Origin: Sulfurimonas hydrogeniphila
GTDB taxonomy: Bacteria > Campylobacterota > Campylobacteria > Campylobacterales > Sulfurimonadaceae
Direction of reading: 5' to 3'
DNA: 64,000 nucleotides
Assembly (NCBI RefSeq): GCF_009068765.1
Contig: NZ_CP035534.1
Span: 744,001-808,000, forward strand
A program made the translations under genes and the position numbers. The notes beneath the pieces are model-generated. The model did not search any database. It worked only from the letters and a program-made list of their open reading frames with translations, and was not told the DNA's origin. Positions 1 to 64,000 of this stretch are shown in pieces; within the stretch, counting starts at the first letter, position 1, and the number at the start of each line of letters is the position of its first letter.

Positions 1-1005
1 TTATGCAACTGTAGCATGTTTTTTTTCCCATTCGGCAAATTTGGGTGTGAAATACTCAATTCTTACCTTTTTAAACTCTTTTGATGAGTACAGAGGCATG
101 TAGTCTTTTGATTCTATCTCCTGTGCCATCTCCGCAATCATGGCATTTGTCTCTTGGGTCGTTTTTCCGTGGACCATTGTAAAGAGATTATAGGGCCAGT
201 TTTTGTATTTTGGACGCAGGTAGCAGTGACTTACGGCAGAAAAAGCCGCTGCCTTTGCACCTATGGCATCGCCGAGTGTTTCATCAATATCCCAGACAAC
301 CATGGCATTTGCATTAAAACCTGCTTTTCTGTGGTTTAAAATGGAAGCAAACCGTCTCATGACACCGGCTTTCTGCAACTCCTGCAGGGTATTGAAAAAG
401 GTTTCGTAGTCTATATCAAGATCATTGATGATATCAGCAAACGGTTCGCTGACAAAGTCAATGTCATACTGTACTCTCTGAATAATTTTATGGTGTAAAG
501 GTGTCAGTTCTATATCTTTATGGACAACCTTTTTTACCTCTTCTTTTTTTTCGTCTTTTCCTGTCGTATTGAGTTTGACATTGATCTTAAAAAGCTTCAG
601 GGTAGGCAGAACAATATAATCATCTGCCTCTGCAAGGCTGGCAAGCGTTTGTATTGTTTTTTCTAAACCCAAAACAGAATCAGGTGCAACTGCCATGGTA
701 AACCAGATGTTAAAATCATGGTTTCTTTCGTAGTTATGCGAAACACCGGGATGGGCATTGATAATCTTTACGGCACTGTTGATTTTTTCTTCGGGAATTT
801 TAAACGCAACCAGAGATGATTTGTACCCCAGGCGTTTTGTGTCAAATATGGCGGAAGTCTGACGTATGATATTTGCTTTTTTTTCTGCTTGCAATATCTC
901 TAAAACTTCATCTTCTCGCATACCCAACTCATCAGCAATCACCTCAAAAGGTTTTTGTACCAACGGAAACTTTTTCTGTATTCTTGAAAGTATCTCTTGT
1001 TTCAT
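1..1005 (-). CDS. nirDL: Fused siroheme decarboxylase NirDL (heme d1 synthesis)
   Basis: Removes acetate carboxyl groups from siroheme to give didecarboxysiroheme, the branch-point precursor of heme d1. The 334 residues are two tandem Lrp/AsnC-like units. The first (about 1-150) has a winged-helix start and the segment IRQTSAIFDTKRLGY. The second (about 165-334) starts LTPLHHKIIQRVQ and carries RRFASILNHRKAGF and VSHCYLRP. Each is one NirD/L/G/H-type domain, so this is the fused form rather than four separate genes. The ATG at 1005 follows a short leader. It is transcribed divergently from the met8 operon from a shared FNR-type box. Function is assigned from domain layout and the nir genes at 8-13 kb. 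An AhbA/B-type role in heme synthesis is the alternative. Confidence 0.85.
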   Translation of the reverse strand: MKQEILSRIQKKFPLVQKPFEVIADELGMREDEVLEILQAEKKANIIRQTSAIFDTKRLGYKSSLVAFKIPEEKINSAVKIINAHPGVSHNYERNHDFNIWFTMAVAPDSVLGLEKTIQTLASLAEADDYIVLPTLKLFKINVKLNTTGKDEKKEEVKKVVHKDIELTPLHHKIIQRVQYDIDFVSEPFADIINDLDIDYETFFNTLQELQKAGVMRRFASILNHRKAGFNANAMVVWDIDETLGDAIGAKAAAFSAVSHCYLRPKYKNWPYNLFTMVHGKTTQETNAMIAEMAQEIESKDYMPLYSSKEFKKVRIEYFTPKFAEWEKKHATVA

Positions 1006-1066
1006 CTGTATTACTTTATATTAATTTTTAGCATAATGATTGTATCTATCTTTATCTAAATTTAAA

Positions 1067-1080
1067 TTGATATTTGTCAA
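1067..1080. promoter_or_regulatory. FNR/CRP-family box in divergent nirDL-met8 promoter
   Basis: TTGATATTTGTCAA matches the FNR-type palindrome TTGAT-N4-ATCAA with one mismatch. Leftward, TACAAT at 1044-1039 puts the box centre at -41.5 relative to a predicted start near 1032. Rightward, TATGAT at 1102-1107 puts it at -40.5 relative to about 1114. That is the classical class II activator geometry on both sides. The regulator is not in the window, so its identity (FNR, NNR or another CRP-family protein) is inference. Confidence 0.65.
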
Positions 1081-1140
1081 GAACTTTATGTCTGTATATG
1101 TTATGATTAGATTACAAAAACTTAAGTAAGGGTATTTGGA

Positions 1141-1707
1141 ATGGCTTATTTTCCGGCATTTTTAAAATTAGACGGTAAAAAAATTCTTATAGTAGGTGGC
1201 GGAAATGTTGCGTATGAAAAGTTGGAACATCTTCTTGATTTTACAAAAGACATATATATCATTGCAAATGAATTTTCACAAGAGATGCTGCAACGTATAC
1301 AGGAAGAAAATCTTGTGTATGAAAAGCGTAAGTACAGAAAAGGTGATATACGGGAGTTTGCTGTTGTAGTGGTTGCTGTGGACAGTATTGCACTGCAGGC
1401 GGAGATATTTGAGGAGTCCAAGCAGTACAATTGTTTGTGTAATGCTGTGGACTCAGTGGCCTATTGTGATTTTATTTTTCCTTCGTATGTAAAAAAAGAG
1501 GATCTGATTATTGCAATATCAACTTCAGGTGCTTCTCCTGCAATGGCAAAACATTTAAGAAAGTATCTGCAAAAGATGATTCCAGGTGGAATTTCGAAGT
1601 TTTTGCAGGAGATGAAAAAACTGCGTAAAAGTTTGCCCAAAGGAAAAGAGAGAATGAAAATGCTTGATGAAAAAGCAAAAAAATATATAGAAAATTGGAG
1701 TCAGTAA
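1141..1707 (+). CDS. Siroheme synthase, Met8/CysG N-terminal type (precorrin-2 dehydrogenase)
   Basis: Oxidises precorrin-2 to sirohydrochlorin with NAD and probably also inserts iron to give siroheme. The 188 residues start with a Rossmann motif (ILIVGGGNVAYEKLEHLL). They also contain CNAVDSVAYCDFIFPS, where the family's catalytic aspartate lies, and the dimerisation-domain motif STSGASPAMAKHLRKYL. The methyltransferase half of CysG is absent; that activity is the separate gene at 7.6-8.3 kb. First gene of a rightward operon behind an FNR-type box, and its stop overlaps the next start. In this setting it likely feeds siroheme to NirDL, and possibly to assimilatory enzymes. Confidence 0.88.
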   Translation: MAYFPAFLKLDGKKILIVGGGNVAYEKLEHLLDFTKDIYIIANEFSQEMLQRIQEENLVYEKRKYRKGDIREFAVVVVAVDSIALQAEIFEESKQYNCLCNAVDSVAYCDFIFPSYVKKEDLIIAISTSGASPAMAKHLRKYLQKMIPGGISKFLQEMKKLRKSLPKGKERMKMLDEKAKKYIENWSQ

Positions 1708-2084
1708 TGAATGCTAAAAAAGGATTGTTTTTAGGGATGTTGTTTGCATTTTTTGCACTTGGGTTTATAGCGATACAAAAAGCTACCCCGGATACAAAGC
1801 CGCACAGAATTTACAAAGAGATTAAAGTCTACAGTCCGTATAAGTTTGAAAAAACAATCGGGGGTCTTGCCATTGTAGATACAAGAACAGGGACCAAAGA
1901 GAAACCGGATGCGGCAGATTCATTGTACCGTATGGATGAACTGGACCAGAAGTGGGGAAAAAAACATTTGAAAGTTATCGGAAATGATGTTGTCGTCCTT
2001 GGTGATGCAAATCAAACAGTGAGAAAAATCTATATAGAGACAAAAGAAGAAAGAGACTGGCTGAAAAAGTTTTTTGGTATCTAA
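1707..2084 (+). CDS. Membrane-anchored periplasmic protein, unknown function
   Basis: The 125 residues have one N-terminal hydrophobic segment (about 6-24, LFLGMLFAFFALGFIAI), probably an uncleaved anchor, then a soluble domain. I do not recognise the family. The ATG at 1707 overlaps the met8 stop and has GGAG at 1697-1700 six bases upstream, so I prefer it to the in-frame start four codons earlier. It lies between met8 and a cytochrome c peroxidase in a close operon, so a periplasmic role linked to peroxide or nitrogen-oxide respiration is possible. That is inference from position only. Confidence 0.7.
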   Translation: MNAKKGLFLGMLFAFFALGFIAIQKATPDTKPHRIYKEIKVYSPYKFEKTIGGLAIVDTRTGTKEKPDAADSLYRMDELDQKWGKKHLKVIGNDVVVLGDANQTVRKIYIETKEERDWLKKFFGI

Positions 2085-2115
2085 TCTTATATTCGTTTTA
2101 TAAAGGGAGTGCATT

Positions 2116-3318
2116 ATGCTACGTTTGACTTTCCTGGCAATTTTTATTATTGTTGTATGGATAGAACTGCTCCCTTATATAATCCCAAACAAACCAAAAG
2201 AAATTTACAGTGATGAGAAACTTCGGGAAATTGCCTTAAGCAGAGGTATGTCTCCTATACCAAAAGAGTATAGCGGCTTTTTAAAACTGCTTGATTCCAA
2301 AGAGAACCCGATAACAAAAGAGAAAGTTGCCTTGGGCAAAAGTTTGTATTTTGACAAAATACTTTCTCAGGACACATCAGTCAGTTGTGCTTCTTGTCAT
2401 ATGTTGGGTGAAAATCCGCACAATAAAAAGCAGTTTTTAGATGACCTGACTCATCCGCAGGCCAAAACTGACTGTATGGTATGCCATATAAAAGATCAAA
2501 GCGGCAGTGACAGACTTGCAACTGCTATTGGTACAGAAGGAAAAACCTCTCCCAATCATTTAAATACCCCTACAATCCTAAATTCTGCTTTGGCAAAATA
2601 CAGAATGTGGGACGGGTCTGCAACAACTTCAAAATCTGCTATTGCTCCGATGATACATGGCAAATATACAATGAATTTATCAACGCAAGAGGTCGAAGAA
2701 AGAGTCAAAAAAAACAATGCATATAAACAAAAGTTTGACAAAGTTTTTGAAGACGGAGTGACTTTTGAAAATGTGTGTAAGGCTTTGGATGTATATCAGA
2801 AAACGCTGCTTACCCGAAGTGCCTATGACAGATTTTTAGAGGGTGATGACTCTGCTATGAGTGAGGAGGCAAAAAGAGGTTTCAGAAATTTCATTCAGCT
2901 TGGATGTAAGGGATGCCATACCGGTATAACGGTCGGAGGACAGACAATTCAAAAGTTTCCGACACGCAATTATAATCATATCATAGATGTAACGGGAATT
3001 TTCAGCACAGAGTTTATCGGTCGTGATGTAGCTGCTTTTGATTTCAATATCAAACCCTACAGCAGATATCCATTTGAAAATAAAGGCGGCTTTTTGGGAA
3101 AAAATAATGAACAGCTTTTTCGGGTACCTGTTTTAAGAAATGTAACGAAAACATCTCCCTATTTTCATAACGGAGCCGTATTTGATTTACGGGAAGCTGT
3201 CCGTATTATGGGGAAATATCAGTTAAGCATGGAGTTAACAGAGATACAGATAGATGAAATCGTAGCATTTTTAAAGTCACTTGAAGGTGATGTTGTCGAG
3301 TATAAGGAACTGCAATGA
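2116..3318 (+). CDS. Triheme cytochrome c peroxidase (CcpA/MauG family), membrane anchored
   Basis: Reduces hydrogen peroxide in the periplasm with electrons from c-type cytochromes. The 400 residues begin with a hydrophobic anchor (about 4-22). Three CxxCH sites follow: CASCH at 91-95, CMVCH at 120-124 and CKGCH at 264-268. Classical enzymes have two, matching the first and last here, so the middle heme is extra. Family motifs LNTPTILNSAL, MWDGSA and VPVLRNVTKTSPYFHNGAV are present. GGGAG stands a few bases before the ATG. Its stop overlaps the start of the pentaheme membrane cytochrome (ATGA), which suggests the two work together as a quinol-linked peroxidase. That coupling is inference. 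Confidence 0.87.
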   Translation: MLRLTFLAIFIIVVWIELLPYIIPNKPKEIYSDEKLREIALSRGMSPIPKEYSGFLKLLDSKENPITKEKVALGKSLYFDKILSQDTSVSCASCHMLGENPHNKKQFLDDLTHPQAKTDCMVCHIKDQSGSDRLATAIGTEGKTSPNHLNTPTILNSALAKYRMWDGSATTSKSAIAPMIHGKYTMNLSTQEVEERVKKNNAYKQKFDKVFEDGVTFENVCKALDVYQKTLLTRSAYDRFLEGDDSAMSEEAKRGFRNFIQLGCKGCHTGITVGGQTIQKFPTRNYNHIIDVTGIFSTEFIGRDVAAFDFNIKPYSRYPFENKGGFLGKNNEQLFRVPVLRNVTKTSPYFHNGAVFDLREAVRIMGKYQLSMELTEIQIDEIVAFLKSLEGDVVEYKELQ

Positions 3319-5120
3319 AAATTTTATATATAAACCTTGATATTCTCTTTATGTTTGTCAGTGGAATTTTGCTGATGAACTATTTTTCGCTGCAATGGTC
3401 CTATTTTCGAGTGATAGAATTTCTTCACATTTTTGGTTCTGTAGTCCTTACACTGTTTTTTGTGCTTCCTTTTTTATATAAGCATATTTATGAGAGTATG
3501 ATAATTATGAAACACAAAAGCAAAAGCGGATTGGCATTTGCTTTTGTGTTTGTGTTTTTGCTCGTCAGCGGAACGTACCTGTTCTTGATAGGCAACAGAG
3601 GCGGTGATATCTATGGTATTATCTCATACTATATACATCTTTATGGCTCTTTTGTCTTGCTGTTCTTTTTTGCACTGCATCTGAGAAAGTTTTTTGCAGT
3701 AAAAAAAATGACAGCTGTTCTTCCTCTCTTGCTGATATTCTTCCCAAACTATGCCTATTCAAGTTCAGAGAAACTGACAAATATCATCTTTACAGACGGT
3801 GCAAAACATCACCACAGCATAGACTGGACAAACTCCGTTACATGTAAGGCCTGCCATCCGGCTGTCTTTCAACAATGGGCGGATTCAAACCACAGGCATC
3901 TTGCCGATTCCAATCCATACTATATGGTGCTTGAAAATTTAGCCGAAATGGACAGAGGCAAAGAGTTCAGACAATGGTGTATGGGTTGCCACAATCCGAG
4001 TACCGTGAGTATGCATCAGGAAAGAACTACACATTTTATGCAAGACAATATTATGCCGGAACCGCTTTTTACCAAGGGATCAAAAAATCTGATAAATGAA
4101 TTTGAAAAACATCCAAACAGACTTGAACAGGGTGTCTCCTGTATTGCATGCCACCGTATAACAGATGCAAAGCCGACGGGAAACAGTTCCTACAGTCTTA
4201 ATCTTACAAAAAGAAAAAAATATCTGTATGAAGATGCACATTCAGATATGAAAGTCTGGATCACGCAGAAGCTTATCAATGCAAAGCCAAAGGTTCATAA
4301 ACAGGAGTATATGAAACCTTTATACAAAAAAAGCGAGTATTGTGCTTCTTGTCATAATGAGTTTCTGCCGCATAGCGGGAAAAAAGTTGTCTCAACGTAC
4401 GAACAGTGGAAAAAATCACCCTACAACAATCCGAAGAAGCCAAAGGAGCACAAAGAGTGTATCGACTGCCATATGACCTATTTGAAAAACGGAAAATTCT
4501 CTCCGCTTGAAGGCAGGTCAACTCTCGGGGGAAAACATAAAAAGGATATCAAAGTACACTATTTTGCAGGCGGAAACCATTTTCTTGCCGGCTTGAAAAA
4601 CAAAGAGAATGAGTCACAGTCCATACAGCTTTTAAAAACATCGGCAAAACTGGATGTGAAACTTGACAAAGGGGTTTTGTCTGTAGGTGTAAAAAATGTG
4701 GGGGCTGGACACAAACTCCCGACAGGCGCGGCAGATTTTCGGGAACTCTGGCTTGATATAACAGTAAAAGACAAAAGCGGAAAAATTGTTTTTAGCAGCG
4801 GAAAACTGAATAAAGAGGGAGAGATTCAAAAAGGTTCTGTCATTTTCAACAAAGTATTTGGAGACAAAGAGGGCAAACCGGTAGGATTGTTTTTTTGGCG
4901 ATATGAAAAACTGCTCAAAGATACAAGAATCCCTGCAGGCAAACGGGTTGTAGAAAAATTTTCATTGCAAAAAGAGCTGCAGTATCCTTTACATGTAAAC
5001 ATAAAGCTTAACTTTAGAATTTATCCGAAATGGGTGACAAATATTGTCAAAGCGGCATACCCGCAACTTCCGGATCCGCCGGTAATTACAATAGCAGATC
5101 TGGAAAAAGATTTTGATTAG
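3315..5120 (+). CDS. Membrane cytochrome: four-helix N-terminus fused to pentaheme c554-like domain
   Basis: Of 601 residues, about 1-150 are hydrophobic with four or five helices. Histidines lie at 38, 57, 108 and 122, which could bind b heme. The rest is periplasmic, with five CxxCH sites whose first cysteines are at 177, 222, 276, 343 and 382. It ends in a heme-free domain (GAGHKLPTGAADFRELWLD) of the kind following cytochrome c554-type domains in other multiheme proteins. Its start overlaps the peroxidase stop. The layout suggests quinol oxidation in the membrane and electron delivery to the peroxidase or another periplasmic acceptor. No hydroxylamine-oxidoreductase-type catalytic tyrosine can be claimed by eye. 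The exact family is unknown to me. Confidence 0.8.
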   Translation: MKILYINLDILFMFVSGILLMNYFSLQWSYFRVIEFLHIFGSVVLTLFFVLPFLYKHIYESMIIMKHKSKSGLAFAFVFVFLLVSGTYLFLIGNRGGDIYGIISYYIHLYGSFVLLFFFALHLRKFFAVKKMTAVLPLLLIFFPNYAYSSSEKLTNIIFTDGAKHHHSIDWTNSVTCKACHPAVFQQWADSNHRHLADSNPYYMVLENLAEMDRGKEFRQWCMGCHNPSTVSMHQERTTHFMQDNIMPEPLFTKGSKNLINEFEKHPNRLEQGVSCIACHRITDAKPTGNSSYSLNLTKRKKYLYEDAHSDMKVWITQKLINAKPKVHKQEYMKPLYKKSEYCASCHNEFLPHSGKKVVSTYEQWKKSPYNNPKKPKEHKECIDCHMTYLKNGKFSPLEGRSTLGGKHKKDIKVHYFAGGNHFLAGLKNKENESQSIQLLKTSAKLDVKLDKGVLSVGVKNVGAGHKLPTGAADFRELWLDITVKDKSGKIVFSSGKLNKEGEIQKGSVIFNKVFGDKEGKPVGLFFWRYEKLLKDTRIPAGKRVVEKFSLQKELQYPLHVNIKLNFRIYPKWVTNIVKAAYPQLPDPPVITIADLEKDFD

Positions 5121-5496
5121 ACTTCTTGTATTGCTTTGTTTCTTTTTCATGGAGGGAGAATCATTTATACTTGAAAACTCTTACAGCAATGCCCATCAAA
5201 AAGCTGTTCAGGAAAATAAAATACTGATGGTCTATCTGACAAAAAAACACTCTGCTGCTTGCAATAAAGAGCTTTTTAAAATTATCAACAGCAAAAAAGT
5301 TTCATCGCTTATTGAAAAATATGCAGTTTTTGTTATAGTCTATCAAAAACAAAAAGAGAGTTTTCCTATAGAAATGCTCTATACTGTGCAATATCCAACG
5401 CTCTTTTTTCTTGACGAAAATGAGCTCTTTCGCTGCAAGGCATTGCGAGGACATATGAAACCCAGTGATATAGCCAGGTGTTTAAAGCAAAAGTAG
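5113..5496 (+). CDS. Secreted thioredoxin-fold protein lacking CxxC
   Basis: The 127 residues open with a hydrophobic signal-like segment (IRLLVLLCFFF). They continue as a thioredoxin-like fold: AHQKAVQENKILMVYL, then KKHSAACNKELF where thioredoxins have WCxxC, then YPTLFFLDE containing the expected cis-proline. Only one active-site cysteine remains, so it is unlikely to be a standard disulfide reductase. A heme- or copper-delivery or holding role is possible. The TTG at 5113 overlaps the preceding stop, and it is needed to include the signal segment. A later ATG would remove it. It closes the peroxidase operon. Confidence 0.68.
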   Translation: MIRLLVLLCFFFMEGESFILENSYSNAHQKAVQENKILMVYLTKKHSAACNKELFKIINSKKVSSLIEKYAVFVIVYQKQKESFPIEMLYTVQYPTLFFLDENELFRCKALRGHMKPSDIARCLKQK

Positions 5497-5516
5497 ATGT
5501 TTACTCCTTGATGTTT

Positions 5517-6410
5517 TTATTGCAAAGCTTCAAAAGCATCATCAATTGTTTTGTATTGTTGGGCTATAAAAAGATAGACTGCGGCATTGAGTTTTGCCAG
5601 TTTTAAATATTCATCTGAAGGGTTGTTAAGTTGTTCGAGTGAGTCTGCAAGAGTGATCTGGTCCCAGGATTTTTTATAATGTATGCCGTAGTATTGCGGG
5701 TCTATAATGATCTCTTTGACTTCATCTGTTTCAATCATCCAAAGGCGTCCTTTGCTGAAAAGTTCCGGTGTTCCTTCATTCCCCTGAATTAAGGCAAAAC
5801 GTTCATATCTGTCTGCAAAAATTTCAACATATTTCTTGACATAAGGTTTGTGAAAGACGCCTGTAATGGCATATTTGCTGTTTGCAGCTTTTGGAAGTTT
5901 CTCTATTGTATTGAACCCGCTTCTGAGTCCCAGTTTGTTTCTGATATCTGTCAGCTTATGGAGTTTGTTGCAATACTCTTTTCTGTCAAAATATTTAATA
6001 TTTGGATGAAGATCTATCTCCTGGCATATATTTTTAGTGGTGATACCATCTTTTGCCGGCTGTTTTTCATCCCCCATAATGACAAGTTTCAATGCTGTCT
6101 TTTCTAACATTTGCGCAACCAGAGGAAATATATACGGATTTTTTGCTTTACCGTCAAAAGGGTATCCCAATTCTATTGAATCCGGAATATTCTCTTTGCG
6201 GGTATATTCGTCACATGCGCTTAAAGCTCCTCGGAACTCCTCTGTCGTTTCAGGCTTGAGTCTCCATCCAAGCAGGAATGCGGCAATTTGTTCGCTTGGA
6301 ACACTCTGGTTCAAAACCTGCTCCATCATATCTTTGCTTTCTTCAAAGCTTAAATCTCTGTTGCCTTTTGGACCGGTGCCTACCGCATGTATATATTTAA
6401 AAAAATCCAT
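5517..6410 (-). CDS. TrpD2/YbiB-like glycosyltransferase-family protein
   Basis: The 297 residues match the anthranilate phosphoribosyltransferase fold. The helical N-domain has LSFEESKDMMEQVLNQSVPSEQIAAFLLGWRLK. The ribosyl-binding region is FDGKAKNPYIFPLVAQML, followed by IRNKLGLRSGFNTIEKL and VFHKPYVKKYVEIFAD. The GTGGD-type phosphoribosyl pyrophosphate loop of true TrpD is replaced here. This agrees with the YbiB/TrpD2 subgroup, members of which bind nucleic acid rather than make tryptophan. There are no trp genes nearby. It stands alone, convergent with the peroxidase operon. Confidence 0.75.
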   Translation of the reverse strand: MDFFKYIHAVGTGPKGNRDLSFEESKDMMEQVLNQSVPSEQIAAFLLGWRLKPETTEEFRGALSACDEYTRKENIPDSIELGYPFDGKAKNPYIFPLVAQMLEKTALKLVIMGDEKQPAKDGITTKNICQEIDLHPNIKYFDRKEYCNKLHKLTDIRNKLGLRSGFNTIEKLPKAANSKYAITGVFHKPYVKKYVEIFADRYERFALIQGNEGTPELFSKGRLWMIETDEVKEIIIDPQYYGIHYKKSWDQITLADSLEQLNNPSDEYLKLAKLNAAVYLFIAQQYKTIDDAFEALQ

Positions 6411-6465
6411 TCAATACCTTTTGTTTTTTTCTTGCATCAAGTGTATCAAAAGTATATAAATATAA

Positions 6466-6813
6466 CTACTCTTCTGTCGCTTCAACCTCTTTTTTTATAG
6501 CTTCTTGCAAATCAGCATCTTTTGGTGAGATATTAAAATAATTTTTTGCAAAAGTAATGGTAACTGCTTTCATTTTACCATTTTCTTCTTTTTCTCCGAT
6601 AAGCATATTTTCTTTAAACTCAGTGATTCTCCAACCGTTTTTTTCACCGGTTTCGCGAATGAGAGTATGGACTTTTTTGAGTGGAATCTCATGTTTGAAG
6701 TGTATGAAATCAGCTGTTTTTACATCTTCGGATGATATTTTTGCTGTTGAGCAGGCATTGAAAAGCAGAGTGCTTAAAAGTATCGAAATCGTCGAAATTA
6801 TGATTTTTTTCAT
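6466..6813 (-). CDS. Small lipoprotein, unknown function
   Basis: The 115 residues start with a lipoprotein signal (MKKIIISTISILLSTLLFNACS), whose lipobox LFNAC predicts lipidation of the cysteine. A compact soluble domain of about 90 residues follows, with KVHTLIRETGEKNGWRITEF. I choose the ATG at 6813 because GGGG lies just upstream and the signal starts there. The reading frame extends 24 codons further, but those codons lie in promoter-like AT-rich DNA. Family not recognised. Confidence 0.75.
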   Translation of the reverse strand: MKKIIISTISILLSTLLFNACSTAKISSEDVKTADFIHFKHEIPLKKVHTLIRETGEKNGWRITEFKENMLIGEKEENGKMKAVTITFAKNYFNISPKDADLQEAIKKEVEATEE

Positions 6814-6834
6814 AGTAACCCCTTTGTTATATGA

Positions 6835-6840
6835 TATAAT
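6835..6840 (+). promoter_or_regulatory. -10 element for the small membrane protein gene
   Basis: TATAAT, 38 bases before the ATG at 6879, between two divergent genes. No convincing -35 hexamer is visible, which is common for this phylum. Confidence 0.5.
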
Positions 6841-6878
6841 AATAATTATAAAGAAAAATTTAATTTCGAGGAATTTTG

Positions 6879-7073
6879 ATGACACTTCACGATGTTATGA
6901 TTATTTTGGTGCTGACTTTCCCAATGTTTATTTTTACAATCTATCCGGCAATCCGACTCAGTGATTATCTGGAGGCACATCACGGGATACAAGAGTCTCA
7001 AAAACGCTCTGTAATGTTAGCGGTAACATTTTTGGGTGCCCTGTTTCTCTCCTCTTTATTGTATTATATATGA
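6879..7073 (+). CDS. Two-helix small membrane protein
   Basis: A 64-residue protein with two hydrophobic segments (about 5-23 and 44-62) separated by a polar stretch, LSDYLEAHHGIQESQKRS. I do not recognise the family. GAGG at 6868-6871 sits seven bases before the ATG, so I use that ATG and not the TTG one codon earlier. The Sel1 repeat gene follows after 13 bases and probably shares its transcript. Confidence 0.7.
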   Translation: MTLHDVMIILVLTFPMFIFTIYPAIRLSDYLEAHHGIQESQKRSVMLAVTFLGALFLSSLLYYI

Positions 7074-7086
7074 CAAAAGGAATTGT

Positions 7087-7566
7087 ATGAAAAAATTACT
7101 TTCTATACTGTTGCTGAGTGCATTGTTATACGGGTCAGATGCTGCTTTTGAAGCCTTTCATGCCGGAAATTATAAAAAAGCATTTTCATTGTTAGACACA
7201 GAAGCGAAGCAGGGGAGTATCAATGCAACCTATAATTTGTCGCTGATGTATTACAACGGGTATGGAGTAGAACAAAATATCTCTAAAGCAGCCGAACTGT
7301 TAGAACGTGCGGCAAAAGCGGGGCATAAAAAAGCGCTGCAAAATGTAGGCCGTATTTATATGCAGACAATGAATTTTGACAAAGCCGCAGAGTGGCTGAA
7401 AAAAAATGCAAAAGAGGGTGATACCAAAGCCTGTTATCTGTTAAGTGAAATCTATGTTACACAAAACAAATTCAAAGAGGCAAAGAAATGGGCCCAAAAG
7501 GCTATAGACGCAGGAAATCCCGAAGCTGCACTCTTGTATAAAGAGTATAAGTTACAAAACTATTAG
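7087..7566 (+). CDS. Secreted Sel1-like (TPR) repeat protein
   Basis: The 159 residues have an N-terminal signal peptide (MKKLLSILLLSALLYGSDA) and helical repeats of the Sel1 type. The clearest is ATYNLSLMYYNGYGVEQNISKAAELLERAA, with three further degenerate units ending KEAKKWAQKAIDAGNPEAA. Such proteins are periplasmic interaction scaffolds. The ATG at 7087 has AGGA upstream and begins the signal peptide, so the 17 codons before it are excluded. Its end overlaps the end of the convergent cobA gene by 4 bases. Confidence 0.8.
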   Translation: MKKLLSILLLSALLYGSDAAFEAFHAGNYKKAFSLLDTEAKQGSINATYNLSLMYYNGYGVEQNISKAAELLERAAKAGHKKALQNVGRIYMQTMNFDKAAEWLKKNAKEGDTKACYLLSEIYVTQNKFKEAKKWAQKAIDAGNPEAALLYKEYKLQNY

Positions 7567-8297
7567 TGATGAAACCAGTCAAGCTGTTTTCTGAGTGTAA
7601 CAACTTTTCCGACTATAATGAGTGCGGGAGTTGGTACACCTTCTGCTTTTTGCACAATATCACCGAGTGTTCCGACAACAACACTCTGGTCTTTTGTCGT
7701 ACCGCGTGAAATGACAGCGCAGGGATAATCTTCAGGCTTGCCTACTTCTATCAGTTTTGATGAAATTTTAGAAAGATTATGCAGTCCCATTAAAAATACG
7801 ATGGTGTCATCTGTTTTGAAATTTTCCCAGGCAATCTGGGACTCTTTTTTGTTTGGGGATTCATGCCCTGTAACTACTCGAAAACTCACGGCAATGCCAC
7901 GGTGAGTGACCGGAATGCCGGCATAGGCAGGAACGCTGACTGCAGAGGTGATGCCGGGAATAATTTCGAATTTTACACCTCTTTCATGCAAATATGCTCC
8001 CTCTTCTCCGCCGCGTCCAAAGACAAAAGGATCTCCGCCTTTTAAGCGGACAACTACATTGTGCTTGAGCGAGTTTTGGTAAATAACTTCATTTATCTCT
8101 TCTTGAGGAAGTGTATGCCTGCCGTCTTCTTTGCCGACATAGACAAATTCACATCCGTCTTTTGTCATTTCTAATATTTCCGGATTTGCCAAACGGTCAT
8201 ATATGATGACATCGGCCTCACCGATAACTCTGTGTGCTTTCATTGTTAACAGCTCAATATCTCCGGGTCCGGCACCGGTTAAATAAACTCTACTCAT
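7563..8297 (-). CDS. cobA: Uroporphyrinogen-III C-methyltransferase (SUMT, NirE/CobA type)
   Basis: Transfers two methyl groups from S-adenosylmethionine to uroporphyrinogen III to give precorrin-2, the first committed step to siroheme and heme d1. The 244 residues show the family motifs in order: VYLTGAGPGDIELLTMKA, DRLANPEIL, VVRLKGGDPFVFGRGGEE and PGITSAVSVPAYAGIPVTHR. I use the ATG at 8297, with GAGGAA about eight bases upstream; the ATG at 8312 would add five residues. It overlaps the nirF end by 8 bases as last gene of the nirC-J-F operon. It works with the Met8-type enzyme at 1.1 kb. Confidence 0.92.
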   Translation of the reverse strand: MSRVYLTGAGPGDIELLTMKAHRVIGEADVIIYDRLANPEILEMTKDGCEFVYVGKEDGRHTLPQEEINEVIYQNSLKHNVVVRLKGGDPFVFGRGGEEGAYLHERGVKFEIIPGITSAVSVPAYAGIPVTHRGIAVSFRVVTGHESPNKKESQIAWENFKTDDTIVFLMGLHNLSKISSKLIEVGKPEDYPCAVISRGTTKDQSVVVGTLGDIVQKAEGVPTPALIIVGKVVTLRKQLDWFHH

Positions 8298-9396
8298 TGT
8301 TTTTTTCCTCATAAATAAAAATACCTGAAGGCTTCTTGATGGTAAAAATTTCGCGTTTTAACCACCATCCTTTTGTATTTATTACAGCGATTTTGTTAGC
8401 ATCATTGACAGAAACATACAGATAAGGTTTTTCCCGGGACCATCTTACATGTAACACCTTGCCGTCAAACTGAAATCTTTTAATGACTTTGAGTGTTTTT
8501 GTATCTATGATTTGAATGATCGGAAACTTTTTACCGCTGAATGTCACAGCCAAATATTTTTTATCCGGTGAAAGGGCAGTAAAAACAGGCATTCCTTCAG
8601 TTTTAATAGCTGTAATAAATTTAAATTTTGGAGTAAAGACAAAAACTTTGTTGTCTCCCACCGCAGGAATGAAGATTTTAGAATGGCTCACTGACCAGAA
8701 ACCGAAATGCGGTACTTTTAAAACCGGTTCTCTTTCTCCCAACTGTAATGGAATTTTTTTAAATTTCATGGTATCCAAGTTGAGTTCGCCTATCCAGGGA
8801 CTGTTGAAAAAGCCGTTGACATATTTATTGCCATCAAGTAAAGCGTCAAAAGGCATAATTCCCACATCTTTAAACTCTTTGTAGAGAACAAAATGCGGTT
8901 TGCCTTTGCCTTTGTTTGTGTCTTTGTAAACGGCAATCGTGTCTTTGTCCATCTCTGAAAAAACAAGATAGTTTTTATAGATTTTTATACCAACATTGCG
9001 TGAACCGGTTTTGAGCTTTTGTATGGGCTGCAGATTACGGGATAAAATATCTACACTTTTGTCATCATAGTTGGCAACGGCGACATAGTTTTTGTTAATG
9101 ACAAACCCTATGGCACTTTTGCTTGTTTTATATTCGGAAAGTTTTTTTTCGCTGACAGGATTAAATCTTATAATATAGCCGTCGCGGGAGATAAGATAGC
9201 CGTCCTTGCCATAAAACTTCATAACACCATGATTCATATTGTGCATATGCTCCATATGGTTTCTTGGGAGCCCGTCTTCTATGACTGCTACCGAATTACT
9301 CTCTCTCTCAACAACAAAGACTTTTTCATGTGCACTTGCAATTACATGTAAAGACAAGGCTGTTAATACAACTGCTAAAATTTTTCTTATTTTCAT
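8290..9396 (-). CDS. nirF: Heme d1 biosynthesis protein NirF
   Basis: The 368 residues begin with a signal peptide (KILAVVLTALSLHVIASA) and continue as a beta-propeller like the d1 domain of NirS, with no CxxCH site. That distinguishes it from NirS and NirN. Strand motifs include VFVVERESNSVAVIEDG and TALSPDKKYLAVTFSGKK. NirF is a periplasmic dehydrogenase-type enzyme acting late in d1 synthesis. A histidine-rich stretch (HMEHMHNMNH, about 47-56) is unusual and may bind metal or heme. Start and stop overlap neighbouring genes by single bases, so translation is coupled to nirJ. Confidence 0.87.
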   Translation of the reverse strand: MKIRKILAVVLTALSLHVIASAHEKVFVVERESNSVAVIEDGLPRNHMEHMHNMNHGVMKFYGKDGYLISRDGYIIRFNPVSEKKLSEYKTSKSAIGFVINKNYVAVANYDDKSVDILSRNLQPIQKLKTGSRNVGIKIYKNYLVFSEMDKDTIAVYKDTNKGKGKPHFVLYKEFKDVGIMPFDALLDGNKYVNGFFNSPWIGELNLDTMKFKKIPLQLGEREPVLKVPHFGFWSVSHSKIFIPAVGDNKVFVFTPKFKFITAIKTEGMPVFTALSPDKKYLAVTFSGKKFPIIQIIDTKTLKVIKRFQFDGKVLHVRWSREKPYLYVSVNDANKIAVINTKGWWLKREIFTIKKPSGIFIYEEKNNE

Positions 9397-10517
9397 TATA
9401 CTGTCTCTCTTTCTTCTTGGGTTAAATAACAGGATGGATCTTCACTCCACAGGTCACCTGTTATTGCATACGCACGTGCGCGACTGCCGCCGTTACATAT
9501 ATCTATCTGCTTACATGTACTGCAAATACCGCTGATTTGTTTTCTTGGATGAATTCTCAGCTCATCCAATAATGCTCCGTTTTGCCAGATATCACCAAAG
9601 TCCTGATGAATAATATTACCGACAATGAGAGGAAAAAACGGGTCAGGACGCACATCGCCTTCGCTGTTTATGTTGAGGAGTTTTCGACCTGCGGAGTTGC
9701 CGCCCCATTTTACAAGTCTTTGTCTCATTTTATCTTTAAGTTCCGGATACTTTTGTGCAAACTTATTGAGAAATGCAACCGCATCCATCTCCATATTTCC
9801 GGTCACTATTTCTATGTCACGTCCGGTTTCATAATACTCAAATGCTTTGTTAAGTATAAAATCAACCGCTTTTTTTCTCTGCTCTTTTGTCAAATCCATT
9901 TTCAAGTTATCAAGTCCCCGTCCAGAGTAGACTAAATGGGAAATATATATTTTTGGAATATTGTGTTTTTCGACCAAATCAAAAATATATTCCAAAGAAT
10001 TGATGGTGTCTTTTGTCATAGTAAATCGAATACCGACTTTTGCGCCTGTTTCATTGGCAAGCAAAACAGATTTTAATGTTTCTTTAAAAGCCCCTTTGAG
10101 CCCTCTGAAGTAATCATGTGTGGCTTCATCGCCGTCTATACTTACACCGACATAGTTAAAGGTATCGGTAATTCTTTTTATATTGCCCTTTGTAAAATAG
10201 AGCCCGTTGCTTGAGAGGTAGGTAATGATACCGTTTTCTTTGCAAAAATCGGCGATTTCAAAGAGGTCCTTTCTTGTTAAGGGCTCGCCCCCTGAAAAGA
10301 TGATAAATTTGACACCATTGGCTTTCATCTCCAGGATGGTTTTTTTAATCTGCCCAGTTGTGAGGGTATCTACTTCATCCAAGGTTGATTTTGAGTAACA
10401 GTGCAGACAGGAGAGATTACAGCGGTTGGTAAAGTTCCAAATGGCGATACTGCCGTCTAAAATCCTCTCTTTTTTTTCTTCGACAACGGAGGCGATAAGA
10501 TTTGACAATCGAAACAT
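9396..10517 (-). CDS. nirJ: Heme d1 biosynthesis radical SAM protein NirJ
   Basis: Replaces the two propionate side chains of didecarboxysiroheme by oxo groups. The 373 residues carry the radical-SAM cluster motif CNLSCLHC near residue 33 and the SAM-binding segment FSGGEPLTRKDL. The C-terminal cysteines are in CSTCKQIDICNGGSRARAY followed by DPSCYL, typical of a SPASM-type auxiliary cluster as in NirJ and AhbD. The start overlaps the nirC stop (TAATG on the minus strand). AhbD is excluded by operon context rather than by motif. Confidence 0.9.
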   Translation of the reverse strand: MFRLSNLIASVVEEKKERILDGSIAIWNFTNRCNLSCLHCYSKSTLDEVDTLTTGQIKKTILEMKANGVKFIIFSGGEPLTRKDLFEIADFCKENGIITYLSSNGLYFTKGNIKRITDTFNYVGVSIDGDEATHDYFRGLKGAFKETLKSVLLANETGAKVGIRFTMTKDTINSLEYIFDLVEKHNIPKIYISHLVYSGRGLDNLKMDLTKEQRKKAVDFILNKAFEYYETGRDIEIVTGNMEMDAVAFLNKFAQKYPELKDKMRQRLVKWGGNSAGRKLLNINSEGDVRPDPFFPLIVGNIIHQDFGDIWQNGALLDELRIHPRKQISGICSTCKQIDICNGGSRARAYAITGDLWSEDPSCYLTQEERETV

Positions 10518-10825
10518 TATTTTTTACCTTTATAAGAGAGAATATAGTCACTGATGGCATCGAGCTCTTGTGCATTGAGATGAAGCTGTGTCATAACAGT
10601 TCTTTTGTAGCCAAAAGCTTTGTACATTGATTTTGGAGAAGCTATATAGGCTTCTATTTCAGATTTTGTTCTTTTTGCGGCAATTTGGGAAAACGGGGGA
10701 CCAAAGGCCATTGCTGTTTGATGATGGCATCCCCAACAGTAAGTTTGAAAGACTTTTTTACCATCTGGCTTTTGTGCAAAAGCCACAGAGCAAAAAAGTA
10801 AAAAAAGAATAATCAGTTTTTTCAC
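10517..10825 (-). CDS. nirC: Monoheme cytochrome c, NirC-like
   Basis: The 102 residues are a cleavable signal peptide (KLIILFLLFCSVAFA) and one class I cytochrome c domain with CWGCH near residue 31. The distal methionine is probably in KSMYKAFGYKRTVMTQLHL. NirC donates electrons to NirS or serves late d1 maturation. The start is GTG with GGGAG eight bases upstream. First gene of the nirC-J-F-cobA operon, with a 111-base predicted leader from an FNR-type promoter. Confidence 0.83.
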   Translation of the reverse strand: MKKLIILFLLFCSVAFAQKPDGKKVFQTYCWGCHHQTAMAFGPPFSQIAAKRTKSEIEAYIASPKSMYKAFGYKRTVMTQLHLNAQELDAISDYILSYKGKK

Positions 10826-10942
10826 TCCATCTCCCTTTTTTAAGAACTGTATATTGCTTATATTGTAGCGAAAATTTACTTGAAATTTTGCTTATAAATC
10901 CCAAAAAACAGGGAAAAATTAAATAAAAAGCTTAGATATATA

Positions 10943-10948
10943 ATTATA
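10943..10948 (-). promoter_or_regulatory. -10 element of the nirC operon
   Basis: Perfect TATAAT on the minus strand, placing the transcription start near 10936. The FNR-type box upstream is then centred at -41.5. Confidence 0.6.
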
Positions 10949-10970
10949 AAAAAATATTATGAAAAAAAAG

Positions 10971-10984
10971 ATGATTTATATCAA
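10971..10984 (-). promoter_or_regulatory. FNR/CRP-family box upstream of nirC
   Basis: ATGATTTATATCAA differs from TTGAT-N4-ATCAA at one base. Its centre is exactly 41.5 bases upstream of the start predicted from the TATAAT at 10948-10943. The box lies between the end of nirS and the start of nirC, so nirC-J-F-cobA has its own nitrogen-oxide or anaerobic promoter besides any read-through. Confidence 0.65.
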
Positions 10985-10995
10985 GTAATGAGAGG

Positions 10996-11019
10996 ATTTC
11001 TCCCAAAAAAGGGAGAAAT
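10996..11019 (-). terminator. Hairpin after nirS
   Basis: ATTTCTCCC, six A, then GGGAGAAAT forms a perfect 9-bp stem 14 bases beyond the nirS stop. In the minus-strand transcript the loop is six U and no long U tract follows. It may attenuate or stabilise the message end rather than terminate fully. Confidence 0.5.
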
Positions 11020-11032
11020 ATAAAAGTAGAGT

Positions 11033-12670
11033 CTACGCGCCAGGAATAGACTGTCTGTGTTCGATAGAATATGTAAACGTCGGTGTTGTCAAACCTTCTA
11101 TATATTTAACAAATTTACCGGTTTTCGCTTCATAAATACCGATACGACCGGCATTCCACTCTGAAACCATTGTCCAATGACCATGATTAGCAGGTTCAGC
11201 ATGTAAAATACGAGGAATAATTACTTTGCCTTTTTTATCTTTAACAGTAGGGACTTTCCAACTGTAAAGTGTTTTATGCGTTACAGGATCTGTAATAGTT
11301 CCTTTTTTTGTACCGACTGTCAAAATTCTATCAGTCTCTAATGTTTGTTTGTTGATAAGGTAGATTTTATTCCAGTTATCTGGACCGCCGAGTACACAAT
11401 CAGACCAGATAAACGGTGTATGCTCACTTGTACCGACAAATAGACCGCCGCCTGCAGTTCTTACATGTGCAACAACATCCCAGTTGCTGTCCCAAATAAC
11501 TACATCACCGACATTCATACTGTTTGTCGCATAGAGTTGACCGTATCTGTCATTATACCATGATGAACCTTGACCTGGATGCGGCTTGCTTCCCGGACCT
11601 GTGTATACTTTGGCAACCAAAGATTTTGTTTTAAAGTCAACTACACCCATTACATCACTTCCTTGAGAAGCTTGCATTAGGTAACGGCCTATTTCTTTTC
11701 CTTCATTTTCAAAACCGTCATGCAGGATTTTACCGATATTTGGAATATCTCCGACAATTGGGAAGTTTGGTTTAGAATAATCTATAATATAGACATGCCC
11801 TGCATCTTTGAGTGCAAATGCAATATATGGACCGTATGGAGTATCATAGATACCTGCTACACGAGATGAACCGATATCTCCGTCCATGTTAATTACAGAT
11901 GAAGTTGGGTAAACTTTTAACGGCTCAAGTGTCATTGCATCCATTAAAATTGCACCGCCCGGAACATAGTTTCCTGCCATGAGGTATTTTCCATCAGGTG
12001 AAACTGCTAAACCACGAGAATCGGAACCGACTTGTACCTGTGCAATTTTTTGCTGACCTTTTGATGCAAGGTCAAACATAGTGACTAAACCCGAACGAGA
12101 GATTGAGTATGCATAACGAGGCTGACGTTTGTTTGTTACTGTTACGTGAACAGCGAAACCTGCAGGGTGACGTGAAAGTATTTTACCACTTGTGCCATCG
12201 ATAAAAGTAACTCTTTCTGCATCACGTTCTGTAACAAAACAAATATCCGTAACATGTTTTACATCTACTGCATGCGGATATTTTTTTAATAGCTTTGCTC
12301 TATCATTAAGTTTTTTCCAGCCTTGTTTTACCGCATCGAGCGTAAGGACTTCTATTTTTTTACCTTTGAAATGCTGAAGATAATCCACCATTTTTTGTGC
12401 ATCTGCTTGATTCATTTTATTTGCAAATGCAGGCATTGCAGTTCCGGGGCGACCATTTAAAATAACTTCAGCCAGACTGTATGCATTTTTCTTTTCTAAT
12501 TTTGCCGGACGCAAATCCGCACCGACGCCCCCTTCATGATTTGGACCGTGACAACCCTGACACTCTTTTTCGAACATTTTCTCAACATCCATATGCGAAG
12601 TACCCGCAAACAGACCTGAACTGACAACTGCAAACGCTGCAGCTGATATAACTAATTTACCTAATCTCAT
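11033..12670 (-). CDS. nirS: Cytochrome cd1 nitrite reductase
   Basis: Reduces nitrite to nitric oxide in the periplasm, the key step of denitrification. The 545 residues comprise a signal peptide (about 1-22), a cytochrome c domain with CQGCH at 37-41, and an eight-bladed d1 propeller from about 115. The propeller contains GFAVHVTV, where the proximal d1 ligand histidine is expected. It also contains HPGQGSSW and SEHTPF, which carry candidates for the two catalytic histidines. It lies downstream of norB and a 50-residue membrane gene and probably belongs to the nor-nir transcript. Length and domain order are those of canonical NirS. Confidence 0.95.
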   Translation of the reverse strand: MRLGKLVISAAAFAVVSSGLFAGTSHMDVEKMFEKECQGCHGPNHEGGVGADLRPAKLEKKNAYSLAEVILNGRPGTAMPAFANKMNQADAQKMVDYLQHFKGKKIEVLTLDAVKQGWKKLNDRAKLLKKYPHAVDVKHVTDICFVTERDAERVTFIDGTSGKILSRHPAGFAVHVTVTNKRQPRYAYSISRSGLVTMFDLASKGQQKIAQVQVGSDSRGLAVSPDGKYLMAGNYVPGGAILMDAMTLEPLKVYPTSSVINMDGDIGSSRVAGIYDTPYGPYIAFALKDAGHVYIIDYSKPNFPIVGDIPNIGKILHDGFENEGKEIGRYLMQASQGSDVMGVVDFKTKSLVAKVYTGPGSKPHPGQGSSWYNDRYGQLYATNSMNVGDVVIWDSNWDVVAHVRTAGGGLFVGTSEHTPFIWSDCVLGGPDNWNKIYLINKQTLETDRILTVGTKKGTITDPVTHKTLYSWKVPTVKDKKGKVIIPRILHAEPANHGHWTMVSEWNAGRIGIYEAKTGKFVKYIEGLTTPTFTYSIEHRQSIPGA

Positions 12671-12726
12671 TTTATTTCTCCTTCTAAAATATGATTAGAT
12701 ATTGACTCATAAAGAGTCAATACCGA

Positions 12727-12879
12727 CTAGTTTTCATTTTCCAAACGTTTCTTCTCCTGAAAATAGATCCAAATCATTGGAAGTATTATTATAGTGTGCA
12801 GAAAAATTGTTAAGGTCAAAGGACCTTGGTTAAGCCAACCGAAAAAACTCGGGTTGACATCTGTAAATGGTTCAAACAT
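12727..12879 (-). CDS. 50-residue single-helix membrane protein between norB and nirS
   Basis: A short gene easily missed by length filters. It encodes 50 residues starting MFEPFTDVNPSFFGWLNQGP, with one hydrophobic helix (LTIFLHTIIILPMIWIYF) and a charged tail (QEKKRLENEN). A strong AAGGAG lies a few bases before the ATG, and it sits 9 bases after norB. It resembles in build the small accessory subunits of heme-copper oxidases such as CcoQ. A role as a third NOR subunit, or in assembling NOR or NirS, is inference. The family is not recognised. Confidence 0.78.
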   Translation of the reverse strand: MFEPFTDVNPSFFGWLNQGPLTLTIFLHTIIILPMIWIYFQEKKRLENEN

Positions 12880-12888
12880 TGTATCTCC

Positions 12889-14322
12889 TTATCTTTCGTG
12901 TACTGGATTTTTACCAGTTGTAAGTAAATCTTTTGCCAAGAATATGAAACCTGTGAATGTAACTACACCCATAATGAGTCTCCAATCCATTGCTTGAGAA
13001 AACCACATTCCGCTTTGACCGTCAAAATATCCTGCCCAAGTAGCACCCATTTGTGCACGAGAAACAAGAACCTGTACATATCCTGCAATCGTAAGTGCTA
13101 CGGTCATGCCGACTACCCCACTAACTATTAGGCTAACAGCCCATATAGAGGCTTTCGTGTTTTTCATAATTTTAATCCCGTTTGTGCCTTGAACTGCAAT
13201 ATACATCATACCGACAAGAATAGTTGCATAAGCACCAAAGAAAGCTAAGTGCCCGTGTGCCGAAGTAAACTGTGTACCGTGAGTATAAAGGTTTACTTGA
13301 GGTAGTGTATGGAAAAATCCCCAAATACCTGCACCCAAGAAGTTACCAAAAGCATTAAGGACAAACCATGTAAATGCAGGCTTATTGTTAATAACAGAAA
13401 CATTGTTTCCTCTTGCTTCTTCTCCACCTTGCGTTTTACCCCAATCATAAAGTACATGAATAAACATAGCTACAAGCGGTAACGGTTCAAGTGCAGAGAA
13501 TAGTGCACCAATTTCCCACCAGTATTCAGGTGTACCAATCCAGAAGTAGTGGTGCCCAAGTCCAAGAATACCTGAACCGAAAAGCATTGCAACTTCTATC
13601 CATAACCACATTTCAACAACTTTACGGTGCGCGCCAATCATAGTAATAAGACCGTAAGCCGCAATCGCGCCAACGAAAACTTCCCAGGTAGCCTCAACCC
13701 ATAAGTGGATTACCCACCACCACCAGTACTGATCAACTGAAATATTGTCCGTAAAGAACATACCGGCCAAATAAAGACCTGCAAAGGCAATCATATCTGC
13801 CATAAGAACGGTGACAATTCCTGTCTGCTCCCCTTTCATTCCTGTTAAGAAAAGATTTCCGACAAATCCAAGTGCGACAACGACAATGCCCCAGTCAGCC
13901 CAACGAGGTGCTTCAATATATTCACGACCCTCTGTAATAAACCAGATTGTTGTTGCATCTGCAGGACCTACCTGAATGAACAGGTATACAAGTACAACGA
14001 CAACGATTGCTGCTGCAAAAATCCAAAACAAAAGCTTTCCGATTTTGATACCGACTGTCTCAATACCTGTCTCATCCGGCAGTAACCAGTAAACAGAACC
14101 AAACATTGCAAAGACCATCCAAACAACGAGTGCATTAATATGTATAATTCTGGCAATTGAAAAGTCCAGAACGCCATATAAAAAACCAGGCATTACATAC
14201 TGAATCGCTGCCACTAACCCGAAAAGTAATTGGGCGCCAAAGAGAATAGCTGCAAATGTAAAATACCATGTTGCCAACTGTTTTGATTCACTTCCGACAC
14301 CTGTTAAATATTTACTTGCCAT
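12889..14322 (-). CDS. norB: Nitric oxide reductase cytochrome b subunit NorB
   Basis: Reduces two nitric oxide molecules to nitrous oxide at a heme b3-FeB site in the membrane. The 477 residues have about twelve helices. Conserved histidines lie in ARIIHINALVVWMVF, VIHLWVEATWEVF (with the NOR glutamate), LGLGHHYFWIG and TSAHGHLAFFGAY. There is no fused quinol-oxidase domain, so this is the cytochrome-c-dependent type, matching the adjacent NorC. Its start overlaps the norC end by 11 bases. Confidence 0.96.
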   Translation of the reverse strand: MASKYLTGVGSESKQLATWYFTFAAILFGAQLLFGLVAAIQYVMPGFLYGVLDFSIARIIHINALVVWMVFAMFGSVYWLLPDETGIETVGIKIGKLLFWIFAAAIVVVVLVYLFIQVGPADATTIWFITEGREYIEAPRWADWGIVVVALGFVGNLFLTGMKGEQTGIVTVLMADMIAFAGLYLAGMFFTDNISVDQYWWWWVIHLWVEATWEVFVGAIAAYGLITMIGAHRKVVEMWLWIEVAMLFGSGILGLGHHYFWIGTPEYWWEIGALFSALEPLPLVAMFIHVLYDWGKTQGGEEARGNNVSVINNKPAFTWFVLNAFGNFLGAGIWGFFHTLPQVNLYTHGTQFTSAHGHLAFFGAYATILVGMMYIAVQGTNGIKIMKNTKASIWAVSLIVSGVVGMTVALTIAGYVQVLVSRAQMGATWAGYFDGQSGMWFSQAMDWRLIMGVVTFTGFIFLAKDLLTTGKNPVHER

Positions 14323-14965
14323 GAACTGCTCCTTTTATTTTTCCAAAGTTTCTTGGGAAGCCATTTGTGTCAATAGATGACATATGTTTCAAGAAAGCAA
14401 CTAAACCTTTAGCCTCTTTTGCTGTGATACCTAAATCCGGCATCATACGGGCATGTGTAGGATACTGGTCCGGATGCATAAGGAATTCAGCCATCGCCTC
14501 TTCTTTTGTGTTTTTCCCCGTTAAAGCCTGCATCGCACCATCTGGTCCCCATGCAGGGTCCAACCATGCTTTTGTTAAGTCAGGTGCATAGTATGCGCCA
14601 TTCCCAAGAAGTGTATGACAATCCATACAGTTTTTGGCCTGTGAGCCCAACTTGCCTAAGTGAAGTAAAGCCCCGGCTTCTTCTTCAGAATAGTCATCTC
14701 GACCAAAGAACTTTTCTTTTTCCCCAATCACAGGAATTTCATGACCACGTTTTGCGCTCATTTCATACGTGATTTTGTAATTTATAACGGTAGGTCCTGG
14801 AACCCTCTTCGTCACCTTGTTTTGTAGATCCTGATCATTTCCCATTGCAATCTGAGCTGACGTATCAAACGTTAGCCAAATTAAAAGAACTGATGCAAAA
14901 CCTGTAACCCACGTTGCTGTTCTTCGCCAGAAACGATTGTCACTCCATACAGATTTATTAGCCAC
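14312..14965 (-). CDS. norC: Nitric oxide reductase cytochrome c subunit NorC
   Basis: Membrane-anchored electron entry subunit of cNOR. The 217 residues have an N-terminal helix (TWVTGFASVLLIWLTF), then a periplasmic domain with CMDCHTLLGNGAYYAPDLT and a distal methionine candidate in HARMMPDLGI. The start is GTG with a strong AGGAGG upstream. Overlap with norB makes a stoichiometric pair. Confidence 0.95.
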   Translation of the reverse strand: MANKSVWSDNRFWRRTATWVTGFASVLLIWLTFDTSAQIAMGNDQDLQNKVTKRVPGPTVINYKITYEMSAKRGHEIPVIGEKEKFFGRDDYSEEEAGALLHLGKLGSQAKNCMDCHTLLGNGAYYAPDLTKAWLDPAWGPDGAMQALTGKNTKEEAMAEFLMHPDQYPTHARMMPDLGITAKEAKGLVAFLKHMSSIDTNGFPRNFGKIKGAVHGK

Positions 14966-15007
14966 TGTATCCTCCTATAAATTTATTGTCAAAATATATA
15001 TTAACAA

Positions 15008-15334
15008 TCAGTGTTCATTTTCTTCATGAACCTGATTTTGCATATAATAAACAGCAAATGGAAGTAAAAACAATCCAATTGCTGCGACAACTAAAGCTTT
15101 TGCAGTAAATTCCCCGACATGCATTAAACTTCCCATTAAATACAAACAATAGGCAGTCAATACCCAAAACATGTATGCAAAAAGCATACTCCACGGTTTT
15201 AGTAGTTTAACTTTTACTGCAGTATATATACCAACATAAAATCCTCCAAAAACTAACACAAGTGCTGACGATACAAATATAGTTAGAAAATCATCCAACG
15301 CAATTTCCGGTCTGATTATAGATGGATCGATCAT
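15008..15334 (-). CDS. Three-helix membrane protein heading the nor-nir operon
   Basis: The 108 residues contain three hydrophobic helices (about 15-38, 48-70 and 76-96) and a charged C-terminus (HEENEH). It is first in the operon ahead of norC and norB, directly behind the FNR-type promoter. Its position recalls NorE- or NorF-type NOR maturation proteins, but it is shorter than NorE and I cannot assign it. GGAG precedes the ATG. Confidence 0.75.
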   Translation of the reverse strand: MIDPSIIRPEIALDDFLTIFVSSALVLVFGGFYVGIYTAVKVKLLKPWSMLFAYMFWVLTAYCLYLMGSLMHVGEFTAKALVVAAIGLFLLPFAVYYMQNQVHEENEH

Positions 15335-15376
15335 TTTACACTCCTTAAACTCTGTTAATATTTTAGAATCATATGT

Positions 15377-15382
15377 ATTCTA
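15377..15382 (-). promoter_or_regulatory. -10 element of the nor-nir operon
   Basis: TAGAAT on the minus strand, giving a predicted start near 15370 and a 35-base leader. The upstream box is centred at -41.5. Confidence 0.6.
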
Positions 15383-15404
15383 GTCTTTTCTGATACCAAT
15401 AATA

Positions 15405-15418
15405 TTGATATAAATCAA
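15405..15418 (-). promoter_or_regulatory. Perfect FNR/CRP-family box of the nor-nir operon
   Basis: TTGATATAAATCAA is an exact match to TTGAT-N4-ATCAA, placed at -41.5 from the start predicted from TAGAAT. This is the strongest of three such sites in the window and predicts induction under anoxic or nitrogen-oxide conditions. Confidence 0.75.
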
Positions 15419-15565
15419 TTTTATTGACTAACATAATGATTTTATCTTATTTTTATAATTAGTGTTACATTAGGTGAATGAATTTTGTTATTTATTTAAG
15501 GAATTATTTATATGTGTAGATTGGTAATAGTTTTTCTTATATGTAAGTTGCTTAGGCTTATCCCG

Positions 15566-16546
15566 TTACTTACATGTAAGAAAATAATTCTCAATGCTTT
15601 GGATAAGTTCTTGAACTCTTTTCTTATATAAAGTAAGATCGCTACTTTCATTTTCAGCTATTTTGTTTTTAATATCGTTTGCACAGGCAGTTAAAGCATC
15701 CGCCCCAATATTTGCAGAGACACCGATGATGTCAAGTAACAGACTGTCAGCCTGATCTGTTTTATTGTTTTTGAATAAAATTTCCAACTCCTCTGCTGAG
15801 TTGCTGTAGGCGACAAGAAACTCTTTTAAAATATCATGGTAAAAACCACTGTCATTCCCGCATACCTGCAATCCTCTGTGTGTATCTAAAGTTGGTAAAT
15901 CCGAAGAATTCTCTTCAGCAGAAGAGATTCTGCTTGAGTAATGATACAAAATATCATACAAAGCACCGACCTGCAAAGGCTTTTCAAGATGTTCATCCAT
16001 ACCGGCTTCTTTCATTTTTCTAATGTCATCACTTGCCGTATCTCCACTCAGTGCAATGACGGGGATATGATTGTTCTGCGGATCATGTCTGATAGCTCTG
16101 GTGGCTTCAAACCCGTCAACTCTCGGCATATGCGCGTCCATGAGTATAATGAGAAAGTTTTTGTCTGTTTTGAGGATGTCAAGTGCTTCCTGTCCGTCAT
16201 TTGCCACAACTACTTCTATACCGCTGTCTCCAAGGACTCCAAGGATTACTTTTTGGTTGATGAGATTGTCTTCGGCCAAAAGAATTCTTTCCCCGGCAAA
16301 TATTTTAAAATCTTCTTTTGTTATCTTTGCATGCCTTGGCACAGAATGTTGTATTTTTTTTTCTTGAATCTTTTTTTGTGGTGTTGCAGTACTTTGTCCA
16401 CTTTGCTCTGCTTTGAGTGCTTCTTCTTTTTTAGCCGCTTTTGTGTCAGCTTCTGTTTTGTTTTTTCGTTTTATTCCAAGATAAATGAGTATGAGCAGAA
16501 ATATAGCTGCCAGAGCAAGTAACTCATTTTGATACTGTAAAACCAT
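15566..16546 (-). CDS. Membrane-anchored receiver protein with degenerate HPt domain
   Basis: The 326 residues are one N-terminal helix (about 7-24), a charged linker to about 85, a response-regulator receiver, and a histidine-phosphotransfer-like C-terminus. The receiver has ILLAEDNLINQK, the phospho-acceptor aspartate in LMDAHMPRVDGFEA, ALSGD, and the lysine in LEKPLQ. In the HPt-like domain the usual AHxLKGxSANIGA reads LLDIIGVSANIGA. The phosphorylated histidine is therefore a leucine and this domain should not relay phosphate. No kinase gene is adjacent. It may be the detached output part of a hybrid kinase, sensing state rather than passing phosphate on. Confidence 0.82.
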   Translation of the reverse strand: MVLQYQNELLALAAIFLLILIYLGIKRKNKTEADTKAAKKEEALKAEQSGQSTATPQKKIQEKKIQHSVPRHAKITKEDFKIFAGERILLAEDNLINQKVILGVLGDSGIEVVVANDGQEALDILKTDKNFLIILMDAHMPRVDGFEATRAIRHDPQNNHIPVIALSGDTASDDIRKMKEAGMDEHLEKPLQVGALYDILYHYSSRISSAEENSSDLPTLDTHRGLQVCGNDSGFYHDILKEFLVAYSNSAEELEILFKNNKTDQADSLLLDIIGVSANIGADALTACANDIKNKIAENESSDLTLYKKRVQELIQSIENYFLTCK

Positions 16547-16617
16547 AAGAAGACCCTTTTTTTGTTCTTGGAGTAAATCATACAGTATAAAAAATTAAAC
16601 CTAAATCAAATTTGCTG

Positions 16618-16623
16618 TATAAT
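16618..16623 (+). promoter_or_regulatory. -10 element of the rsmH operon
   Basis: TATAAT preceded by TG (TGTATAAT). It predicts a start near 16630 and a leader of about 25 bases to the TTG at 16655. Confidence 0.5.
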
Positions 16624-16654
16624 CACTAATAAATTTCTATTGACAGGGTGTCTT

Positions 16655-17581
16655 TTGCAAAATATTCCACATGTTCCGGTTTTATATAAAGAGGTTGTCG
16701 AAGCTTTTAAAGATTTACAAGAGGGTATAGTGATAGACTGTACCATGGGGTACGGCGGACACTCCTGTATGATACTTGAAGCCAATCCAAATATAAAACT
16801 CATAGCAATTGATCAGGATCAGACCGCTATAGACTTTTCAACAAAACGTCTTGAACAATACGGTAAGAGAGTAAGTATAAGAAAAGGCCGTTTTTCAAAT
16901 GTGATGCAAGAAATTTTGCAAGAGGTTGATCCCGGCGAAATTAAAGGCATCCTTGCAGACATAGGGGTGTCTTCTTTGCAGCTTGACCAAAAAGAGAGGG
17001 GCTTTTCGTACGAGAGTGAGACACTTGACATGCGTATGGACAAAGAAGCACCACTGAGTGCTTTACATGTAGTGAATGAATATGCTAAAAGCGAACTTGA
17101 AAAAATACTTTTAGAATACGGAGAACTCAGAAACTATAAAAAAATTGCAGATGCTATTGTACAAAACCGTCCTTTTGTTTCTGCAAAAGAGTTAAGTGAA
17201 GCCGTCAAACCACATATGCCAAGAGGCAAGAAAATTCATCCTGCAACACTTTTGATGCAGGCAATCCGCATAGAAGTAAATGATGAACTCGGTGAACTCA
17301 GATCACTGCTCAAGAGCATAGAAGAAGCAAAACTGCCGGATGCAAAAGTAGCAATAATATCTTTTCACTCTCTTGAAGACAGGATTGTTAAAAGAGAGTT
17401 TTCCAAATGGTCCAAATCATGCATATGTCCTCCTGAGGCATTTCGCTGTACATGCGGAAACAATAATCAGTTAGGAAAGATTTTAACGAAAAAACCGATT
17501 ACGGCTACAGATGAAGAACTCAAAGAAAATGTCAGGAGCCGCAGCGCAAAAATGCGTCTGTTCCAAATGGGTGAAAAATGA
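16655..17581 (+). CDS. rsmH: 16S rRNA (cytosine-1402 N4) methyltransferase RsmH
   Basis: Methylates C1402 in the ribosomal P site. The 308 residues start HVPVLYKEVVEAF, the usual RsmH opening. They carry the SAM site VIDCTMGYGGHSCMIL, GILADIGVSSLQLDQKERGFSY, and the C-terminal SFHSLEDRIVKREF. I take TTG at 16655 because AGGGTG lies six bases upstream and the family start fits. A TTG at 16640 would add five residues. The gene overlaps the following FtsL-like gene by four bases, as in division clusters. Confidence 0.93.
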   Translation: MQNIPHVPVLYKEVVEAFKDLQEGIVIDCTMGYGGHSCMILEANPNIKLIAIDQDQTAIDFSTKRLEQYGKRVSIRKGRFSNVMQEILQEVDPGEIKGILADIGVSSLQLDQKERGFSYESETLDMRMDKEAPLSALHVVNEYAKSELEKILLEYGELRNYKKIADAIVQNRPFVSAKELSEAVKPHMPRGKKIHPATLLMQAIRIEVNDELGELRSLLKSIEEAKLPDAKVAIISFHSLEDRIVKREFSKWSKSCICPPEAFRCTCGNNNQLGKILTKKPITATDEELKENVRSRSAKMRLFQMGEK

Positions 17582-17856
17582 GCGAAAAGAACGAACTTTT
17601 AGATGAACTTGATAATCTGGTCATATCAAAACAAAAGTTAGGTCTGAACTATTTTTTATATATGTTGCTGGTGTTGACATTTATAGCCATGTTTGCATTT
17701 CCTAAAATTTACATTACAGAGCAAATTTACTTTAAAAGCAGAGATATTGCAAAACTCAAAGTAGAGTATGATACGCTCAAAGAAGAAAACAAACTCATCC
17801 GTGCTTCTGTTGAGTCGATAAAATTTAAAAATCAAATACTAGATACTCTCTTTTAA
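17578..17856 (+). CDS. FtsL/DivIC-like small coiled-coil membrane protein
   Basis: The 92 residues have a cytoplasmic N-terminus, one helix (about 24-41, YFLYMLLVLTFIAMFAF) and a short periplasmic coiled coil (DIAKLKVEYDTLKEENKLIRA). This is the build of FtsL, and its place directly after rsmH is where ftsL sits in many bacteria. Sequence in this family is poorly conserved, so the assignment rests on topology and position. A role in septal ring assembly is therefore inference. Confidence 0.65.
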   Translation: MSEKNELLDELDNLVISKQKLGLNYFLYMLLVLTFIAMFAFPKIYITEQIYFKSRDIAKLKVEYDTLKEENKLIRASVESIKFKNQILDTLF

Positions 17857-17865
17857 GGAACAGCA

Positions 17866-20800
17866 GTGATTCGTAAGTTTATAGAATTTGCTACAGAAAA
17901 ACCACTTTTAAATCATATACTATTACTCTTTATTTTTATGCTCTCCATTTTTGCGTATATCAATATACCCAAAGAGATTTTCCCTCCGATGAATATGGAT
18001 AAAATAACCATAAAAGGCGGTTATGCCGGAACATCGGCTGATATTTTGGACAAAATGGTTGTGCAGAGCATTGAAAATGATTTGCAGAATATTGATGCAC
18101 TTGAAGATATAAAAAGCAGTATCAAAAACGGTTCATTCAGTATCAGTGCAGACATTAAGAACGGTTCGGACAATATTACAGTACTCAATGATGTCAAAGA
18201 TGTGGTGAGCAGTGTAAAAAAAGATTTGCCGGCGGATATGAATGAGCCTGTTGCCAAAATCAAAACACATGCATTTCCCCTTGTTCTTATAGCTCTCTCC
18301 GGTGATGTTCCTAAAGAAACACTGCTAAAACATGCAGATGAACTTAAAACAGAATTAAGCAAGTTTAAAGATTTGAGCGACATTACAATTCGTGGTGATG
18401 CCGATGAAGAGTTGGATATACAGCTTAATCCGCAAAAAATAAGAGCCTACGGACTCTCCTCAACACTGGTTGTCGCACAACTCTCCAAAATAAGTTCGAT
18501 TTTTCCCATAGGCACTATCAAACAAAAAGCAAATCATCTTTATATTTCTACATACAACGGTGAAAAGACACAAAAGGCGGTTGAAAATACACTGATTGAT
18601 GTTGGTGGAAAAAGAGTTAAAATCGGCGATATTGCAGAGGTTTCTTTCAAGTTGAGTGATGAGGTGGAACTCTCCCACTATAATGGGGTACGAAATATTT
18701 CAATAAATGTCACAAAGAGCAAAAACGGCAATGCCATTGCTTTGGTAAAAGAGATACGAGAACTTTTAAAAAAACAAGAAGCAAAACATCCTGATTTGGA
18801 TTATAACATCTACACAGATACTTCTGTATGGATTAAAAACCGCCTCAATACCGTCTTTTCAAATATAATGTTTGGTTTGATGCTTGTTTTTTTGGCAATG
18901 CTGATTTTTATCAACAGAGGTATAGCCTTTGTTGTTGCACTCGGTATTCCTGTAAGTTTTATGATAGGGCTTATCGTGACAGAGATATTGGGAGACAGTC
19001 TTAATATGCTCTCTCTTCTGGGAGCACTGATTGCGCTTGGAATGCTCGTTGATGAGGCAATAGTTGTAGCTGAGAACATCTACAGGCACCTTGAAGAGGG
19101 GATGGATAGAAAAGAAGCGGTCATAACAGGTGCGGCAGAGATGTTTCCTGCCGTACTTACGGCAACGCTTACAACAGTTTTCGCATTTTTACCTATGCTC
19201 TTGATGACAGGTGAAATGGGAATGTTTATTAAGATAATTCCTATAATGATAACGGTCCTTTTACTCTCTTCACTCTTTGAAGCTTTTTATTTTCTTCCTT
19301 TGCATGCACATGACTTTTTGAAAGTCTCCAAAGAAGGGAGTTTTACAAAACGATTTTGGCAGAAAATGCATGACTGGTACAGTACAGCCCTGCATTTTCT
19401 TTTTAGAAGAAAGTTTCTCTCTTTGAGTGTTATTGTTGTGAGCATTGTTTTACTTGAATTTGTAATGATTAAAAATGCAAAATTTCAGCTTTTTCCGGAT
19501 TTTGACAATACTCAAATATATGTCTATGGAAAGGTCAATATTAACAATGAACTCAAAGATACGGAAAAAATTGTAACAAAACTGGAGAATATCATCCTTA
19601 AAAACATAAATAATGAAGATGTCTCCTCTGTAACTTCTGTTATCGGTTTTAAAATGGATGCCAAAAACAGAGCCGAACTCGGTGAAAATATGTTTCATAT
19701 ATTTATAGATTTACATGAGCGCGCGCCTGAGAATTTTTTTGATACATACATCAGTCCTTATCTCTCTATAGAATACAACCCTGGAGTACAAACACGTAAA
19801 AAAGATGCAAAAGAGATAGCAAAAGAGATTAAAGAAGTATTGAAAAATCAAAAATCAGCTTTTGAAGAACTTGTTGTGAAAGTACCTGGTGCAGGGGTGA
19901 TAGCACATGATGTCGAAATTGGTTTGAGTACAAAAAATGCCCAAAGTGTTGTACCCTATCTGAAAATTCTTGAAAAAGAACTCGCAGGTATCAAGGGTGT
20001 TTACAATATAGCAGATGATGCAACGCTCGGTGAGAAAGAATTAAAGTTACATGTAAACAGATATGGTCAGGAACTGGGCTTTACCGAACAGGATGTTTCA
20101 AATGAACTGCGGGCATATTATCTTAAAGGGGAATACGGGAAACTTTTTAATGACCAGGGCTTGGTGCGTATACGACTTGACAGCAATGTAAATAAAGAGA
20201 TACGTTCCATACATACAATTGAATTGCAGGTTCCGGGATCAGACAAATATGTTGCCTTAAAAGAGATATGTGATTTTGAGTATATACAAAGCTTTGTAAC
20301 GCTTAAAAAAGAAAACGGCAAAAGAGTACGCAGTGTTTATGCTTCTACAGACAAAAAAATTATAACATCATCCGAACTCATGAAAAAACTTCAACCGACA
20401 CTGCAAAAGTTTAAAAAAGAGGGCATTGCTGTAGATATCAAAGGAGAAGAAAAAGAGAATAACAAAAACAAAAGAGAGATGATGCAGTCGGCGCTTATAG
20501 CAATATTTTTAATTTTTATTACTTTGGTGTGGCTCTTTGATTCTATAAGAAAATCTTTAATTGTTATCAGTACAATTCCTCTTGTACTTCTGGGTGTTTA
20601 TGTGGGACACTGGATAATGGGGCTAAACCTGACTATGCCGGGACTCATAGGTATAGTAGGGCTTGCAGGTGTTGTTGTCAATGACGGGCTTATCATGGTA
20701 GATTTTATAAAAAATGCCAAAAATACAGAAGATCTGATGAAAAGAGCGCAAACACGACTCAGACCGATTCTTTTGACATCGCTGACAACCGTACTGGGGC

Positions 20801-20967
20801 TTTTAACACTTATATTTTTTGCATCAGGTCAGGCAAAAATACTCCAACCGATGGCAATATCTTTGGGATATGGTATCGCATGGGCGACAGTGTTAAATCT
20901 GTTGTATGTCCCCTTGCTTTATGCTGTTGTATATAAAATCAAACCACCTCAAGCAAACAAAGGATAA
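17866..20967 (+). CDS. RND-family efflux transporter (AcrB/MMPL-like)
   Basis: The 1033 residues have the RND plan: a first helix (about 16-32), a large periplasmic loop beginning PKEIFPPMNMDKITIKGGYAG, a six-helix block from about 325, a second large loop, and a final helix block from about 865. The proton-relay acidic residues are in GMLVDEAIVVAENIYRHL, and the symmetrical motif is GLAGVVVNDGLIMVDFI. The start is GTG with AAGGAA upstream. No membrane-fusion or TolC-type partner is adjacent, so the substrate is unknown. It follows the rsmH-ftsL pair by 9 bases. Confidence 0.9.
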   Translation: MIRKFIEFATEKPLLNHILLLFIFMLSIFAYINIPKEIFPPMNMDKITIKGGYAGTSADILDKMVVQSIENDLQNIDALEDIKSSIKNGSFSISADIKNGSDNITVLNDVKDVVSSVKKDLPADMNEPVAKIKTHAFPLVLIALSGDVPKETLLKHADELKTELSKFKDLSDITIRGDADEELDIQLNPQKIRAYGLSSTLVVAQLSKISSIFPIGTIKQKANHLYISTYNGEKTQKAVENTLIDVGGKRVKIGDIAEVSFKLSDEVELSHYNGVRNISINVTKSKNGNAIALVKEIRELLKKQEAKHPDLDYNIYTDTSVWIKNRLNTVFSNIMFGLMLVFLAMLIFINRGIAFVVALGIPVSFMIGLIVTEILGDSLNMLSLLGALIALGMLVDEAIVVAENIYRHLEEGMDRKEAVITGAAEMFPAVLTATLTTVFAFLPMLLMTGEMGMFIKIIPIMITVLLLSSLFEAFYFLPLHAHDFLKVSKEGSFTKRFWQKMHDWYSTALHFLFRRKFLSLSVIVVSIVLLEFVMIKNAKFQLFPDFDNTQIYVYGKVNINNELKDTEKIVTKLENIILKNINNEDVSSVTSVIGFKMDAKNRAELGENMFHIFIDLHERAPENFFDTYISPYLSIEYNPGVQTRKKDAKEIAKEIKEVLKNQKSAFEELVVKVPGAGVIAHDVEIGLSTKNAQSVVPYLKILEKELAGIKGVYNIADDATLGEKELKLHVNRYGQELGFTEQDVSNELRAYYLKGEYGKLFNDQGLVRIRLDSNVNKEIRSIHTIELQVPGSDKYVALKEICDFEYIQSFVTLKKENGKRVRSVYASTDKKIITSSELMKKLQPTLQKFKKEGIAVDIKGEEKENNKNKREMMQSALIAIFLIFITLVWLFDSIRKSLIVISTIPLVLLGVYVGHWIMGLNLTMPGLIGIVGLAGVVVNDGLIMVDFIKNAKNTEDLMKRAQTRLRPILLTSLTTVLGLLTLIFFASGQAKILQPMAISLGYGIAWATVLNLLYVPLLYAVVYKIKPPQANKG

Positions 20968-20969
20968 AA

Positions 20970-21407
20970 ATGAATTTAGAAATAAGTCAGGCGCAGTTTG
21001 GTGTAAGACCACCGGTGACAAAACCAATACCGGAGTTTTTGCTGGAAGTAGGGGAGGAAGGCATCAGGGAACTGATTTCCAAACACTATGATGCAATAAA
21101 ACAGAGTGATATTTCTCATCTTTTTCCTCAGGATGATGCAGAATTTGAAAAAGCAAAAGTGAATTCGGCAGATTTTTTCATTCAAATATGCGGAGGACCG
21201 AAGTATTTTAATCAAAACAGAGGGGCACCGCAAATGGTAGGTCGTCACGCACCGTTTCGCATTGATGCAAAAGCACGTCAAACATGGCTGGAACTCTATA
21301 AGCCGCTCATTGAAGAGCTAAAAGAAAAAGGGGTGACAGAAACATCACTGTACTCATTTTGGAGATATTTGGATATATTTTCCATCTGGATGATAAATAC
21401 GCAGTAG
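20970..21407 (+). CDS. Truncated haemoglobin, group II-like
   Basis: The 145 residues include FFIQICGGPKYFNQNRGAP followed by RHAPFRIDAKARQTWLELY. The histidine of RHAPF is the expected proximal heme ligand, and the tryptophan of TWLELY is the conserved G8 residue of group II globins. Such globins bind oxygen or nitric oxide and often protect against nitrosative stress. That would suit a denitrifier, but the gene sits two bases after an RND transporter, not in the nir region. A good AAAGGA precedes the ATG. Confidence 0.85.
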   Translation: MNLEISQAQFGVRPPVTKPIPEFLLEVGEEGIRELISKHYDAIKQSDISHLFPQDDAEFEKAKVNSADFFIQICGGPKYFNQNRGAPQMVGRHAPFRIDAKARQTWLELYKPLIEELKEKGVTETSLYSFWRYLDIFSIWMINTQ

Positions 21408-21444
21408 TAACCGCATAATAAGGATTATATAAGGAAGCTCCTTG

Positions 21445-21450
21445 TATAAT
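21445..21450 (+). promoter_or_regulatory. -10 element of the tRNA gene
   Basis: TATAAT with TG immediately before it. It predicts a start about 15 bases upstream of the tRNA. A short inverted repeat, AAGGA-AGC-TCCTT, precedes it. Confidence 0.5.
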
Positions 21451-21471
21451 TCCGACCTACCAACAATAAGT

Positions 21472-21548
21472 GGGTTCTTAGCTCAGTTGGTTAGAGCTCT
21501 CGGCTCATAACCGAGCGGTCGAGTGTTCGAGTCACTCAGAACCCACCA
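21472..21548 (+). tRNA. tRNA-Met (CAU), CCA encoded
   Basis: The 77 bases fold as a full cloverleaf. The acceptor GGGTTCT pairs with AGAACCC. The D arm starts GCTC. The anticodon stem CTCGG/CCGAG encloses loop CTCATAA with anticodon CAT. The T arm is GAGTG-TTCGAGT-CACTC, and the gene ends in discriminator A plus CCA. The G1-C72 pair rules out the usual initiator. Elongator tRNA-Met is most likely, though a lysidine-modified tRNA-Ile2 cannot be excluded without modelling. Confidence 0.93.
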
Positions 21549-21798
21549 CTTACAAACCCCCTAAACAACGAACTTTAAATTTGAATTGGTGTATTGTTTT
21601 TTCAACAAAATTTTTCAACACTCTTGGAACTATTTTTTTATGCTTTGTCAATTTTTATTTTTTGGTTGAAATAGATTAGCAGGTTATCAGTTAACCCTGC
21701 CTTTCAACTTACTTTTAAAAAATTGCACTTGATATTAGAATTGGCGGGTTAAAATAAGGGGCAAACATAACATTTTTCGTTCCCTCTTTTGTTTGTAA

Positions 21799-22473
21799 CT
21801 AATCCGCTGTTGGCAATCCGAATTTCTGAGTAATCAATTCTCCTTCTTCATTAAAAAAAAGATAATAAAGCAAATCTTTCTTTACATGTAAACCCGCCAA
21901 GAATCTCAAAGCAAGGTTTGCCTGCAGAGATGCTATGTGCATAACAATCGGTGCTGCAATACCTGCGGGTGTTTTTTGTACAATTTTAAAGGCGTCATTA
22001 AAAGATGATTTGTCAAAAAAACAGACCTGTCCGTGAAATGCTTCTACACTTCCATAAATCCAGGGTGTATTGACTTTTTTTGCATACGTGTTAATATCCC
22101 CGCGTGTAGGAAGATTATCTGTGGCATCTAAAATGAGATCCACTGTAATGTTTTTTTTGCTCCACTCTTCAAAATTACACTCATGGGAAACAGCTTTTGT
22201 GAAGGGACATCGCTGTTGTATAATTTCAGCATTTATTTTTGCCTTGTTCTTCCCTTCATCTCCTAGTTTAAAAGCGATTTGTCTATGAATGTTATGCAGA
22301 CTGACTTCATCAAAATCTATAATGTGGATTTCTCCGATTCCTGTTGATCCCAAAGCAAAGGCAAGCGAAGAACCAAGCCCTCCTGCTCCAACAATTGCTA
22401 TTTTTTTTGTTTGAAGATTTTTTTGTGTCTCTTCTCCCCAAAGTTGCACCTGTCTGTGAAAATACTCCATCAT
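21799..22473 (-). CDS. ThiF/MoeB/HesA-family adenylyltransferase
   Basis: Activates the C-terminus of a small ubiquitin-like sulfur carrier by adenylation. The 224 residues open with the arginine-finger region FHRQVQLWGEE. They then show the ATP site IVGAGGLGSSLAFALGSTG, IIDFDEVSLHNIHRQIAF, and the catalytic aspartate in LILDATDNLPTR. The paired CxxC zinc motifs of MoeB are not visible. Last gene of the metY-metX operon, overlapping the nitrilase-like gene. No ThiS or MoaD partner is adjacent, so the pathway is open. Confidence 0.85.
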   Translation of the reverse strand: MMEYFHRQVQLWGEETQKNLQTKKIAIVGAGGLGSSLAFALGSTGIGEIHIIDFDEVSLHNIHRQIAFKLGDEGKNKAKINAEIIQQRCPFTKAVSHECNFEEWSKKNITVDLILDATDNLPTRGDINTYAKKVNTPWIYGSVEAFHGQVCFFDKSSFNDAFKIVQKTPAGIAAPIVMHIASLQANLALRFLAGLHVKKDLLYYLFFNEEGELITQKFGLPTAD

Positions 22474-23288
22474 TATAAATCCTTTTTTGTAAGTTTTAAT
22501 GCTCTCTTGCTGATAGCTTCTTTAAATCCCCATGTGCGACGAGAGCGCACTACCTCTGTATGACTCATATCAACTATCATTAACTCTTCAGTATTTCCCA
22601 AATGGTTTAAAACTTCCGCATTCGGGGATGCCAATATAGAATCACCGTAAAATTTCCATACAAACTCTTTGTCCTGATACTCACCGATTCTGTTGGCTCT
22701 GAGTATATACATATTGTGTGTAAATGCTCTTGTGAGTATTAATGCTTTCCATCTCTCATAAGAGTCAAAAGTTGAAACGCTCGGTACAAGCAAACAGTCT
22801 ATGTTTTTATTTCTAAGTTTAGCAAAAAATTCATCAAAATGAAGTTCAAATCCGTTCATTACCGCAAATTTGAAGCCGTCAATTTTAAAAACCATAGGGG
22901 AGAGCAGTGGTGCAAGTGCATTTGCAAAGAATTTTTCTTCATTCCAGTGGGCATAGTTAATAAGGATTTGCTGATTGTAGTAAGAGGCAGATGTTGGAGA
23001 AAACTTTGCAATGCATTTGTAAATCTTATCTTTTTTGACAATAACCAAGGGAGCGATTATTGTTATACTGTATGTTAAAGAGAGTTCTTTGAGGATTTTA
23101 ATCTGATGGAGTGCCTGCTCTTTTATCATAGAGACAGACATCTGTTCGAGTTCTTTGAAAAAAGGATTGAGAACGTATTCACCAAGAAGTAGGACTTTGA
23201 CGCCTTTTTTACTGGCTATCCGAATATAGTTATAAAGTTTTGTAGAACTCATTCCCTGTGCATTGAGCTGTAAAACTGCCGCTCTCAT
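22473..23288 (-). CDS. Nitrilase-superfamily protein lacking catalytic Cys and Lys
   Basis: The 271 residues follow the carbon-nitrogen hydrolase fold. The glutamate site is present in LLLGEYVLNPFF. The lysine site, normally YxKxHLF, reads YYNQQILINYA. The nucleophile site, normally ICYDxRFPE, reads VMNGFELHFDEFF. Cys is therefore Gly, and Lys appears to be Gln. It is probably not an amidase; a binding or regulatory role is likelier. It lies between xseB and the ThiF-like gene, with overlapping ends. Confidence 0.78.
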   Translation of the reverse strand: MRAAVLQLNAQGMSSTKLYNYIRIASKKGVKVLLLGEYVLNPFFKELEQMSVSMIKEQALHQIKILKELSLTYSITIIAPLVIVKKDKIYKCIAKFSPTSASYYNQQILINYAHWNEEKFFANALAPLLSPMVFKIDGFKFAVMNGFELHFDEFFAKLRNKNIDCLLVPSVSTFDSYERWKALILTRAFTHNMYILRANRIGEYQDKEFVWKFYGDSILASPNAEVLNHLGNTEELMIVDMSHTEVVRSRRTWGFKEAISKRALKLTKKDL

Positions 23289-23473
23289 TGCGTAGTTTTT
23301 AAATTTTGAATTTTGATTTGAGCTTCTTCAAGCATTTTTTGTGCTTCGGCCAACTCTTTCATGCCTTTTTCATAGGCTTTTACACTTTCTTCAAGTGTAA
23401 TCTCGGGGCTCATAAGTGTTTCCAAAATTTCTTTGGCATTTTGGAGTTTTTTTTCAAATTTTTCTTTAGCCAT
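23285..23473 (-). CDS. xseB: Exodeoxyribonuclease VII small subunit
   Basis: The 62-residue helical protein contains FEKKLQNAKEILETLMSPEITLEESVKAYEKGMK, the XseB signature, followed by a second helix. It partners XseA, which is not in the window, to degrade single-stranded DNA. I use the ATG at 23473 because AAGGA lies eight bases upstream. The ATG at 23482 abuts that ribosome site directly. Both ends overlap neighbouring genes. Confidence 0.9.
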   Translation of the reverse strand: MAKEKFEKKLQNAKEILETLMSPEITLEESVKAYEKGMKELAEAQKMLEEAQIKIQNLKTTQ

Positions 23474-24572
23474 TGAGTGCATCCTTTACATTGTTTTCAA
23501 ATTTATCAAGCTCTACCAAAAATGCGTCATGACCATAGTTGCTGTCAATATCTATATAATCATGATTTCTGTTTCCTATTTTTTTGAGTATCTGTGCCAT
23601 TTCTTGCATTTCAGTGTTTTTAAACAGCAGATCATTTTTAAAACTTATCAGATACAGAGCAGAGGTTATTCTTTTAAGTGCTTCATCCAGCGAGTCAAAT
23701 CCTCGAGACAGGTCATATATGTTAATGGCTTTTGTGATATAAAGATAGGACAAGGGATCAAACCATTTTGTAAAATTGTACCCGTTGTATTCCAGATAAG
23801 ACTCTACCTGAAACTTTCCAAAAAGCTCATACAGCCCATCTGTGAGTTTATACTCTCTGCCAAATTTTTCACGCATTGATTCTGGAGACAAAAAGCTGAT
23901 ATGCCCCGCCATACGACCGACTGCCATCCCGGAGAGTCCCTGTTCTTTGAGAAGATTCGGATCATAATATCCCTGTTTGAAATCAGGATCATTGAGAATG
24001 GATTCCTGCGCAACTTTGTTAAAAGCTATTGCCCATGGCTGTGTTGCATGTGTTGTTGCCATTGCAATAATTTTGTTGGCAAAGTTTGGATAGTGTATGG
24101 CAAACTGCAGTGCCTGCATACCGCCCATGGAACCGCCGATTATTGCATGTACTCTGTGAATATCGAGCCTGTCAAACAAAATACGCTGTGCTTTTACCAT
24201 GTCTTTTATGCTGACAACCGGAAATTTGTAACGGTAGGGTTCGTGATGGGGGTACTGCATGCTCATAGGACCTGTGGAACCAAAACAGCTGCCTATGACA
24301 TTTGAGCATATTACAAAATATCTGTCAGTATCAATGGCTTTTCCCGGACCGATAAAGCCATCCCACCAGCCGGGTTTTGCATCATCTTCATACAGTCCTG
24401 CAGCATGATGTGAACCGGTAAGTGCGTGACAGACAACCACTACATTGCTCTTCTCTTCATTAAGTGTGCCATAGGTTTCATAAATAATATCATACGGTTC
24501 TAAAATACGCCCGCTTTCAAGATAAAGCGGGTTTGTAAAATGTTCTGTATGCGTTTGCAGGTTTAAAGACAA
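23466..24572 (-). CDS. metX: Homoserine O-acetyltransferase
   Basis: Transfers acetyl from acetyl-CoA to homoserine for methionine synthesis. The 368-residue alpha/beta hydrolase has the oxyanion region VVVVCHALTGSHHAAG, the nucleophile serine in IGGSMGGMQALQFAIHYP, and the catalytic histidine in NYGHDAFLVE. The start is TTG at 24572 with GGAG upstream. It follows metY, the next enzyme of the pathway, in the same operon. Confidence 0.93.
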   Translation of the reverse strand: MSLNLQTHTEHFTNPLYLESGRILEPYDIIYETYGTLNEEKSNVVVVCHALTGSHHAAGLYEDDAKPGWWDGFIGPGKAIDTDRYFVICSNVIGSCFGSTGPMSMQYPHHEPYRYKFPVVSIKDMVKAQRILFDRLDIHRVHAIIGGSMGGMQALQFAIHYPNFANKIIAMATTHATQPWAIAFNKVAQESILNDPDFKQGYYDPNLLKEQGLSGMAVGRMAGHISFLSPESMREKFGREYKLTDGLYELFGKFQVESYLEYNGYNFTKWFDPLSYLYITKAINIYDLSRGFDSLDEALKRITSALYLISFKNDLLFKNTEMQEMAQILKKIGNRNHDYIDIDSNYGHDAFLVELDKFENNVKDALNG

Positions 24573-24623
24573 GGTGATTGCTCTCCGAAAATTAGTAACA
24601 GTATTTTAGCAAAAGAGTCTTAA

Positions 24624-25889
24624 TTATGCTTCAAGTGCCTCTTTCATATCTTCAATTAAATCTTTTGGACTCTCCAAACCACAGGAAATTCTAATCAGAC
24701 CTTCAGGAACACCACAGGCAAGCAGTTCTTCATGTGAGAGTTGCTGGTGTGTTGTCGAAGCAGGGTGCGTAATAATCGATTTTGAATCACCGATATTGAC
24801 AACAAGTGAATAGAGTTTTGTGGCATTGACAATTTTTGTTGCTTCATCAAAATTTTCAACCTCAAAACTGAGCAGTCCACTGCACAAACCGTCTTGAAAG
24901 TATTTTTGGGCATTCTTATAGTTAGGATTACTTTTTAAGCCAGGGTAGTTTACTTTTTTTACTTTAGGATGTGATTCTAAAAATTCTGCCAGTAAAAGTG
25001 CATTTTTTGAATGTTCTCTCATGCGTAAGGGAAGTGTTTCCATTCCTTGAATAAAGAGCCATGAATTAAACGGAGAGACAACAGCACCCAAATCACGCAA
25101 AAGGGAAAGACGGGCGCGAAGTGTGTAGGGAGGAAGCCCGACATCTGTGTAGACAAGTCCGTGGTACGAGGCATCAGGTTCATTAAAATGAGCATATCTC
25201 GGATTGTCTTTGAGTTTTTCTGCAAGATTCTTTTTCTCAACCATGATTCCGCCTATGGCAAGCCCCTGACCTGTAGTATATTTACTGGCACTGTGTACAG
25301 TAATATCTGCTCCAAACTCAAAAGGACGGCACAAAGCAGGGGTTGCAACTGTATTGTCAACAACAGTTAAAATATTATATTTGTCTGCAATGGAGGTAAT
25401 TGCCTCTATATCCGCAACATCAATACTCGGATTAGTCAATGATTCAAAAAAGATTATTTTTGTATTTTCATCAATAAGTGCTTCTATCTCTTTGGGTTGA
25501 TGCACATCAAAAAATCTGGCTTCTATGCCAAAACGTTTGAGTGTATGCGTGCTGAGCGTCAAGCTTCCTCCATAAAGCTGCTTGGCGCAAATAATGTTGT
25601 CTCCTGCCTGGGCTGCATTGGCAATTGCAAAAAAGATTGCACTCATACCGCTTGCTGTAGCAATGGCTGCTTCACCCTCTTCAAGTGCTGCAAAACGTTT
25701 TTCAAAAACATCCGTTGTAGGATTGTTAAGACGTGTGTATATGTTGCCGAGTTCTTTTAATGAAAAAAGATTCGCAGCATGTTCTACATCACGAAACTCA
25801 TAGGCAGTTGTCTGATAAATCGGAACCGCCATAGTCCCTTGCGTATCTTTTTCATATCCGGCATGGAGTGCTAATGTTTGTATATCCAC
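24624..25889 (-). CDS. metY: O-acetylhomoserine sulfhydrylase
   Basis: PLP enzyme making homocysteine from O-acetylhomoserine and sulfide. The 421 residues are in the Cys/Met metabolism family. Seen are AIATASGMSAIFFAIANAA, the PLP-lysine motif HSASKYTTGQG, and the C-terminal RISCGLESPKDLIEDM. The length matches MetY rather than the shorter MetB or MetC. GTG start with AAGGA upstream, three bases after the preceding gene. Confidence 0.92.
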   Translation of the reverse strand: MDIQTLALHAGYEKDTQGTMAVPIYQTTAYEFRDVEHAANLFSLKELGNIYTRLNNPTTDVFEKRFAALEEGEAAIATASGMSAIFFAIANAAQAGDNIICAKQLYGGSLTLSTHTLKRFGIEARFFDVHQPKEIEALIDENTKIIFFESLTNPSIDVADIEAITSIADKYNILTVVDNTVATPALCRPFEFGADITVHSASKYTTGQGLAIGGIMVEKKNLAEKLKDNPRYAHFNEPDASYHGLVYTDVGLPPYTLRARLSLLRDLGAVVSPFNSWLFIQGMETLPLRMREHSKNALLLAEFLESHPKVKKVNYPGLKSNPNYKNAQKYFQDGLCSGLLSFEVENFDEATKIVNATKLYSLVVNIGDSKSIITHPASTTHQQLSHEELLACGVPEGLIRISCGLESPKDLIEDMKEALEA

Positions 25890-25892
25890 AGG

Positions 25893-26342
25893 TTATCCTT
25901 TGTCATTGAGTGTTTCATCTTTAATTTTTTGTAAAAATTCTAAAATATTTTCCTGGTAGGCCAAAGTGTCCGTATCATAAGTATACTGGAGTAGTCTGCG
26001 AAGTGAATCGATATCTATTTTATGTGCGTATCTGGGAATTATTTTCAACTCTTTTTGTATGTTTAAAACAAGTGCGTCAATATTTAAACCATTGTTGTCT
26101 TGTACTTTTTTGACAAGTTCTTTTGTTGAAAGCATCAGAAGATTTGCTCTGTCAGTATCTTCTTTGTAGAGATCCAGTCCAATATTTTTTATAAGGATAT
26201 AGCTTTCCACTGTTGCTTCTTTATTGGCTGCAATTATCAGGGCAAAAATTTTTGCACGAAATTCCAATGAACCGTGATGGTGTACAAAGAGTTCGCGAAA
26301 AGCACTGAAAAAATGATGTTTTAATCTAAAACTGAGCCTCAT
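25893..26342 (-). CDS. Helical protein of unknown function heading the met operon
   Basis: The 149 residues are mostly alpha-helical, starting MRLSFRLKHHFFSAFRELFV and including EFRAKIFALIIAANKEAT. No motif I recognise. The ATG at 26342 has AAGGA seven bases upstream, so I exclude nine upstream codons. It is the first gene of the operon running through metY, metX, xseB and the nitrilase- and ThiF-like genes. Confidence 0.72.
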   Translation of the reverse strand: MRLSFRLKHHFFSAFRELFVHHHGSLEFRAKIFALIIAANKEATVESYILIKNIGLDLYKEDTDRANLLMLSTKELVKKVQDNNGLNIDALVLNIQKELKIIPRYAHKIDIDSLRRLLQYTYDTDTLAYQENILEFLQKIKDETLNDKG

Positions 26343-26360
26343 TAATGTTCCTTGTGTCGT

Positions 26361-26384
26361 ATTATACACCTAAAATGGTATAAT
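26361..26384. promoter_or_regulatory. Divergent -10 elements between the met operon and yebC
   Basis: Leftward, TATAAT at 26366-26361 predicts a start near 26354. Rightward, TATAAT at 26379-26384, preceded by TGG, predicts a start near 26391. The two face away from each other in a 73-base gap. Confidence 0.5.
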
Positions 26385-26415
26385 TTCAAAAATAATCGGA
26401 ATAAGGAATTTTTTT

Positions 26416-27126
26416 ATGGGTAGAGCGTTTGAATATAGAAAAGCATCAAAATTAAAAAGATGGGGAGCAATGTCCAAATTGTTCCCAAAACTTGGTAAAG
26501 TTATCACAATGGCGGCAAAAGAGGGTGGATGTGATCCTGATATGAATGCTAAGCTTAGAACTGCAATTTTAAATGCAAAAGCTGAAAATATGCCAAAAGA
26601 CAATATTGATGCGGCTATAAAAAGGGCGACTGCCAAAGACAGTGCCGATATGAAAGAGGTAAATTTTGAGGGAAAAGCGCCTCACGGTGTACTGCTTTTT
26701 ATTGAGTGTGCAACTGATAACAACACAAGAACAGTAGCAAATGTCAAAAGTATTTTAAATAAGAACGGTGGAGAAATGCTTACAAACGGTTCTTTGGAAT
26801 TTATGTTTTCGAGAAAAGCTCTTTTTGAATTTCCACTTTCAGAAGATATGGATATAGAAGAACTGGAACTTGAACTTATAGATGCAGGGCTTGAAGAGAT
26901 AGAAACAGAAGACGGAGTTGTTTTAGTGACAGCTGACTATACAAGTTTTGGTACGATGAATGAAGCACTGGAAAAAATGGGTGTAGAAATTACAAAAGCA
27001 ACACTTGAGCGAATTGCAAATACTCCGATACAAATCAGCGAAGAAGAGCAGGCTGATGTAGATAAAATTTTAGAAAGACTCGAAGATGATGAGGATGTTC
27101 AAAAAGTTTATACAAATTTAGCGTAA
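26416..27126 (+). CDS. yebC: YebC/PmpR family protein
   Basis: The 236 residues start [21 protein letters not shown] and contain [20 protein letters not shown] and [15 protein letters not shown], all hallmarks of YebC. The family was annotated as transcriptional regulators. Recent work links members to easing ribosome stalling on difficult peptides. AAGGA precedes the ATG. Confidence 0.92.
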
Positions 27127-27138
27127 AATATACTTTAC

Positions 27139-27717
27139 ATGTACTCTATAAAAGAAGAGTATGCAAATACTCTTGAAGTGAAGCAGTCAAAGTTTATTGC
27201 TTACCTGGTGCCATACGACAAATATGAAATGCTGCTTCATAAACTAAAAGAAGAACATCCTAAAGCACGGCATTTTGTAACGGCATACAGATACCTGAAT
27301 AAGTATGATCAAACAGTTGAACACTCAAGTGATGACGGTGAACCTTCCGGAACATCGGGAAAACCCTCTCTGATGGTTTTGCAAGGACAGAAACTTATCA
27401 ATACTGCCGTGATTGTCGTACGCTATTTTGGCGGTACAAAGTTAGGAACGGGCGGATTGGTCAGGGCATACAGTGATGCTGTGAATTTAGTAATTGAAAA
27501 AGCAGAGCTGTATGAGTATAAAAAAGAATTGACGCAAAAAATTGTTTTTGATTACAGTGATGTGCGCTTTATAGAGTATGAGTGCAAAGAGTTTGCTGTC
27601 ACTGTTTCTCAAAAAGAGTTTGATGAAAAAGTCTCTTATACGGTTACAGCCAGTGAAGAAAATATGAAAAATTTTCTTTCCAAAACTGCCAGAGTAGCAA
27701 CTGTTAGTGCGGTGTAG
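27139..27717 (+). CDS. YigZ/IMPACT family protein
   Basis: The 192 residues have VKQSKFIAYLVP, the histidine segment KARHFVTAYRY, SSDDGEPSGTSGKP and VVRYFGGTKLGTGGLVRAYSDA, which define the IMPACT/YigZ N-domain, plus a short C-terminal domain. Biochemical function in bacteria is unsettled. The ATG lies inside a TTACATGTAC word 13 bases after yebC, with no clear ribosome site. The stop abuts the stop of mshG with no gap. Confidence 0.87.
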   Translation: MYSIKEEYANTLEVKQSKFIAYLVPYDKYEMLLHKLKEEHPKARHFVTAYRYLNKYDQTVEHSSDDGEPSGTSGKPSLMVLQGQKLINTAVIVVRYFGGTKLGTGGLVRAYSDAVNLVIEKAELYEYKKELTQKIVFDYSDVRFIEYECKEFAVTVSQKEFDEKVSYTVTASEENMKNFLSKTARVATVSAV

Positions 27718-28965
27718 CTATCTTCTTCCCTGCACCGCATTGCCCATATCCCACATTGGCAAGAAAATACCAAGTGCCAGTAATATAACCATAGAAGCTA
27801 TAATAAGCAGCATAATTGGTTCAATGGCTTCACTTAAACCGTCTATAATGGCATCAAATCGCATCTTATAGTATTCTGCAACTTTTTTAATCATCGTATC
27901 AAGGGTACCACTGTCTTCTCCGGCACGAATCATCTGAATAATCATATTTTCAAAAAGTCCTGTTTCCTCAAGTCCTTTATTCAGTGTTCCTCCTTTTTCT
28001 ACAGTGCTGATGACTGATTGGAGTTTTCTTTTGAGAGGAAGATTGTCTACCATTGCTGTGGCGGTGTCAAGAGCTTCAGCTATTGGAATTCCGGCACGGA
28101 TAAGTTCAGAAAATACAAGGGTAAATCTACTTAAAGTTGCAAATTTAATAATATTTTTTATGAGATAAACTCTCAGTAAAAATTTATGCCAACCGTATCT
28201 TATATGTTCATAATTGTTGATAAGATATTTGAATATTAAAAATGCTACAGCCAATCCGGCTAAAACATAGGGGCCGAAGTTATTGAAAATATATTCAAGT
28301 TTTAAAAGAATAACTGTCGGCAGAGGCAGTTCGGCATGAAGTTCTTCAAATATAGCTTTAAACTGAGGGACAACGTAGGATATTAAAACTGTAAACGCTA
28401 TAGCCATGGCAATCATGACATTTCGCGGGTATGCCATCGCTTTTTTAAACTTTACAACATTGGCCCGTATCTCTTCAAGCATATTTGCCAAAGAGTATAA
28501 GGCTTCATCCAGATTACCTGTCTTTTCTCCGAGTTCGACCATCGCAATTGTAAGATTTCCAAGTTCATACCGGAAGTTCTGCATGGCAGATGAAATGGAG
28601 TGTCCTGCATTGATATCTTCTGCAATTTTTGAAAAAACACTCTTGAGGGCTTCGTCTGTTGTTGCATTTGCTATCTCTGTCAGAGAATCATGGATGGAAA
28701 TACCGGCATTTGTCATAACAGCCAGTTGCCGGATAGCAGCAATAAGAGCATCAGGTTTGATTTTTCTTTTTTTTATATTTGATAAAAAATTTGTTTTAAA
28801 TCTTTTAAGTTGTACTTCAAGAGGCTCCTGCGCTTCTGAAACCTTGATGATGATACCGGAAAATTTCAGTTTGGCATAACTGTTTGCTTCTTTTTTGTTT
28901 TCAGCATAGAGTCCAATCTCCTCTTTTCTTCCTTTTGTTAAAACAGTGGCTATAAAATACTTCAT
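27718..28965 (-). CDS. mshG: MSHA/type II secretion inner-membrane platform protein (MshG/PilC/GspF)
   Basis: The 415 residues contain two repeated helical cytoplasmic domains of the T2SSF family (about 65-190 and 270-395) and three membrane helices, the last near the C-terminus (LLIIASMVILLALGIFLPMWD). Motifs include IRQLAVMTNAGISIHDSL and RFTLVFSELIRAGIPIAEAL. It is the last gene of the MSHA-type cluster and overlaps mshE by four bases, so the ATPase and its platform are coupled. Confidence 0.88.
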   Translation of the reverse strand: MKYFIATVLTKGRKEEIGLYAENKKEANSYAKLKFSGIIIKVSEAQEPLEVQLKRFKTNFLSNIKKRKIKPDALIAAIRQLAVMTNAGISIHDSLTEIANATTDEALKSVFSKIAEDINAGHSISSAMQNFRYELGNLTIAMVELGEKTGNLDEALYSLANMLEEIRANVVKFKKAMAYPRNVMIAMAIAFTVLISYVVPQFKAIFEELHAELPLPTVILLKLEYIFNNFGPYVLAGLAVAFLIFKYLINNYEHIRYGWHKFLLRVYLIKNIIKFATLSRFTLVFSELIRAGIPIAEALDTATAMVDNLPLKRKLQSVISTVEKGGTLNKGLEETGLFENMIIQMIRAGEDSGTLDTMIKKVAEYYKMRFDAIIDGLSEAIEPIMLLIIASMVILLALGIFLPMWDMGNAVQGRR

Positions 28966-30698
28966 CCCTTGGCTACCTTTAATATCTCTTCTATGCTGGT
29001 TATTCCGTCAATTGCTTTTTGGATACCATTTTGAAAGAGTCCGACAAATCCCTCTTTTTTTGCCTGTTCAAGCATCTGTTCTTTTGATGCACCTTTGGCA
29101 ATCAAAGAAGAGAGTTCTTCTGAAATATTAAGTACTTCACAAATCATTTCTCTTCCCATATATCCTGTATCTGAACACTCTTTACACCCTCTGCCTTTGT
29201 AAAAGATTGTCCCTTCAGGCACAACCCCGTCTATCTCTTCCAAAACGGATGCTGAAAGTGTGTCTTCTGCTTTGCAGTGTCTGCATATCTTTCGTACAAG
29301 TCTTTGTGCCTGAATGGCTACAAGTGCACCACTGATGAGGTAGTGTTCTATTCCCATGTCGGCCATTCTGGGTATTGCACTGATTGCATCATTTGTATGA
29401 AGCGTAGATATAACCATATGACCGGTAAGTGCTGCTTTTATGGCAATTTCGAGAGTCTCCTGGTCTCGAATTTCACCAATCATAATTTTATCCGGATCTT
29501 GTCTTAAAATTGACCTGAGCGCATCAGCAAAACTCAAACCTACTTTTGCATTTACCTGTACCTGTTGAATAAGATTCATTCTGTACTCTACGGGGTCTTC
29601 AACAGTAATAACTTTGTCTTCAACATTTCTCAGCTCATTTAATGCACCATATAAAGTAGTTGTTTTACCACTCCCTGTAGGGCCTGTAACCAGAATAATT
29701 CCATAAGGAGTTTTGAGACCCTTGAGCAGTTTTTGATAGCTGTTGGCGTCCATCCCGGCATCTTCCAGTTTTACAAGCGCTTTTTGTTTGTCTAAAACAC
29801 GCATAACAATTGATTCGCCATAAAGAATGGGCAGTGTTGATATACGAAAATCATACTCTTTTGCCCCTACAGAAGTTGAAAATCTGCCGTCTTGCGGCTT
29901 TCTTTTTTCAGCTATATCCAAATTTGCAAGCAGTTTGAGTCTTGATGCCAGAGGCGGATAGATGTCTTTTTCGAAAATAAACATTTCTGTGAGTTTTCCG
30001 TCAACACGTCCACGAACCACACAGTTTTTTTCAGTAGGTTCGATATGGACATCACTTGCCCGTGCATTAATACATGTTTTTAAAACAACATCTATGAGTT
30101 GTAAAATAGAGGAGGCCTCTTGTTGCTCCTCAATAGAACTGATGGAATTTAGTTCATCACGTATTTTTTTGACCAGATCTTTAATACTGTCTTTGAGACT
30201 GATCTTATAGAGATAGGACACAATTTGTTTTTTTGTTGCCAAAGCAATTTTAAGAACTTTTCTTGGAAAGAGTCTTTGGACAGCTTCTTGTGCATCCATG
30301 TTTAAAGGATCACTAAAAGCGACAGTAACACTCAGATCATCCTGTGAAACAGGAATAGCATTATGTTTTTCAAGTTGGTTCAGAGGAGCTTTTTCAATGA
30401 GATTGTAATCCATATCAATCGAATCAAGATCAACAAAAAGAAGATTCAGCTCTTTTGCAAGCCTTTGCAGGACTGCTTTTTCTTCTATATAATCATAATT
30501 GTCTATAATGGAGAGATCATAAACACCTTCTCTTATTTGTTGCACAATAAATCTTACAAGACGATCCATAGTCATGAATCCGGAAAGTGTGATATCTCTG
30601 AGAATTAAATTTTCACTAATTCCTTTTGCCAGAAGCCTGTCAACCTGGCTTTTCATAATTGAGCCGTTGGCAAGTAAATCAGTTGTTATTCTATCCAC
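28962..30698 (-). CDS. mshE: MSHA-type assembly ATPase (MshE/PilB/GspE)
   Basis: Powers pilus or pseudopilus assembly. The 578 residues have an N-terminal GspE domain (about 1-160). The hexameric ATPase follows, with Walker A GPTGSGKTTTLYGAL, an aspartate box VITVEDPVEYRMN, Walker B ILRQDPDKIMIGEIRDQET, a histidine box, and a four-cysteine zinc site (ICRHC, then GCKEC). MshE of Vibrio binds c-di-GMP through its N-domain. The conserved residues for that were not checked here. Confidence 0.9.
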   Translation of the reverse strand: MDRITTDLLANGSIMKSQVDRLLAKGISENLILRDITLSGFMTMDRLVRFIVQQIREGVYDLSIIDNYDYIEEKAVLQRLAKELNLLFVDLDSIDMDYNLIEKAPLNQLEKHNAIPVSQDDLSVTVAFSDPLNMDAQEAVQRLFPRKVLKIALATKKQIVSYLYKISLKDSIKDLVKKIRDELNSISSIEEQQEASSILQLIDVVLKTCINARASDVHIEPTEKNCVVRGRVDGKLTEMFIFEKDIYPPLASRLKLLANLDIAEKRKPQDGRFSTSVGAKEYDFRISTLPILYGESIVMRVLDKQKALVKLEDAGMDANSYQKLLKGLKTPYGIILVTGPTGSGKTTTLYGALNELRNVEDKVITVEDPVEYRMNLIQQVQVNAKVGLSFADALRSILRQDPDKIMIGEIRDQETLEIAIKAALTGHMVISTLHTNDAISAIPRMADMGIEHYLISGALVAIQAQRLVRKICRHCKAEDTLSASVLEEIDGVVPEGTIFYKGRGCKECSDTGYMGREMICEVLNISEELSSLIAKGASKEQMLEQAKKEGFVGLFQNGIQKAIDGITSIEEILKVAKG

Positions 30699-30706
30699 AA
30701 TAACTC

Positions 30707-31252
30707 CTACCAGTATATGTGACGTTTTAAAATTATTGTATCATAATATTCTTCAATAATCATCTTGCTTATTCTGTCATCTTTTGAAATATAGAGTTTA
30801 TAGCTTAGTTTTTTATCTGTCGGATCATTGAACAGATAAAAGGTTCTGGGTTTGTGTTTTCCAAGTTTTACATATAAATCAAAGACTTTTGACAATATAT
30901 AATCTGTTGATGGCAAAACATATTGAGATAATTCATATCCGTCGATAAGGGCATGGTACAAAAGTTTCTTTTGCATCAAAATAACTGCAAAATAGGCTGA
31001 GTTTGCACGAGCTTCTTTTGAAAATTTCAGCATTGTTATTGGTATTGACAATCTGTCTATATAGTCTGAATGTAAACAGCCAAATGCATATAAACTGACA
31101 AACTCTTCATCTTTTTTATATCTTTGAAAATTGTTAAAACCTATGGTGCAGACCTCTTCATATTTTTTATTTTGATATAGAGTAAATAAATTTTGTTTTA
31201 TATTATAGGCATAAAGGTTACATGTAACCATGATTAGCAGTAGTAATTTCAT
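30707..31252 (-). CDS. Secreted protein of unknown function within the MSHA cluster
   Basis: The 181 residues start with a signal peptide (MKLLLLIMVTCNLYA). A helical, lysine- and tyrosine-rich body follows, with YQNKKYEEVCTIGFNNF and FSKEARANSAYFAVIL, possibly degenerate TPR-like. It occupies the slot between the mshN-like and mshE genes. Overlap at its start with the mshN-like gene supports co-translation. The family is not recognised. Confidence 0.72.
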   Translation of the reverse strand: MKLLLLIMVTCNLYAYNIKQNLFTLYQNKKYEEVCTIGFNNFQRYKKDEEFVSLYAFGCLHSDYIDRLSIPITMLKFSKEARANSAYFAVILMQKKLLYHALIDGYELSQYVLPSTDYILSKVFDLYVKLGKHKPRTFYLFNDPTDKKLSYKLYISKDDRISKMIIEEYYDTIILKRHIYW

Positions 31253-32073
31253 CTGAATTTTCCTGATTTGATTTCATTTAAGAGAATTTCGGCATTACTT
31301 GAGTGTGAAACTTTTATGTATTCCTGCAGTGTATGGATTGCTTTGTTTTTTTGGTGAAGCTGCATAAGAGATTTTGCAAAAACAATCCAGCTTGCCTCAA
31401 TATTGGAATTAATCTGATTTGTAATCAGTGCATAATTATATGCCTGTTTGTAGTTTCCAAGTTCATAATATTTTTTTGCGACAAAAAGACTCAAAGCAGG
31501 GTTCTTGTTCTTTTTAAAACGCTTGATAATTTCAAAAATATCATTTTGGGTCTCTTTTCTCTGGATAGTGATACGGATTTTTTTCTCTTTTTTTATTGAA
31601 GGCGATTTGACTGAGATATCTTGAACAGCCTCTGTAACTTTTCTTTCTTTGAAATGCTTGTGCTTTGTTTGTTCATATCTGTATTGTGGTTGTCTTACTT
31701 CATGTTGAATGTTTTTCATAAAATTCATTGATGGCTTGAGTGTTTGGAAAGAGGTTTCTTTTGTTTTGTCTGCGACAACTGTTTTAGGTTGTGCTGTTAC
31801 TGGTTTTGGCTGTACAGCCATTGGTGCAGGTTGTTTTTTTACCGGCTTGACTTTTACTGCTGACGGTTGGTTTTTTGGCGGAAGAATTGATTTTTGAACT
31901 GTTTTTTTTGCTGTTACAGGCTTTTTTTGTGATACAGCTTTACTGTTGGCTGTATAAAAGTAGTAAACAGCAGGAACAATCGCGAACAAAACAATACTGA
32001 CAATGAAGTAAGGTAAAAATGATTTTATTTTATAGATTTTCCAACGTTTCTCCAAATCACGAATATTAAGCAT
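31249..32073 (-). CDS. mshN: MshN-like membrane protein with TPR domain
   Basis: The 274 residues have a cytoplasmic N-terminus, one helix (about 20-40, FLPYFIVSIVLFAIVPAVYYF) and a long proline- and lysine-rich periplasmic linker (PVTAKKTVQKSILPPKNQ, about 55-110). A C-terminal TPR region contains NPALSLFVAKKYYELGNYKQAYNYA. This build and its place after mshM match MshN. I use the ATG at 32073 because AGGA lies eight bases upstream. An ATG at 32106 would add 11 residues. Confidence 0.75.
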   Translation of the reverse strand: MLNIRDLEKRWKIYKIKSFLPYFIVSIVLFAIVPAVYYFYTANSKAVSQKKPVTAKKTVQKSILPPKNQPSAVKVKPVKKQPAPMAVQPKPVTAQPKTVVADKTKETSFQTLKPSMNFMKNIQHEVRQPQYRYEQTKHKHFKERKVTEAVQDISVKSPSIKKEKKIRITIQRKETQNDIFEIIKRFKKNKNPALSLFVAKKYYELGNYKQAYNYALITNQINSNIEASWIVFAKSLMQLHQKNKAIHTLQEYIKVSHSSNAEILLNEIKSGKFR

Positions 32074-32872
32074 TGATAAGTCCTGTGTGTATGGCAGCCA
32101 TTTCAATGAATTTGTTGGGAATATGTGTAGTACTTAATGAATAATGACTGTTTTGTTCATAAGTATGATAAATATCAAAAAGAGTATAAAGCAGTTTATT
32201 GGTATCTCTGTAATTTCCCTGTGTAAGTTTGTAGATATTATTTACTGTTTTAGTGTGAAACATATTTGCTGTATCAAAACAGTTTGCTTTCATAAGTTTT
32301 TTTTGTATATAAATCTTGAGTTCTGCTTTTGATGCATTTTCAAGTTCAAAAGTTTCCCAGATTCTTGTTTGAAAATGCTCTTTTGCGATGAGATCTTCTT
32401 TTTCTGTTTTGTGCAGGGTTATAACAAATTTAATACATCTTGTGTCTGATAAAAGTCTTATTTTTTCCATTAAAACTTCAGAATAGAGCTGTGCTTCATC
32501 AAGTAAAACAATTGGTGCCTTCTCAACAGTTCTCTCTTTTACAATTTTCATAAACTGTGTTAAGTTTAAGGTGTCATTATATTGGATGTTGAAAATATCC
32601 TGAGCGAGGACTTTATAAAATTCTGTTTCATCTAAAATAGGTGTTTCATAAAGATAGATATCGCACTCTTGCACTAAATCATCATAGAGTTTGCTCAGGA
32701 ACATACTTTTTCCGGTTCCCGGTTTTCCAAAAAGAAGTACCATCTTTAATGGTTTGGATATAGAGTCTTTTAAGGATTTATAGATTGTGGAAACTCTGTC
32801 TAGTTGTATATAGTCCTTGGCATTGACTGTATCTAAGAAAACATTTTTTGAATTTGCAAAGATACTCTCCAT
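32066..32872 (-). CDS. mshM: MshM/ExeA-like AAA ATPase
   Basis: The 268 residues have Walker A LFGKPGTGKSMFLSKLYDD and Walker B APIVLLDEAQLYSEVL, with a following arginine-bearing helical lid. This is the GspA/ExeA/MshM ATPase type, without the C-terminal membrane helix and peptidoglycan-binding domain of ExeA. It follows the secretin gene by three bases, as in Vibrio msh loci. It probably helps assemble the secretin or move it through peptidoglycan. Confidence 0.82.
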   Translation of the reverse strand: MESIFANSKNVFLDTVNAKDYIQLDRVSTIYKSLKDSISKPLKMVLLFGKPGTGKSMFLSKLYDDLVQECDIYLYETPILDETEFYKVLAQDIFNIQYNDTLNLTQFMKIVKERTVEKAPIVLLDEAQLYSEVLMEKIRLLSDTRCIKFVITLHKTEKEDLIAKEHFQTRIWETFELENASKAELKIYIQKKLMKANCFDTANMFHTKTVNNIYKLTQGNYRDTNKLLYTLFDIYHTYEQNSHYSLSTTHIPNKFIEMAAIHTGLINA

Positions 32873-32875
32873 ATG

Positions 32876-34516
32876 TTATTTACCTTCTTCCTTGTCATCA
32901 GTCTGATTCAGTTTTATCTCTTTTTTCTTTTTTGAGGCCATTTCCAGTGTAAGTAATTCGTCGCTCAGTCCCTCATAACCTAAATCACTTAAAGAGATTG
33001 AATCTTTTTCTTTATGGATAATATGCGGTTCAATAATTATGACAAGTTCTTCAACTGTTTTTACCATTTCTTCATGTTTAAATAAATTACCAAGGAACGG
33101 AATACTGCCTAAGATTGGAACCTGATTTGAATTATTTGTGTTTTTGGAATTTATAAGCCCGCCCAAAATAATTCTGTTGCCGTCTTTGACAGTTACAACA
33201 GAAGAGAGTTGACGGCGGTTTAAATCCGGCGGCATATCTCTTCCTGTATTTGGTGTTTGGGAGATATCTGTTGTTGTTTCTGAGAGAGAGGGGTTTATTC
33301 TCAGAGTGATTGTTTTGTCATCAGAAATTTCCGGAGTAATTGTTAAAAGAACGCCGGCAAAGACAGAATTGACCAAATCGGTTTGGGTTGTAGCAGCGAC
33401 TCCGCCGCCTGTTCCCTGTTGGTTGGTTGATGAGAGGATTTTATAAAAATACTCTGTCCCTGCTGTAATAAGTGCCGGTTGGTTGTTTAAAGTAAGCACT
33501 TTCGGATTCGATATGGAAGTAACATCTCCCTGTGTTTTTAAAAATTTGATAACCTCTGTCAGTTGTCCGCCGGCACTCATAGTAAAAAGTTGTGATGCAC
33601 CCGCACCTGTAGCAGCGGTATCTGTAATAATTCCATTGGCAGGTATTGTCGTACCGATATTGTTATAGTTTGCTGTACTTGCAGAGAGTTTGACATTTTG
33701 CAGAGCATACAGCTGTTTCCAGTCTATACCTGTTGTTTTTCCCTTGCTCATGGTAACGGAGAGCAGTTGTACATCAATCAGTACCTGGAGTTTTACCTTG
33801 TCTTGTAATTTTTTTAGATAACTTTCAAAACGTTTGAGCTGTTTGTCTGTAGCTGTTACAGTTATCAGACCTGCATTTTTGTTTATAATTGGAGGCGTTG
33901 CTTTGTAGATGTCATTTGGACGGTTGAGAATACTCTGAAACTCTGTATCAAGTTGCTCCCAAAATTTAACTTCATCAGAACTTTCGATTTTTACACCTGT
34001 ATCTGATGTAGAATTGCCTCCACCGGTTCCTGAGTTTCCACCGGCACCTCTTTGGGAATTGGAAGATCTGCCGCCGCCACCGCCAGCTCCTCCTCCCTGT
34101 TGTTGTGCATTTGAGGAAGAACTGAGCGTGACATCTGTACTGCCTGTGCTTTTTCTTTGTGAAAGAATATAGTCTATGTTGAAAACTTTTGTTGTTAAAT
34201 AGGATATTTTTAAAAGGTTGTTTTCAAGAGTATAGGAAAGGTTATGCTGTGTCAATATAATATCTAACACTTCATCAATCGTTAAATTCTTTAAGTTTGT
34301 TTTATTCAGTTTGGTTTTCAGGAATTGTTCGGCATGAGGGTCAGTTACTATGATACTGAAACCACATTCATCACTCAATTGTTCTACAAAGTCAATGATT
34401 TTGGTATTTTTTGCAGAACTGATACTAAAAAGCTCATAAGAACAATCTGCAAAGCTGGTTGTTGAAAGCATCGCGGTCATTATTGTTGCATAAACCGATG
34501 TTTGTATAAATTTCAT
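32876..34516 (-). CDS. mshL: MSHA-type outer-membrane secretin MshL
   Basis: Forms the outer-membrane channel. The 546 residues have a signal peptide (about 1-23), an N-domain with YELFSISSAKNTKIIDFVEQLSDECGFSIIV, then a Gly/Ser/Gln/Asn-rich low-complexity stretch (about 131-172). The secretin core follows, with QVLIDVQLLSVTMSKG, VTSISNPKVLTLNNQPALI, LLTITPEISDDKTITLRINPS and VPILGSIPFLGNLF. The glycine-rich insert is an unusual flexible linker. No pilotin gene is adjacent. Confidence 0.9.
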   Translation of the reverse strand: MKFIQTSVYATIMTAMLSTTSFADCSYELFSISSAKNTKIIDFVEQLSDECGFSIIVTDPHAEQFLKTKLNKTNLKNLTIDEVLDIILTQHNLSYTLENNLLKISYLTTKVFNIDYILSQRKSTGSTDVTLSSSSNAQQQGGGAGGGGGRSSNSQRGAGGNSGTGGGNSTSDTGVKIESSDEVKFWEQLDTEFQSILNRPNDIYKATPPIINKNAGLITVTATDKQLKRFESYLKKLQDKVKLQVLIDVQLLSVTMSKGKTTGIDWKQLYALQNVKLSASTANYNNIGTTIPANGIITDTAATGAGASQLFTMSAGGQLTEVIKFLKTQGDVTSISNPKVLTLNNQPALITAGTEYFYKILSSTNQQGTGGGVAATTQTDLVNSVFAGVLLTITPEISDDKTITLRINPSLSETTTDISQTPNTGRDMPPDLNRRQLSSVVTVKDGNRIILGGLINSKNTNNSNQVPILGSIPFLGNLFKHEEMVKTVEELVIIIEPHIIHKEKDSISLSDLGYEGLSDELLTLEMASKKKKEIKLNQTDDKEEGK

Positions 34517-34525
34517 TTGAGATCC

Positions 34526-34972
34526 CTACTTATTATAGATTTTTATTTTTTTACTTTTACTTTTTGTTGAAAGCAGAAGTTTTTTATTTTTTCGAACTAA
34601 TAGAACAGAATTTCTACCGACTTTAATCAATTTATAACCATAAATATATTTACCCTGTTTATACCATTTTCCATTAATCATTGCCGATTTGTTTAAGATG
34701 GCATCAAGCCTGAAATGCACAGTGCTGTGTTGCGTGACTTTTTTGTAGTTTGCATGCGCACCAAATACTGTTTTTTTGGTTGTTTTGTTTTTTTTGGAAT
34801 CATTTTTCTTGTGTAAAAAAATAAAAGGATCTTTTATCCTTGCAATCTCTTTTTCAGAAACTCCGATTCTTGGTGGTTTAATGGCTTCAATCTGCTCATC
34901 AACCCATGCCAGATTGTTGGAAAAAAGTTGCGAAGTCAGAAGGAGCATTAAAATCAAGTAGAATTTTTTCAT
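34526..34972 (-). CDS. mshK: MshK-like periplasmic protein
   Basis: The 148 residues have a signal peptide (MKKFYLILMLLLTSQLFS) and a C-terminal PilP/GspC-type fold with the family pattern LDAILNKSAMINGKWYKQGK...GYKLIKVGRNSVLLVRKNKK. The middle is lysine- and threonine-rich. It matches MshK in position, between mshJ and mshL. I use the ATG at 34972, which overlaps the mshJ stop by one base. Confidence 0.7.
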   Translation of the reverse strand: MKKFYLILMLLLTSQLFSNNLAWVDEQIEAIKPPRIGVSEKEIARIKDPFIFLHKKNDSKKNKTTKKTVFGAHANYKKVTQHSTVHFRLDAILNKSAMINGKWYKQGKYIYGYKLIKVGRNSVLLVRKNKKLLLSTKSKSKKIKIYNK

Positions 34973-35604
34973 TAGTATGTAATCCCCCATACAGATATAT
35001 TTAAATCAGAAATCAACGCCTGATCAGCTTTTATATCAAAGTTGTGGATATCAACGACCAGTTCACTCTGTTCTAATGAATTGATAAACTTCAAGGTGTT
35101 TTTATAATTCGCAGTTGATTCAATTGTAATATCGAGTATGTGTCCAAAAGAACTCTCATTTTTTGCATATTTGTTTGTCAGGGTAAGGAGTTTGACATTA
35201 TATCTTTGTGCATTAGTCGCTATGGAATCAAGATATTCACCCCATGCCCGTTCATCATATATTAAAGATGAAATAGTCTCAATTTTACTTTTTATATAAG
35301 AGTTGGTATCTTTTATGACAATTATCTCATTGTTTATGTTCCTGATTTCTTTTTCAAGCTGTAGAATTTTTGATTCTGGATTATGCTGCAGAAATGTTTT
35401 ATCGGCATTTATCTTTGTCTGGAGATTTTGCACACTGGCTCTTGTCTGTGTGAATTTGTCAAAGGAACTGTCCCAGAACAGAAGGTATGCAAAGGTAAAA
35501 ATGATACCGACAACCATCAGGTAAGTCATATAGATGTCTTTTTGGGTTTTGTTTTTAAAAGCTGCATCTATTCTATGGAGATAGTCTTCAAGATTTATTT
35601 TCAT
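34972..35604 (-). CDS. mshJ: MshJ/PilO-like alignment protein
   Basis: The 210 residues have a short cytoplasmic end, one helix (about 26-44), a coiled coil (about 60-110) and a C-terminal ferredoxin-like domain (about 115-210). This is the PilO/GspM/MshJ build. It overlaps mshI by four bases. In related systems this protein pairs with PilN/MshI to connect the cytoplasmic ring to the secretin. Confidence 0.75.
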   Translation of the reverse strand: MKINLEDYLHRIDAAFKNKTQKDIYMTYLMVVGIIFTFAYLLFWDSSFDKFTQTRASVQNLQTKINADKTFLQHNPESKILQLEKEIRNINNEIIVIKDTNSYIKSKIETISSLIYDERAWGEYLDSIATNAQRYNVKLLTLTNKYAKNESSFGHILDITIESTANYKNTLKFINSLEQSELVVDIHNFDIKADQALISDLNISVWGITY

Positions 35605-37136
35605 AATATACGCACCTTTAATTCACTGAAGTATTTATTTGTTTTTTCATCAAAGACAATCTCTTCAAGGATAAACTTGTATTTTCCTTCATAAATCTTA
35701 GTGAGATATTCAACAAGTTGTGTAATCTTTCTGTCATTATTGGCAACTAAATAAAAAGTCAGTGTTTTTGTTTTATTATCTTCTGCATACTTTGCTTCTT
35801 CAATCTTTACACCATACTTGTTTAAGTTTTTAGTGAACATTGTCAAAAGTTTTGCTTTCATGGGATAATCAACTTTTACTTCATGAATTTTCATAAGAGT
35901 GTTTTTTTTCTCAGAGTATTCTGTTTGTTCTTTGGCAAGCAATTTCAATGATTTTTCTTTGTCTGCTTTCCTGTTTTTAATAGTGGCTTCTCTGGTTATT
36001 TTGATATTATGAATCTCTTTATATTTTTGTTTGAGCAGATCTTCTTGCAGAGTCTGTGCATACGTAAGTATCCAGTATGTTATAGGGTACGCAAACGCAA
36101 GAGCAAAGGAAGCAAATATTAAAATTATAAGTTTGCCGCTTTCTCGTTTGATGAATTTCGGCGGTCGTCTGTAATCAGTAAAATTGCATTCATATATTTC
36201 ATCTTTGGGCAGTGTTGTATAAATATGCATAAGTGCATGAAGCTGATCAACATATTCATCTTCGGTCTCAAAACCGTAATCAAATTCAAATTCACTTGAC
36301 TTTATGTTTAACTCAACTTCCAGCATTTCATAAAGTTTTGTTACAGTGGGAAGCTGTGCTCCTATATATACATGCTCAAATTTTTCAATATCAAATGCTC
36401 TTTTTGCATAGGTGAGAATATCATTGATATTTGCAAACAATTCTTTATAAAGACGAATAAAAAATTCTTTGTAATCGCTTGTAGTTTCTTTAAGATTTTC
36501 TTTTGAAAAAAAGTATATAAATTCGTTATATTCAATTCTCTCACCATACAGTTCACAAAAACGCTCATGCATTTCTACAAGAGAATATTTTAAAGATTTG
36601 GTATAAACAAATTCCTTGTTGCCGTAAATAGTCAAAAATGCATCATTTTCCTGAATATATATAAAACAGTGTACACCGTTACTGTCGATGAGTTCTTTTG
36701 TATAAAGTGATTTGATTAAAAGAGGCGAAGGAATGATGACATCAATATATTTTACTTTTTCAATAATTTTTATAAAAGTATTGGTTATGTCCAAAGGGTC
36801 TACGATAAAGACATGAAAATATCTGTTTTCTTCATCTAATGTGTCAAATGATTCTATGTACCGAATTTTATACTCAACTGCCTGATCAAGGGCCAGTTCA
36901 TCATATGCTTTGTTACTGATAGCATCAAACAAATCTTCCTCAGGAATATTTTTACTGATTGCAATCTGGGCAGTTATAAATTCTTTTGTACTGATATATG
37001 AAATTACAAACTGATCTTTTGAAAATTTTGGACTTGTTGTTTCTGTGATGAAACTTGATATTCCACTAAAGTATGTCTCTTTGTATGGATTAATTGATAA
37101 TACACTTGAAAAAGAGTGCTGTGTTGATGTATTCAT
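35601..37136 (-). CDS. mshI: MshI-like protein: PilM-type domain fused to PilN-type domain
   Basis: The 511 residues combine a cytoplasmic actin-like PilM/GspL region (about 1-310, with IDVIIPSPLLIKSLYTKEL and FEHVYIGAQLPTVTKLYEML), one membrane helix (about 336-357, LIILIFASFALAFAYPITYWI), a coiled coil (about 365-410) and a periplasmic PilN-like domain. MshI and GspL share this fusion. AGGA precedes the ATG. First gene of the cluster, which runs I-J-K-L-M-N-x-E-G. Confidence 0.78.
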   Translation of the reverse strand: MNTSTQHSFSSVLSINPYKETYFSGISSFITETTSPKFSKDQFVISYISTKEFITAQIAISKNIPEEDLFDAISNKAYDELALDQAVEYKIRYIESFDTLDEENRYFHVFIVDPLDITNTFIKIIEKVKYIDVIIPSPLLIKSLYTKELIDSNGVHCFIYIQENDAFLTIYGNKEFVYTKSLKYSLVEMHERFCELYGERIEYNEFIYFFSKENLKETTSDYKEFFIRLYKELFANINDILTYAKRAFDIEKFEHVYIGAQLPTVTKLYEMLEVELNIKSSEFEFDYGFETEDEYVDQLHALMHIYTTLPKDEIYECNFTDYRRPPKFIKRESGKLIILIFASFALAFAYPITYWILTYAQTLQEDLLKQKYKEIHNIKITREATIKNRKADKEKSLKLLAKEQTEYSEKKNTLMKIHEVKVDYPMKAKLLTMFTKNLNKYGVKIEEAKYAEDNKTKTLTFYLVANNDRKITQLVEYLTKIYEGKYKFILEEIVFDEKTNKYFSELKVRIL

Positions 37137-37147
37137 TAACTATAATC

Positions 37148-38440
37148 CTATTTAAAATGAACCAATAACATGGAACAAAATTCATCATTTTTGTAAAACT
37201 CAATCCTGTATGTTTTGTTATTGTTATCAACTGAATAGTGTTTGTTTAACTCTTTTAAAGATATATTTATCTGACTCTCATCTACTCTGTTTTTTTTATA
37301 ATAACCTATAACATTCACACGGTGTTTTTTACTCTTGACGATTTTAAAATCGTCACTTACATAAAATTCTGAAGCTTTTGGCAAAGAAACTTCGTTATTG
37401 TCTATAACAATTGTGTATTTTTCGGGACAATAATCCGACATTTTAAAATATTGGGGTTTGAGTGTAGTTACTAACTTATTCCCGATATATATCAAATATC
37501 TGCCTTGTTTTCTTTTTACTTCTCCCAATGGATGGGAGAAATAAAACTCATTACTTTTTGATTTTATCGGAATATAGCTTAAAGAGTTTTTTATATCATT
37601 CAAATTTAACAAAATATTGTGATTTATTACTAATGTTCCATAGTTTTTTATTATATTCGTGATTTGTGCTGCATTTAATTCAAAGTCGCGTTTGTAGGCG
37701 ATTCCCATTATTTTCATATATTCTTCTATTGCCATGAGTTGATAAAAGACTTTTTGAGACAAGCTGGAGAGATTTTTACTTGTCTCGATGGCAAATGCCG
37801 GCTTGTCATTTGTAACAGCAAAGTAGGTAAGAGAAAGCTGCATTGCCTCATCTTCATACTTTGTATTGGTGTTTTTTACATTGAAACTGTGATGCTTTTT
37901 CAGGAGTTTTTTATTGATATTGTTTTTGACTGTTTCTGCAATAGTGTTTAAGTCGCCAAAAAGCTGTTTTTGTTGGAGTCGGCACTGGTCAATAACACAG
38001 GTCTGTCCCCAGGCATTCGGATTAAATATACTGCCTTGGTTCTGCTTACGGTAAAAACCATGTCCGTCGTGTAAATTTAAGACTAAAGAAACTTTTTTTG
38101 AAAGTATTATTTTTTTGACTTCTTGGATGATTTTTCTGTCTTTGTCATCTTTTTTGATATGTGAAAACTTACGATTCATATCACCATGAATGCCACGTTT
38201 GTTAGCCATAATACTTTCTTTGTTCAAGTTTGGAATAATCCATAAATTCTTAGATGTTACAGTGTAGTGTGTGGCCAATATTGAAGCTGCAAAATATCCG
38301 CCGGGTTCATTACCGTGAATTCCGCCTATAACTAAAAGAGTGGTGTTTGAGTCACTGTTTTCTTTTTTGATAAGCTGAATATTTGCATTGAGAACAGATG
38401 AAAAAAGAAGTGCCAGGCATATATTGAAAATCAGAGACAT
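37148..38440 (-). CDS. pgp1: Peptidoglycan D,L-carboxypeptidase Pgp1/Csd4 type (M99)
   Basis: Trims tripeptide stems to dipeptides in peptidoglycan, giving helical cell shape in Campylobacter and Helicobacter. The 430 residues have a signal peptide (about 1-19). Zinc-site motifs are VIGGIHGNEPGGYFAA and LVLNLHDGHGFYRK, and the substrate region NKRGIHGDMNRKF is present, with extra C-terminal domains to the end. It follows pgp2 with no intergenic base. The pairing with pgp2 suggests a curved or helical cell. Confidence 0.85.
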   Translation of the reverse strand: MSLIFNICLALLFSSVLNANIQLIKKENSDSNTTLLVIGGIHGNEPGGYFAASILATHYTVTSKNLWIIPNLNKESIMANKRGIHGDMNRKFSHIKKDDKDRKIIQEVKKIILSKKVSLVLNLHDGHGFYRKQNQGSIFNPNAWGQTCVIDQCRLQQKQLFGDLNTIAETVKNNINKKLLKKHHSFNVKNTNTKYEDEAMQLSLTYFAVTNDKPAFAIETSKNLSSLSQKVFYQLMAIEEYMKIMGIAYKRDFELNAAQITNIIKNYGTLVINHNILLNLNDIKNSLSYIPIKSKSNEFYFSHPLGEVKRKQGRYLIYIGNKLVTTLKPQYFKMSDYCPEKYTIVIDNNEVSLPKASEFYVSDDFKIVKSKKHRVNVIGYYKKNRVDESQINISLKELNKHYSVDNNNKTYRIEFYKNDEFCSMLLVHFK

Positions 38441-39433
38441 TTATTTCTCTGTTATAATGCTGAATTGATTGTTTTGTAAGCGTACAATTAATATCTTTTT
38501 TCCATGAAAAGAGAAACTGTCGGATTTGTACTCTTCGTTAAAGGTTATCTTATATAAGTTTTCAATATTGGGATATGCAATGATGTTTATATTGCGAAAC
38601 AGTATGATTTTATTTTCATTTTTGCTAAAAACTCTTTGCTTGTATTGCTTGAATTTTTCAAGATTCATACCGTCAAATCTTTTAAATTCCTGTGCATAGA
38701 AGTGAAGATAATCTTCCAGATTATTATAAAGCCAGGAATAGCGCCATGCGTACAGATTGGATAAAAGCAGTGCCAGGGTCTCTTTTGATACAGTATGGTT
38801 GCTGCCTGTATCTTCTTTTATAATCAATACTGTTTTTTTGATATCAATATTTTTATTAAGACATTCTATGCTTTTGTTATTGATGGCAATACACCCTTTT
38901 GTAAATTCGTCTCTTTCCTGATTGCTTGGCAGTCCGTGAATCCAGATACCCTGTCCAGTTTTTCCTTTGTATCTGTCATAGAGGTTCGGATAGGAAGTCA
39001 CAAATGCCATTGGACCGTAAAAAGAGTCGACTTTTGATAGCTTTTTTACAATATCATAAACGCCAACAGGTGTTTTAAGGTCGCCTTCTCTGGTTTTGTC
39101 TCCTTTGAATTTTCCCGTAAAAGCACTGTACTCTTTTCGCAGCCTGTATGTGTTGTTGCTGTCTCTTGAGTAAATTAACAGTTCTGATTTTGATTTGTCA
39201 CACAGTAAAATATTTGTATAGGATTCAATATAGCCAAATTGGGTGTCTTTGTTTTTGAGAAACTCCTGCCAATAATTTTTATCACTAAGGCTTTTATCCA
39301 ACTCTTTTTGAATATTTTTAATGCCATGCAGTCGATAGTTTGTTAAAATGTCATTGTTTGAAGCAAACACAGCAGTTGAAAAACAAAGTGTACAGATAAT
39401 ACTTATAACAAAAAAGTAAAATCTATTGCCCAT
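38441..39433 (-). CDS. pgp2: Peptidoglycan L,D-carboxypeptidase Pgp2/Csd6 type
   Basis: Trims tetrapeptide stems to tripeptides, the step before Pgp1. The 330 residues have a signal peptide (about 1-24) and an L,D-transpeptidase-type domain with FKGDKTREGDLKTPVGVYDI and the active site IWIHGLPSN...FTKGCIAINN. A C-terminal NTF2-like pocket region contains YAWRYSWLYNNLEDYLHFYAQEF, as in Csd6. I use the ATG at 39433 with AGGA seven bases upstream. It overlaps era by 11 bases. Confidence 0.85.
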   Translation of the reverse strand: MGNRFYFFVISIICTLCFSTAVFASNNDILTNYRLHGIKNIQKELDKSLSDKNYWQEFLKNKDTQFGYIESYTNILLCDKSKSELLIYSRDSNNTYRLRKEYSAFTGKFKGDKTREGDLKTPVGVYDIVKKLSKVDSFYGPMAFVTSYPNLYDRYKGKTGQGIWIHGLPSNQERDEFTKGCIAINNKSIECLNKNIDIKKTVLIIKEDTGSNHTVSKETLALLLSNLYAWRYSWLYNNLEDYLHFYAQEFKRFDGMNLEKFKQYKQRVFSKNENKIILFRNINIIAYPNIENLYKITFNEEYKSDSFSFHGKKILIVRLQNNQFSIITEK

Positions 39434-40307
39434 GGTCATATCCTATCTCTTTGAGGAAATTTTTGTCTTTTGTCCACCCTTTTTTGACTGTTACCTGAAG
39501 GTTCAAATAGGCTTTTTTTCCGCTGAGTCTTTCGATTTTTTCTCGGGCAGATTTGCCTATTCGTTTGACGGATTCACCGCCTTTTCCGATAATGATTCCT
39601 TTTTGCGACTCTTTTTCTATAATTATTGTGGCATAAATTCTGTCAATTCCTGTTTCTTCTTCGATAGAGTCAATAATGACATCCGATTCATAAGGGACTT
39701 CATCACTGATGTTTTCAAAAATAGCTTCACGGATAAATCCTGCATAAATGTCACGAACAAGTTCACTTGTCAAATCCTCAGGATCATACAGATAAGGAGA
39801 TTCCGGTAAATTTTTTGCAATAGTGTCCAATAAGTCTTTATGACCTACCTTACGGGGAATTGCTACAGGAATAAGCGCTTCAAAGTGATCAGCATATTTA
39901 TTGTAGGCACTAATCGATTTAAAAAGTTTTTCTTGCGAAACCTGATCTATTTTGCTTAAAACAATAATATGCTTCACCCGTCCGTTGTTAATTTTTAAAA
40001 ATCTTTCATAATGTTCGGTAGAATCAGTCACCGGTGCAAGGTAGACGATTAAATCACAATCACCCATTGCTTTAAGGGCTTCATCAAGCATAAACTGATT
40101 GAGCATTTTTTCTTTTTCATGCAAACCGGGCGTGTCGACAAAAATAATCTGTGCATTTTCATGCATAACAATTGCATTTGAACGCTTTCTTGTTGCATTG
40201 GCTTTTTGACTTACCATTGCAATTTTTTCGCCCAAAAGGGAATTCATTAGGGTGCTTTTACCTGCATTCGGACGTCCAATCAAGGAAACGAAACCAGCTT
40301 TAGTCAT
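39423..40307 (-). CDS. era: GTPase Era
   Basis: Ribosome small-subunit assembly GTPase. The 294 residues carry G1 GRPNAGKSTLMNSLLG, the G3 motif DTPGLHE, the G4-like LSKID, and the C-terminal KH domain with GIIIGKGGESVKRIGKSARE. Standard length. It runs into pgp2 with an 11-base overlap. Confidence 0.96.
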   Translation of the reverse strand: MTKAGFVSLIGRPNAGKSTLMNSLLGEKIAMVSQKANATRKRSNAIVMHENAQIIFVDTPGLHEKEKMLNQFMLDEALKAMGDCDLIVYLAPVTDSTEHYERFLKINNGRVKHIIVLSKIDQVSQEKLFKSISAYNKYADHFEALIPVAIPRKVGHKDLLDTIAKNLPESPYLYDPEDLTSELVRDIYAGFIREAIFENISDEVPYESDVIIDSIEEETGIDRIYATIIIEKESQKGIIIGKGGESVKRIGKSAREKIERLSGKKAYLNLQVTVKKGWTKDKNFLKEIGYDHGQ

Positions 40308-40331
40308 TTTTACAAACCTTACTTATTTTTA

Positions 40332-40347
40332 CAGACACAAGTGTCTG
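40332..40347 (-). terminator. Small perfect hairpin between hslU and era
   Basis: CAGACAC-AA-GTGTCTG forms a 7-bp inverted repeat in the 46-base gap after the hslU stop. No U tract follows on the minus strand, so partial attenuation or an RNA-processing site is as likely as termination. Confidence 0.3.
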
Positions 40348-40353
40348 AACTTA

Positions 40354-41682
40354 TTATAATATATATCTTGATAAGTCTTCATCTTCTACGGCGTTATCGA
40401 GTTTTTCATGCACAAGCTTTGCTGTGACGACAAACTCTTTTCCTTTATACTCATCTGCATTGAAACTGATATCTTCAAGTATTCTCTCTAACACAGTATG
40501 CAGACGTCTTGCACCGATATCTTCAGCCGTTTCATTGGCACGGTGTGCAAGTTTTGCAATGGCTCTTACCGCTTCATCTTCAAATATCAACTCCATGCCT
40601 TCAACGCCCAAGAGAGCCTGGTACTGTTTCAGCAGAGAGTTTTGTGTACGCGTTAGTATTTGATAGAGTGTCTCTTCTGTTAAAGCTTCTAGTTCTACAC
40701 GAAGCGGAAATCTTCCTTGCAGTTCCGGAATCAAATCACTTGGTTTGCTGACATGAAAAGCACCGGCTGCAATAAAGAGAATATGATCGGTATTGATTGT
40801 TCCGTATTTTGTTGAAACACTGCTTCCCTCTACGATAGGCAAGAGGTCTCTCTGGACTCCTTCTTTTGAGGGGTCATTCCGTCCCTGACTTTTTTCACTG
40901 AGTGCAATTTTGTCTATTTCATCAAGAAAAATAATCCCTCCGTTTTCCGCCCGTCTCAATGCTTCTGCATTTACTCTTGTCATATCAAGAAGTTTATTGG
41001 TTGCTTCCTGACGAAGAAGCATCTTGGCATCTTTAACCGTTACCTCTTTTTTGTTGTCTTCTTTGTTAATTGTGGCAAAGACTTTGGAGAAACTCTCTTG
41101 CACTTTGGCCATTTCCGGCGGTAAATTTGTGTCATTAAATTCGATATTGAGTTTTTCTATTTCAAGTTCTATGACTTTATCATCCATTTCACCGGATTCT
41201 ATACGCTTTTCCATAGCTTCTAAGAGGCGTTGATAATCATCTTTTTTGCTTTCACTTGCACCGGCAGGAAGGGGAGGGAGCAGTTTTTCTGTGATTTTAT
41301 TGATAATGTAGTTTTCTATTTTTTCTTTGTTTGCTTCTTCCTGTTCCGCTTTGACAATGCTGATGGAATTTACAACCAGATCACGAATCATAGACTCTAC
41401 GTCACGACCGACAAACCCCACTTCTGTATATTTGCTTGCTTCAACTTTTATAAACGGTACTTTCATCATTTTAGCCAGACGGCGTGATATTTCCGTCTTT
41501 CCGACACCGGTTGAACCAATCATTAAAATATTTTTCGGAGTAATTTCATTCTTGAGTTCATCATCAAGCTGCATACGTCTGTAGCGTGTTCGCAAAGCAA
41601 GTGCAATGGTTTTTTTCGCATCTTTTTGAGCAATGACATAATTGTCCAGATATTCTACAATTTCTTTTGGTGTTAAATTCAC
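40354..41682 (-). CDS. hslU: HslU ATPase of the HslUV protease
   Basis: AAA+ unfoldase feeding HslV. The 442 residues show Walker [20 protein letters not shown], the pore motif [19 protein letters not shown], Walker [14 protein letters not shown], and the family C-terminus DLSRYIL. The start overlaps the hslV end by four bases. Confidence 0.97.
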
Positions 41683-42224
41683 TGCGCTTCTCCATCGAGT
41701 ATGAGTGTTTTAATATTATGATTTGTATATATACAAAGATCTGCCGCTACATGTAAAGACTCTTTGACAAGTTCCTCTTCGTCCAATGAAGCGTGCTTTT
41801 TTAATGCGCGTGCAGCTGAAATGGCAAAATTGCCTCCGCTTCCTATAGAAGCGATTTGTCCGTCTTCCGGCTCAACCACATCGCCGTTTCCCGTCAAAAT
41901 AAATATATGTTCATTGTTCAAAACAATCATCATAGCCTCAAGACGACGCAGCACTTTGTCTTTTCTCCAAGCCTTAGAAAACTCAACAACAGATTTGAGC
42001 AAATCTCCTTTTTTATTTTCTAAAAATTCTTCAAACATATCAAACAGATTAAAAGCATCAGCAGTACTTCCGGCAAACCCTGCCAGAATTTTACCGTGAT
42101 GCAGCCTGCGGATTTTTGTTGCATTGCCCTTTAAAACGCTGTCTCCAAAGGTCACTTGACCATCACCGCCGATAACGGCTTTTTTTTGACCTTTGTAGGC
42201 CAGTATGGTAGTAGCATCAAACAT
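41679..42224 (-). CDS. hslV: HslV protease subunit
   Basis: Threonine protease core of HslUV. The 181 residues start [12 protein letters not shown]. The mature active-site threonine is expected at the start of TTILAYKG after removal of the leader. [22 protein letters not shown] and [14 protein letters not shown] are family motifs. It lies six bases after rplI. Confidence 0.96.
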
Positions 42225-42230
42225 TAATTC

Positions 42231-42677
42231 TTACTCTCCCTGAACATCTACATGGAGTTTTGCATGAATTCCGTGACCGAGTTTCAAATCCAAATCATGT
42301 TCCCCGATTGTTTTAATCGCTGTTTTGTCTGTAATGGCTTTTTTATCTATCTCTATGTCATGTTGTTCTTTGAGTGCATTTGCGACTTCTTCTTTGGTTA
42401 TAGCCCCAAACAGGTGTCCGTTGTTGCCAACTTTTTTTGTAATGACAACTTCGAGTTTATCAAGTTTTTCTGCAATCTTCTTGAGTCTTGCTATTTCAGC
42501 TTTTTCTTCTTCTTCTTTTCTTTTGGTTTCTGCCTCATGTTCAGCAATAATCTCAGGTGTTGCAGGTTTGGCAAAACCTTTTTTAATTAAAAAGTTTTGA
42601 CCATAACCTGGTTTGACCTCTTTGACTTCACCGGCTTTACCCAAACTTTTTACATCTTTAATTAATAATACTTTCAT
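42231..42677 (-). CDS. rplI: Ribosomal protein bL9
   Basis: The 148 residues start MKVLLIKDVKSLGKAGEVKEVKPGYGQNFLIKKG, the bL9 N-domain. A long connecting helix and a C-domain with NGHLFGAITKEEVANAL follow. Placed directly upstream of hslVU. Confidence 0.97.
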   Translation of the reverse strand: MKVLLIKDVKSLGKAGEVKEVKPGYGQNFLIKKGFAKPATPEIIAEHEAETKRKEEEEKAEIARLKKIAEKLDKLEVVITKKVGNNGHLFGAITKEEVANALKEQHDIEIDKKAITDKTAIKTIGEHDLDLKLGHGIHAKLHVDVQGE

Positions 42678-42697
42678 AGATTATTCCTAGTTTTATT

Positions 42698-43435
42698 TTA
42701 TCTTTCTATTTCACCTGGATAGGCAACAATACCATTTGTCAAGTTTCCGATTTTTGTATAACCGTTGTCTGTAAGAATTCTTGCAACATGAGCAGAACGG
42801 CTTCCTACATGACAGTAGAGTATGATATTTTCATTTTTACCGTAGTTTGTTTCTTCCCATGTTTGAAAAAATGAACTTGTCGGTACCAGTTTGTCTGCAC
42901 CTTTAATGTGCCCCATCTGCCATTCCATATATTCGCGTACATCTACAAGCTTAAAATCAACCATTTTCAGTTCACGTGCTTCTAAAAGGGATACAAGTTC
43001 ATCACCGTCAAGTTCGTCTTTGTTCACAAGTATTTCGCACTCCTCTTTTGTCAGTCCTCTGGAATGGCTGTGTGCGGCCTCTTCCATACCGAGTTCAATA
43101 CGCTTTTTCTCGGCAAATTCAGGAGTACAGAAAATTCCACAGTGACAGACGCCACCCTCCGGAATTTCTTTTTCAATGGCAGGTTTACAAGGACAGATTC
43201 TGTCATCAACCGATTTTGGCTTTCCGTCAACTTCTTCAACCATAAAACAGGGACAAAATCTTTTTTTGTACATCATCTTGTTTCGTGCAAGGCCCATCTG
43301 TACGCCTTCGTTCACTTCTTCTTGCGGGTTGTATACCCAACCGAACTGTGCATTGACCTTGTCTGTAAATTTGATTGTTTTTTCAAGTTCCGCCTGAAAT
43401 TCCGGTGAATTCATATCAATTTTTATTATACTCAT
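42698..43435 (-). CDS. Ferredoxin-thioredoxin reductase catalytic domain fused to rhodanese
   Basis: The 245 residues join two domains. Residues about 20-120 carry FCPCFM, ICPCKP and VCHCGIFC, the cysteine pattern that binds the 4Fe-4S cluster and active disulfide in the FTR catalytic chain. Residues about 155-245 are a rhodanese domain with VDVREYMEWQMGHIKGA and active-site CHVGSR. The fusion suggests sulfane-sulfur transfer or persulfide handling coupled to ferredoxin-driven thiol reduction. Function is inference; the domains are clear. It sits between rplI and argG. Confidence 0.87.
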   Translation of the reverse strand: MSIIKIDMNSPEFQAELEKTIKFTDKVNAQFGWVYNPQEEVNEGVQMGLARNKMMYKKRFCPCFMVEEVDGKPKSVDDRICPCKPAIEKEIPEGGVCHCGIFCTPEFAEKKRIELGMEEAAHSHSRGLTKEECEILVNKDELDGDELVSLLEARELKMVDFKLVDVREYMEWQMGHIKGADKLVPTSSFFQTWEETNYGKNENIILYCHVGSRSAHVARILTDNGYTKIGNLTNGIVAYPGEIER

Positions 43436-43450
43436 ATCTCGTTCCTCTAG

Positions 43451-44674
43451 TTATTTTTTAAATTTGTTTCTTGCTTTACCTTCAATGATAAAACGCAATG
43501 CATTGAGTTTTATAAAACCTTCTGCATCTTTTTGGTTGTAAACTTCATCTTCTTCAAAAGTAGAATATTCAGGATTAAAAAGCGAAACATCAGAACTTCT
43601 TCCCACAACGGTTACATTTCCTTTGTAAAGCTTTAATCGTACTGTTCCTTCCACCCATTTTTGTGTTTGATCAATTGCTGCCTGCAGCATTTCACGCTCA
43701 GGAGCAAACCAAAAACCGTTATATATAAGTTTTGCATAACGAGGCATCATCTCATCTTTAAGGTGCGCTGCTTCACGGTCAAGTGTGATGGATTCTATTG
43801 CCCGGTGTGCTTTGAGCATAATCGTTCCGCCCGGAGTTTCATAACATCCGCGGGCTTTCATGCCGACAAAACGGTTTTCAACGATGTCAACACGACCGAT
43901 TCCGTGCTTGTTGCCATATTCGTTTAGTGTCTGCAGCATTGTGGCAGGTGAAAGTTTTTCTCCGTTGAGTGCAATCGGATCACCGTTTTTGTATTCGATC
44001 TCTATGTATTCGGGAGTATCCGGTGCTTTTTCTGGTGAAGTTGTCCACAGCCACATCGACTCTTCCGGCTCTGCTGCAGGGTCTTCCAAAATACCGCCTT
44101 CATAAGAGATATGCAAAAGGTTGGCATCCATAGAATAAGGGGATTTTTTTCCTTTTTTCTCAATCTGAATTCCATGCTGTGCCGCATAGGCCAAAAGTTT
44201 TTCACGAGAATTTAAATCCCATTCACGCCAAGGAGCGATAATGGTAAGTGTAGAGTCCTGTCCAAGGTATCCCATTTCAAAGCGAACCTGGTCATTGCCT
44301 TTTCCTGTTGCCCCATGCGCTACACCGTCAGCACCGGTGATTTTTGCAATTTCTGCCTGACGTTTTGCTATTAAAGGGCGTGCAATGGATGTCCCTAAAA
44401 GATATTCCCCTTCATAAATAGCATTGGCACGAAACATCGGGAAAACAAAATCTCTTACAAACTCTTCGCGTAAATCATCAATAAAAATATTCTCAGGTTT
44501 AATGCCAAGTTCAAGTGCTTTAACACGTGCAGGTTCAAGTTCTTCACCTTGTCCTAAATCTGCTGTAAAAGTAACAACTTCGCATTTGTATTCGTCTTGC
44601 AGCCATTTGAGTATAACACTGGTATCAAGTCCGCCAGAGTATGCCAAAACAACTTTTTTAACACTTTTTTTCAT
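43451..44674 (-). CDS. argG: Argininosuccinate synthase
   Basis: Condenses citrulline and aspartate with ATP in arginine synthesis. The 407 residues have the PP-loop [18 protein letters not shown] and the family motifs [16 protein letters not shown] and [20 protein letters not shown]. Normal length. Confidence 0.97.
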
Positions 44675-44818
44675 GTAAAAAACCTTTGATAATAAAATAA
44701 TTACCGCGATTATAACGAAAAACAGGTGAGAAGTTGCTTATGAATTTTGTATTTGTTTTTTTTAGTAAAACTTGCCAAAGGTGTGTTTACATGTAAAGAG
44801 GGTTCAAGAGTAAATGCA

Positions 44819-44834
44819 GTACTTTGTGAAGTAC
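44819..44834 (-). terminator. Hairpin after flaG
   Basis: GTACTT-TGTG-AAGTAC is a 6-bp stem starting four bases beyond the flaG stop. A U tract is lacking, so termination strength is doubtful. The rest of the 163-base gap to argG holds one TTACATGTAA word at 44787-44796. Confidence 0.35.
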
Positions 44835-44837
44835 ACT

Positions 44838-45239
44838 TTACCCCTTAGAGTCAAATAGAATTCCGCTGACCTCTTGCATTTTTGGAAGAAAATCATGTGC
44901 CTGTTCTGCCGGAAATCTTCGAATAACGGTATTTGTTTTTGTATCTATCGCCGCTACATAAAAGATGTCATTTTTGTCTACTCCAAATTTTATACTTGTA
45001 TTGAGCGGAGAAAGTGCATCATTGAGCTCCTTTACCAGATTTTCAACATCTTTTTGGGCGTTTGTATTTTTTGTATTGTCAGCTGCAGAATTTTGTGTTT
45101 CTTTAATAACATCAGCCTGCTTTGTTCTTGTCTGTGCTGTCTGCTGTACCTGCTGTGACTGATTTTGTGATCGTCCTTGAATTTCTGCCGAACCTACCTG
45201 TGACTGCTGCTGTCTTGCAACATTTGCAATGCCATCCAT
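44838..45239 (-). CDS. flaG: FlaG family flagellar protein
   Basis: The 133 residues have a glutamine-rich N-terminus (QQQSQVGSAEIQGRSQNQ). The FlaG domain follows, with VENLVKELNDALSPLNTSIKFGVD...YVAAIDTKTNTVIRRFPAEQ. FlaG influences flagellar filament length in Campylobacter and Pseudomonas. I use the ATG at 45239 with AAGGAG seven bases upstream. No other flagellar gene is adjacent in this window. Confidence 0.85.
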   Translation of the reverse strand: MDGIANVARQQQSQVGSAEIQGRSQNQSQQVQQTAQTRTKQADVIKETQNSAADNTKNTNAQKDVENLVKELNDALSPLNTSIKFGVDKNDIFYVAAIDTKTNTVIRRFPAEQAHDFLPKMQEVSGILFDSKG

Positions 45240-45342
45240 GACATACTCCTTTGCGAAAAGTGTAATTAGTAATGACAAAATCGACAATGCCGTGAATAAC
45301 TTTAGAAAATATTTTATTTTTTTGTGTTTATTCTAAAATATT

Positions 45343-45348
45343 TATGAT
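45343..45348 (+). promoter_or_regulatory. -10 element very close to the MFS start codon
   Basis: TATGAT predicts a start near 45355, only about six bases before the ATG, and no ribosome-binding sequence is present. A near-leaderless message is suggested. Confidence 0.4.
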
Positions 45349-45360
45349 AATCTTGCGTTT

Positions 45361-46566
45361 ATGAAAGAATATATAAAATTACTCAAAGAAGAAAAAGTAT
45401 TAAGACAGCTTTCGACAATTCAGCTGATTTCTTATTTTGGGGCCTGGTTTTCCAATGTAGCTATATATACTCTGCTCATTGAGTTACATGTATCCGCCTC
45501 TGTTGTCGGTTTTGTAGCAATGCTGAACTTTTTTGCCGGTGTTTTGCAGGCTCCGTTTTCGGGTCCTGTTATAGACAGGATGAATCCAAAAAAACTGATG
45601 CTGCTGCTTATCACGGTGGAAATAGTCGCTACTGTCTCTTTGATATTTGTGACACAGGTCTCGGACTTGTTACTTTTGTATGTATTGATATTTTTTAAAA
45701 TGGCGGCAGCTTCATTTTATTTTACGACAGAGATGTCGCTTTTGCCAAAAATCCTGCATGGGAGCAAGCTGCAGCGCGCTAATGAACTGCATTCTATTAT
45801 CTGGTCGTTTTCCTATACGCTGGGAATGGCGGTAAGCGGCTTTGTGGTTTATTGGTTTGGTATAAAAACGGCCTTTATGCTTGACGGATTGATGTTTTTT
45901 ATAGCTTTTTGGCTGCTCTTTTATACAGAAATTAAAATAGAAATACTGAAAGTCGAAGAAAATATTTTTAAAATGATGCAGGAGACTTTTGTTTATCTCA
46001 AAAGAACACCAAAAGCTCTCCATCTGATGCTTATCCACTCTTTTGTCGGTCTTACCGCTTTTGATGCCCTGGTGGCCTTGATGGTTGATGAGTATTATGC
46101 CTCTTTTATTGCGGCTTCACTGGCTCTTGGGCTACTGCATTCTGCCCGTGCCGTAGGTCTTGTCATCGGTCCGGTATATATCGGAAAATGGATTAACAAC
46201 ACAAGGCTTGTCTATGTATTTATAGCCCAGGGGACAGCTGTCTGGATATGGGCATTTGCAATGCATAATTTTTATCTTTCTTTGGCAGCGAGCGTGCTTG
46301 TCGGTTTCTTTACAACGACTTTATGGTCTTACAGTTATACACTTTTGCAAAAAAACATAGAAAAAAAATACTATGGACGGATTGTTGCCTATAATGACAT
46401 GCTGTTTTTGTCTTCGGCAGCTTTTACTTCGTATATGATTGGCTTTTTGGCAGCACATTCATTTTCTTTAGAGGCAATTACGGCTATAATTGGCAGCGGT
46501 TTTTTTGTAGGCGCGCTTTACTATAAATATGTACTCAAAAGTCAAAAAATAGAAGAGATTTCATGA
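45361..46566 (+). CDS. Major facilitator superfamily transporter
   Basis: The 401 residues have about twelve helices and the loop 2-3 motif region VIDRMNPKKLMLLLITVE. It resembles the MFS_3 (EntS-like) exporters, with QLISYFGAWFSNVAIYTLLIEL at the N-terminus. The substrate is unknown. The stop overlaps the start of the next small membrane gene (ATGA), beginning a four-gene set that ends with a MATE exporter. Confidence 0.87.
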   Translation: MKEYIKLLKEEKVLRQLSTIQLISYFGAWFSNVAIYTLLIELHVSASVVGFVAMLNFFAGVLQAPFSGPVIDRMNPKKLMLLLITVEIVATVSLIFVTQVSDLLLLYVLIFFKMAAASFYFTTEMSLLPKILHGSKLQRANELHSIIWSFSYTLGMAVSGFVVYWFGIKTAFMLDGLMFFIAFWLLFYTEIKIEILKVEENIFKMMQETFVYLKRTPKALHLMLIHSFVGLTAFDALVALMVDEYYASFIAASLALGLLHSARAVGLVIGPVYIGKWINNTRLVYVFIAQGTAVWIWAFAMHNFYLSLAASVLVGFFTTTLWSYSYTLLQKNIEKKYYGRIVAYNDMLFLSSAAFTSYMIGFLAAHSFSLEAITAIIGSGFFVGALYYKYVLKSQKIEEIS

Positions 46567-46811
46567 TGAGTTTTGCAATACTTGGCGGACTGCTGTTAAA
46601 CATTGGTGCCTATCTTACCTATAAAGGAAAGATTTATCAGGCAGTGATTGTCTATCTTTTTGCAGATATCTGCTGGATAATAATGGCAGTGCAAAAAGAG
46701 GATGTGATTGGTGCGGGTTTTATTGTAACAGGCACAATATTCGGATTTTTGGCATATTTGAAAATGAAAAACGGTGCAATGAAAAAAAGTTTAGACAAGG
46801 GAGAGGAATGA
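46563..46811 (+). CDS. Small three-helix membrane protein
   Basis: The 82 residues have three hydrophobic stretches (about 3-19, 24-43 and 49-66) and a lysine-rich tail. The start overlaps the MFS stop and the stop overlaps the next start, so translation is coupled on both sides. The family is not recognised. Confidence 0.72.
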   Translation: MMSFAILGGLLLNIGAYLTYKGKIYQAVIVYLFADICWIIMAVQKEDVIGAGFIVTGTIFGFLAYLKMKNGAMKKSLDKGEE

Positions 46812-47080
46812 TTTACAAATCAAAAGAGGGTGACATCAGTTTGGAGAATTTGACACGTCTGTATGGTGCGGTTGTCATTGATATGCAGGGTGAAATTGCC
46901 GAGATGAGTCTGGAATGGTTTGATCTGTACGGTGAGAAAGTCAAGTTGATACATTATGTGCTTGTGTTTGATTATACGCCGCCGGGTGAAAATGTCAGAG
47001 ATACAAAAGTTTTGGAATTTTCTACAAAAGAGGCACTGATAGAAACGATGCAAGAGGTAGCACAATTTTTTCAAAAATAA
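46808..47080 (+). CDS. Small soluble protein, unknown
   Basis: The 90 residues contain LTRLYGAVVIDMQGEIAEMSLEWFDLYGEKVKLI and LVFDYTPPGENVRDTK. GGGAGAGGA precedes the ATG, which overlaps the previous stop. It stands between two exporter genes. I know no function. Confidence 0.72.
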   Translation: MIYKSKEGDISLENLTRLYGAVVIDMQGEIAEMSLEWFDLYGEKVKLIHYVLVFDYTPPGENVRDTKVLEFSTKEALIETMQEVAQFFQK

Positions 47081-48393
47081 TTTCAAAAGATACCAAAAAA
47101 GTTCTCTCTCTGGCTTTTCCTGCAGCGCTCAAGCATCTTGTAGATATTTTGCAGGTGCTTATAGATATGCTGATGGTGGGAACGGTAAGTGTTGCCGCAC
47201 TTGCGGCTGTCGGTATGAGTATGCAGTTTATGATGATTATCAATGTGTTGATGACGCTGTATGTCATAGGCGGCAATGCGCTTATCTCGCGATTTATCGG
47301 GCAGGGCAGAAAAAACAGAGCTTCGGCACTTCTCTTTTCACTTGTTATTCTTGCCGTGATTTTGGCTTTTTTTGTAACGATTGGCGGCTATTTCGGCAGT
47401 ACGCATTTTTACAGCTGGATGGGTGCGACACCTGCAGTGGTAGAGCAGGGCAGTATCTATTTTAAAGTCTTATCACTCGGTATTGTCGTGATATTTTTGG
47501 ATAATCTGCTTTACAATGCCCTGAGTGCCGCAGGAGATACAAAAAGCTCTTTTTACATCAAACTCTCCTCTGCCGCTATGAATGCTTTTATGAACTACGT
47601 GCTGATATTCGGTCATTTCGGCTTTGAAGCAAGAGGTATTGAAGGTGCTGCCATTGCAACGGTCATCTCCTATATATTTAATGTTGTTGCCTACTATATA
47701 CTTATAAAAAAGATGAATTCGAGTCTTGATTTTGTGCCGATTATTCGCACGCAGGATATAAAAAGAGTCCTGAAAGTCGGTTGGAGTGCAGCACTTGACC
47801 GTGGTATATCGAGTATGAGTTTTTTGGTTTTTGTCTCCATCATCACTGCTTACGGAACGGCAGAACTTGCAGGCTATCAGGTCGGACTCCGTGTTGAGGG
47901 CATTGCCTTTATGCCCGGTTTTGGTTTTGCCATCGCCGCAATGGCGCTGGTAGGGCAAAATATAGGGAAAAAAGATTTTGACAAAGCCTATAATATGGGA
48001 ATAATTTCCGGAAGAATTGCTTACGTGTTTATGGGAAGTGTCGGGTTGATTATGATACTCTTTCCGGAGTTTCTTGTGAGTTTTTTTACAAAAGACGCTC
48101 TGACGATTGTAGTTGCCTCAAAGTACCTTATACTGGTAGGTTTGGCGCAGATTCCACTTGCAATTATGTTTGTCTATTCTGCAGCACTTCGAGGAGCCGG
48201 TGCCACAAAAACCACCCTGAAAGTCAATGTCTCTTCTTTGTGGCTTTTCCGTGTGATTCCTTCGTATACAGCCTATCATATGGGCTATGGAGTTGTTGTG
48301 ATTTTTGCAATTATGAATATAGAAACTTTGATAAAAGGCATTATCTATTGGTATCTGTACTCGAAAAGAGAGTGGCTCTATACCAAAGTATAA
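47080..48393 (+). CDS. MATE-family multidrug/Na+ antiporter, start codon unclear
   Basis: Twelve helices, with the family opening VLSLAFPAALKHLVDILQVL, IDMLMVGTVSVAALAAVGMS and the paired second-half segment GWSAALDRGISSM. The first canonical start in frame is TTG at 47149, which would cut helix 1 in half. The frame stays open and family-like back to the upstream stop but contains no ATG, GTG or TTG. I therefore extend it to the ATT at 47080-47082, which overlaps the preceding TAA. ATT is rare as a start, so translation by re-initiation is inference. From 47149 the protein is 414 residues. Confidence 0.8.
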   Translation: MSKDTKKVLSLAFPAALKHLVDILQVLIDMLMVGTVSVAALAAVGMSMQFMMIINVLMTLYVIGGNALISRFIGQGRKNRASALLFSLVILAVILAFFVTIGGYFGSTHFYSWMGATPAVVEQGSIYFKVLSLGIVVIFLDNLLYNALSAAGDTKSSFYIKLSSAAMNAFMNYVLIFGHFGFEARGIEGAAIATVISYIFNVVAYYILIKKMNSSLDFVPIIRTQDIKRVLKVGWSAALDRGISSMSFLVFVSIITAYGTAELAGYQVGLRVEGIAFMPGFGFAIAAMALVGQNIGKKDFDKAYNMGIISGRIAYVFMGSVGLIMILFPEFLVSFFTKDALTIVVASKYLILVGLAQIPLAIMFVYSAALRGAGATKTTLKVNVSSLWLFRVIPSYTAYHMGYGVVVIFAIMNIETLIKGIIYWYLYSKREWLYTKV

Positions 48394-48467
48394 ATTTATT
48401 TGGGATGTGTTGTTTATAACTATTTCACCAGAGGGAGCTTCAATGCCATAAAGTTTAGCGGCTTTTT

Positions 48468-48491
48468 CGGAACCCGTACTGCAGTGCGGGC
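48468..48491. repeat. REP-like palindromic repeat, copy 1
   Basis: The core CCCGTACTGCAGTGCGGG is an almost perfect palindrome (one G-T pair) flanked by CGGAA. It is 23 of 24 bases identical to the copy at 48601. It is much more GC-rich than its surroundings. Confidence 0.7.
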
Positions 48492-48600
48492 CGAGAGTGG
48501 CAGGAAAGTAGCAACAGTCGGCACTACAGAACAAATTTAGTTTTTCTCACAAGTTATGCTTTAGTGCTAGAAGTACTGATTCCGGGGAGTTGCTATATTC

Positions 48601-48624
48601 CGGAACCCGTACTTCAGTGCGGGC
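48601..48624. repeat. REP-like palindromic repeat, copy 2
   Basis: The same element as at 48468 in the same orientation, with T in place of G at the palindrome centre (CCCGTACTTCAGTGCGGG). Confidence 0.7.
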
Positions 48625-48709
48625 TTTGCGTTTTTAAAACCTAACGTCTAGGTTAAAACCCAGATTCCAAAAAAATATCAATTTTTTTTCTTAACTTAAT
48701 GGCAATACA

Positions 48710-49744
48710 TTAGTTTTGATGGTTCCCAACAGTATTTGGAATTGTGTTTCCGCTGGCTTGCATGCTGAGTGCCTGGGGGTATTTTTTGTAATGTGTACGT
48801 ACTGTTTTGGCGAGTTTTTCTTTGGTGCGTGTGTCGATGACTCCGTTGTCGGCTATGGTGTCTGCAATGTTTTGTACCAGTTCATCCTGGGGTTTTTGCA
48901 TTTTGCTTTTCCAAGAAAGTAAAAGTGCTTTGTTTACATGTAAAGGCAAGGAGCCCATAATGCCGATATCGTTTTGGTTATGAATGAGCAGTCCTGAGGT
49001 TGTGCCTCTGTCAAGTGTCAAAACCTGGAAAAGATAGAGTGTGTGGTAGTCAAGCTGCTGTTGGAGTGCCTCTTTTGAGATTTCTGTTCTTGTCTGCAAA
49101 GCATTTGTTATAATGTGGATGTAGGTGTCTATAATGCCCTCTCCAAAGTTTTTTGCAAAATCGGCGTCGGCTTGTTTGTTGTCTGTTTTGTAGTTTTCAA
49201 GGTAAAAATGAGAGATGCCGCGTGTACGCTGCAGGGCGGGAATTGTAAAATATTTGTCGCCCTGTTCTGCGCCTGTTGTATAGTTTTTGCTTCCTAGGTT
49301 TTGCATGGCTTTGTCAAATGCAGTTTTATCTTCTTCATAGGCAACAGCAGGATTCAAATCAGCCATAATTCGCCAATAGGAGGGTGCATTACGCAATTCT
49401 GTCAGACTGATGTGAATATGCACAGAGGGAACATGCGGATTGGCAGGATGGATAATGGTTGAAATGGCGGTGGCACTTTTGAGGTTTTTTTCAGGTTTGT
49501 CATCATAATGTACCTGTGAGACATTCACGCTTGCGGTATTGAACAGTTTTTTGTCTCTTGCTTCAAATCTGTTTCCGCCCCCGTGAAGTCCGGCATCTCT
49601 GAGCCAGGTAACTTCTTTGAACTTTTTATCGGCTCCAAAATTTTTTGAAAGAGTATCGAGTTTGTCAACAAATCTTTTTTGTAAAGCAGTGACGAGTGTG
49701 TATGCTTGCTGTGCTTCTTTTGAGTCTGCTAAAATCAGTGTCAT
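48710..49744 (-). CDS. hemF: Oxygen-dependent coproporphyrinogen III oxidase HemF
   Basis: Converts coproporphyrinogen III to protoporphyrinogen IX in heme synthesis. The 344 residues contain GLHGGGNRFEARDKKLFNTASVNVSQVHY, NPHVPSVHIHISLTELR (the substrate and metal region) and YLFQVLTLDRGTTSGLLIHNQND near the C-terminus. The last 25 residues (QASGNTIPNTVGNHQN) look unstructured. The aerobic enzyme in a denitrifier suggests growth at low oxygen as well. Confidence 0.85.
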   Translation of the reverse strand: MTLILADSKEAQQAYTLVTALQKRFVDKLDTLSKNFGADKKFKEVTWLRDAGLHGGGNRFEARDKKLFNTASVNVSQVHYDDKPEKNLKSATAISTIIHPANPHVPSVHIHISLTELRNAPSYWRIMADLNPAVAYEEDKTAFDKAMQNLGSKNYTTGAEQGDKYFTIPALQRTRGISHFYLENYKTDNKQADADFAKNFGEGIIDTYIHIITNALQTRTEISKEALQQQLDYHTLYLFQVLTLDRGTTSGLLIHNQNDIGIMGSLPLHVNKALLLSWKSKMQKPQDELVQNIADTIADNGVIDTRTKEKLAKTVRTHYKKYPQALSMQASGNTIPNTVGNHQN

Positions 49745-49814
49745 ATTTATTATCCATAATTTTTTCCTAATTTTAGCAGGTTAAGACTAAATAAAAGTCT
49801 ACAGAGCAAAATAT

Positions 49815-50060
49815 TTACCTTCTTCCTCCGCCTTTTCCGTGAGAACCCTGGTACATATTTTGAGAACCTGAACCGCTTCCCTGATTTTGGGAACCATTTT
49901 TATATTGGTACTTGTTTTGTTTTTTTTCTCCTGAACCGCTTCCGTTGTATTGTTGTGTTCTTTCTTGCATCTGTTGCATTTGTGCCTCATGTTGGGCAAA
50001 ACTTTCATCTGCATAACTTATGCCTGCTAATAATAGTGACAGAATGAGTATCTTTTTCAT
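49815..50060 (-). CDS. Secreted Gly/Ser/Gln-rich small protein
   Basis: The 81 residues have a signal peptide (MKKILILSLLLAGISYA), a short helical part (AQHEAQMQQMQERTQQ) and a low-complexity tail with repeated GSGSG blocks, ending GKGGGRR. GGAG lies six bases before the ATG at 50060, so I exclude the 27 upstream codons. No family recognised. The tail is likely disordered. Confidence 0.65.
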   Translation of the reverse strand: MKKILILSLLLAGISYADESFAQHEAQMQQMQERTQQYNGSGSGEKKQNKYQYKNGSQNQGSGSGSQNMYQGSHGKGGGRR

Positions 50061-50147
50061 CTTACGCTCCTTATGTTTTATAGGAGGAGTATAACAGTTT
50101 TGTATTAGCGGATTGTTAGCGGTTAGATGTTTTTTTAGCAAGTTTAA

Positions 50148-52827
<2,680 letters not shown>

Positions 52828-52861
52828 TGCTGGGAGAGAAGAAAAAAATGAAGGTGCAAAT

Positions 52862-53683
52862 ATGAGAAAAAGCACATCAATCGCCATAGGCGGATTTGAC
52901 GGAATGCACATCGGGCATCAGGCACTTTTTCGTGAGCTTGATGACAACGGTACTATTGTTGTGATTGAGACAGGATATGCCAACCTGACACCTGACGGAT
53001 TTAGACAACGCTATACAAAGCATCGTATTGTCTATCTGAAGCTGGATGATATACGGCATTTGGACGGAGAGGGTTTTGTTGCTTTTTTACAAAAAAAGTT
53101 TCCGAAATTAAAAAAAATAGTTGTGGGATATGATTTTCATTTTGGCAAAGACAGAAAATATTCCTATGAAGATTTAAAACAATTATTTAAAGGAGATGTA
53201 GTTGTGGTAGACGAGGTCAAACATAACAACGACTCGGTACATTCGCATAAAATAAGGGCAAAACTCCAAATAGGCGACATAAAAGGTGCCAATGATTTTC
53301 TCGGACACAACTATATGATTACCGGTATAAGAGTTGACGGACAGGGTCTGGGCTCCCGGGAACTTGTTCCGACAATCAACCTGAGAGTGAAGGGTTTTTT
53401 ACTGCCAAAGGAGGGAGTGTACGCAACGTTTACTCGCATTGACGATGAAGAACATTTTCATCCATCGGTAAGTTTTATAGGACACCGTATAACAACGGAC
53501 GGCAGTTTTGCGGTAGAGACACACATACTTGACGGTGTGGTTACATGTAAAGAAAAAGCTGAAATAAGTTTTGTTGATTTTATACGAAACAATGAGAAGT
53601 TTGACTCTTTAAATAACTTAAAAGAGGCAATTAAAAAAGATATAACGATTGCAAATCGGATGCTAAAAAGATTGGAATTGTAA
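52862..53683 (+). CDS. ribF: Bifunctional riboflavin kinase/FAD synthetase
   Basis: Makes FMN and FAD from riboflavin. The 273 residues begin with the nucleotidyltransferase motif AIGGFDGMHIGHQALF. They contain VVGYDFHFGKDRKYSYEDL and end with a riboflavin-kinase domain (GQGLGSRELVPTINLRVKG, PKEGVYATF). AAGGTG precedes the ATG. It closes the ligA-tlyA-ribF set. Confidence 0.9.
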   Translation: MRKSTSIAIGGFDGMHIGHQALFRELDDNGTIVVIETGYANLTPDGFRQRYTKHRIVYLKLDDIRHLDGEGFVAFLQKKFPKLKKIVVGYDFHFGKDRKYSYEDLKQLFKGDVVVVDEVKHNNDSVHSHKIRAKLQIGDIKGANDFLGHNYMITGIRVDGQGLGSRELVPTINLRVKGFLLPKEGVYATFTRIDDEEHFHPSVSFIGHRITTDGSFAVETHILDGVVTCKEKAEISFVDFIRNNEKFDSLNNLKEAIKKDITIANRMLKRLEL

Positions 53684-53696
53684 GTATCAGTTTTAT

Positions 53697-53717
53697 TGTA
53701 ACTTTTATACTGTTACA
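53697..53717. terminator. Weak hairpin between convergent ribF and cytidylyltransferase genes
   Basis: TGTAAC and GTTACA form a 6-bp stem around a 9-base AT-rich loop, overlapping the stop of the leftward gene. Possible weak bidirectional terminator. Confidence 0.35.
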
Positions 53718-54153
53718 GGATATGTGCCATATATTTTCCCTTGTGTAGTTGGGCAATAACATTTTGCTTGATTTTTGTAGAAGAAGTCTGTGGATTATAA
53801 CTGACCTGTACTATTTTTCTGTCTTTTGATTTGAGGTAATCTTCTACTGCTATATTATGCGGTTGATCGCCCCAGTCTTCTCCAATGACAAAAATATCTG
53901 CATTTACTGCTTCACAGGCTGTGACATATTCAAGTTCGTGGTATGCTCTTACATCATCAACACATTTGAGTGCTTTGAGCATCTCCATACGTTGGGCCAA
54001 AGGAACCACAGGAACATTTGGTTTGTAAGAGTTGACAACCTGATCAGATGCAACACCGACTACAAGTGTATTCCCCAGTGTTTTACAGTATTCTAATAAG
54101 GCCAGATGCCCCACATGTAATAAATCAAAAGTTCCGACAGTATATATAATCAT
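53713..54153 (-). CDS. Glycerol-3-phosphate-cytidylyltransferase-like nucleotidyltransferase
   Basis: The 146 residues start MIIYTVGTFDLLHVGHLALL, the HxGH motif of the cytidylyltransferase family, and end with SSTKIKQNV, matching the usual ISTTKI region. VPLAQRMEMLKALKCVDDV is present. Length and motifs fit TagD-like enzymes making CDP-activated polyols for surface glycans. The substrate is not deducible. I use the ATG at 54153 with AGGA upstream. Confidence 0.82.
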   Translation of the reverse strand: MIIYTVGTFDLLHVGHLALLEYCKTLGNTLVVGVASDQVVNSYKPNVPVVPLAQRMEMLKALKCVDDVRAYHELEYVTACEAVNADIFVIGEDWGDQPHNIAVEDYLKSKDRKIVQVSYNPQTSSTKIKQNVIAQLHKGKYMAHIL

Positions 54154-54193
54154 TATTTTGTTTCCTTTTGTAATATAATTAAGATATTTTAGA

Positions 54194-54199
54194 TATAAT
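54194..54199 (+). promoter_or_regulatory. -10 element of the phosphatidyltransferase gene
   Basis: TATAAT predicting a start near 54206, 43 bases upstream of the ATG at 54249. Confidence 0.45.
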
Positions 54200-54248
54200 A
54201 CCATAAATATATTTAATATTCAGTAAAAATTTGATAAGGATTCAATTT

Positions 54249-54878
54249 ATGACCAAACAACCAACGATTCTCTCTTATGTGAGAGATATTCCCAACCTTT
54301 TATCGCTTTCAGGATTAGCCTGTACACTTTTAGCCATCTATTTTAGTATCACCGGTATTTATTATGCGGCTATGATTGGTATGGTTTGGGCTGTTGCATT
54401 TGACTGGGCGGATGGTTTGGTAGCCAGAAGGCTTAAAGGAAGAACTTCTACAGATGCGAAATTCGGAGGGCAGTTGGATGTTTTGATAGACATTGTAAGC
54501 TACGGTGTGACGCCTGCTGTATTGCTTTTGAGTTATGGACATTTTGAGCCTGTATACCTTATAGGCGCATTTATAATGATAAGTGCGGCTGCTGTGCGAC
54601 TCAGTTATTTCAGTACATACGGACTTGCCGGAGGAACAAAATATACAGGACTTGCATTGGATAACAACAGTCTTATTTTGGTTTTCATTTTTTTGTTTGA
54701 AGGTTTTTTTACGCATGAAGTCTTTTCTGCCGTTTTATATATAAGCGGGGTAACTCTTGCGATACTGAATGTGTCAGAAATTAAAACACCAAAACTTTCC
54801 GGAAATCCGAGGAATGTCTATCTGCTAGGTATGTATACGCTTGGAATATCAGCTGTATACGGATTTTTTCTGAGATAA
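54249..54878 (+). CDS. CDP-alcohol phosphatidyltransferase (PssA-like)
   Basis: Phospholipid-synthesis membrane enzyme. The 209 residues hold the family signature DWADGLVARRLKGRTS...GGQLDVLIDIVSYG, with the expected DG-x2-AR and trailing aspartates, and about six helices. VSYGVTPAVL after the motif is typical of phosphatidylserine synthases. The ATG at 54249 has AAGGA nine bases upstream. The TTG at 54231 overlaps that site and is rejected. Confidence 0.82.
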   Translation: MTKQPTILSYVRDIPNLLSLSGLACTLLAIYFSITGIYYAAMIGMVWAVAFDWADGLVARRLKGRTSTDAKFGGQLDVLIDIVSYGVTPAVLLLSYGHFEPVYLIGAFIMISAAAVRLSYFSTYGLAGGTKYTGLALDNNSLILVFIFLFEGFFTHEVFSAVLYISGVTLAILNVSEIKTPKLSGNPRNVYLLGMYTLGISAVYGFFLR

Positions 54879-54924
54879 GCAAGTACAGAATATGCCAAAA
54901 TTATAAAAACAAACAGGAAAATCA

Positions 54925-56193
54925 ATGAAGATAACACCAAATGTAGTGGTGGAAAATGAAAATACCGCTTACAAAATTACTCTTAAAAATACGAGTAATA
55001 TTGAATCTGTAGAAGTCCTCTCACGAGGGGATTATTATCATAAAGACAAGATAGACTATACTGTACAAAACAATCATATTGTATTTGCATACACCATGAA
55101 CTATCTTGGAGAGTTTATTGTAAAAGTCAATTTTACCTATAAAGAGTCTAAGTCCGTTTGTCTTTACTGCGTTGACAAAGAGATGATACAGTTAAGACCT
55201 TTCAAGGGTGATTTGCATATGCATTCTGTGTATTCTGATGGTAAAACAACACCTTTTGCAATGGCTTTGGCCTCTTTGCAGGCAGGGATGGATTTTGTGA
55301 GCATTACTGACCATGACAGCTACGAAGGCTCTCTTGAGGCGATAGAAAAAGTACAACAGAACAATATAGACATTTTGGTACTGCCCGGTGAGGAAGTGAG
55401 TGTCGGCGGGAAAAAAGATATGTCGATTGCCCAGGGAAACGGACATATATTATCTGTCAATGCAGACAAATCTATCCAAAAGCAGAGAGAAAAGAGCGAA
55501 ATATACGAAAAAGAGCTTCAGGATATTGTCAAAAGACTGCAAAAAGAAGATATAGATACAAAAATTGATCTTTTTCATTATGCAAAAAACATTTGGGTTA
55601 TCGAAAAAATAAAAGAGGCACAGGGTGTATCCATCCTGGCGCATCCAAACTGGGTATACAGAGACGGAAAGTACCATCTTCATCAGGCTTTTTACAAAGA
55701 GATGCTTAAAAGTTCGCATCTTGACGGTGTTGAAGTTTTTGGAGAGGAAAAAATCAAAGAGTATAACAACATGACACACCTGACTGCGCTTCAAATAAGA
55801 AACAAACACAAGTATCTGGCACCGTTTGCCAATTCGGATGCGCATGACAGCGATCATGAAGTGGGAGAGCGTTTTAGCATTGTATTTGCAAAAGAAAGGT
55901 CTGCTGAAAATATTACTCATGCAATCAAAAAAGGGCTTAGCTGTGCTGTTTATAAAAGAGAAAACAATGAACATCAGTTCATAGGAAAAGATGAACTGGC
56001 ACAGTATGTTTATTTTTTAATCAAAGAGTATTATCCAAAGCATAACAGTTTAAAAAGCAGATTGGCAAAACTTTATATGGACCAATTGATAAATGGGACA
56101 AGTTTTCAAAAAAAAATTGATGCGGTACAGTTGAAATTAAAAAATCATGCAAATGCATTTTTTTTAGATACAATTAGCATAAAAAAGAAGTAG
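54925..56193 (+). CDS. PHP-domain metal-dependent phosphoesterase
   Basis: The 422 residues have a beta-rich N-terminal domain of about 90 residues, then a PHP domain with metal-binding motifs FKGDLHMHSVYSDGKTTP, ITDHDSYEG, LPGEEVS, ILAHPNW and FANSDAHDSDHE. The build resembles CehA/McbA-type phosphoesterases. The substrate is unknown. AGGA precedes the ATG. truD follows after four bases. Confidence 0.85.
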   Translation: MKITPNVVVENENTAYKITLKNTSNIESVEVLSRGDYYHKDKIDYTVQNNHIVFAYTMNYLGEFIVKVNFTYKESKSVCLYCVDKEMIQLRPFKGDLHMHSVYSDGKTTPFAMALASLQAGMDFVSITDHDSYEGSLEAIEKVQQNNIDILVLPGEEVSVGGKKDMSIAQGNGHILSVNADKSIQKQREKSEIYEKELQDIVKRLQKEDIDTKIDLFHYAKNIWVIEKIKEAQGVSILAHPNWVYRDGKYHLHQAFYKEMLKSSHLDGVEVFGEEKIKEYNNMTHLTALQIRNKHKYLAPFANSDAHDSDHEVGERFSIVFAKERSAENITHAIKKGLSCAVYKRENNEHQFIGKDELAQYVYFLIKEYYPKHNSLKSRLAKLYMDQLINGTSFQKKIDAVQLKLKNHANAFFLDTISIKKK

Positions 56194-56197
56194 ACAT

Positions 56198-57202
56198 TTG
56201 AACAGAGAATATTTAGAAAACAAAGAGACCATACATTTTAAATTTGAACAAAACAAGGAAGACTTTACAGTAGATGAGATTCCTTTGGCATTTAAAGGCA
56301 ATGGTAACTTTGTTGTATTACATGTAAAGAAAGTAGAACTCACAACCTGGGATATGATAGCAGCATTTGCTGAATTTCTCAACATACCTGCTGAAAAAAT
56401 AGGCTATGCAGGACTTAAAGACAAACATGCAACAACGACACAGTATATTTCTGTCGAAGCGAAGTATGAAAAACAGCTCAAAAAATTTAGGCATCCTCAG
56501 ATAAAAATACTCAATACGACAAGACATACCCACTCCATACGGATGGGTGATCTGGCCGGAAACCGTTTTAGCATCAATCTTTTTGGTGTTTCACAGATTG
56601 AAGCAGGACGTATTGAAAAGCTGGCTAGAAAAAGTGAAAAAAACGGCTTGCCCAACTATTTTGGATATCAAAGATTTGGACGGGATGAAGATTCAATAGA
56701 ACAGGCCCGTGCGATGATAGCCGGAGACTTACATGTAAACGATGCAAAGCTGAAAAAGTTTCTTGTTTCTATTTATCAGAGTTTGTATTTCAATGACTGG
56801 TTGAAAGAGAGAATTCTTTTGAGCAGAGAAAAAAACGGCGGAAAGTTTATGCTTTTAGAGGGGGATGTTTATCTTTCAGATGAAGAAAAACTCTTTACGC
56901 CGAAAAACACTCCTCAACAGGATTTCCAAGCAAAAAAAGTGGTACCGACAGGACTTTTGCCCGGACGGAATGTATACCGTGCCAGAGGCGAGGCAAGAGC
57001 AATAGAAGCGAAATATGATGATGAGTTTTTATATGACAAAGGCATGCGTCGGGCGGCTTTGGTCTATCCGCAAGATATTACATGTAAGTATAAAAACCAT
57101 TTTGATATTTTAAACATTGCTTTTACCCTGCCAAAAGGTTCCTATGCCACAGTCTTTTTGGAAAATATCGCCAATAAAAACTTTAAAGCAAAAAGATTAT
57201 AA
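56198..57202 (+). CDS. truD: tRNA pseudouridine-13 synthase TruD
   Basis: The 334 residues contain the catalytic-aspartate motif GYAGLKDKHATTTQYISV, GNRFSINLFGV, and NGLPNYFGYQRFGRDED, all TruD signatures. The start is TTG at 56198 with AAGAAG upstream, giving the usual N-terminus (HFKFEQNKEDFTVDEIP). The gene carries three TTACATGTAA words, the highest density in the window. Confidence 0.92.
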   Translation: MNREYLENKETIHFKFEQNKEDFTVDEIPLAFKGNGNFVVLHVKKVELTTWDMIAAFAEFLNIPAEKIGYAGLKDKHATTTQYISVEAKYEKQLKKFRHPQIKILNTTRHTHSIRMGDLAGNRFSINLFGVSQIEAGRIEKLARKSEKNGLPNYFGYQRFGRDEDSIEQARAMIAGDLHVNDAKLKKFLVSIYQSLYFNDWLKERILLSREKNGGKFMLLEGDVYLSDEEKLFTPKNTPQQDFQAKKVVPTGLLPGRNVYRARGEARAIEAKYDDEFLYDKGMRRAALVYPQDITCKYKNHFDILNIAFTLPKGSYATVFLENIANKNFKAKRL

Positions 57203-58879
57203 GCCATCTATAAGAAGTTTTGTAGCAGTTTTGGCATCAACAGGTTTTGAATAGAAGTATCCTTGGATAGTATGAATACCAAGGTTGCTAAAGAAGTCAA
57301 TTTGTTCTTTTGTCTCAACTCCTTCAACAACACATTTTAAGTTAAAGGTATCGGCAATTGATTTTATAATTCGAACAAGATCCTCATCCTTTTTATGTCC
57401 AGGAATTTTATCAACAAATGCTTTGTCGACTTTAATCTCATCAAGTGGCAATTTATGAATATATTGCAGTGATGAGTATCCAGTTCCAAAGTCATCTAGA
57501 GAGAGTTTAATACTTAGGTTTTTAAGTTCATCAATGGATTGGAGTTCTTGCATATTAAGGCTCATTAATTCATTTTCTGTTACCTCAATTGTGAGGTATT
57601 GTAGTAGGTCACTGTTTTCTTCAAGAAGTTTAAAAACTCTCATACTATTAAAATCTCCGGTAGTAAAATTTACCGATACTGAAACTTTTTTCCCCATATC
57701 GTGCCATTGTCTTAATTGATGCAGAGATTTTTTTAACATGATATAGTCGATATCATTAATGATATTGTTTTTAGTTGCAATACCTAAAAACAAACTTGGA
57801 GGTATAACTTTAGAATTACTTTGCATTCTTACAAGTGCTTCAAAACTGAGTATGGCTTTTGTTCTTGAATCTACTTTTGCTTGATAGTATGGAATGAAGC
57901 TTTCATTTTGAACAGATTTTTCTAATTCTTCAAGAACAAAATGTTGTTGTGCTATATTGTCTCCCATATCAGAGTTATAAAATAAAGCAGTTTCATTTTT
58001 CATATTTTTTGCTATTTGTAAAGCAGTATTTGCATCTGTTATCATATTTTGAGTACTATTTGCATCTTTGGGAAACTTTGAGATACCTATGGAAAAATTT
58101 ATTTTCACCTGTATCCCAGAAACAGTAAATGGCTTCATAAATGTTAATTTTATACTTTGAAGTGCCTGAGTAATGTCATAAGAAGAGTCAAGCAATAAAA
58201 CAAATTCATCTGCACTGTAGCGATATAACAAATCTTCAGAGAATAACCTTTTTAAAATTTCTGAACTTTTTTGTAAAATTAAATCACCATGTATATGTCC
58301 ATATGTATTATTAAACATTTTAAAATTGTCTATATCTAAAAAGAGAAGTGAAAATTTTTCTTTTTTTGCTATGAGCGTGTCTACATTTTCAAATAAAGAT
58401 TTTTTATTGAGCAGGTTTGTGAGTTGATCGTGTGTTTCAAGGTGTTTAGCATATTTATTACTTAAATCAAGTTTTTCTTTGGCTAGAATTTTATCTGTTA
58501 CATCATAAACGATACCAATCATTTTGATTGGTTTGTTATTTTTGTCTTTTACAAGAAAAGCTTTTTCATGTACCCATACGACTTTACCATTTTTAAGTTT
58601 AATTTTGTGCTCGAGATTGTAGAAGTCTTTTTTCCCGCTTAAAACATCTTCAATCTCTTTAAAGACAATCGCCTTCGTTTCATCATCAATTACATTTAAA
58701 AATTTTTCAAAGGAGGGTTTATAATCATCAGCATCTTCACCGTATATTTCGATTTTTTGCCGGCTCCACAGGACATCATTTGTTTTTATGTCCCATTCCC
58801 AGTATCCGACATGTGCAACATCCATCGCTATTTCAAAAAGTTTTTTAAATTCGTTTTTATTTATATCTTGTATAGGCAT
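57197..58879 (-). CDS. PAS-GGDEF-EAL protein, probable c-di-GMP phosphodiesterase
   Basis: The 560 residues have a PAS domain (about 10-130, VGYWEWDIKTNDVLWSRQ), a GGDEF domain whose signature is YSADEF instead of GGDEF, and a C-terminal EAL domain. The EAL domain keeps FEALVRM, LDDFGTGYSSLQYIHKL, IKVDKAFV and VEGVET. The cyclase is thus probably inactive and the phosphodiesterase active. PAS without transmembrane helices suggests a cytoplasmic sensor, possibly of redox state. No clear ribosome site. The TTG two codons upstream is an alternative start. Confidence 0.88.
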   Translation of the reverse strand: MPIQDINKNEFKKLFEIAMDVAHVGYWEWDIKTNDVLWSRQKIEIYGEDADDYKPSFEKFLNVIDDETKAIVFKEIEDVLSGKKDFYNLEHKIKLKNGKVVWVHEKAFLVKDKNNKPIKMIGIVYDVTDKILAKEKLDLSNKYAKHLETHDQLTNLLNKKSLFENVDTLIAKKEKFSLLFLDIDNFKMFNNTYGHIHGDLILQKSSEILKRLFSEDLLYRYSADEFVLLLDSSYDITQALQSIKLTFMKPFTVSGIQVKINFSIGISKFPKDANSTQNMITDANTALQIAKNMKNETALFYNSDMGDNIAQQHFVLEELEKSVQNESFIPYYQAKVDSRTKAILSFEALVRMQSNSKVIPPSLFLGIATKNNIINDIDYIMLKKSLHQLRQWHDMGKKVSVSVNFTTGDFNSMRVFKLLEENSDLLQYLTIEVTENELMSLNMQELQSIDELKNLSIKLSLDDFGTGYSSLQYIHKLPLDEIKVDKAFVDKIPGHKKDEDLVRIIKSIADTFNLKCVVEGVETKEQIDFFSNLGIHTIQGYFYSKPVDAKTATKLLIDGL

Positions 58880-58906
58880 GTGCAAATTATAACATATTTT
58901 TATTTA

Positions 58907-59383
58907 TTACCATTCTTCCTCTTCTTCATTGATATCTGAATCATCATATGGGTCCATATGAGTGAGTATATGGACTTTTTTATCTGGAAAAAGTCCTTTT
59001 ATTTTTGCTTCAATCCTGTCTGATATGAGATGGGCATCGTAGAGTGATATGCTCACATTAAAGACAAGATGGTAAGAGATAAAGATATGCGAACCTGCTT
59101 CACGTGTCTGCAGGTAATGGTAGGCTGTAATCTCTTTTTCATTTTTGAGAATTTCTTCTATTTTTTCGATATCTTCTTTTGGCAGGGCAACATCAAGAAG
59201 CATCAAAACTCCTTCTTTTACTATAGGTATGGCAGAGTAAATCATGTAAAATGCAATGGCAATACCTAAAACAGGATCTATAAGATATTCTCCTGTATAC
59301 TGGATGGCTACAAGTGCAAAAAGAACAGCACCGTTTGAAAATATGTCTGTTTTGTAGTGCAGCGCATCGGCTTTTATAACCAT
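58907..59383 (-). CDS. Cation diffusion facilitator, C-terminal fragment (frameshifted)
   Basis: The 158 residues are the second half of a CDF transporter: [18 protein letters not shown] (the HxxxD metal site of helix 5), two helices, and a cytoplasmic dimer domain (VHILTHMDPYDDSDINEEEEEW). The first half is in the overlapping frame just upstream. The frames join at seven A (minus strand, 59398-59392). One extra A would give a single 297-residue protein, the normal CDF length. The ATG used here is internal and probably not a real start. Confidence 0.75.
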   Translation of the reverse strand: MVIKADALHYKTDIFSNGAVLFALVAIQYTGEYLIDPVLGIAIAFYMIYSAIPIVKEGVLMLLDVALPKEDIEKIEEILKNEKEITAYHYLQTREAGSHIFISYHLVFNVSISLYDAHLISDRIEAKIKGLFPDKKVHILTHMDPYDDSDINEEEEEW

Positions 59384-59799
59384 GTTTCCTGTTTTTTTGC
59401 CACATATGATAAAAAGAGGACTAAAAAACCTGTGATGACAAAAGATGCCACCATTACAGTGATACTCTCATTCATGTGCTGCATTGCTTTTGGGTGCACT
59501 ATTTTAGAAATTGCTTCATATAGAATAAAAAGTGCCGAGAGCGAAATTATTGTTCCTTCCATGACAGCCGCAAGCGGTTCAAGTTTTGCCCGTCCAAAGT
59601 GAAATTTGTCATCCGGGTGTTTTTCTGCATTGTGAAGCGCAAAATAGTTAAAGAGCGAAACCGTTAAATCGAGGAGAGAATCAATGGCAGATGCCAAAAC
59701 GGCGATAGATCCGCTTAATATTCCGACAGTGAGTTTAAGCAGTATCAATACAGTAGCCACACTGCTTGAAACAACGGTCGCTTTCTTTTCTAATCGCAT
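59374..59799 (-). CDS. Cation diffusion facilitator, N-terminal fragment (frameshifted)
   Basis: The 141 residues give helices 1-4 of a CDF metal exporter. [17 protein letters not shown] carries the two aspartates of the first metal site, and [20 protein letters not shown] is the conserved loop. After VAKK the frame runs into QETWL and stops, while the sequence expected for the family ([12 protein letters not shown]) continues in the -1 frame. It is a real frameshift, an assembly error in the A7 run, or -1 ribosomal slippage on A-AAA-AAA. Confidence 0.78.
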
Positions 59800-59823
59800 A
59801 AAAATCCTTAATTATTATTTAGA

Positions 59824-59829
59824 TATAAT
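59824..59829 (+). promoter_or_regulatory. -10 element of the cmoB operon
   Basis: TATAAT predicting a start near 59836 and a 25-base leader to the cmoB ATG. Confidence 0.5.
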
Positions 59830-59860
59830 TGTACTTAAACTTAACTATAAAAAGCATAAA

Positions 59861-60754
59861 ATGAACTTAGAAGAATTAAGACAAGAGAGACAAAAATGGA
59901 TGCAGTGGAAAAACATAGCACCCCTGAGAAAAGCGATTGAGAGCCTTGCGGCAGTTACATGCAATGCTACGTTTGGGGATGTGGTAAAAATCAGCGGTGT
60001 CTGTGATGAAAAAAAAGTGTATGAAACGGCAAAAATGCTGATGCCATGGCGCAAAGGACCCTTTCAAATCGGTGAAACATTTATAGACAGTGAGTGGAAA
60101 AGTAATATAAAATACAATCTGCTCAGACCCTATTTTGATTTAAAAAACAAAAGAGTTGCCGATATAGGCTGTAACAACGGGTACTATATGTTTCGGATGC
60201 AAGAAGACGAACCAAAACTTTTAGTCGGTTTTGATCCTTCACCGCTCTATAAAACACAGTTTGATTTCATCAATCATTTTGTAAAAAGTGACATAGTGTA
60301 TGAACTTTTGGGTGTTGAACATCTGCCGATATATGACGAAAAATTTGATATGATTTTTTGTTTGGGTGTTTTGTACCACAGAAGTGATCCTGTTGCCATG
60401 TTAAAATCACTCTATAAGGGATTGGACAAAAAAGGCGAAGTGATTTTAGATACATTTTATATAGATGGCGATGAGGAGATGGCACTCTGTCCTGAGTTTT
60501 CTTACTCCAAAATACCCAACATCTATTTTGTACCGACGATAAAAGCATTGAAAAACTGGTGTCTGCGTGCCGGATTTGATGGATTTAAAGTATTATGTAC
60601 TTCTGTTACAGATGCTGATGAACAGCGTAAAACAGAGTGGATAGAGGGGCAGTCACTGGAAGACTTCCTTGATCCGGATGATAACACAAAAACAGTAGAA
60701 GGCTATCCTGCGCCGCAAAGAGTCTATGTGAAACTGATAAAGGATAAAAAATAA
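59861..60754 (+). CDS. cmoB: tRNA U34 carboxymethyltransferase CmoB
   Basis: Uses carboxy-SAM to modify uridine 34 of tRNA. The 297 residues start [18 protein letters not shown] and contain [22 protein letters not shown], the SAM site [15 protein letters not shown], and [19 protein letters not shown] use the ATG at 59861. The open frame extends 59 codons upstream, but that stretch is antisense to the CDF gene and precedes the promoter. The stop overlaps the next start. CmoA is not in the window. Confidence 0.9.
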
Positions 60755-61245
60755 TGAAAAATGAACAACTTGATGATGAATTAGAACTTGAAGAGTATAG
60801 AAATACAGAAAATGAAGTGATGATTCAAACACATGAAAAGGTCAACCAAAATCTTTGTGGTGAAGTGATAAAGATGCAAGAGGGATATGTGGAATTGAGC
60901 CTTGAGACTATTCCTGACATGCTTGCTGATGAGGTCGGATTGATTCATGGCGGTTTTATTTTTGGTGCTGCTGATTATGCAGCTATGCTTGCAGTAAACG
61001 AACGAAATGTTGTTTTGGTAGCAAGTGACTGCCAGTTTCTCTCTCCTGTAAAATTGCATGATGTTGTTGATGTTGTTGCAAAAGTAAGACATAAAGAAGG
61101 GCGCAAAAGAAATGTACATGTACAGGCTTTTGTTCTGGATATAAAAGTTTTTGAAGGAGAATTTAAAACTGTTATAACAGACAAGCATGTTTTAAAACTC
61201 AAACTGCTGGATGAGGAAGAGCAAAAGAGCGGAACACCAGAGTAA
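60754..61245 (+). CDS. Hotdog-fold thioesterase-like protein
   Basis: The 163 residues contain ADEVGLIHGGFIFGAADYAAMLAVN, the helix and active-site region of PaaI-type hotdog thioesterases, and CQFLSPVKLHDVVDVVAKV. A charged 25-residue N-terminus precedes it. The acyl substrate is unknown. Coupled to cmoB by a TAATG overlap. Confidence 0.8.
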   Translation: MKNEQLDDELELEEYRNTENEVMIQTHEKVNQNLCGEVIKMQEGYVELSLETIPDMLADEVGLIHGGFIFGAADYAAMLAVNERNVVLVASDCQFLSPVKLHDVVDVVAKVRHKEGRKRNVHVQAFVLDIKVFEGEFKTVITDKHVLKLKLLDEEEQKSGTPE

Positions 61246-61263
61246 AAAGGTTCAGCCCACCTC

Positions 61264-61863
61264 TTACTCTTTGTTTGCTGTGAGTAAAAATATTCCAAAA
61301 TCTTTATGGGGTTTTTTGATTGTATTTATGTTTTGTATTTTTACATCTGCAAATCCATGTTTTTGGACGATGTCGCGCAGTGTTTGGGCATCGAATCCAA
61401 AATGGTGCACACCTGTATTGTCCGAGTGAAAGGTTCCGTCTTCCCTTTCCAAATCGGCAATGGCAATAAAACCGCCTTTTTTAATGTTTTTATAAATTGT
61501 TGCAAAAAAAGCATCCAAATCTTCTACATGATGCAGTGTCATTGAGCTGATAAGTCCGTCAAACTGCTGTTTGAGCGGTTCTTTGACAATATCTTGATGA
61601 TAGGCTTTTATTGCCAGTTGCGGTGTGTTTTTTTCCTGAAGTTTTTCGAGCATTTTTGCCGAGGTGTCCACACCGTAAACCTGTTTTACTTTGGGAGCAA
61701 TGCTAAATCCAAGCAGTCCTGTCCCCACGCCAAAGTCAAGTATCTCCATATGCTCACTCAGCGGTATCTCTTTTTCTATAGCATCAGCAATTGTTTTTGC
61801 GCCCTTCACACGTATGTCACCGCTGTCCCAGTTTTGTGCTTTTTCTTTAAAATGATCTTGCAT
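61264..61863 (-). CDS. SAM-dependent methyltransferase (class I, UbiE/Methyltransf_11-like)
   Basis: The 199 residues start MQDHFKEKAQNWDSGDIRVKG and carry motif I ILDFGVGTGLLGFSIAPKV, YGVDTSAKMLEKLQ and LISSMTLHHVEDLDAFF. The substrate is unknown; small molecules are more likely than RNA. AGGAAA precedes the ATG, nine bases after the metallo-hydrolase gene. Confidence 0.83.
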   Translation of the reverse strand: MQDHFKEKAQNWDSGDIRVKGAKTIADAIEKEIPLSEHMEILDFGVGTGLLGFSIAPKVKQVYGVDTSAKMLEKLQEKNTPQLAIKAYHQDIVKEPLKQQFDGLISSMTLHHVEDLDAFFATIYKNIKKGGFIAIADLEREDGTFHSDNTGVHHFGFDAQTLRDIVQKHGFADVKIQNINTIKKPHKDFGIFLLTANKE

Positions 61864-61872
61864 TATTTTCCT

Positions 61873-62466
61873 TTAGAGTTGGTTGATCCAGTAGTCTGCA
61901 TACTGCTGTTCCTGTTTGATCGAAGTATTGTCCCCGTGTCCCGGGTAGACAGTTTTGTCATAAGGAATCTGTTTGAATTTTTCTAAAGATTTTTTCATAT
62001 CTTCAGGGCTGGAGTAAGGAAAATCCGTTCTGCCGATACTTCTTTGAAAAATAAAATCACCGCTGAACATTGCATGCCCGATTTCAATAGTGGAGCACCC
62101 CGGACAGTGTCCCGGAAAATGGGTAAATTTTACTTTTGTACCGTCAAAATCAAGCTCTTCGTCACCCTCAATGGCTACATCAGGAGTAGATGGCGGCAGA
62201 TCCGGCATCCAGGTATTGTCTTGAAGCAGAGGAATGTCACCTTTTGGTGTGTAGAGTTTGACCCCCAGTTTCTCCTGAAGCTCTGCATTGCTCCACACAT
62301 GGTCAAAATGGCCGTGTGTATTTAATATAGCTACAGGATTTGTAACATTGTTCAAAACCCACCCAGTGGCACCAACACCCGGGTCAATTATAAAATCTTT
62401 GCCATCAACTGTAGCAATATAACAATTTGTCTGATACGGTCCCATAGGCTGTTTTTTTATCTGCAT
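61873..62466 (-). CDS. Metallo-beta-lactamase-fold hydrolase (glyoxalase II-like)
   Basis: The 197 residues have the metal motif LNTHGHFDHVWSN, further ligands in FPGHCPGCSTIEI and FSGDFIFQRSIGRTDF, and VYPGHGDNTSIKQEQ. This is the YcbL/glyoxalase II-like subgroup, which lacks the C-terminal substrate domain of full GloB. First gene of a two-gene leftward unit with the methyltransferase. Confidence 0.87.
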   Translation of the reverse strand: MQIKKQPMGPYQTNCYIATVDGKDFIIDPGVGATGWVLNNVTNPVAILNTHGHFDHVWSNAELQEKLGVKLYTPKGDIPLLQDNTWMPDLPPSTPDVAIEGDEELDFDGTKVKFTHFPGHCPGCSTIEIGHAMFSGDFIFQRSIGRTDFPYSSPEDMKKSLEKFKQIPYDKTVYPGHGDNTSIKQEQQYADYWINQL

Positions 62467-62483
62467 TATAATCTCTTTTTTAG

Positions 62484-62492
62484 TGTTATTAT
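62484..62492 (+). promoter_or_regulatory. Extended -10 element of the DUF455 gene
   Basis: TGT-TATTAT predicts a start near 62499, about eight bases before the ATG, and there is no ribosome site. Confidence 0.4.
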
Positions 62493-62506
62493 AGCATCAT
62501 ATCGGT

Positions 62507-63322
62507 ATGAATTTTTATAAAGAATTAGAGTTAATTTTACAGACAAAATCACCCAAAGAAAAAATCAGAAGATTTAATGATTTTTATGTGCATTACAAAG
62601 CGGGGAGCGCCGTTTTTGAAACAGAATACAAAGCAAAAGAGTTTTCAGAACCCTCATACAGTGTTACATGTAAGACAGTACCGCCTCAGGATGTTCCAAA
62701 AAGAACAAACCTCACAACAAAAGAGGGACAGGTGAATTTGCTGCATGCCATAGCACATATAGAATATTCTGCTATAGATCTGGCACTGGACGGGGCATAC
62801 CGTTTTACAAATATGCCAAAAAAATATTATGATGACTGGCTGGAAGTTGCAGATGATGAGATACGCCATTTTTTACTGCTTGAAGAACTGTTGCATGAAC
62901 TTGGGAGCAAGTATGGCGATGTGGAGGTGCATAATGCTCTTTTTGAAGCAAGTCAGCGAACACAGACTTTATTGGAGCGTATGGCAGTAGTTCCCCGTTA
63001 TCTCGAAGCCAACGGCTTGGATGCTACACCGATGATACTGCAAAAAATCCAGAGAATGCCAAAAAATACTATGCTTGAAAAAATTACACATGCTTTACAT
63101 GTAATCCTTGATGAAGAGGTTTCTCATGTGAAAAAGGGCGATGTCTGGTTTGAGTATGCCTGTGAAAAAGAGGGTGTAAATAAAGATGTCTATTTTGAAA
63201 TTATAGACAAATATTATCCGCAAGGATTTTTACGTCCTAAAAATTTAAATCTTGAGGCAAGAAAAGCAGCAGGCTTTACATGTAATGAACTTAATATTAT
63301 GGCAAAAAAAGAGGTGTGCTGA
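62507..63322 (+). CDS. DUF455 ferritin-like protein
   Basis: The 271 residues are helical and carry the DUF455 di-iron pattern: AHIEYSAIDLALDGAYRF, VADDEIRHFLLLEELLHELGS and HVILDEEVSHVKKGDVWF, with Glu and His ligands in each. The family is ferritin-like and distantly related to MiaE-type hydroxylases. The substrate is unknown. Three TTACATGTAA words lie within it. Confidence 0.85.
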   Translation: MNFYKELELILQTKSPKEKIRRFNDFYVHYKAGSAVFETEYKAKEFSEPSYSVTCKTVPPQDVPKRTNLTTKEGQVNLLHAIAHIEYSAIDLALDGAYRFTNMPKKYYDDWLEVADDEIRHFLLLEELLHELGSKYGDVEVHNALFEASQRTQTLLERMAVVPRYLEANGLDATPMILQKIQRMPKNTMLEKITHALHVILDEEVSHVKKGDVWFEYACEKEGVNKDVYFEIIDKYYPQGFLRPKNLNLEARKAAGFTCNELNIMAKKEVC

Positions 63323-63341
63323 TTTTTTGATATGAATTATA

Positions 63342-63350
63342 TGTTATAAT
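63342..63350 (+). promoter_or_regulatory. Extended -10 element for a leaderless message
   Basis: TGT-TATAAT: the predicted start falls at 63357, which is the A of the ATG of the next gene. No ribosome-binding sequence could be transcribed. Confidence 0.5.
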
Positions 63351-63356
63351 TCAAAA

Positions 63357-63635
63357 ATGATAATAAGAAAGATTCTCAGAAAATACTTTGCCGCTCTTTT
63401 TGTAGTTGCGACACTTATGGCGGTTTTTCATCACCACAGTGACCTGGAAGTACATGAAGATTGTCAGATATGCAGTATCTCCTCCAATATCTTTGATGGT
63501 GATATTCAAAGAGAACCGGTCTATCTTCCTACACTTGGGCAGACACTCTGTTTTGTGCCTGTTTCTACTCTTTTTATATACATAAACGAAATTTACACTC
63601 CTCGTAATCCCAGAGCTCCCCCAAGTTATTCTTAA
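63357..63635 (+). CDS. Small anchored His/Cys-rich periplasmic protein
   Basis: The 92 residues have a hydrophobic N-terminus (YFAALFVVATLMAVF) and then HHHSDLEVHEDCQICSISS, which looks like a metal site (three His, plus CxxC). The C-terminus is IYTPRNPRAPPSYS, a proline-rich end seen in DUF2946-like small proteins next to metal-uptake genes. It precedes a secreted protein gene by 50 bases. Copper or other metal binding is inference. Confidence 0.68.
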   Translation: MIIRKILRKYFAALFVVATLMAVFHHHSDLEVHEDCQICSISSNIFDGDIQREPVYLPTLGQTLCFVPVSTLFIYINEIYTPRNPRAPPSYS

Positions 63636-63685
63636 TTTTCAAAAACAACTGTTTCAAATTTTTTTAATTATTAATAAGGATACTT

Positions 63686-64000
63686 ATGCAAAAAAAACTC
63701 TTCAGAAAATTACAAATACTATCGCTGGCAGCATCAGCTGCTATAACGCCTTTATGGGCATGCAACTCTTCGCATGTCTTGGGAATGGGTGGCTCGAGCG
63801 CCGCGTATACACTTTCTGCAAATACAATGCAAAAAGGAAACTACTACATTGGCGTAAATGCTGAGCGTGTCCAGAACAACACACTCTCTGATCAAACCAT
63901 AATATCAGCGATGCAAAACGGTTCAAGTCATTTGCACAATATTGATGCAATAGATTCCTATTCTCTCTCACTCTCTTACGGGCTCACAGAAAGATTGACA
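63686..64000 (+). CDS. Secreted or outer-membrane protein, N-terminal part (cut by window end)
   Basis: The frame is open to the last base, giving 105 residues. It starts with a signal peptide (LQILSLAASAAITPLWA). GMGGSSAAYTLSANTMQKGNYYIGVNAE and IDSYSLSLSYGLTERLT then read like beta-strands of an outer-membrane channel or transporter-type protein. AAGGA lies six bases before the ATG. The family cannot be fixed from this part. It probably shares a transcript with the His-rich gene before it. Confidence 0.7.
   Translation, partial: MQKKLFRKLQILSLAASAAITPLWACNSSHVLGMGGSSAAYTLSANTMQKGNYYIGVNAERVQNNTLSDQTIISAMQNGSSHLHNIDAIDSYSLSLSYGLTERLT

Follow-up and report, generated by a model that had tools for sequence, protein, structure and literature searches.

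A 50-residue membrane protein encoded directly behind norB in Sulfurimonas hydrogeniphila is probably a dedicated single-helix partner of a cNOR whose assembly does without NorQ and NorD, the chaperones for iron insertion; a permanent small subunit is its most likely role. The gene lies in a window of 64,000 nucleotides of contig NZ_CP035534.1 (positions 744,001 to 808,000 of the forward strand; coordinates given below are those of the window), and our analysis confirms that it is a real, conserved protein-coding gene. Most work on FeB insertion into NO reductase has dealt with NorQD-dependent enzymes; Campylobacterota, among them those of vents and sediments, contain a widespread clade of NorQD-less NO reductases that has two conserved small membrane proteins instead. 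As the gene is shorter than the usual length limits of annotation and no family model covers it, it can be missed when the operon is annotated or expressed. Chaperone-less cNORs are already known as a subject (a 2025 FEBS Letters paper cited in PMC13036017 reportedly deals with cNORs that lack metal-inserting chaperones, and may already treat such operons), whereas the 50-residue family is without a description in the open-access full-text literature that we searched; an earlier description is possible.

A conserved small gene behind norB

The ORF, which we studied by ORF reading, tblastn, pN/pS and co-occurrence across 397 genomes, occupies 12727..12879 on the minus strand (stop codon included, read from 12879 to 12727) and encodes MFEPFTDVNPSFFGWLNQGPLTLTIFLHTIIILPMIWIYFQEKKRLENEN. 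It starts with ATG 9 nt past the norB stop codon, and its Shine-Dalgarno sequence, AAGGAG (12885..12890, minus strand), overlaps that stop codon and is kept in relatives. The original prediction of an unlisted 50-residue ORF at this position between norB and nirS is thus borne out exactly, and both the strong ribosome site and the 9-base gap after norB that it described can be read directly from the DNA. The same is true of the predicted single helix and charged tail: the protein contains one hydrophobic stretch (approximately residues 21–39), with no K/R ahead of it and three K/R behind it, an arrangement that by the positive-inside rule would give an N-out, C-in topology. Cysteines of the family are confined to the N-terminal segment, in which there are either none (103) or exactly two in the form CxxxxC (12); the pair is seen in three families (L119–L125, L134, L135, L141–L143), a single cysteine never occurs, and the pattern fits that expected for a putative periplasmic disulfide.

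A tblastn search of genome contigs with the 50-residue query found approximately 200 relatives. The best 80 of these 200 are 78–100% identical, all come from Campylobacterota or unclassified MAGs, and have an open frame in 80/80 cases with norB directly upstream in 80/80; the search across Campylobacterota that had been proposed as a check on the gene therefore speaks in its favour, and the frame disruption in close relatives that had been named as counter-evidence does not occur in this set. An identical protein is present in one MAG, and the nearest relatives of the window genome (a single contig of 2.34 Mb) are Sulfurimonas records. Codon changes relative to the window copy are mostly synonymous, with pN/pS values of 0.04–0.36 that are similar to those of norB in the same pairs; a Shine-Dalgarno-like site precedes 111 of 117 distinct copies, compared with 36% of shuffles. 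Within the near-invariant stretch NQGPLTLTIFLH, the synonymous third positions are free to vary, which argues that conservation acts on the protein and not on an RNA element. Of the 115 distinct proteins of the family, seven depart from an LN(Q/E) motif at L16 or N17; in the remaining 108, which could be aligned on this motif, P20, H28, P34, M35, Y39, E42 and K43 are invariant.

Searches of Pfam and NCBIfam with 70 family members at E up to 10 gave weak, unrelated matches only; a PDB sequence search with the 50-residue protein found no relative, and a plasmid collection searched with it gave no match. In the window, norB and the ORF are in frame with each other, with only one TAA and three codons between them (12879–12891). 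A norB-ORF read-through fusion is ruled out, as the in-frame relation is not conserved and the gap lengths vary among relatives; an AlphaFold model of the natural read-through join has a mean pLDDT of 70.7, with block means of 51–70 in the ORF helix, and carries no docking information. A terminator-like hairpin lies within the ORF on the coding strand (12812–12827); all six of its pairs are retained in only 36 of 117 segments, and the hairpin is therefore not conserved.

Association with a NorQD-less reductase clade

A strong match to the 50-residue protein (E<1e-20) is present in 73 of 397 whole Campylobacterota genomes. When these 397 genomes were searched with NorB, three groups could be told apart: clade 1, 66–100% identical, in 74 genomes; canonical cNOR, at 38–43%; and qNOR-like proteins, at 31–34%. 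Every one of the 73 ORF-containing genomes carries a clade-1 norB, with the ORF on the same contig and strand 12–128 nt past the norB match, and in the 74th clade-1 genome (G218) the contig terminates inside norB; the ORF is thus part of the norCB operon, and the two are found together in 73/73 assessable genomes, a co-occurrence whose statistic ignores genome relatedness and is to be read only as near-perfect overlap. No strong match was found in those of the 397 genomes that have only a canonical cNOR or a qNOR. The constant partner of the ORF is norB. Five genomes (G129, G307, G319, G365 and G388) contain both NOR types, that is, a clade-1 enzyme with the ORF and a canonical cNOR with NorQD.

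In the window, the clade-1 norB (12889..14322, minus strand) encodes a 477-residue protein of the COX1 family whose best PDB match is the NorB of 3o0r, and norC (14312..14965, minus strand) encodes the c-type cytochrome subunit, of 217 residues, which has one helix at its N-terminus. The gene order in clade-1 operons is 108-aa gene-norC-norB-50-aa ORF; canonical cNOR operons of the phylum have the order norC-norB-norD-norQ, with NorE-like and NorF-like genes next in some cases, and are without the 50-aa ORF. Of 80 genomes tested, 14 contain NorD, and these 14 also contain PF08406, the C-terminal family of NorQ; they are the canonical-cNOR carriers of the set, 14/14 of which have both proteins. 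Genome-wide searches found neither in the 66 genomes that have clade 1 only (0/66), including the window genome (G000).

Residues D220 and E222 of Paracoccus NorB are required for NorQD-dependent FeB insertion and have been proposed to bind NorD (PMC9976466). We assigned the corresponding column from its spacing to the FeB histidine pair: D and E are present in all 11 canonical sequences of our tree, and in clade-1 NorB the D220 column contains H/K/N/R/S in 118/118 sequences, with E222 kept as E in 35/118. In the window NorB, alignment places H-R-K (codons 232–234; 13621..13629, minus strand) where canonical enzymes have D220-R-E222, that is, H232 and K234 stand at the D220/E222 positions of the Paracoccus numbering. 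With neither norQ nor norD in its genome and neither D220 nor E222, the window NorB falls outside the NorQD-dependent canonical cNORs, to whose NorB it is approximately 37–39% alike. Its closest relatives outside the phylum, at 53% identity, are on Thermus plasmids and have P and R in place of D220 and E222. In our tree Thermus joins clade 1 with a support of 0.997, and the NorQD-type enzymes stand separately. Within the NorQD-type group of the tree, norQ/norD were not seen within 5 kb in Thiothrix.

Comparison with the Thermus reductase

The Thermus NOR has been described as a heterotrimer, NorC-NorB-NorH, with NorH as the third subunit (PMC5748679, PMC5015936); extra small subunits therefore have a precedent in the clade. 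The Thermus thermophilus NorCBH operon is like that of the window in its NorB (53% identical), in its order (norC-norB-small membrane gene-nirS) and in containing no norQ/norD. The small proteins themselves are unlike: NorH has 98 residues and three helices, whereas the protein behind the window norB has one helix, and its identity with NorH is ruled out by this difference, by its length of 50 residues and by an hhalign probability of 0.1%. The likely counterpart of NorH is encoded at the operon front, by a gene upstream of norC (15008..15334, minus strand) for a 108-residue membrane protein with three predicted helices, which occupies the same place in those fetched loci that have enough sequence. 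We base this assignment on the operon, on the common three-helix pattern and on a profile match, in which hhalign of the 108-residue profile against Thermus NorH gave a probability of 72% (E 3e-5 for a single comparison) over 80 columns. Plain BLASTP of Thermus NorH against the window 108-residue protein alone gave no match, the protein has no family match at cut-off, and a fold search with its model returned nothing significant. If the 108-residue protein is, as is likely, the counterpart of NorH, the 50-residue protein would be an additional component.

A recognisable counterpart of the 50-residue protein was not found in the Thermus operon, and this counts against our best explanation. Thermus NorC bears an extra N-terminal hydrophobic stretch, which the window NorC is without, and the charges on this stretch suggest the same orientation as that of the 50-residue protein's helix. 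A profile comparison of the 50-residue family with Thermus NorC found no similarity; that the two helices may be related is only a suggestion.

Function of the 50-residue protein

The best reading of these sequence data is that the 50-residue protein would serve a NorQD-independent cNOR as a single-helix subunit or as an assembly factor; gene linkage and shared occurrence are compatible both with a stoichiometric component and with a helper that binds only transiently. We favour a dedicated partner, most likely a subunit, a reading that draws on the strict association with clade-1 norB, the position behind norB, the lack of NorQD and D220 in that clade, the precedent of the Thermus heterotrimer and the retention of the ORF where nirS has moved or was not found. 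The small NOR subunit of the original prediction accordingly gains an exclusive genomic association, which is an association and not a proof of binding. Haem-copper oxidases are known to have small subunits of a single helix; subunit IIa of the Thermus ba3 oxidase, for example, is a single free helix that in other oxidases is part of a larger subunit, and it belongs to another enzyme and is likened to the 50-residue protein by description only. As a subunit, the protein would span the inner membrane, its short N-terminus lying in the periplasm and its EKKRLE tail in the cytoplasm; it would pack on NorB/NorC through the seven invariant residues P20 to K43; and it would help the NOR complex to assemble or to keep its iron-loaded state. 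A possible docking site would be next to the one helix of NorC, at the place that the extra N-terminal helix takes in the Thermus protein.

A transient assembly or maturation factor, absent from the final enzyme, might hold apo-NorB open or deliver haem or FeB; such a role would suit a clade without NorQD and without D220, as well as the invariance of H28 and M35 in the 108 aligned distinct sequences, since these two residues, at a spacing of seven, share one face of the helix and might contact haem or a metal. We nevertheless regard this role as rather unlikely, as the Thermus NOR operon is likewise without NorQD and without such a protein, which argues against a general substitute, and as qNOR too works without NorQD (PMC9976466). 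We also consider it doubtful, indeed unlikely, that the 50-residue helix and the NorH-like protein together form a built-in module for iron loading and stabilisation, which would give this cNOR clade its FeB without the NorQ/NorD ATPase and in which the free helix would be a detached equivalent of the extra N-terminal helix of Thermus NorC. The comparison with CcoQ made in the original prediction stands for architecture only: CcoQ (FixQ, PF05545) of the cbb3 oxidases is also a small, single-helix partner of a catalytic subunit of the haem-copper oxidase superfamily, alike in size and with a charged cytoplasmic tail. Its helix, however, is near the N-terminus and its tail is longer; hhalign against Campylobacterota CcoQ aligned nothing beyond the hydrophobic helix, at a probability of 9.7% (E 0.003 for a single comparison), 0/70 family members match PF05545 at E<=10, and the window genome encodes ccoQ elsewhere, all of which makes descent from a CcoQ-type stabilising subunit highly improbable. 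NorE and NorF of canonical cNOR operons are also unlike the 50-residue protein: NorE is COX3-like and the neighbouring 86-residue protein COX4_pro-like, and NorE/NorF occur with NorQD, whereas the 50-residue protein does not.

The position of the ORF before nirS (11033..12670, minus strand), which encodes cytochrome cd1 nitrite reductase, raises two further explanations. A cd1-type gene is usually downstream of the ORF, coding for either a NirS-like protein (57–93%) or a divergent one (approximately 30%), and its being next in most loci, including lineages with the divergent protein, would be in keeping with a protein that couples NirS to NOR, e.g. by tethering the cd1 nitrite reductase and passing on NO. 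The neighbour is usual but not obligatory: in G003 and G208 the ORF stays with norB and a different contig carries nirS; G334, whose genome is 99% complete, has the ORF with cobA as the next gene and no cd1 match at E<=1e-20, so that the ORF is not limited to genomes with nirS; and in L026, L048, L052 and L056 the gene that follows has the opposite orientation, with no nirS in the available sequence. The NO channelling from NirS to NOR that had been put forward for the protein is not supported in view of these cases, and we hold coupling of the two enzymes to be very unlikely. That the ORF is a translated leader or spacer which only regulates nirS expression is scarcely credible: such a role could draw on the same position and on the hairpin inside the ORF, but the hairpin is unconserved, the third positions vary freely, and the peptide is retained in G334, where no nirS was found.

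Two further features of these neighbourhoods were observed. In several lineages, a second, more distant cd1-domain gene (23–25% like NirS) follows the first in tandem (L126 7262–8878; L127 1489–3057; L138 1642–3234; L140 1492–3093). Two small genes, for proteins of approximately 123 and 124 residues that each have an N-terminal hydrophobic stretch, recur beside nor loci in several lineages (L026 5189–6064; L048 3732–5661; L181 3316–4162).
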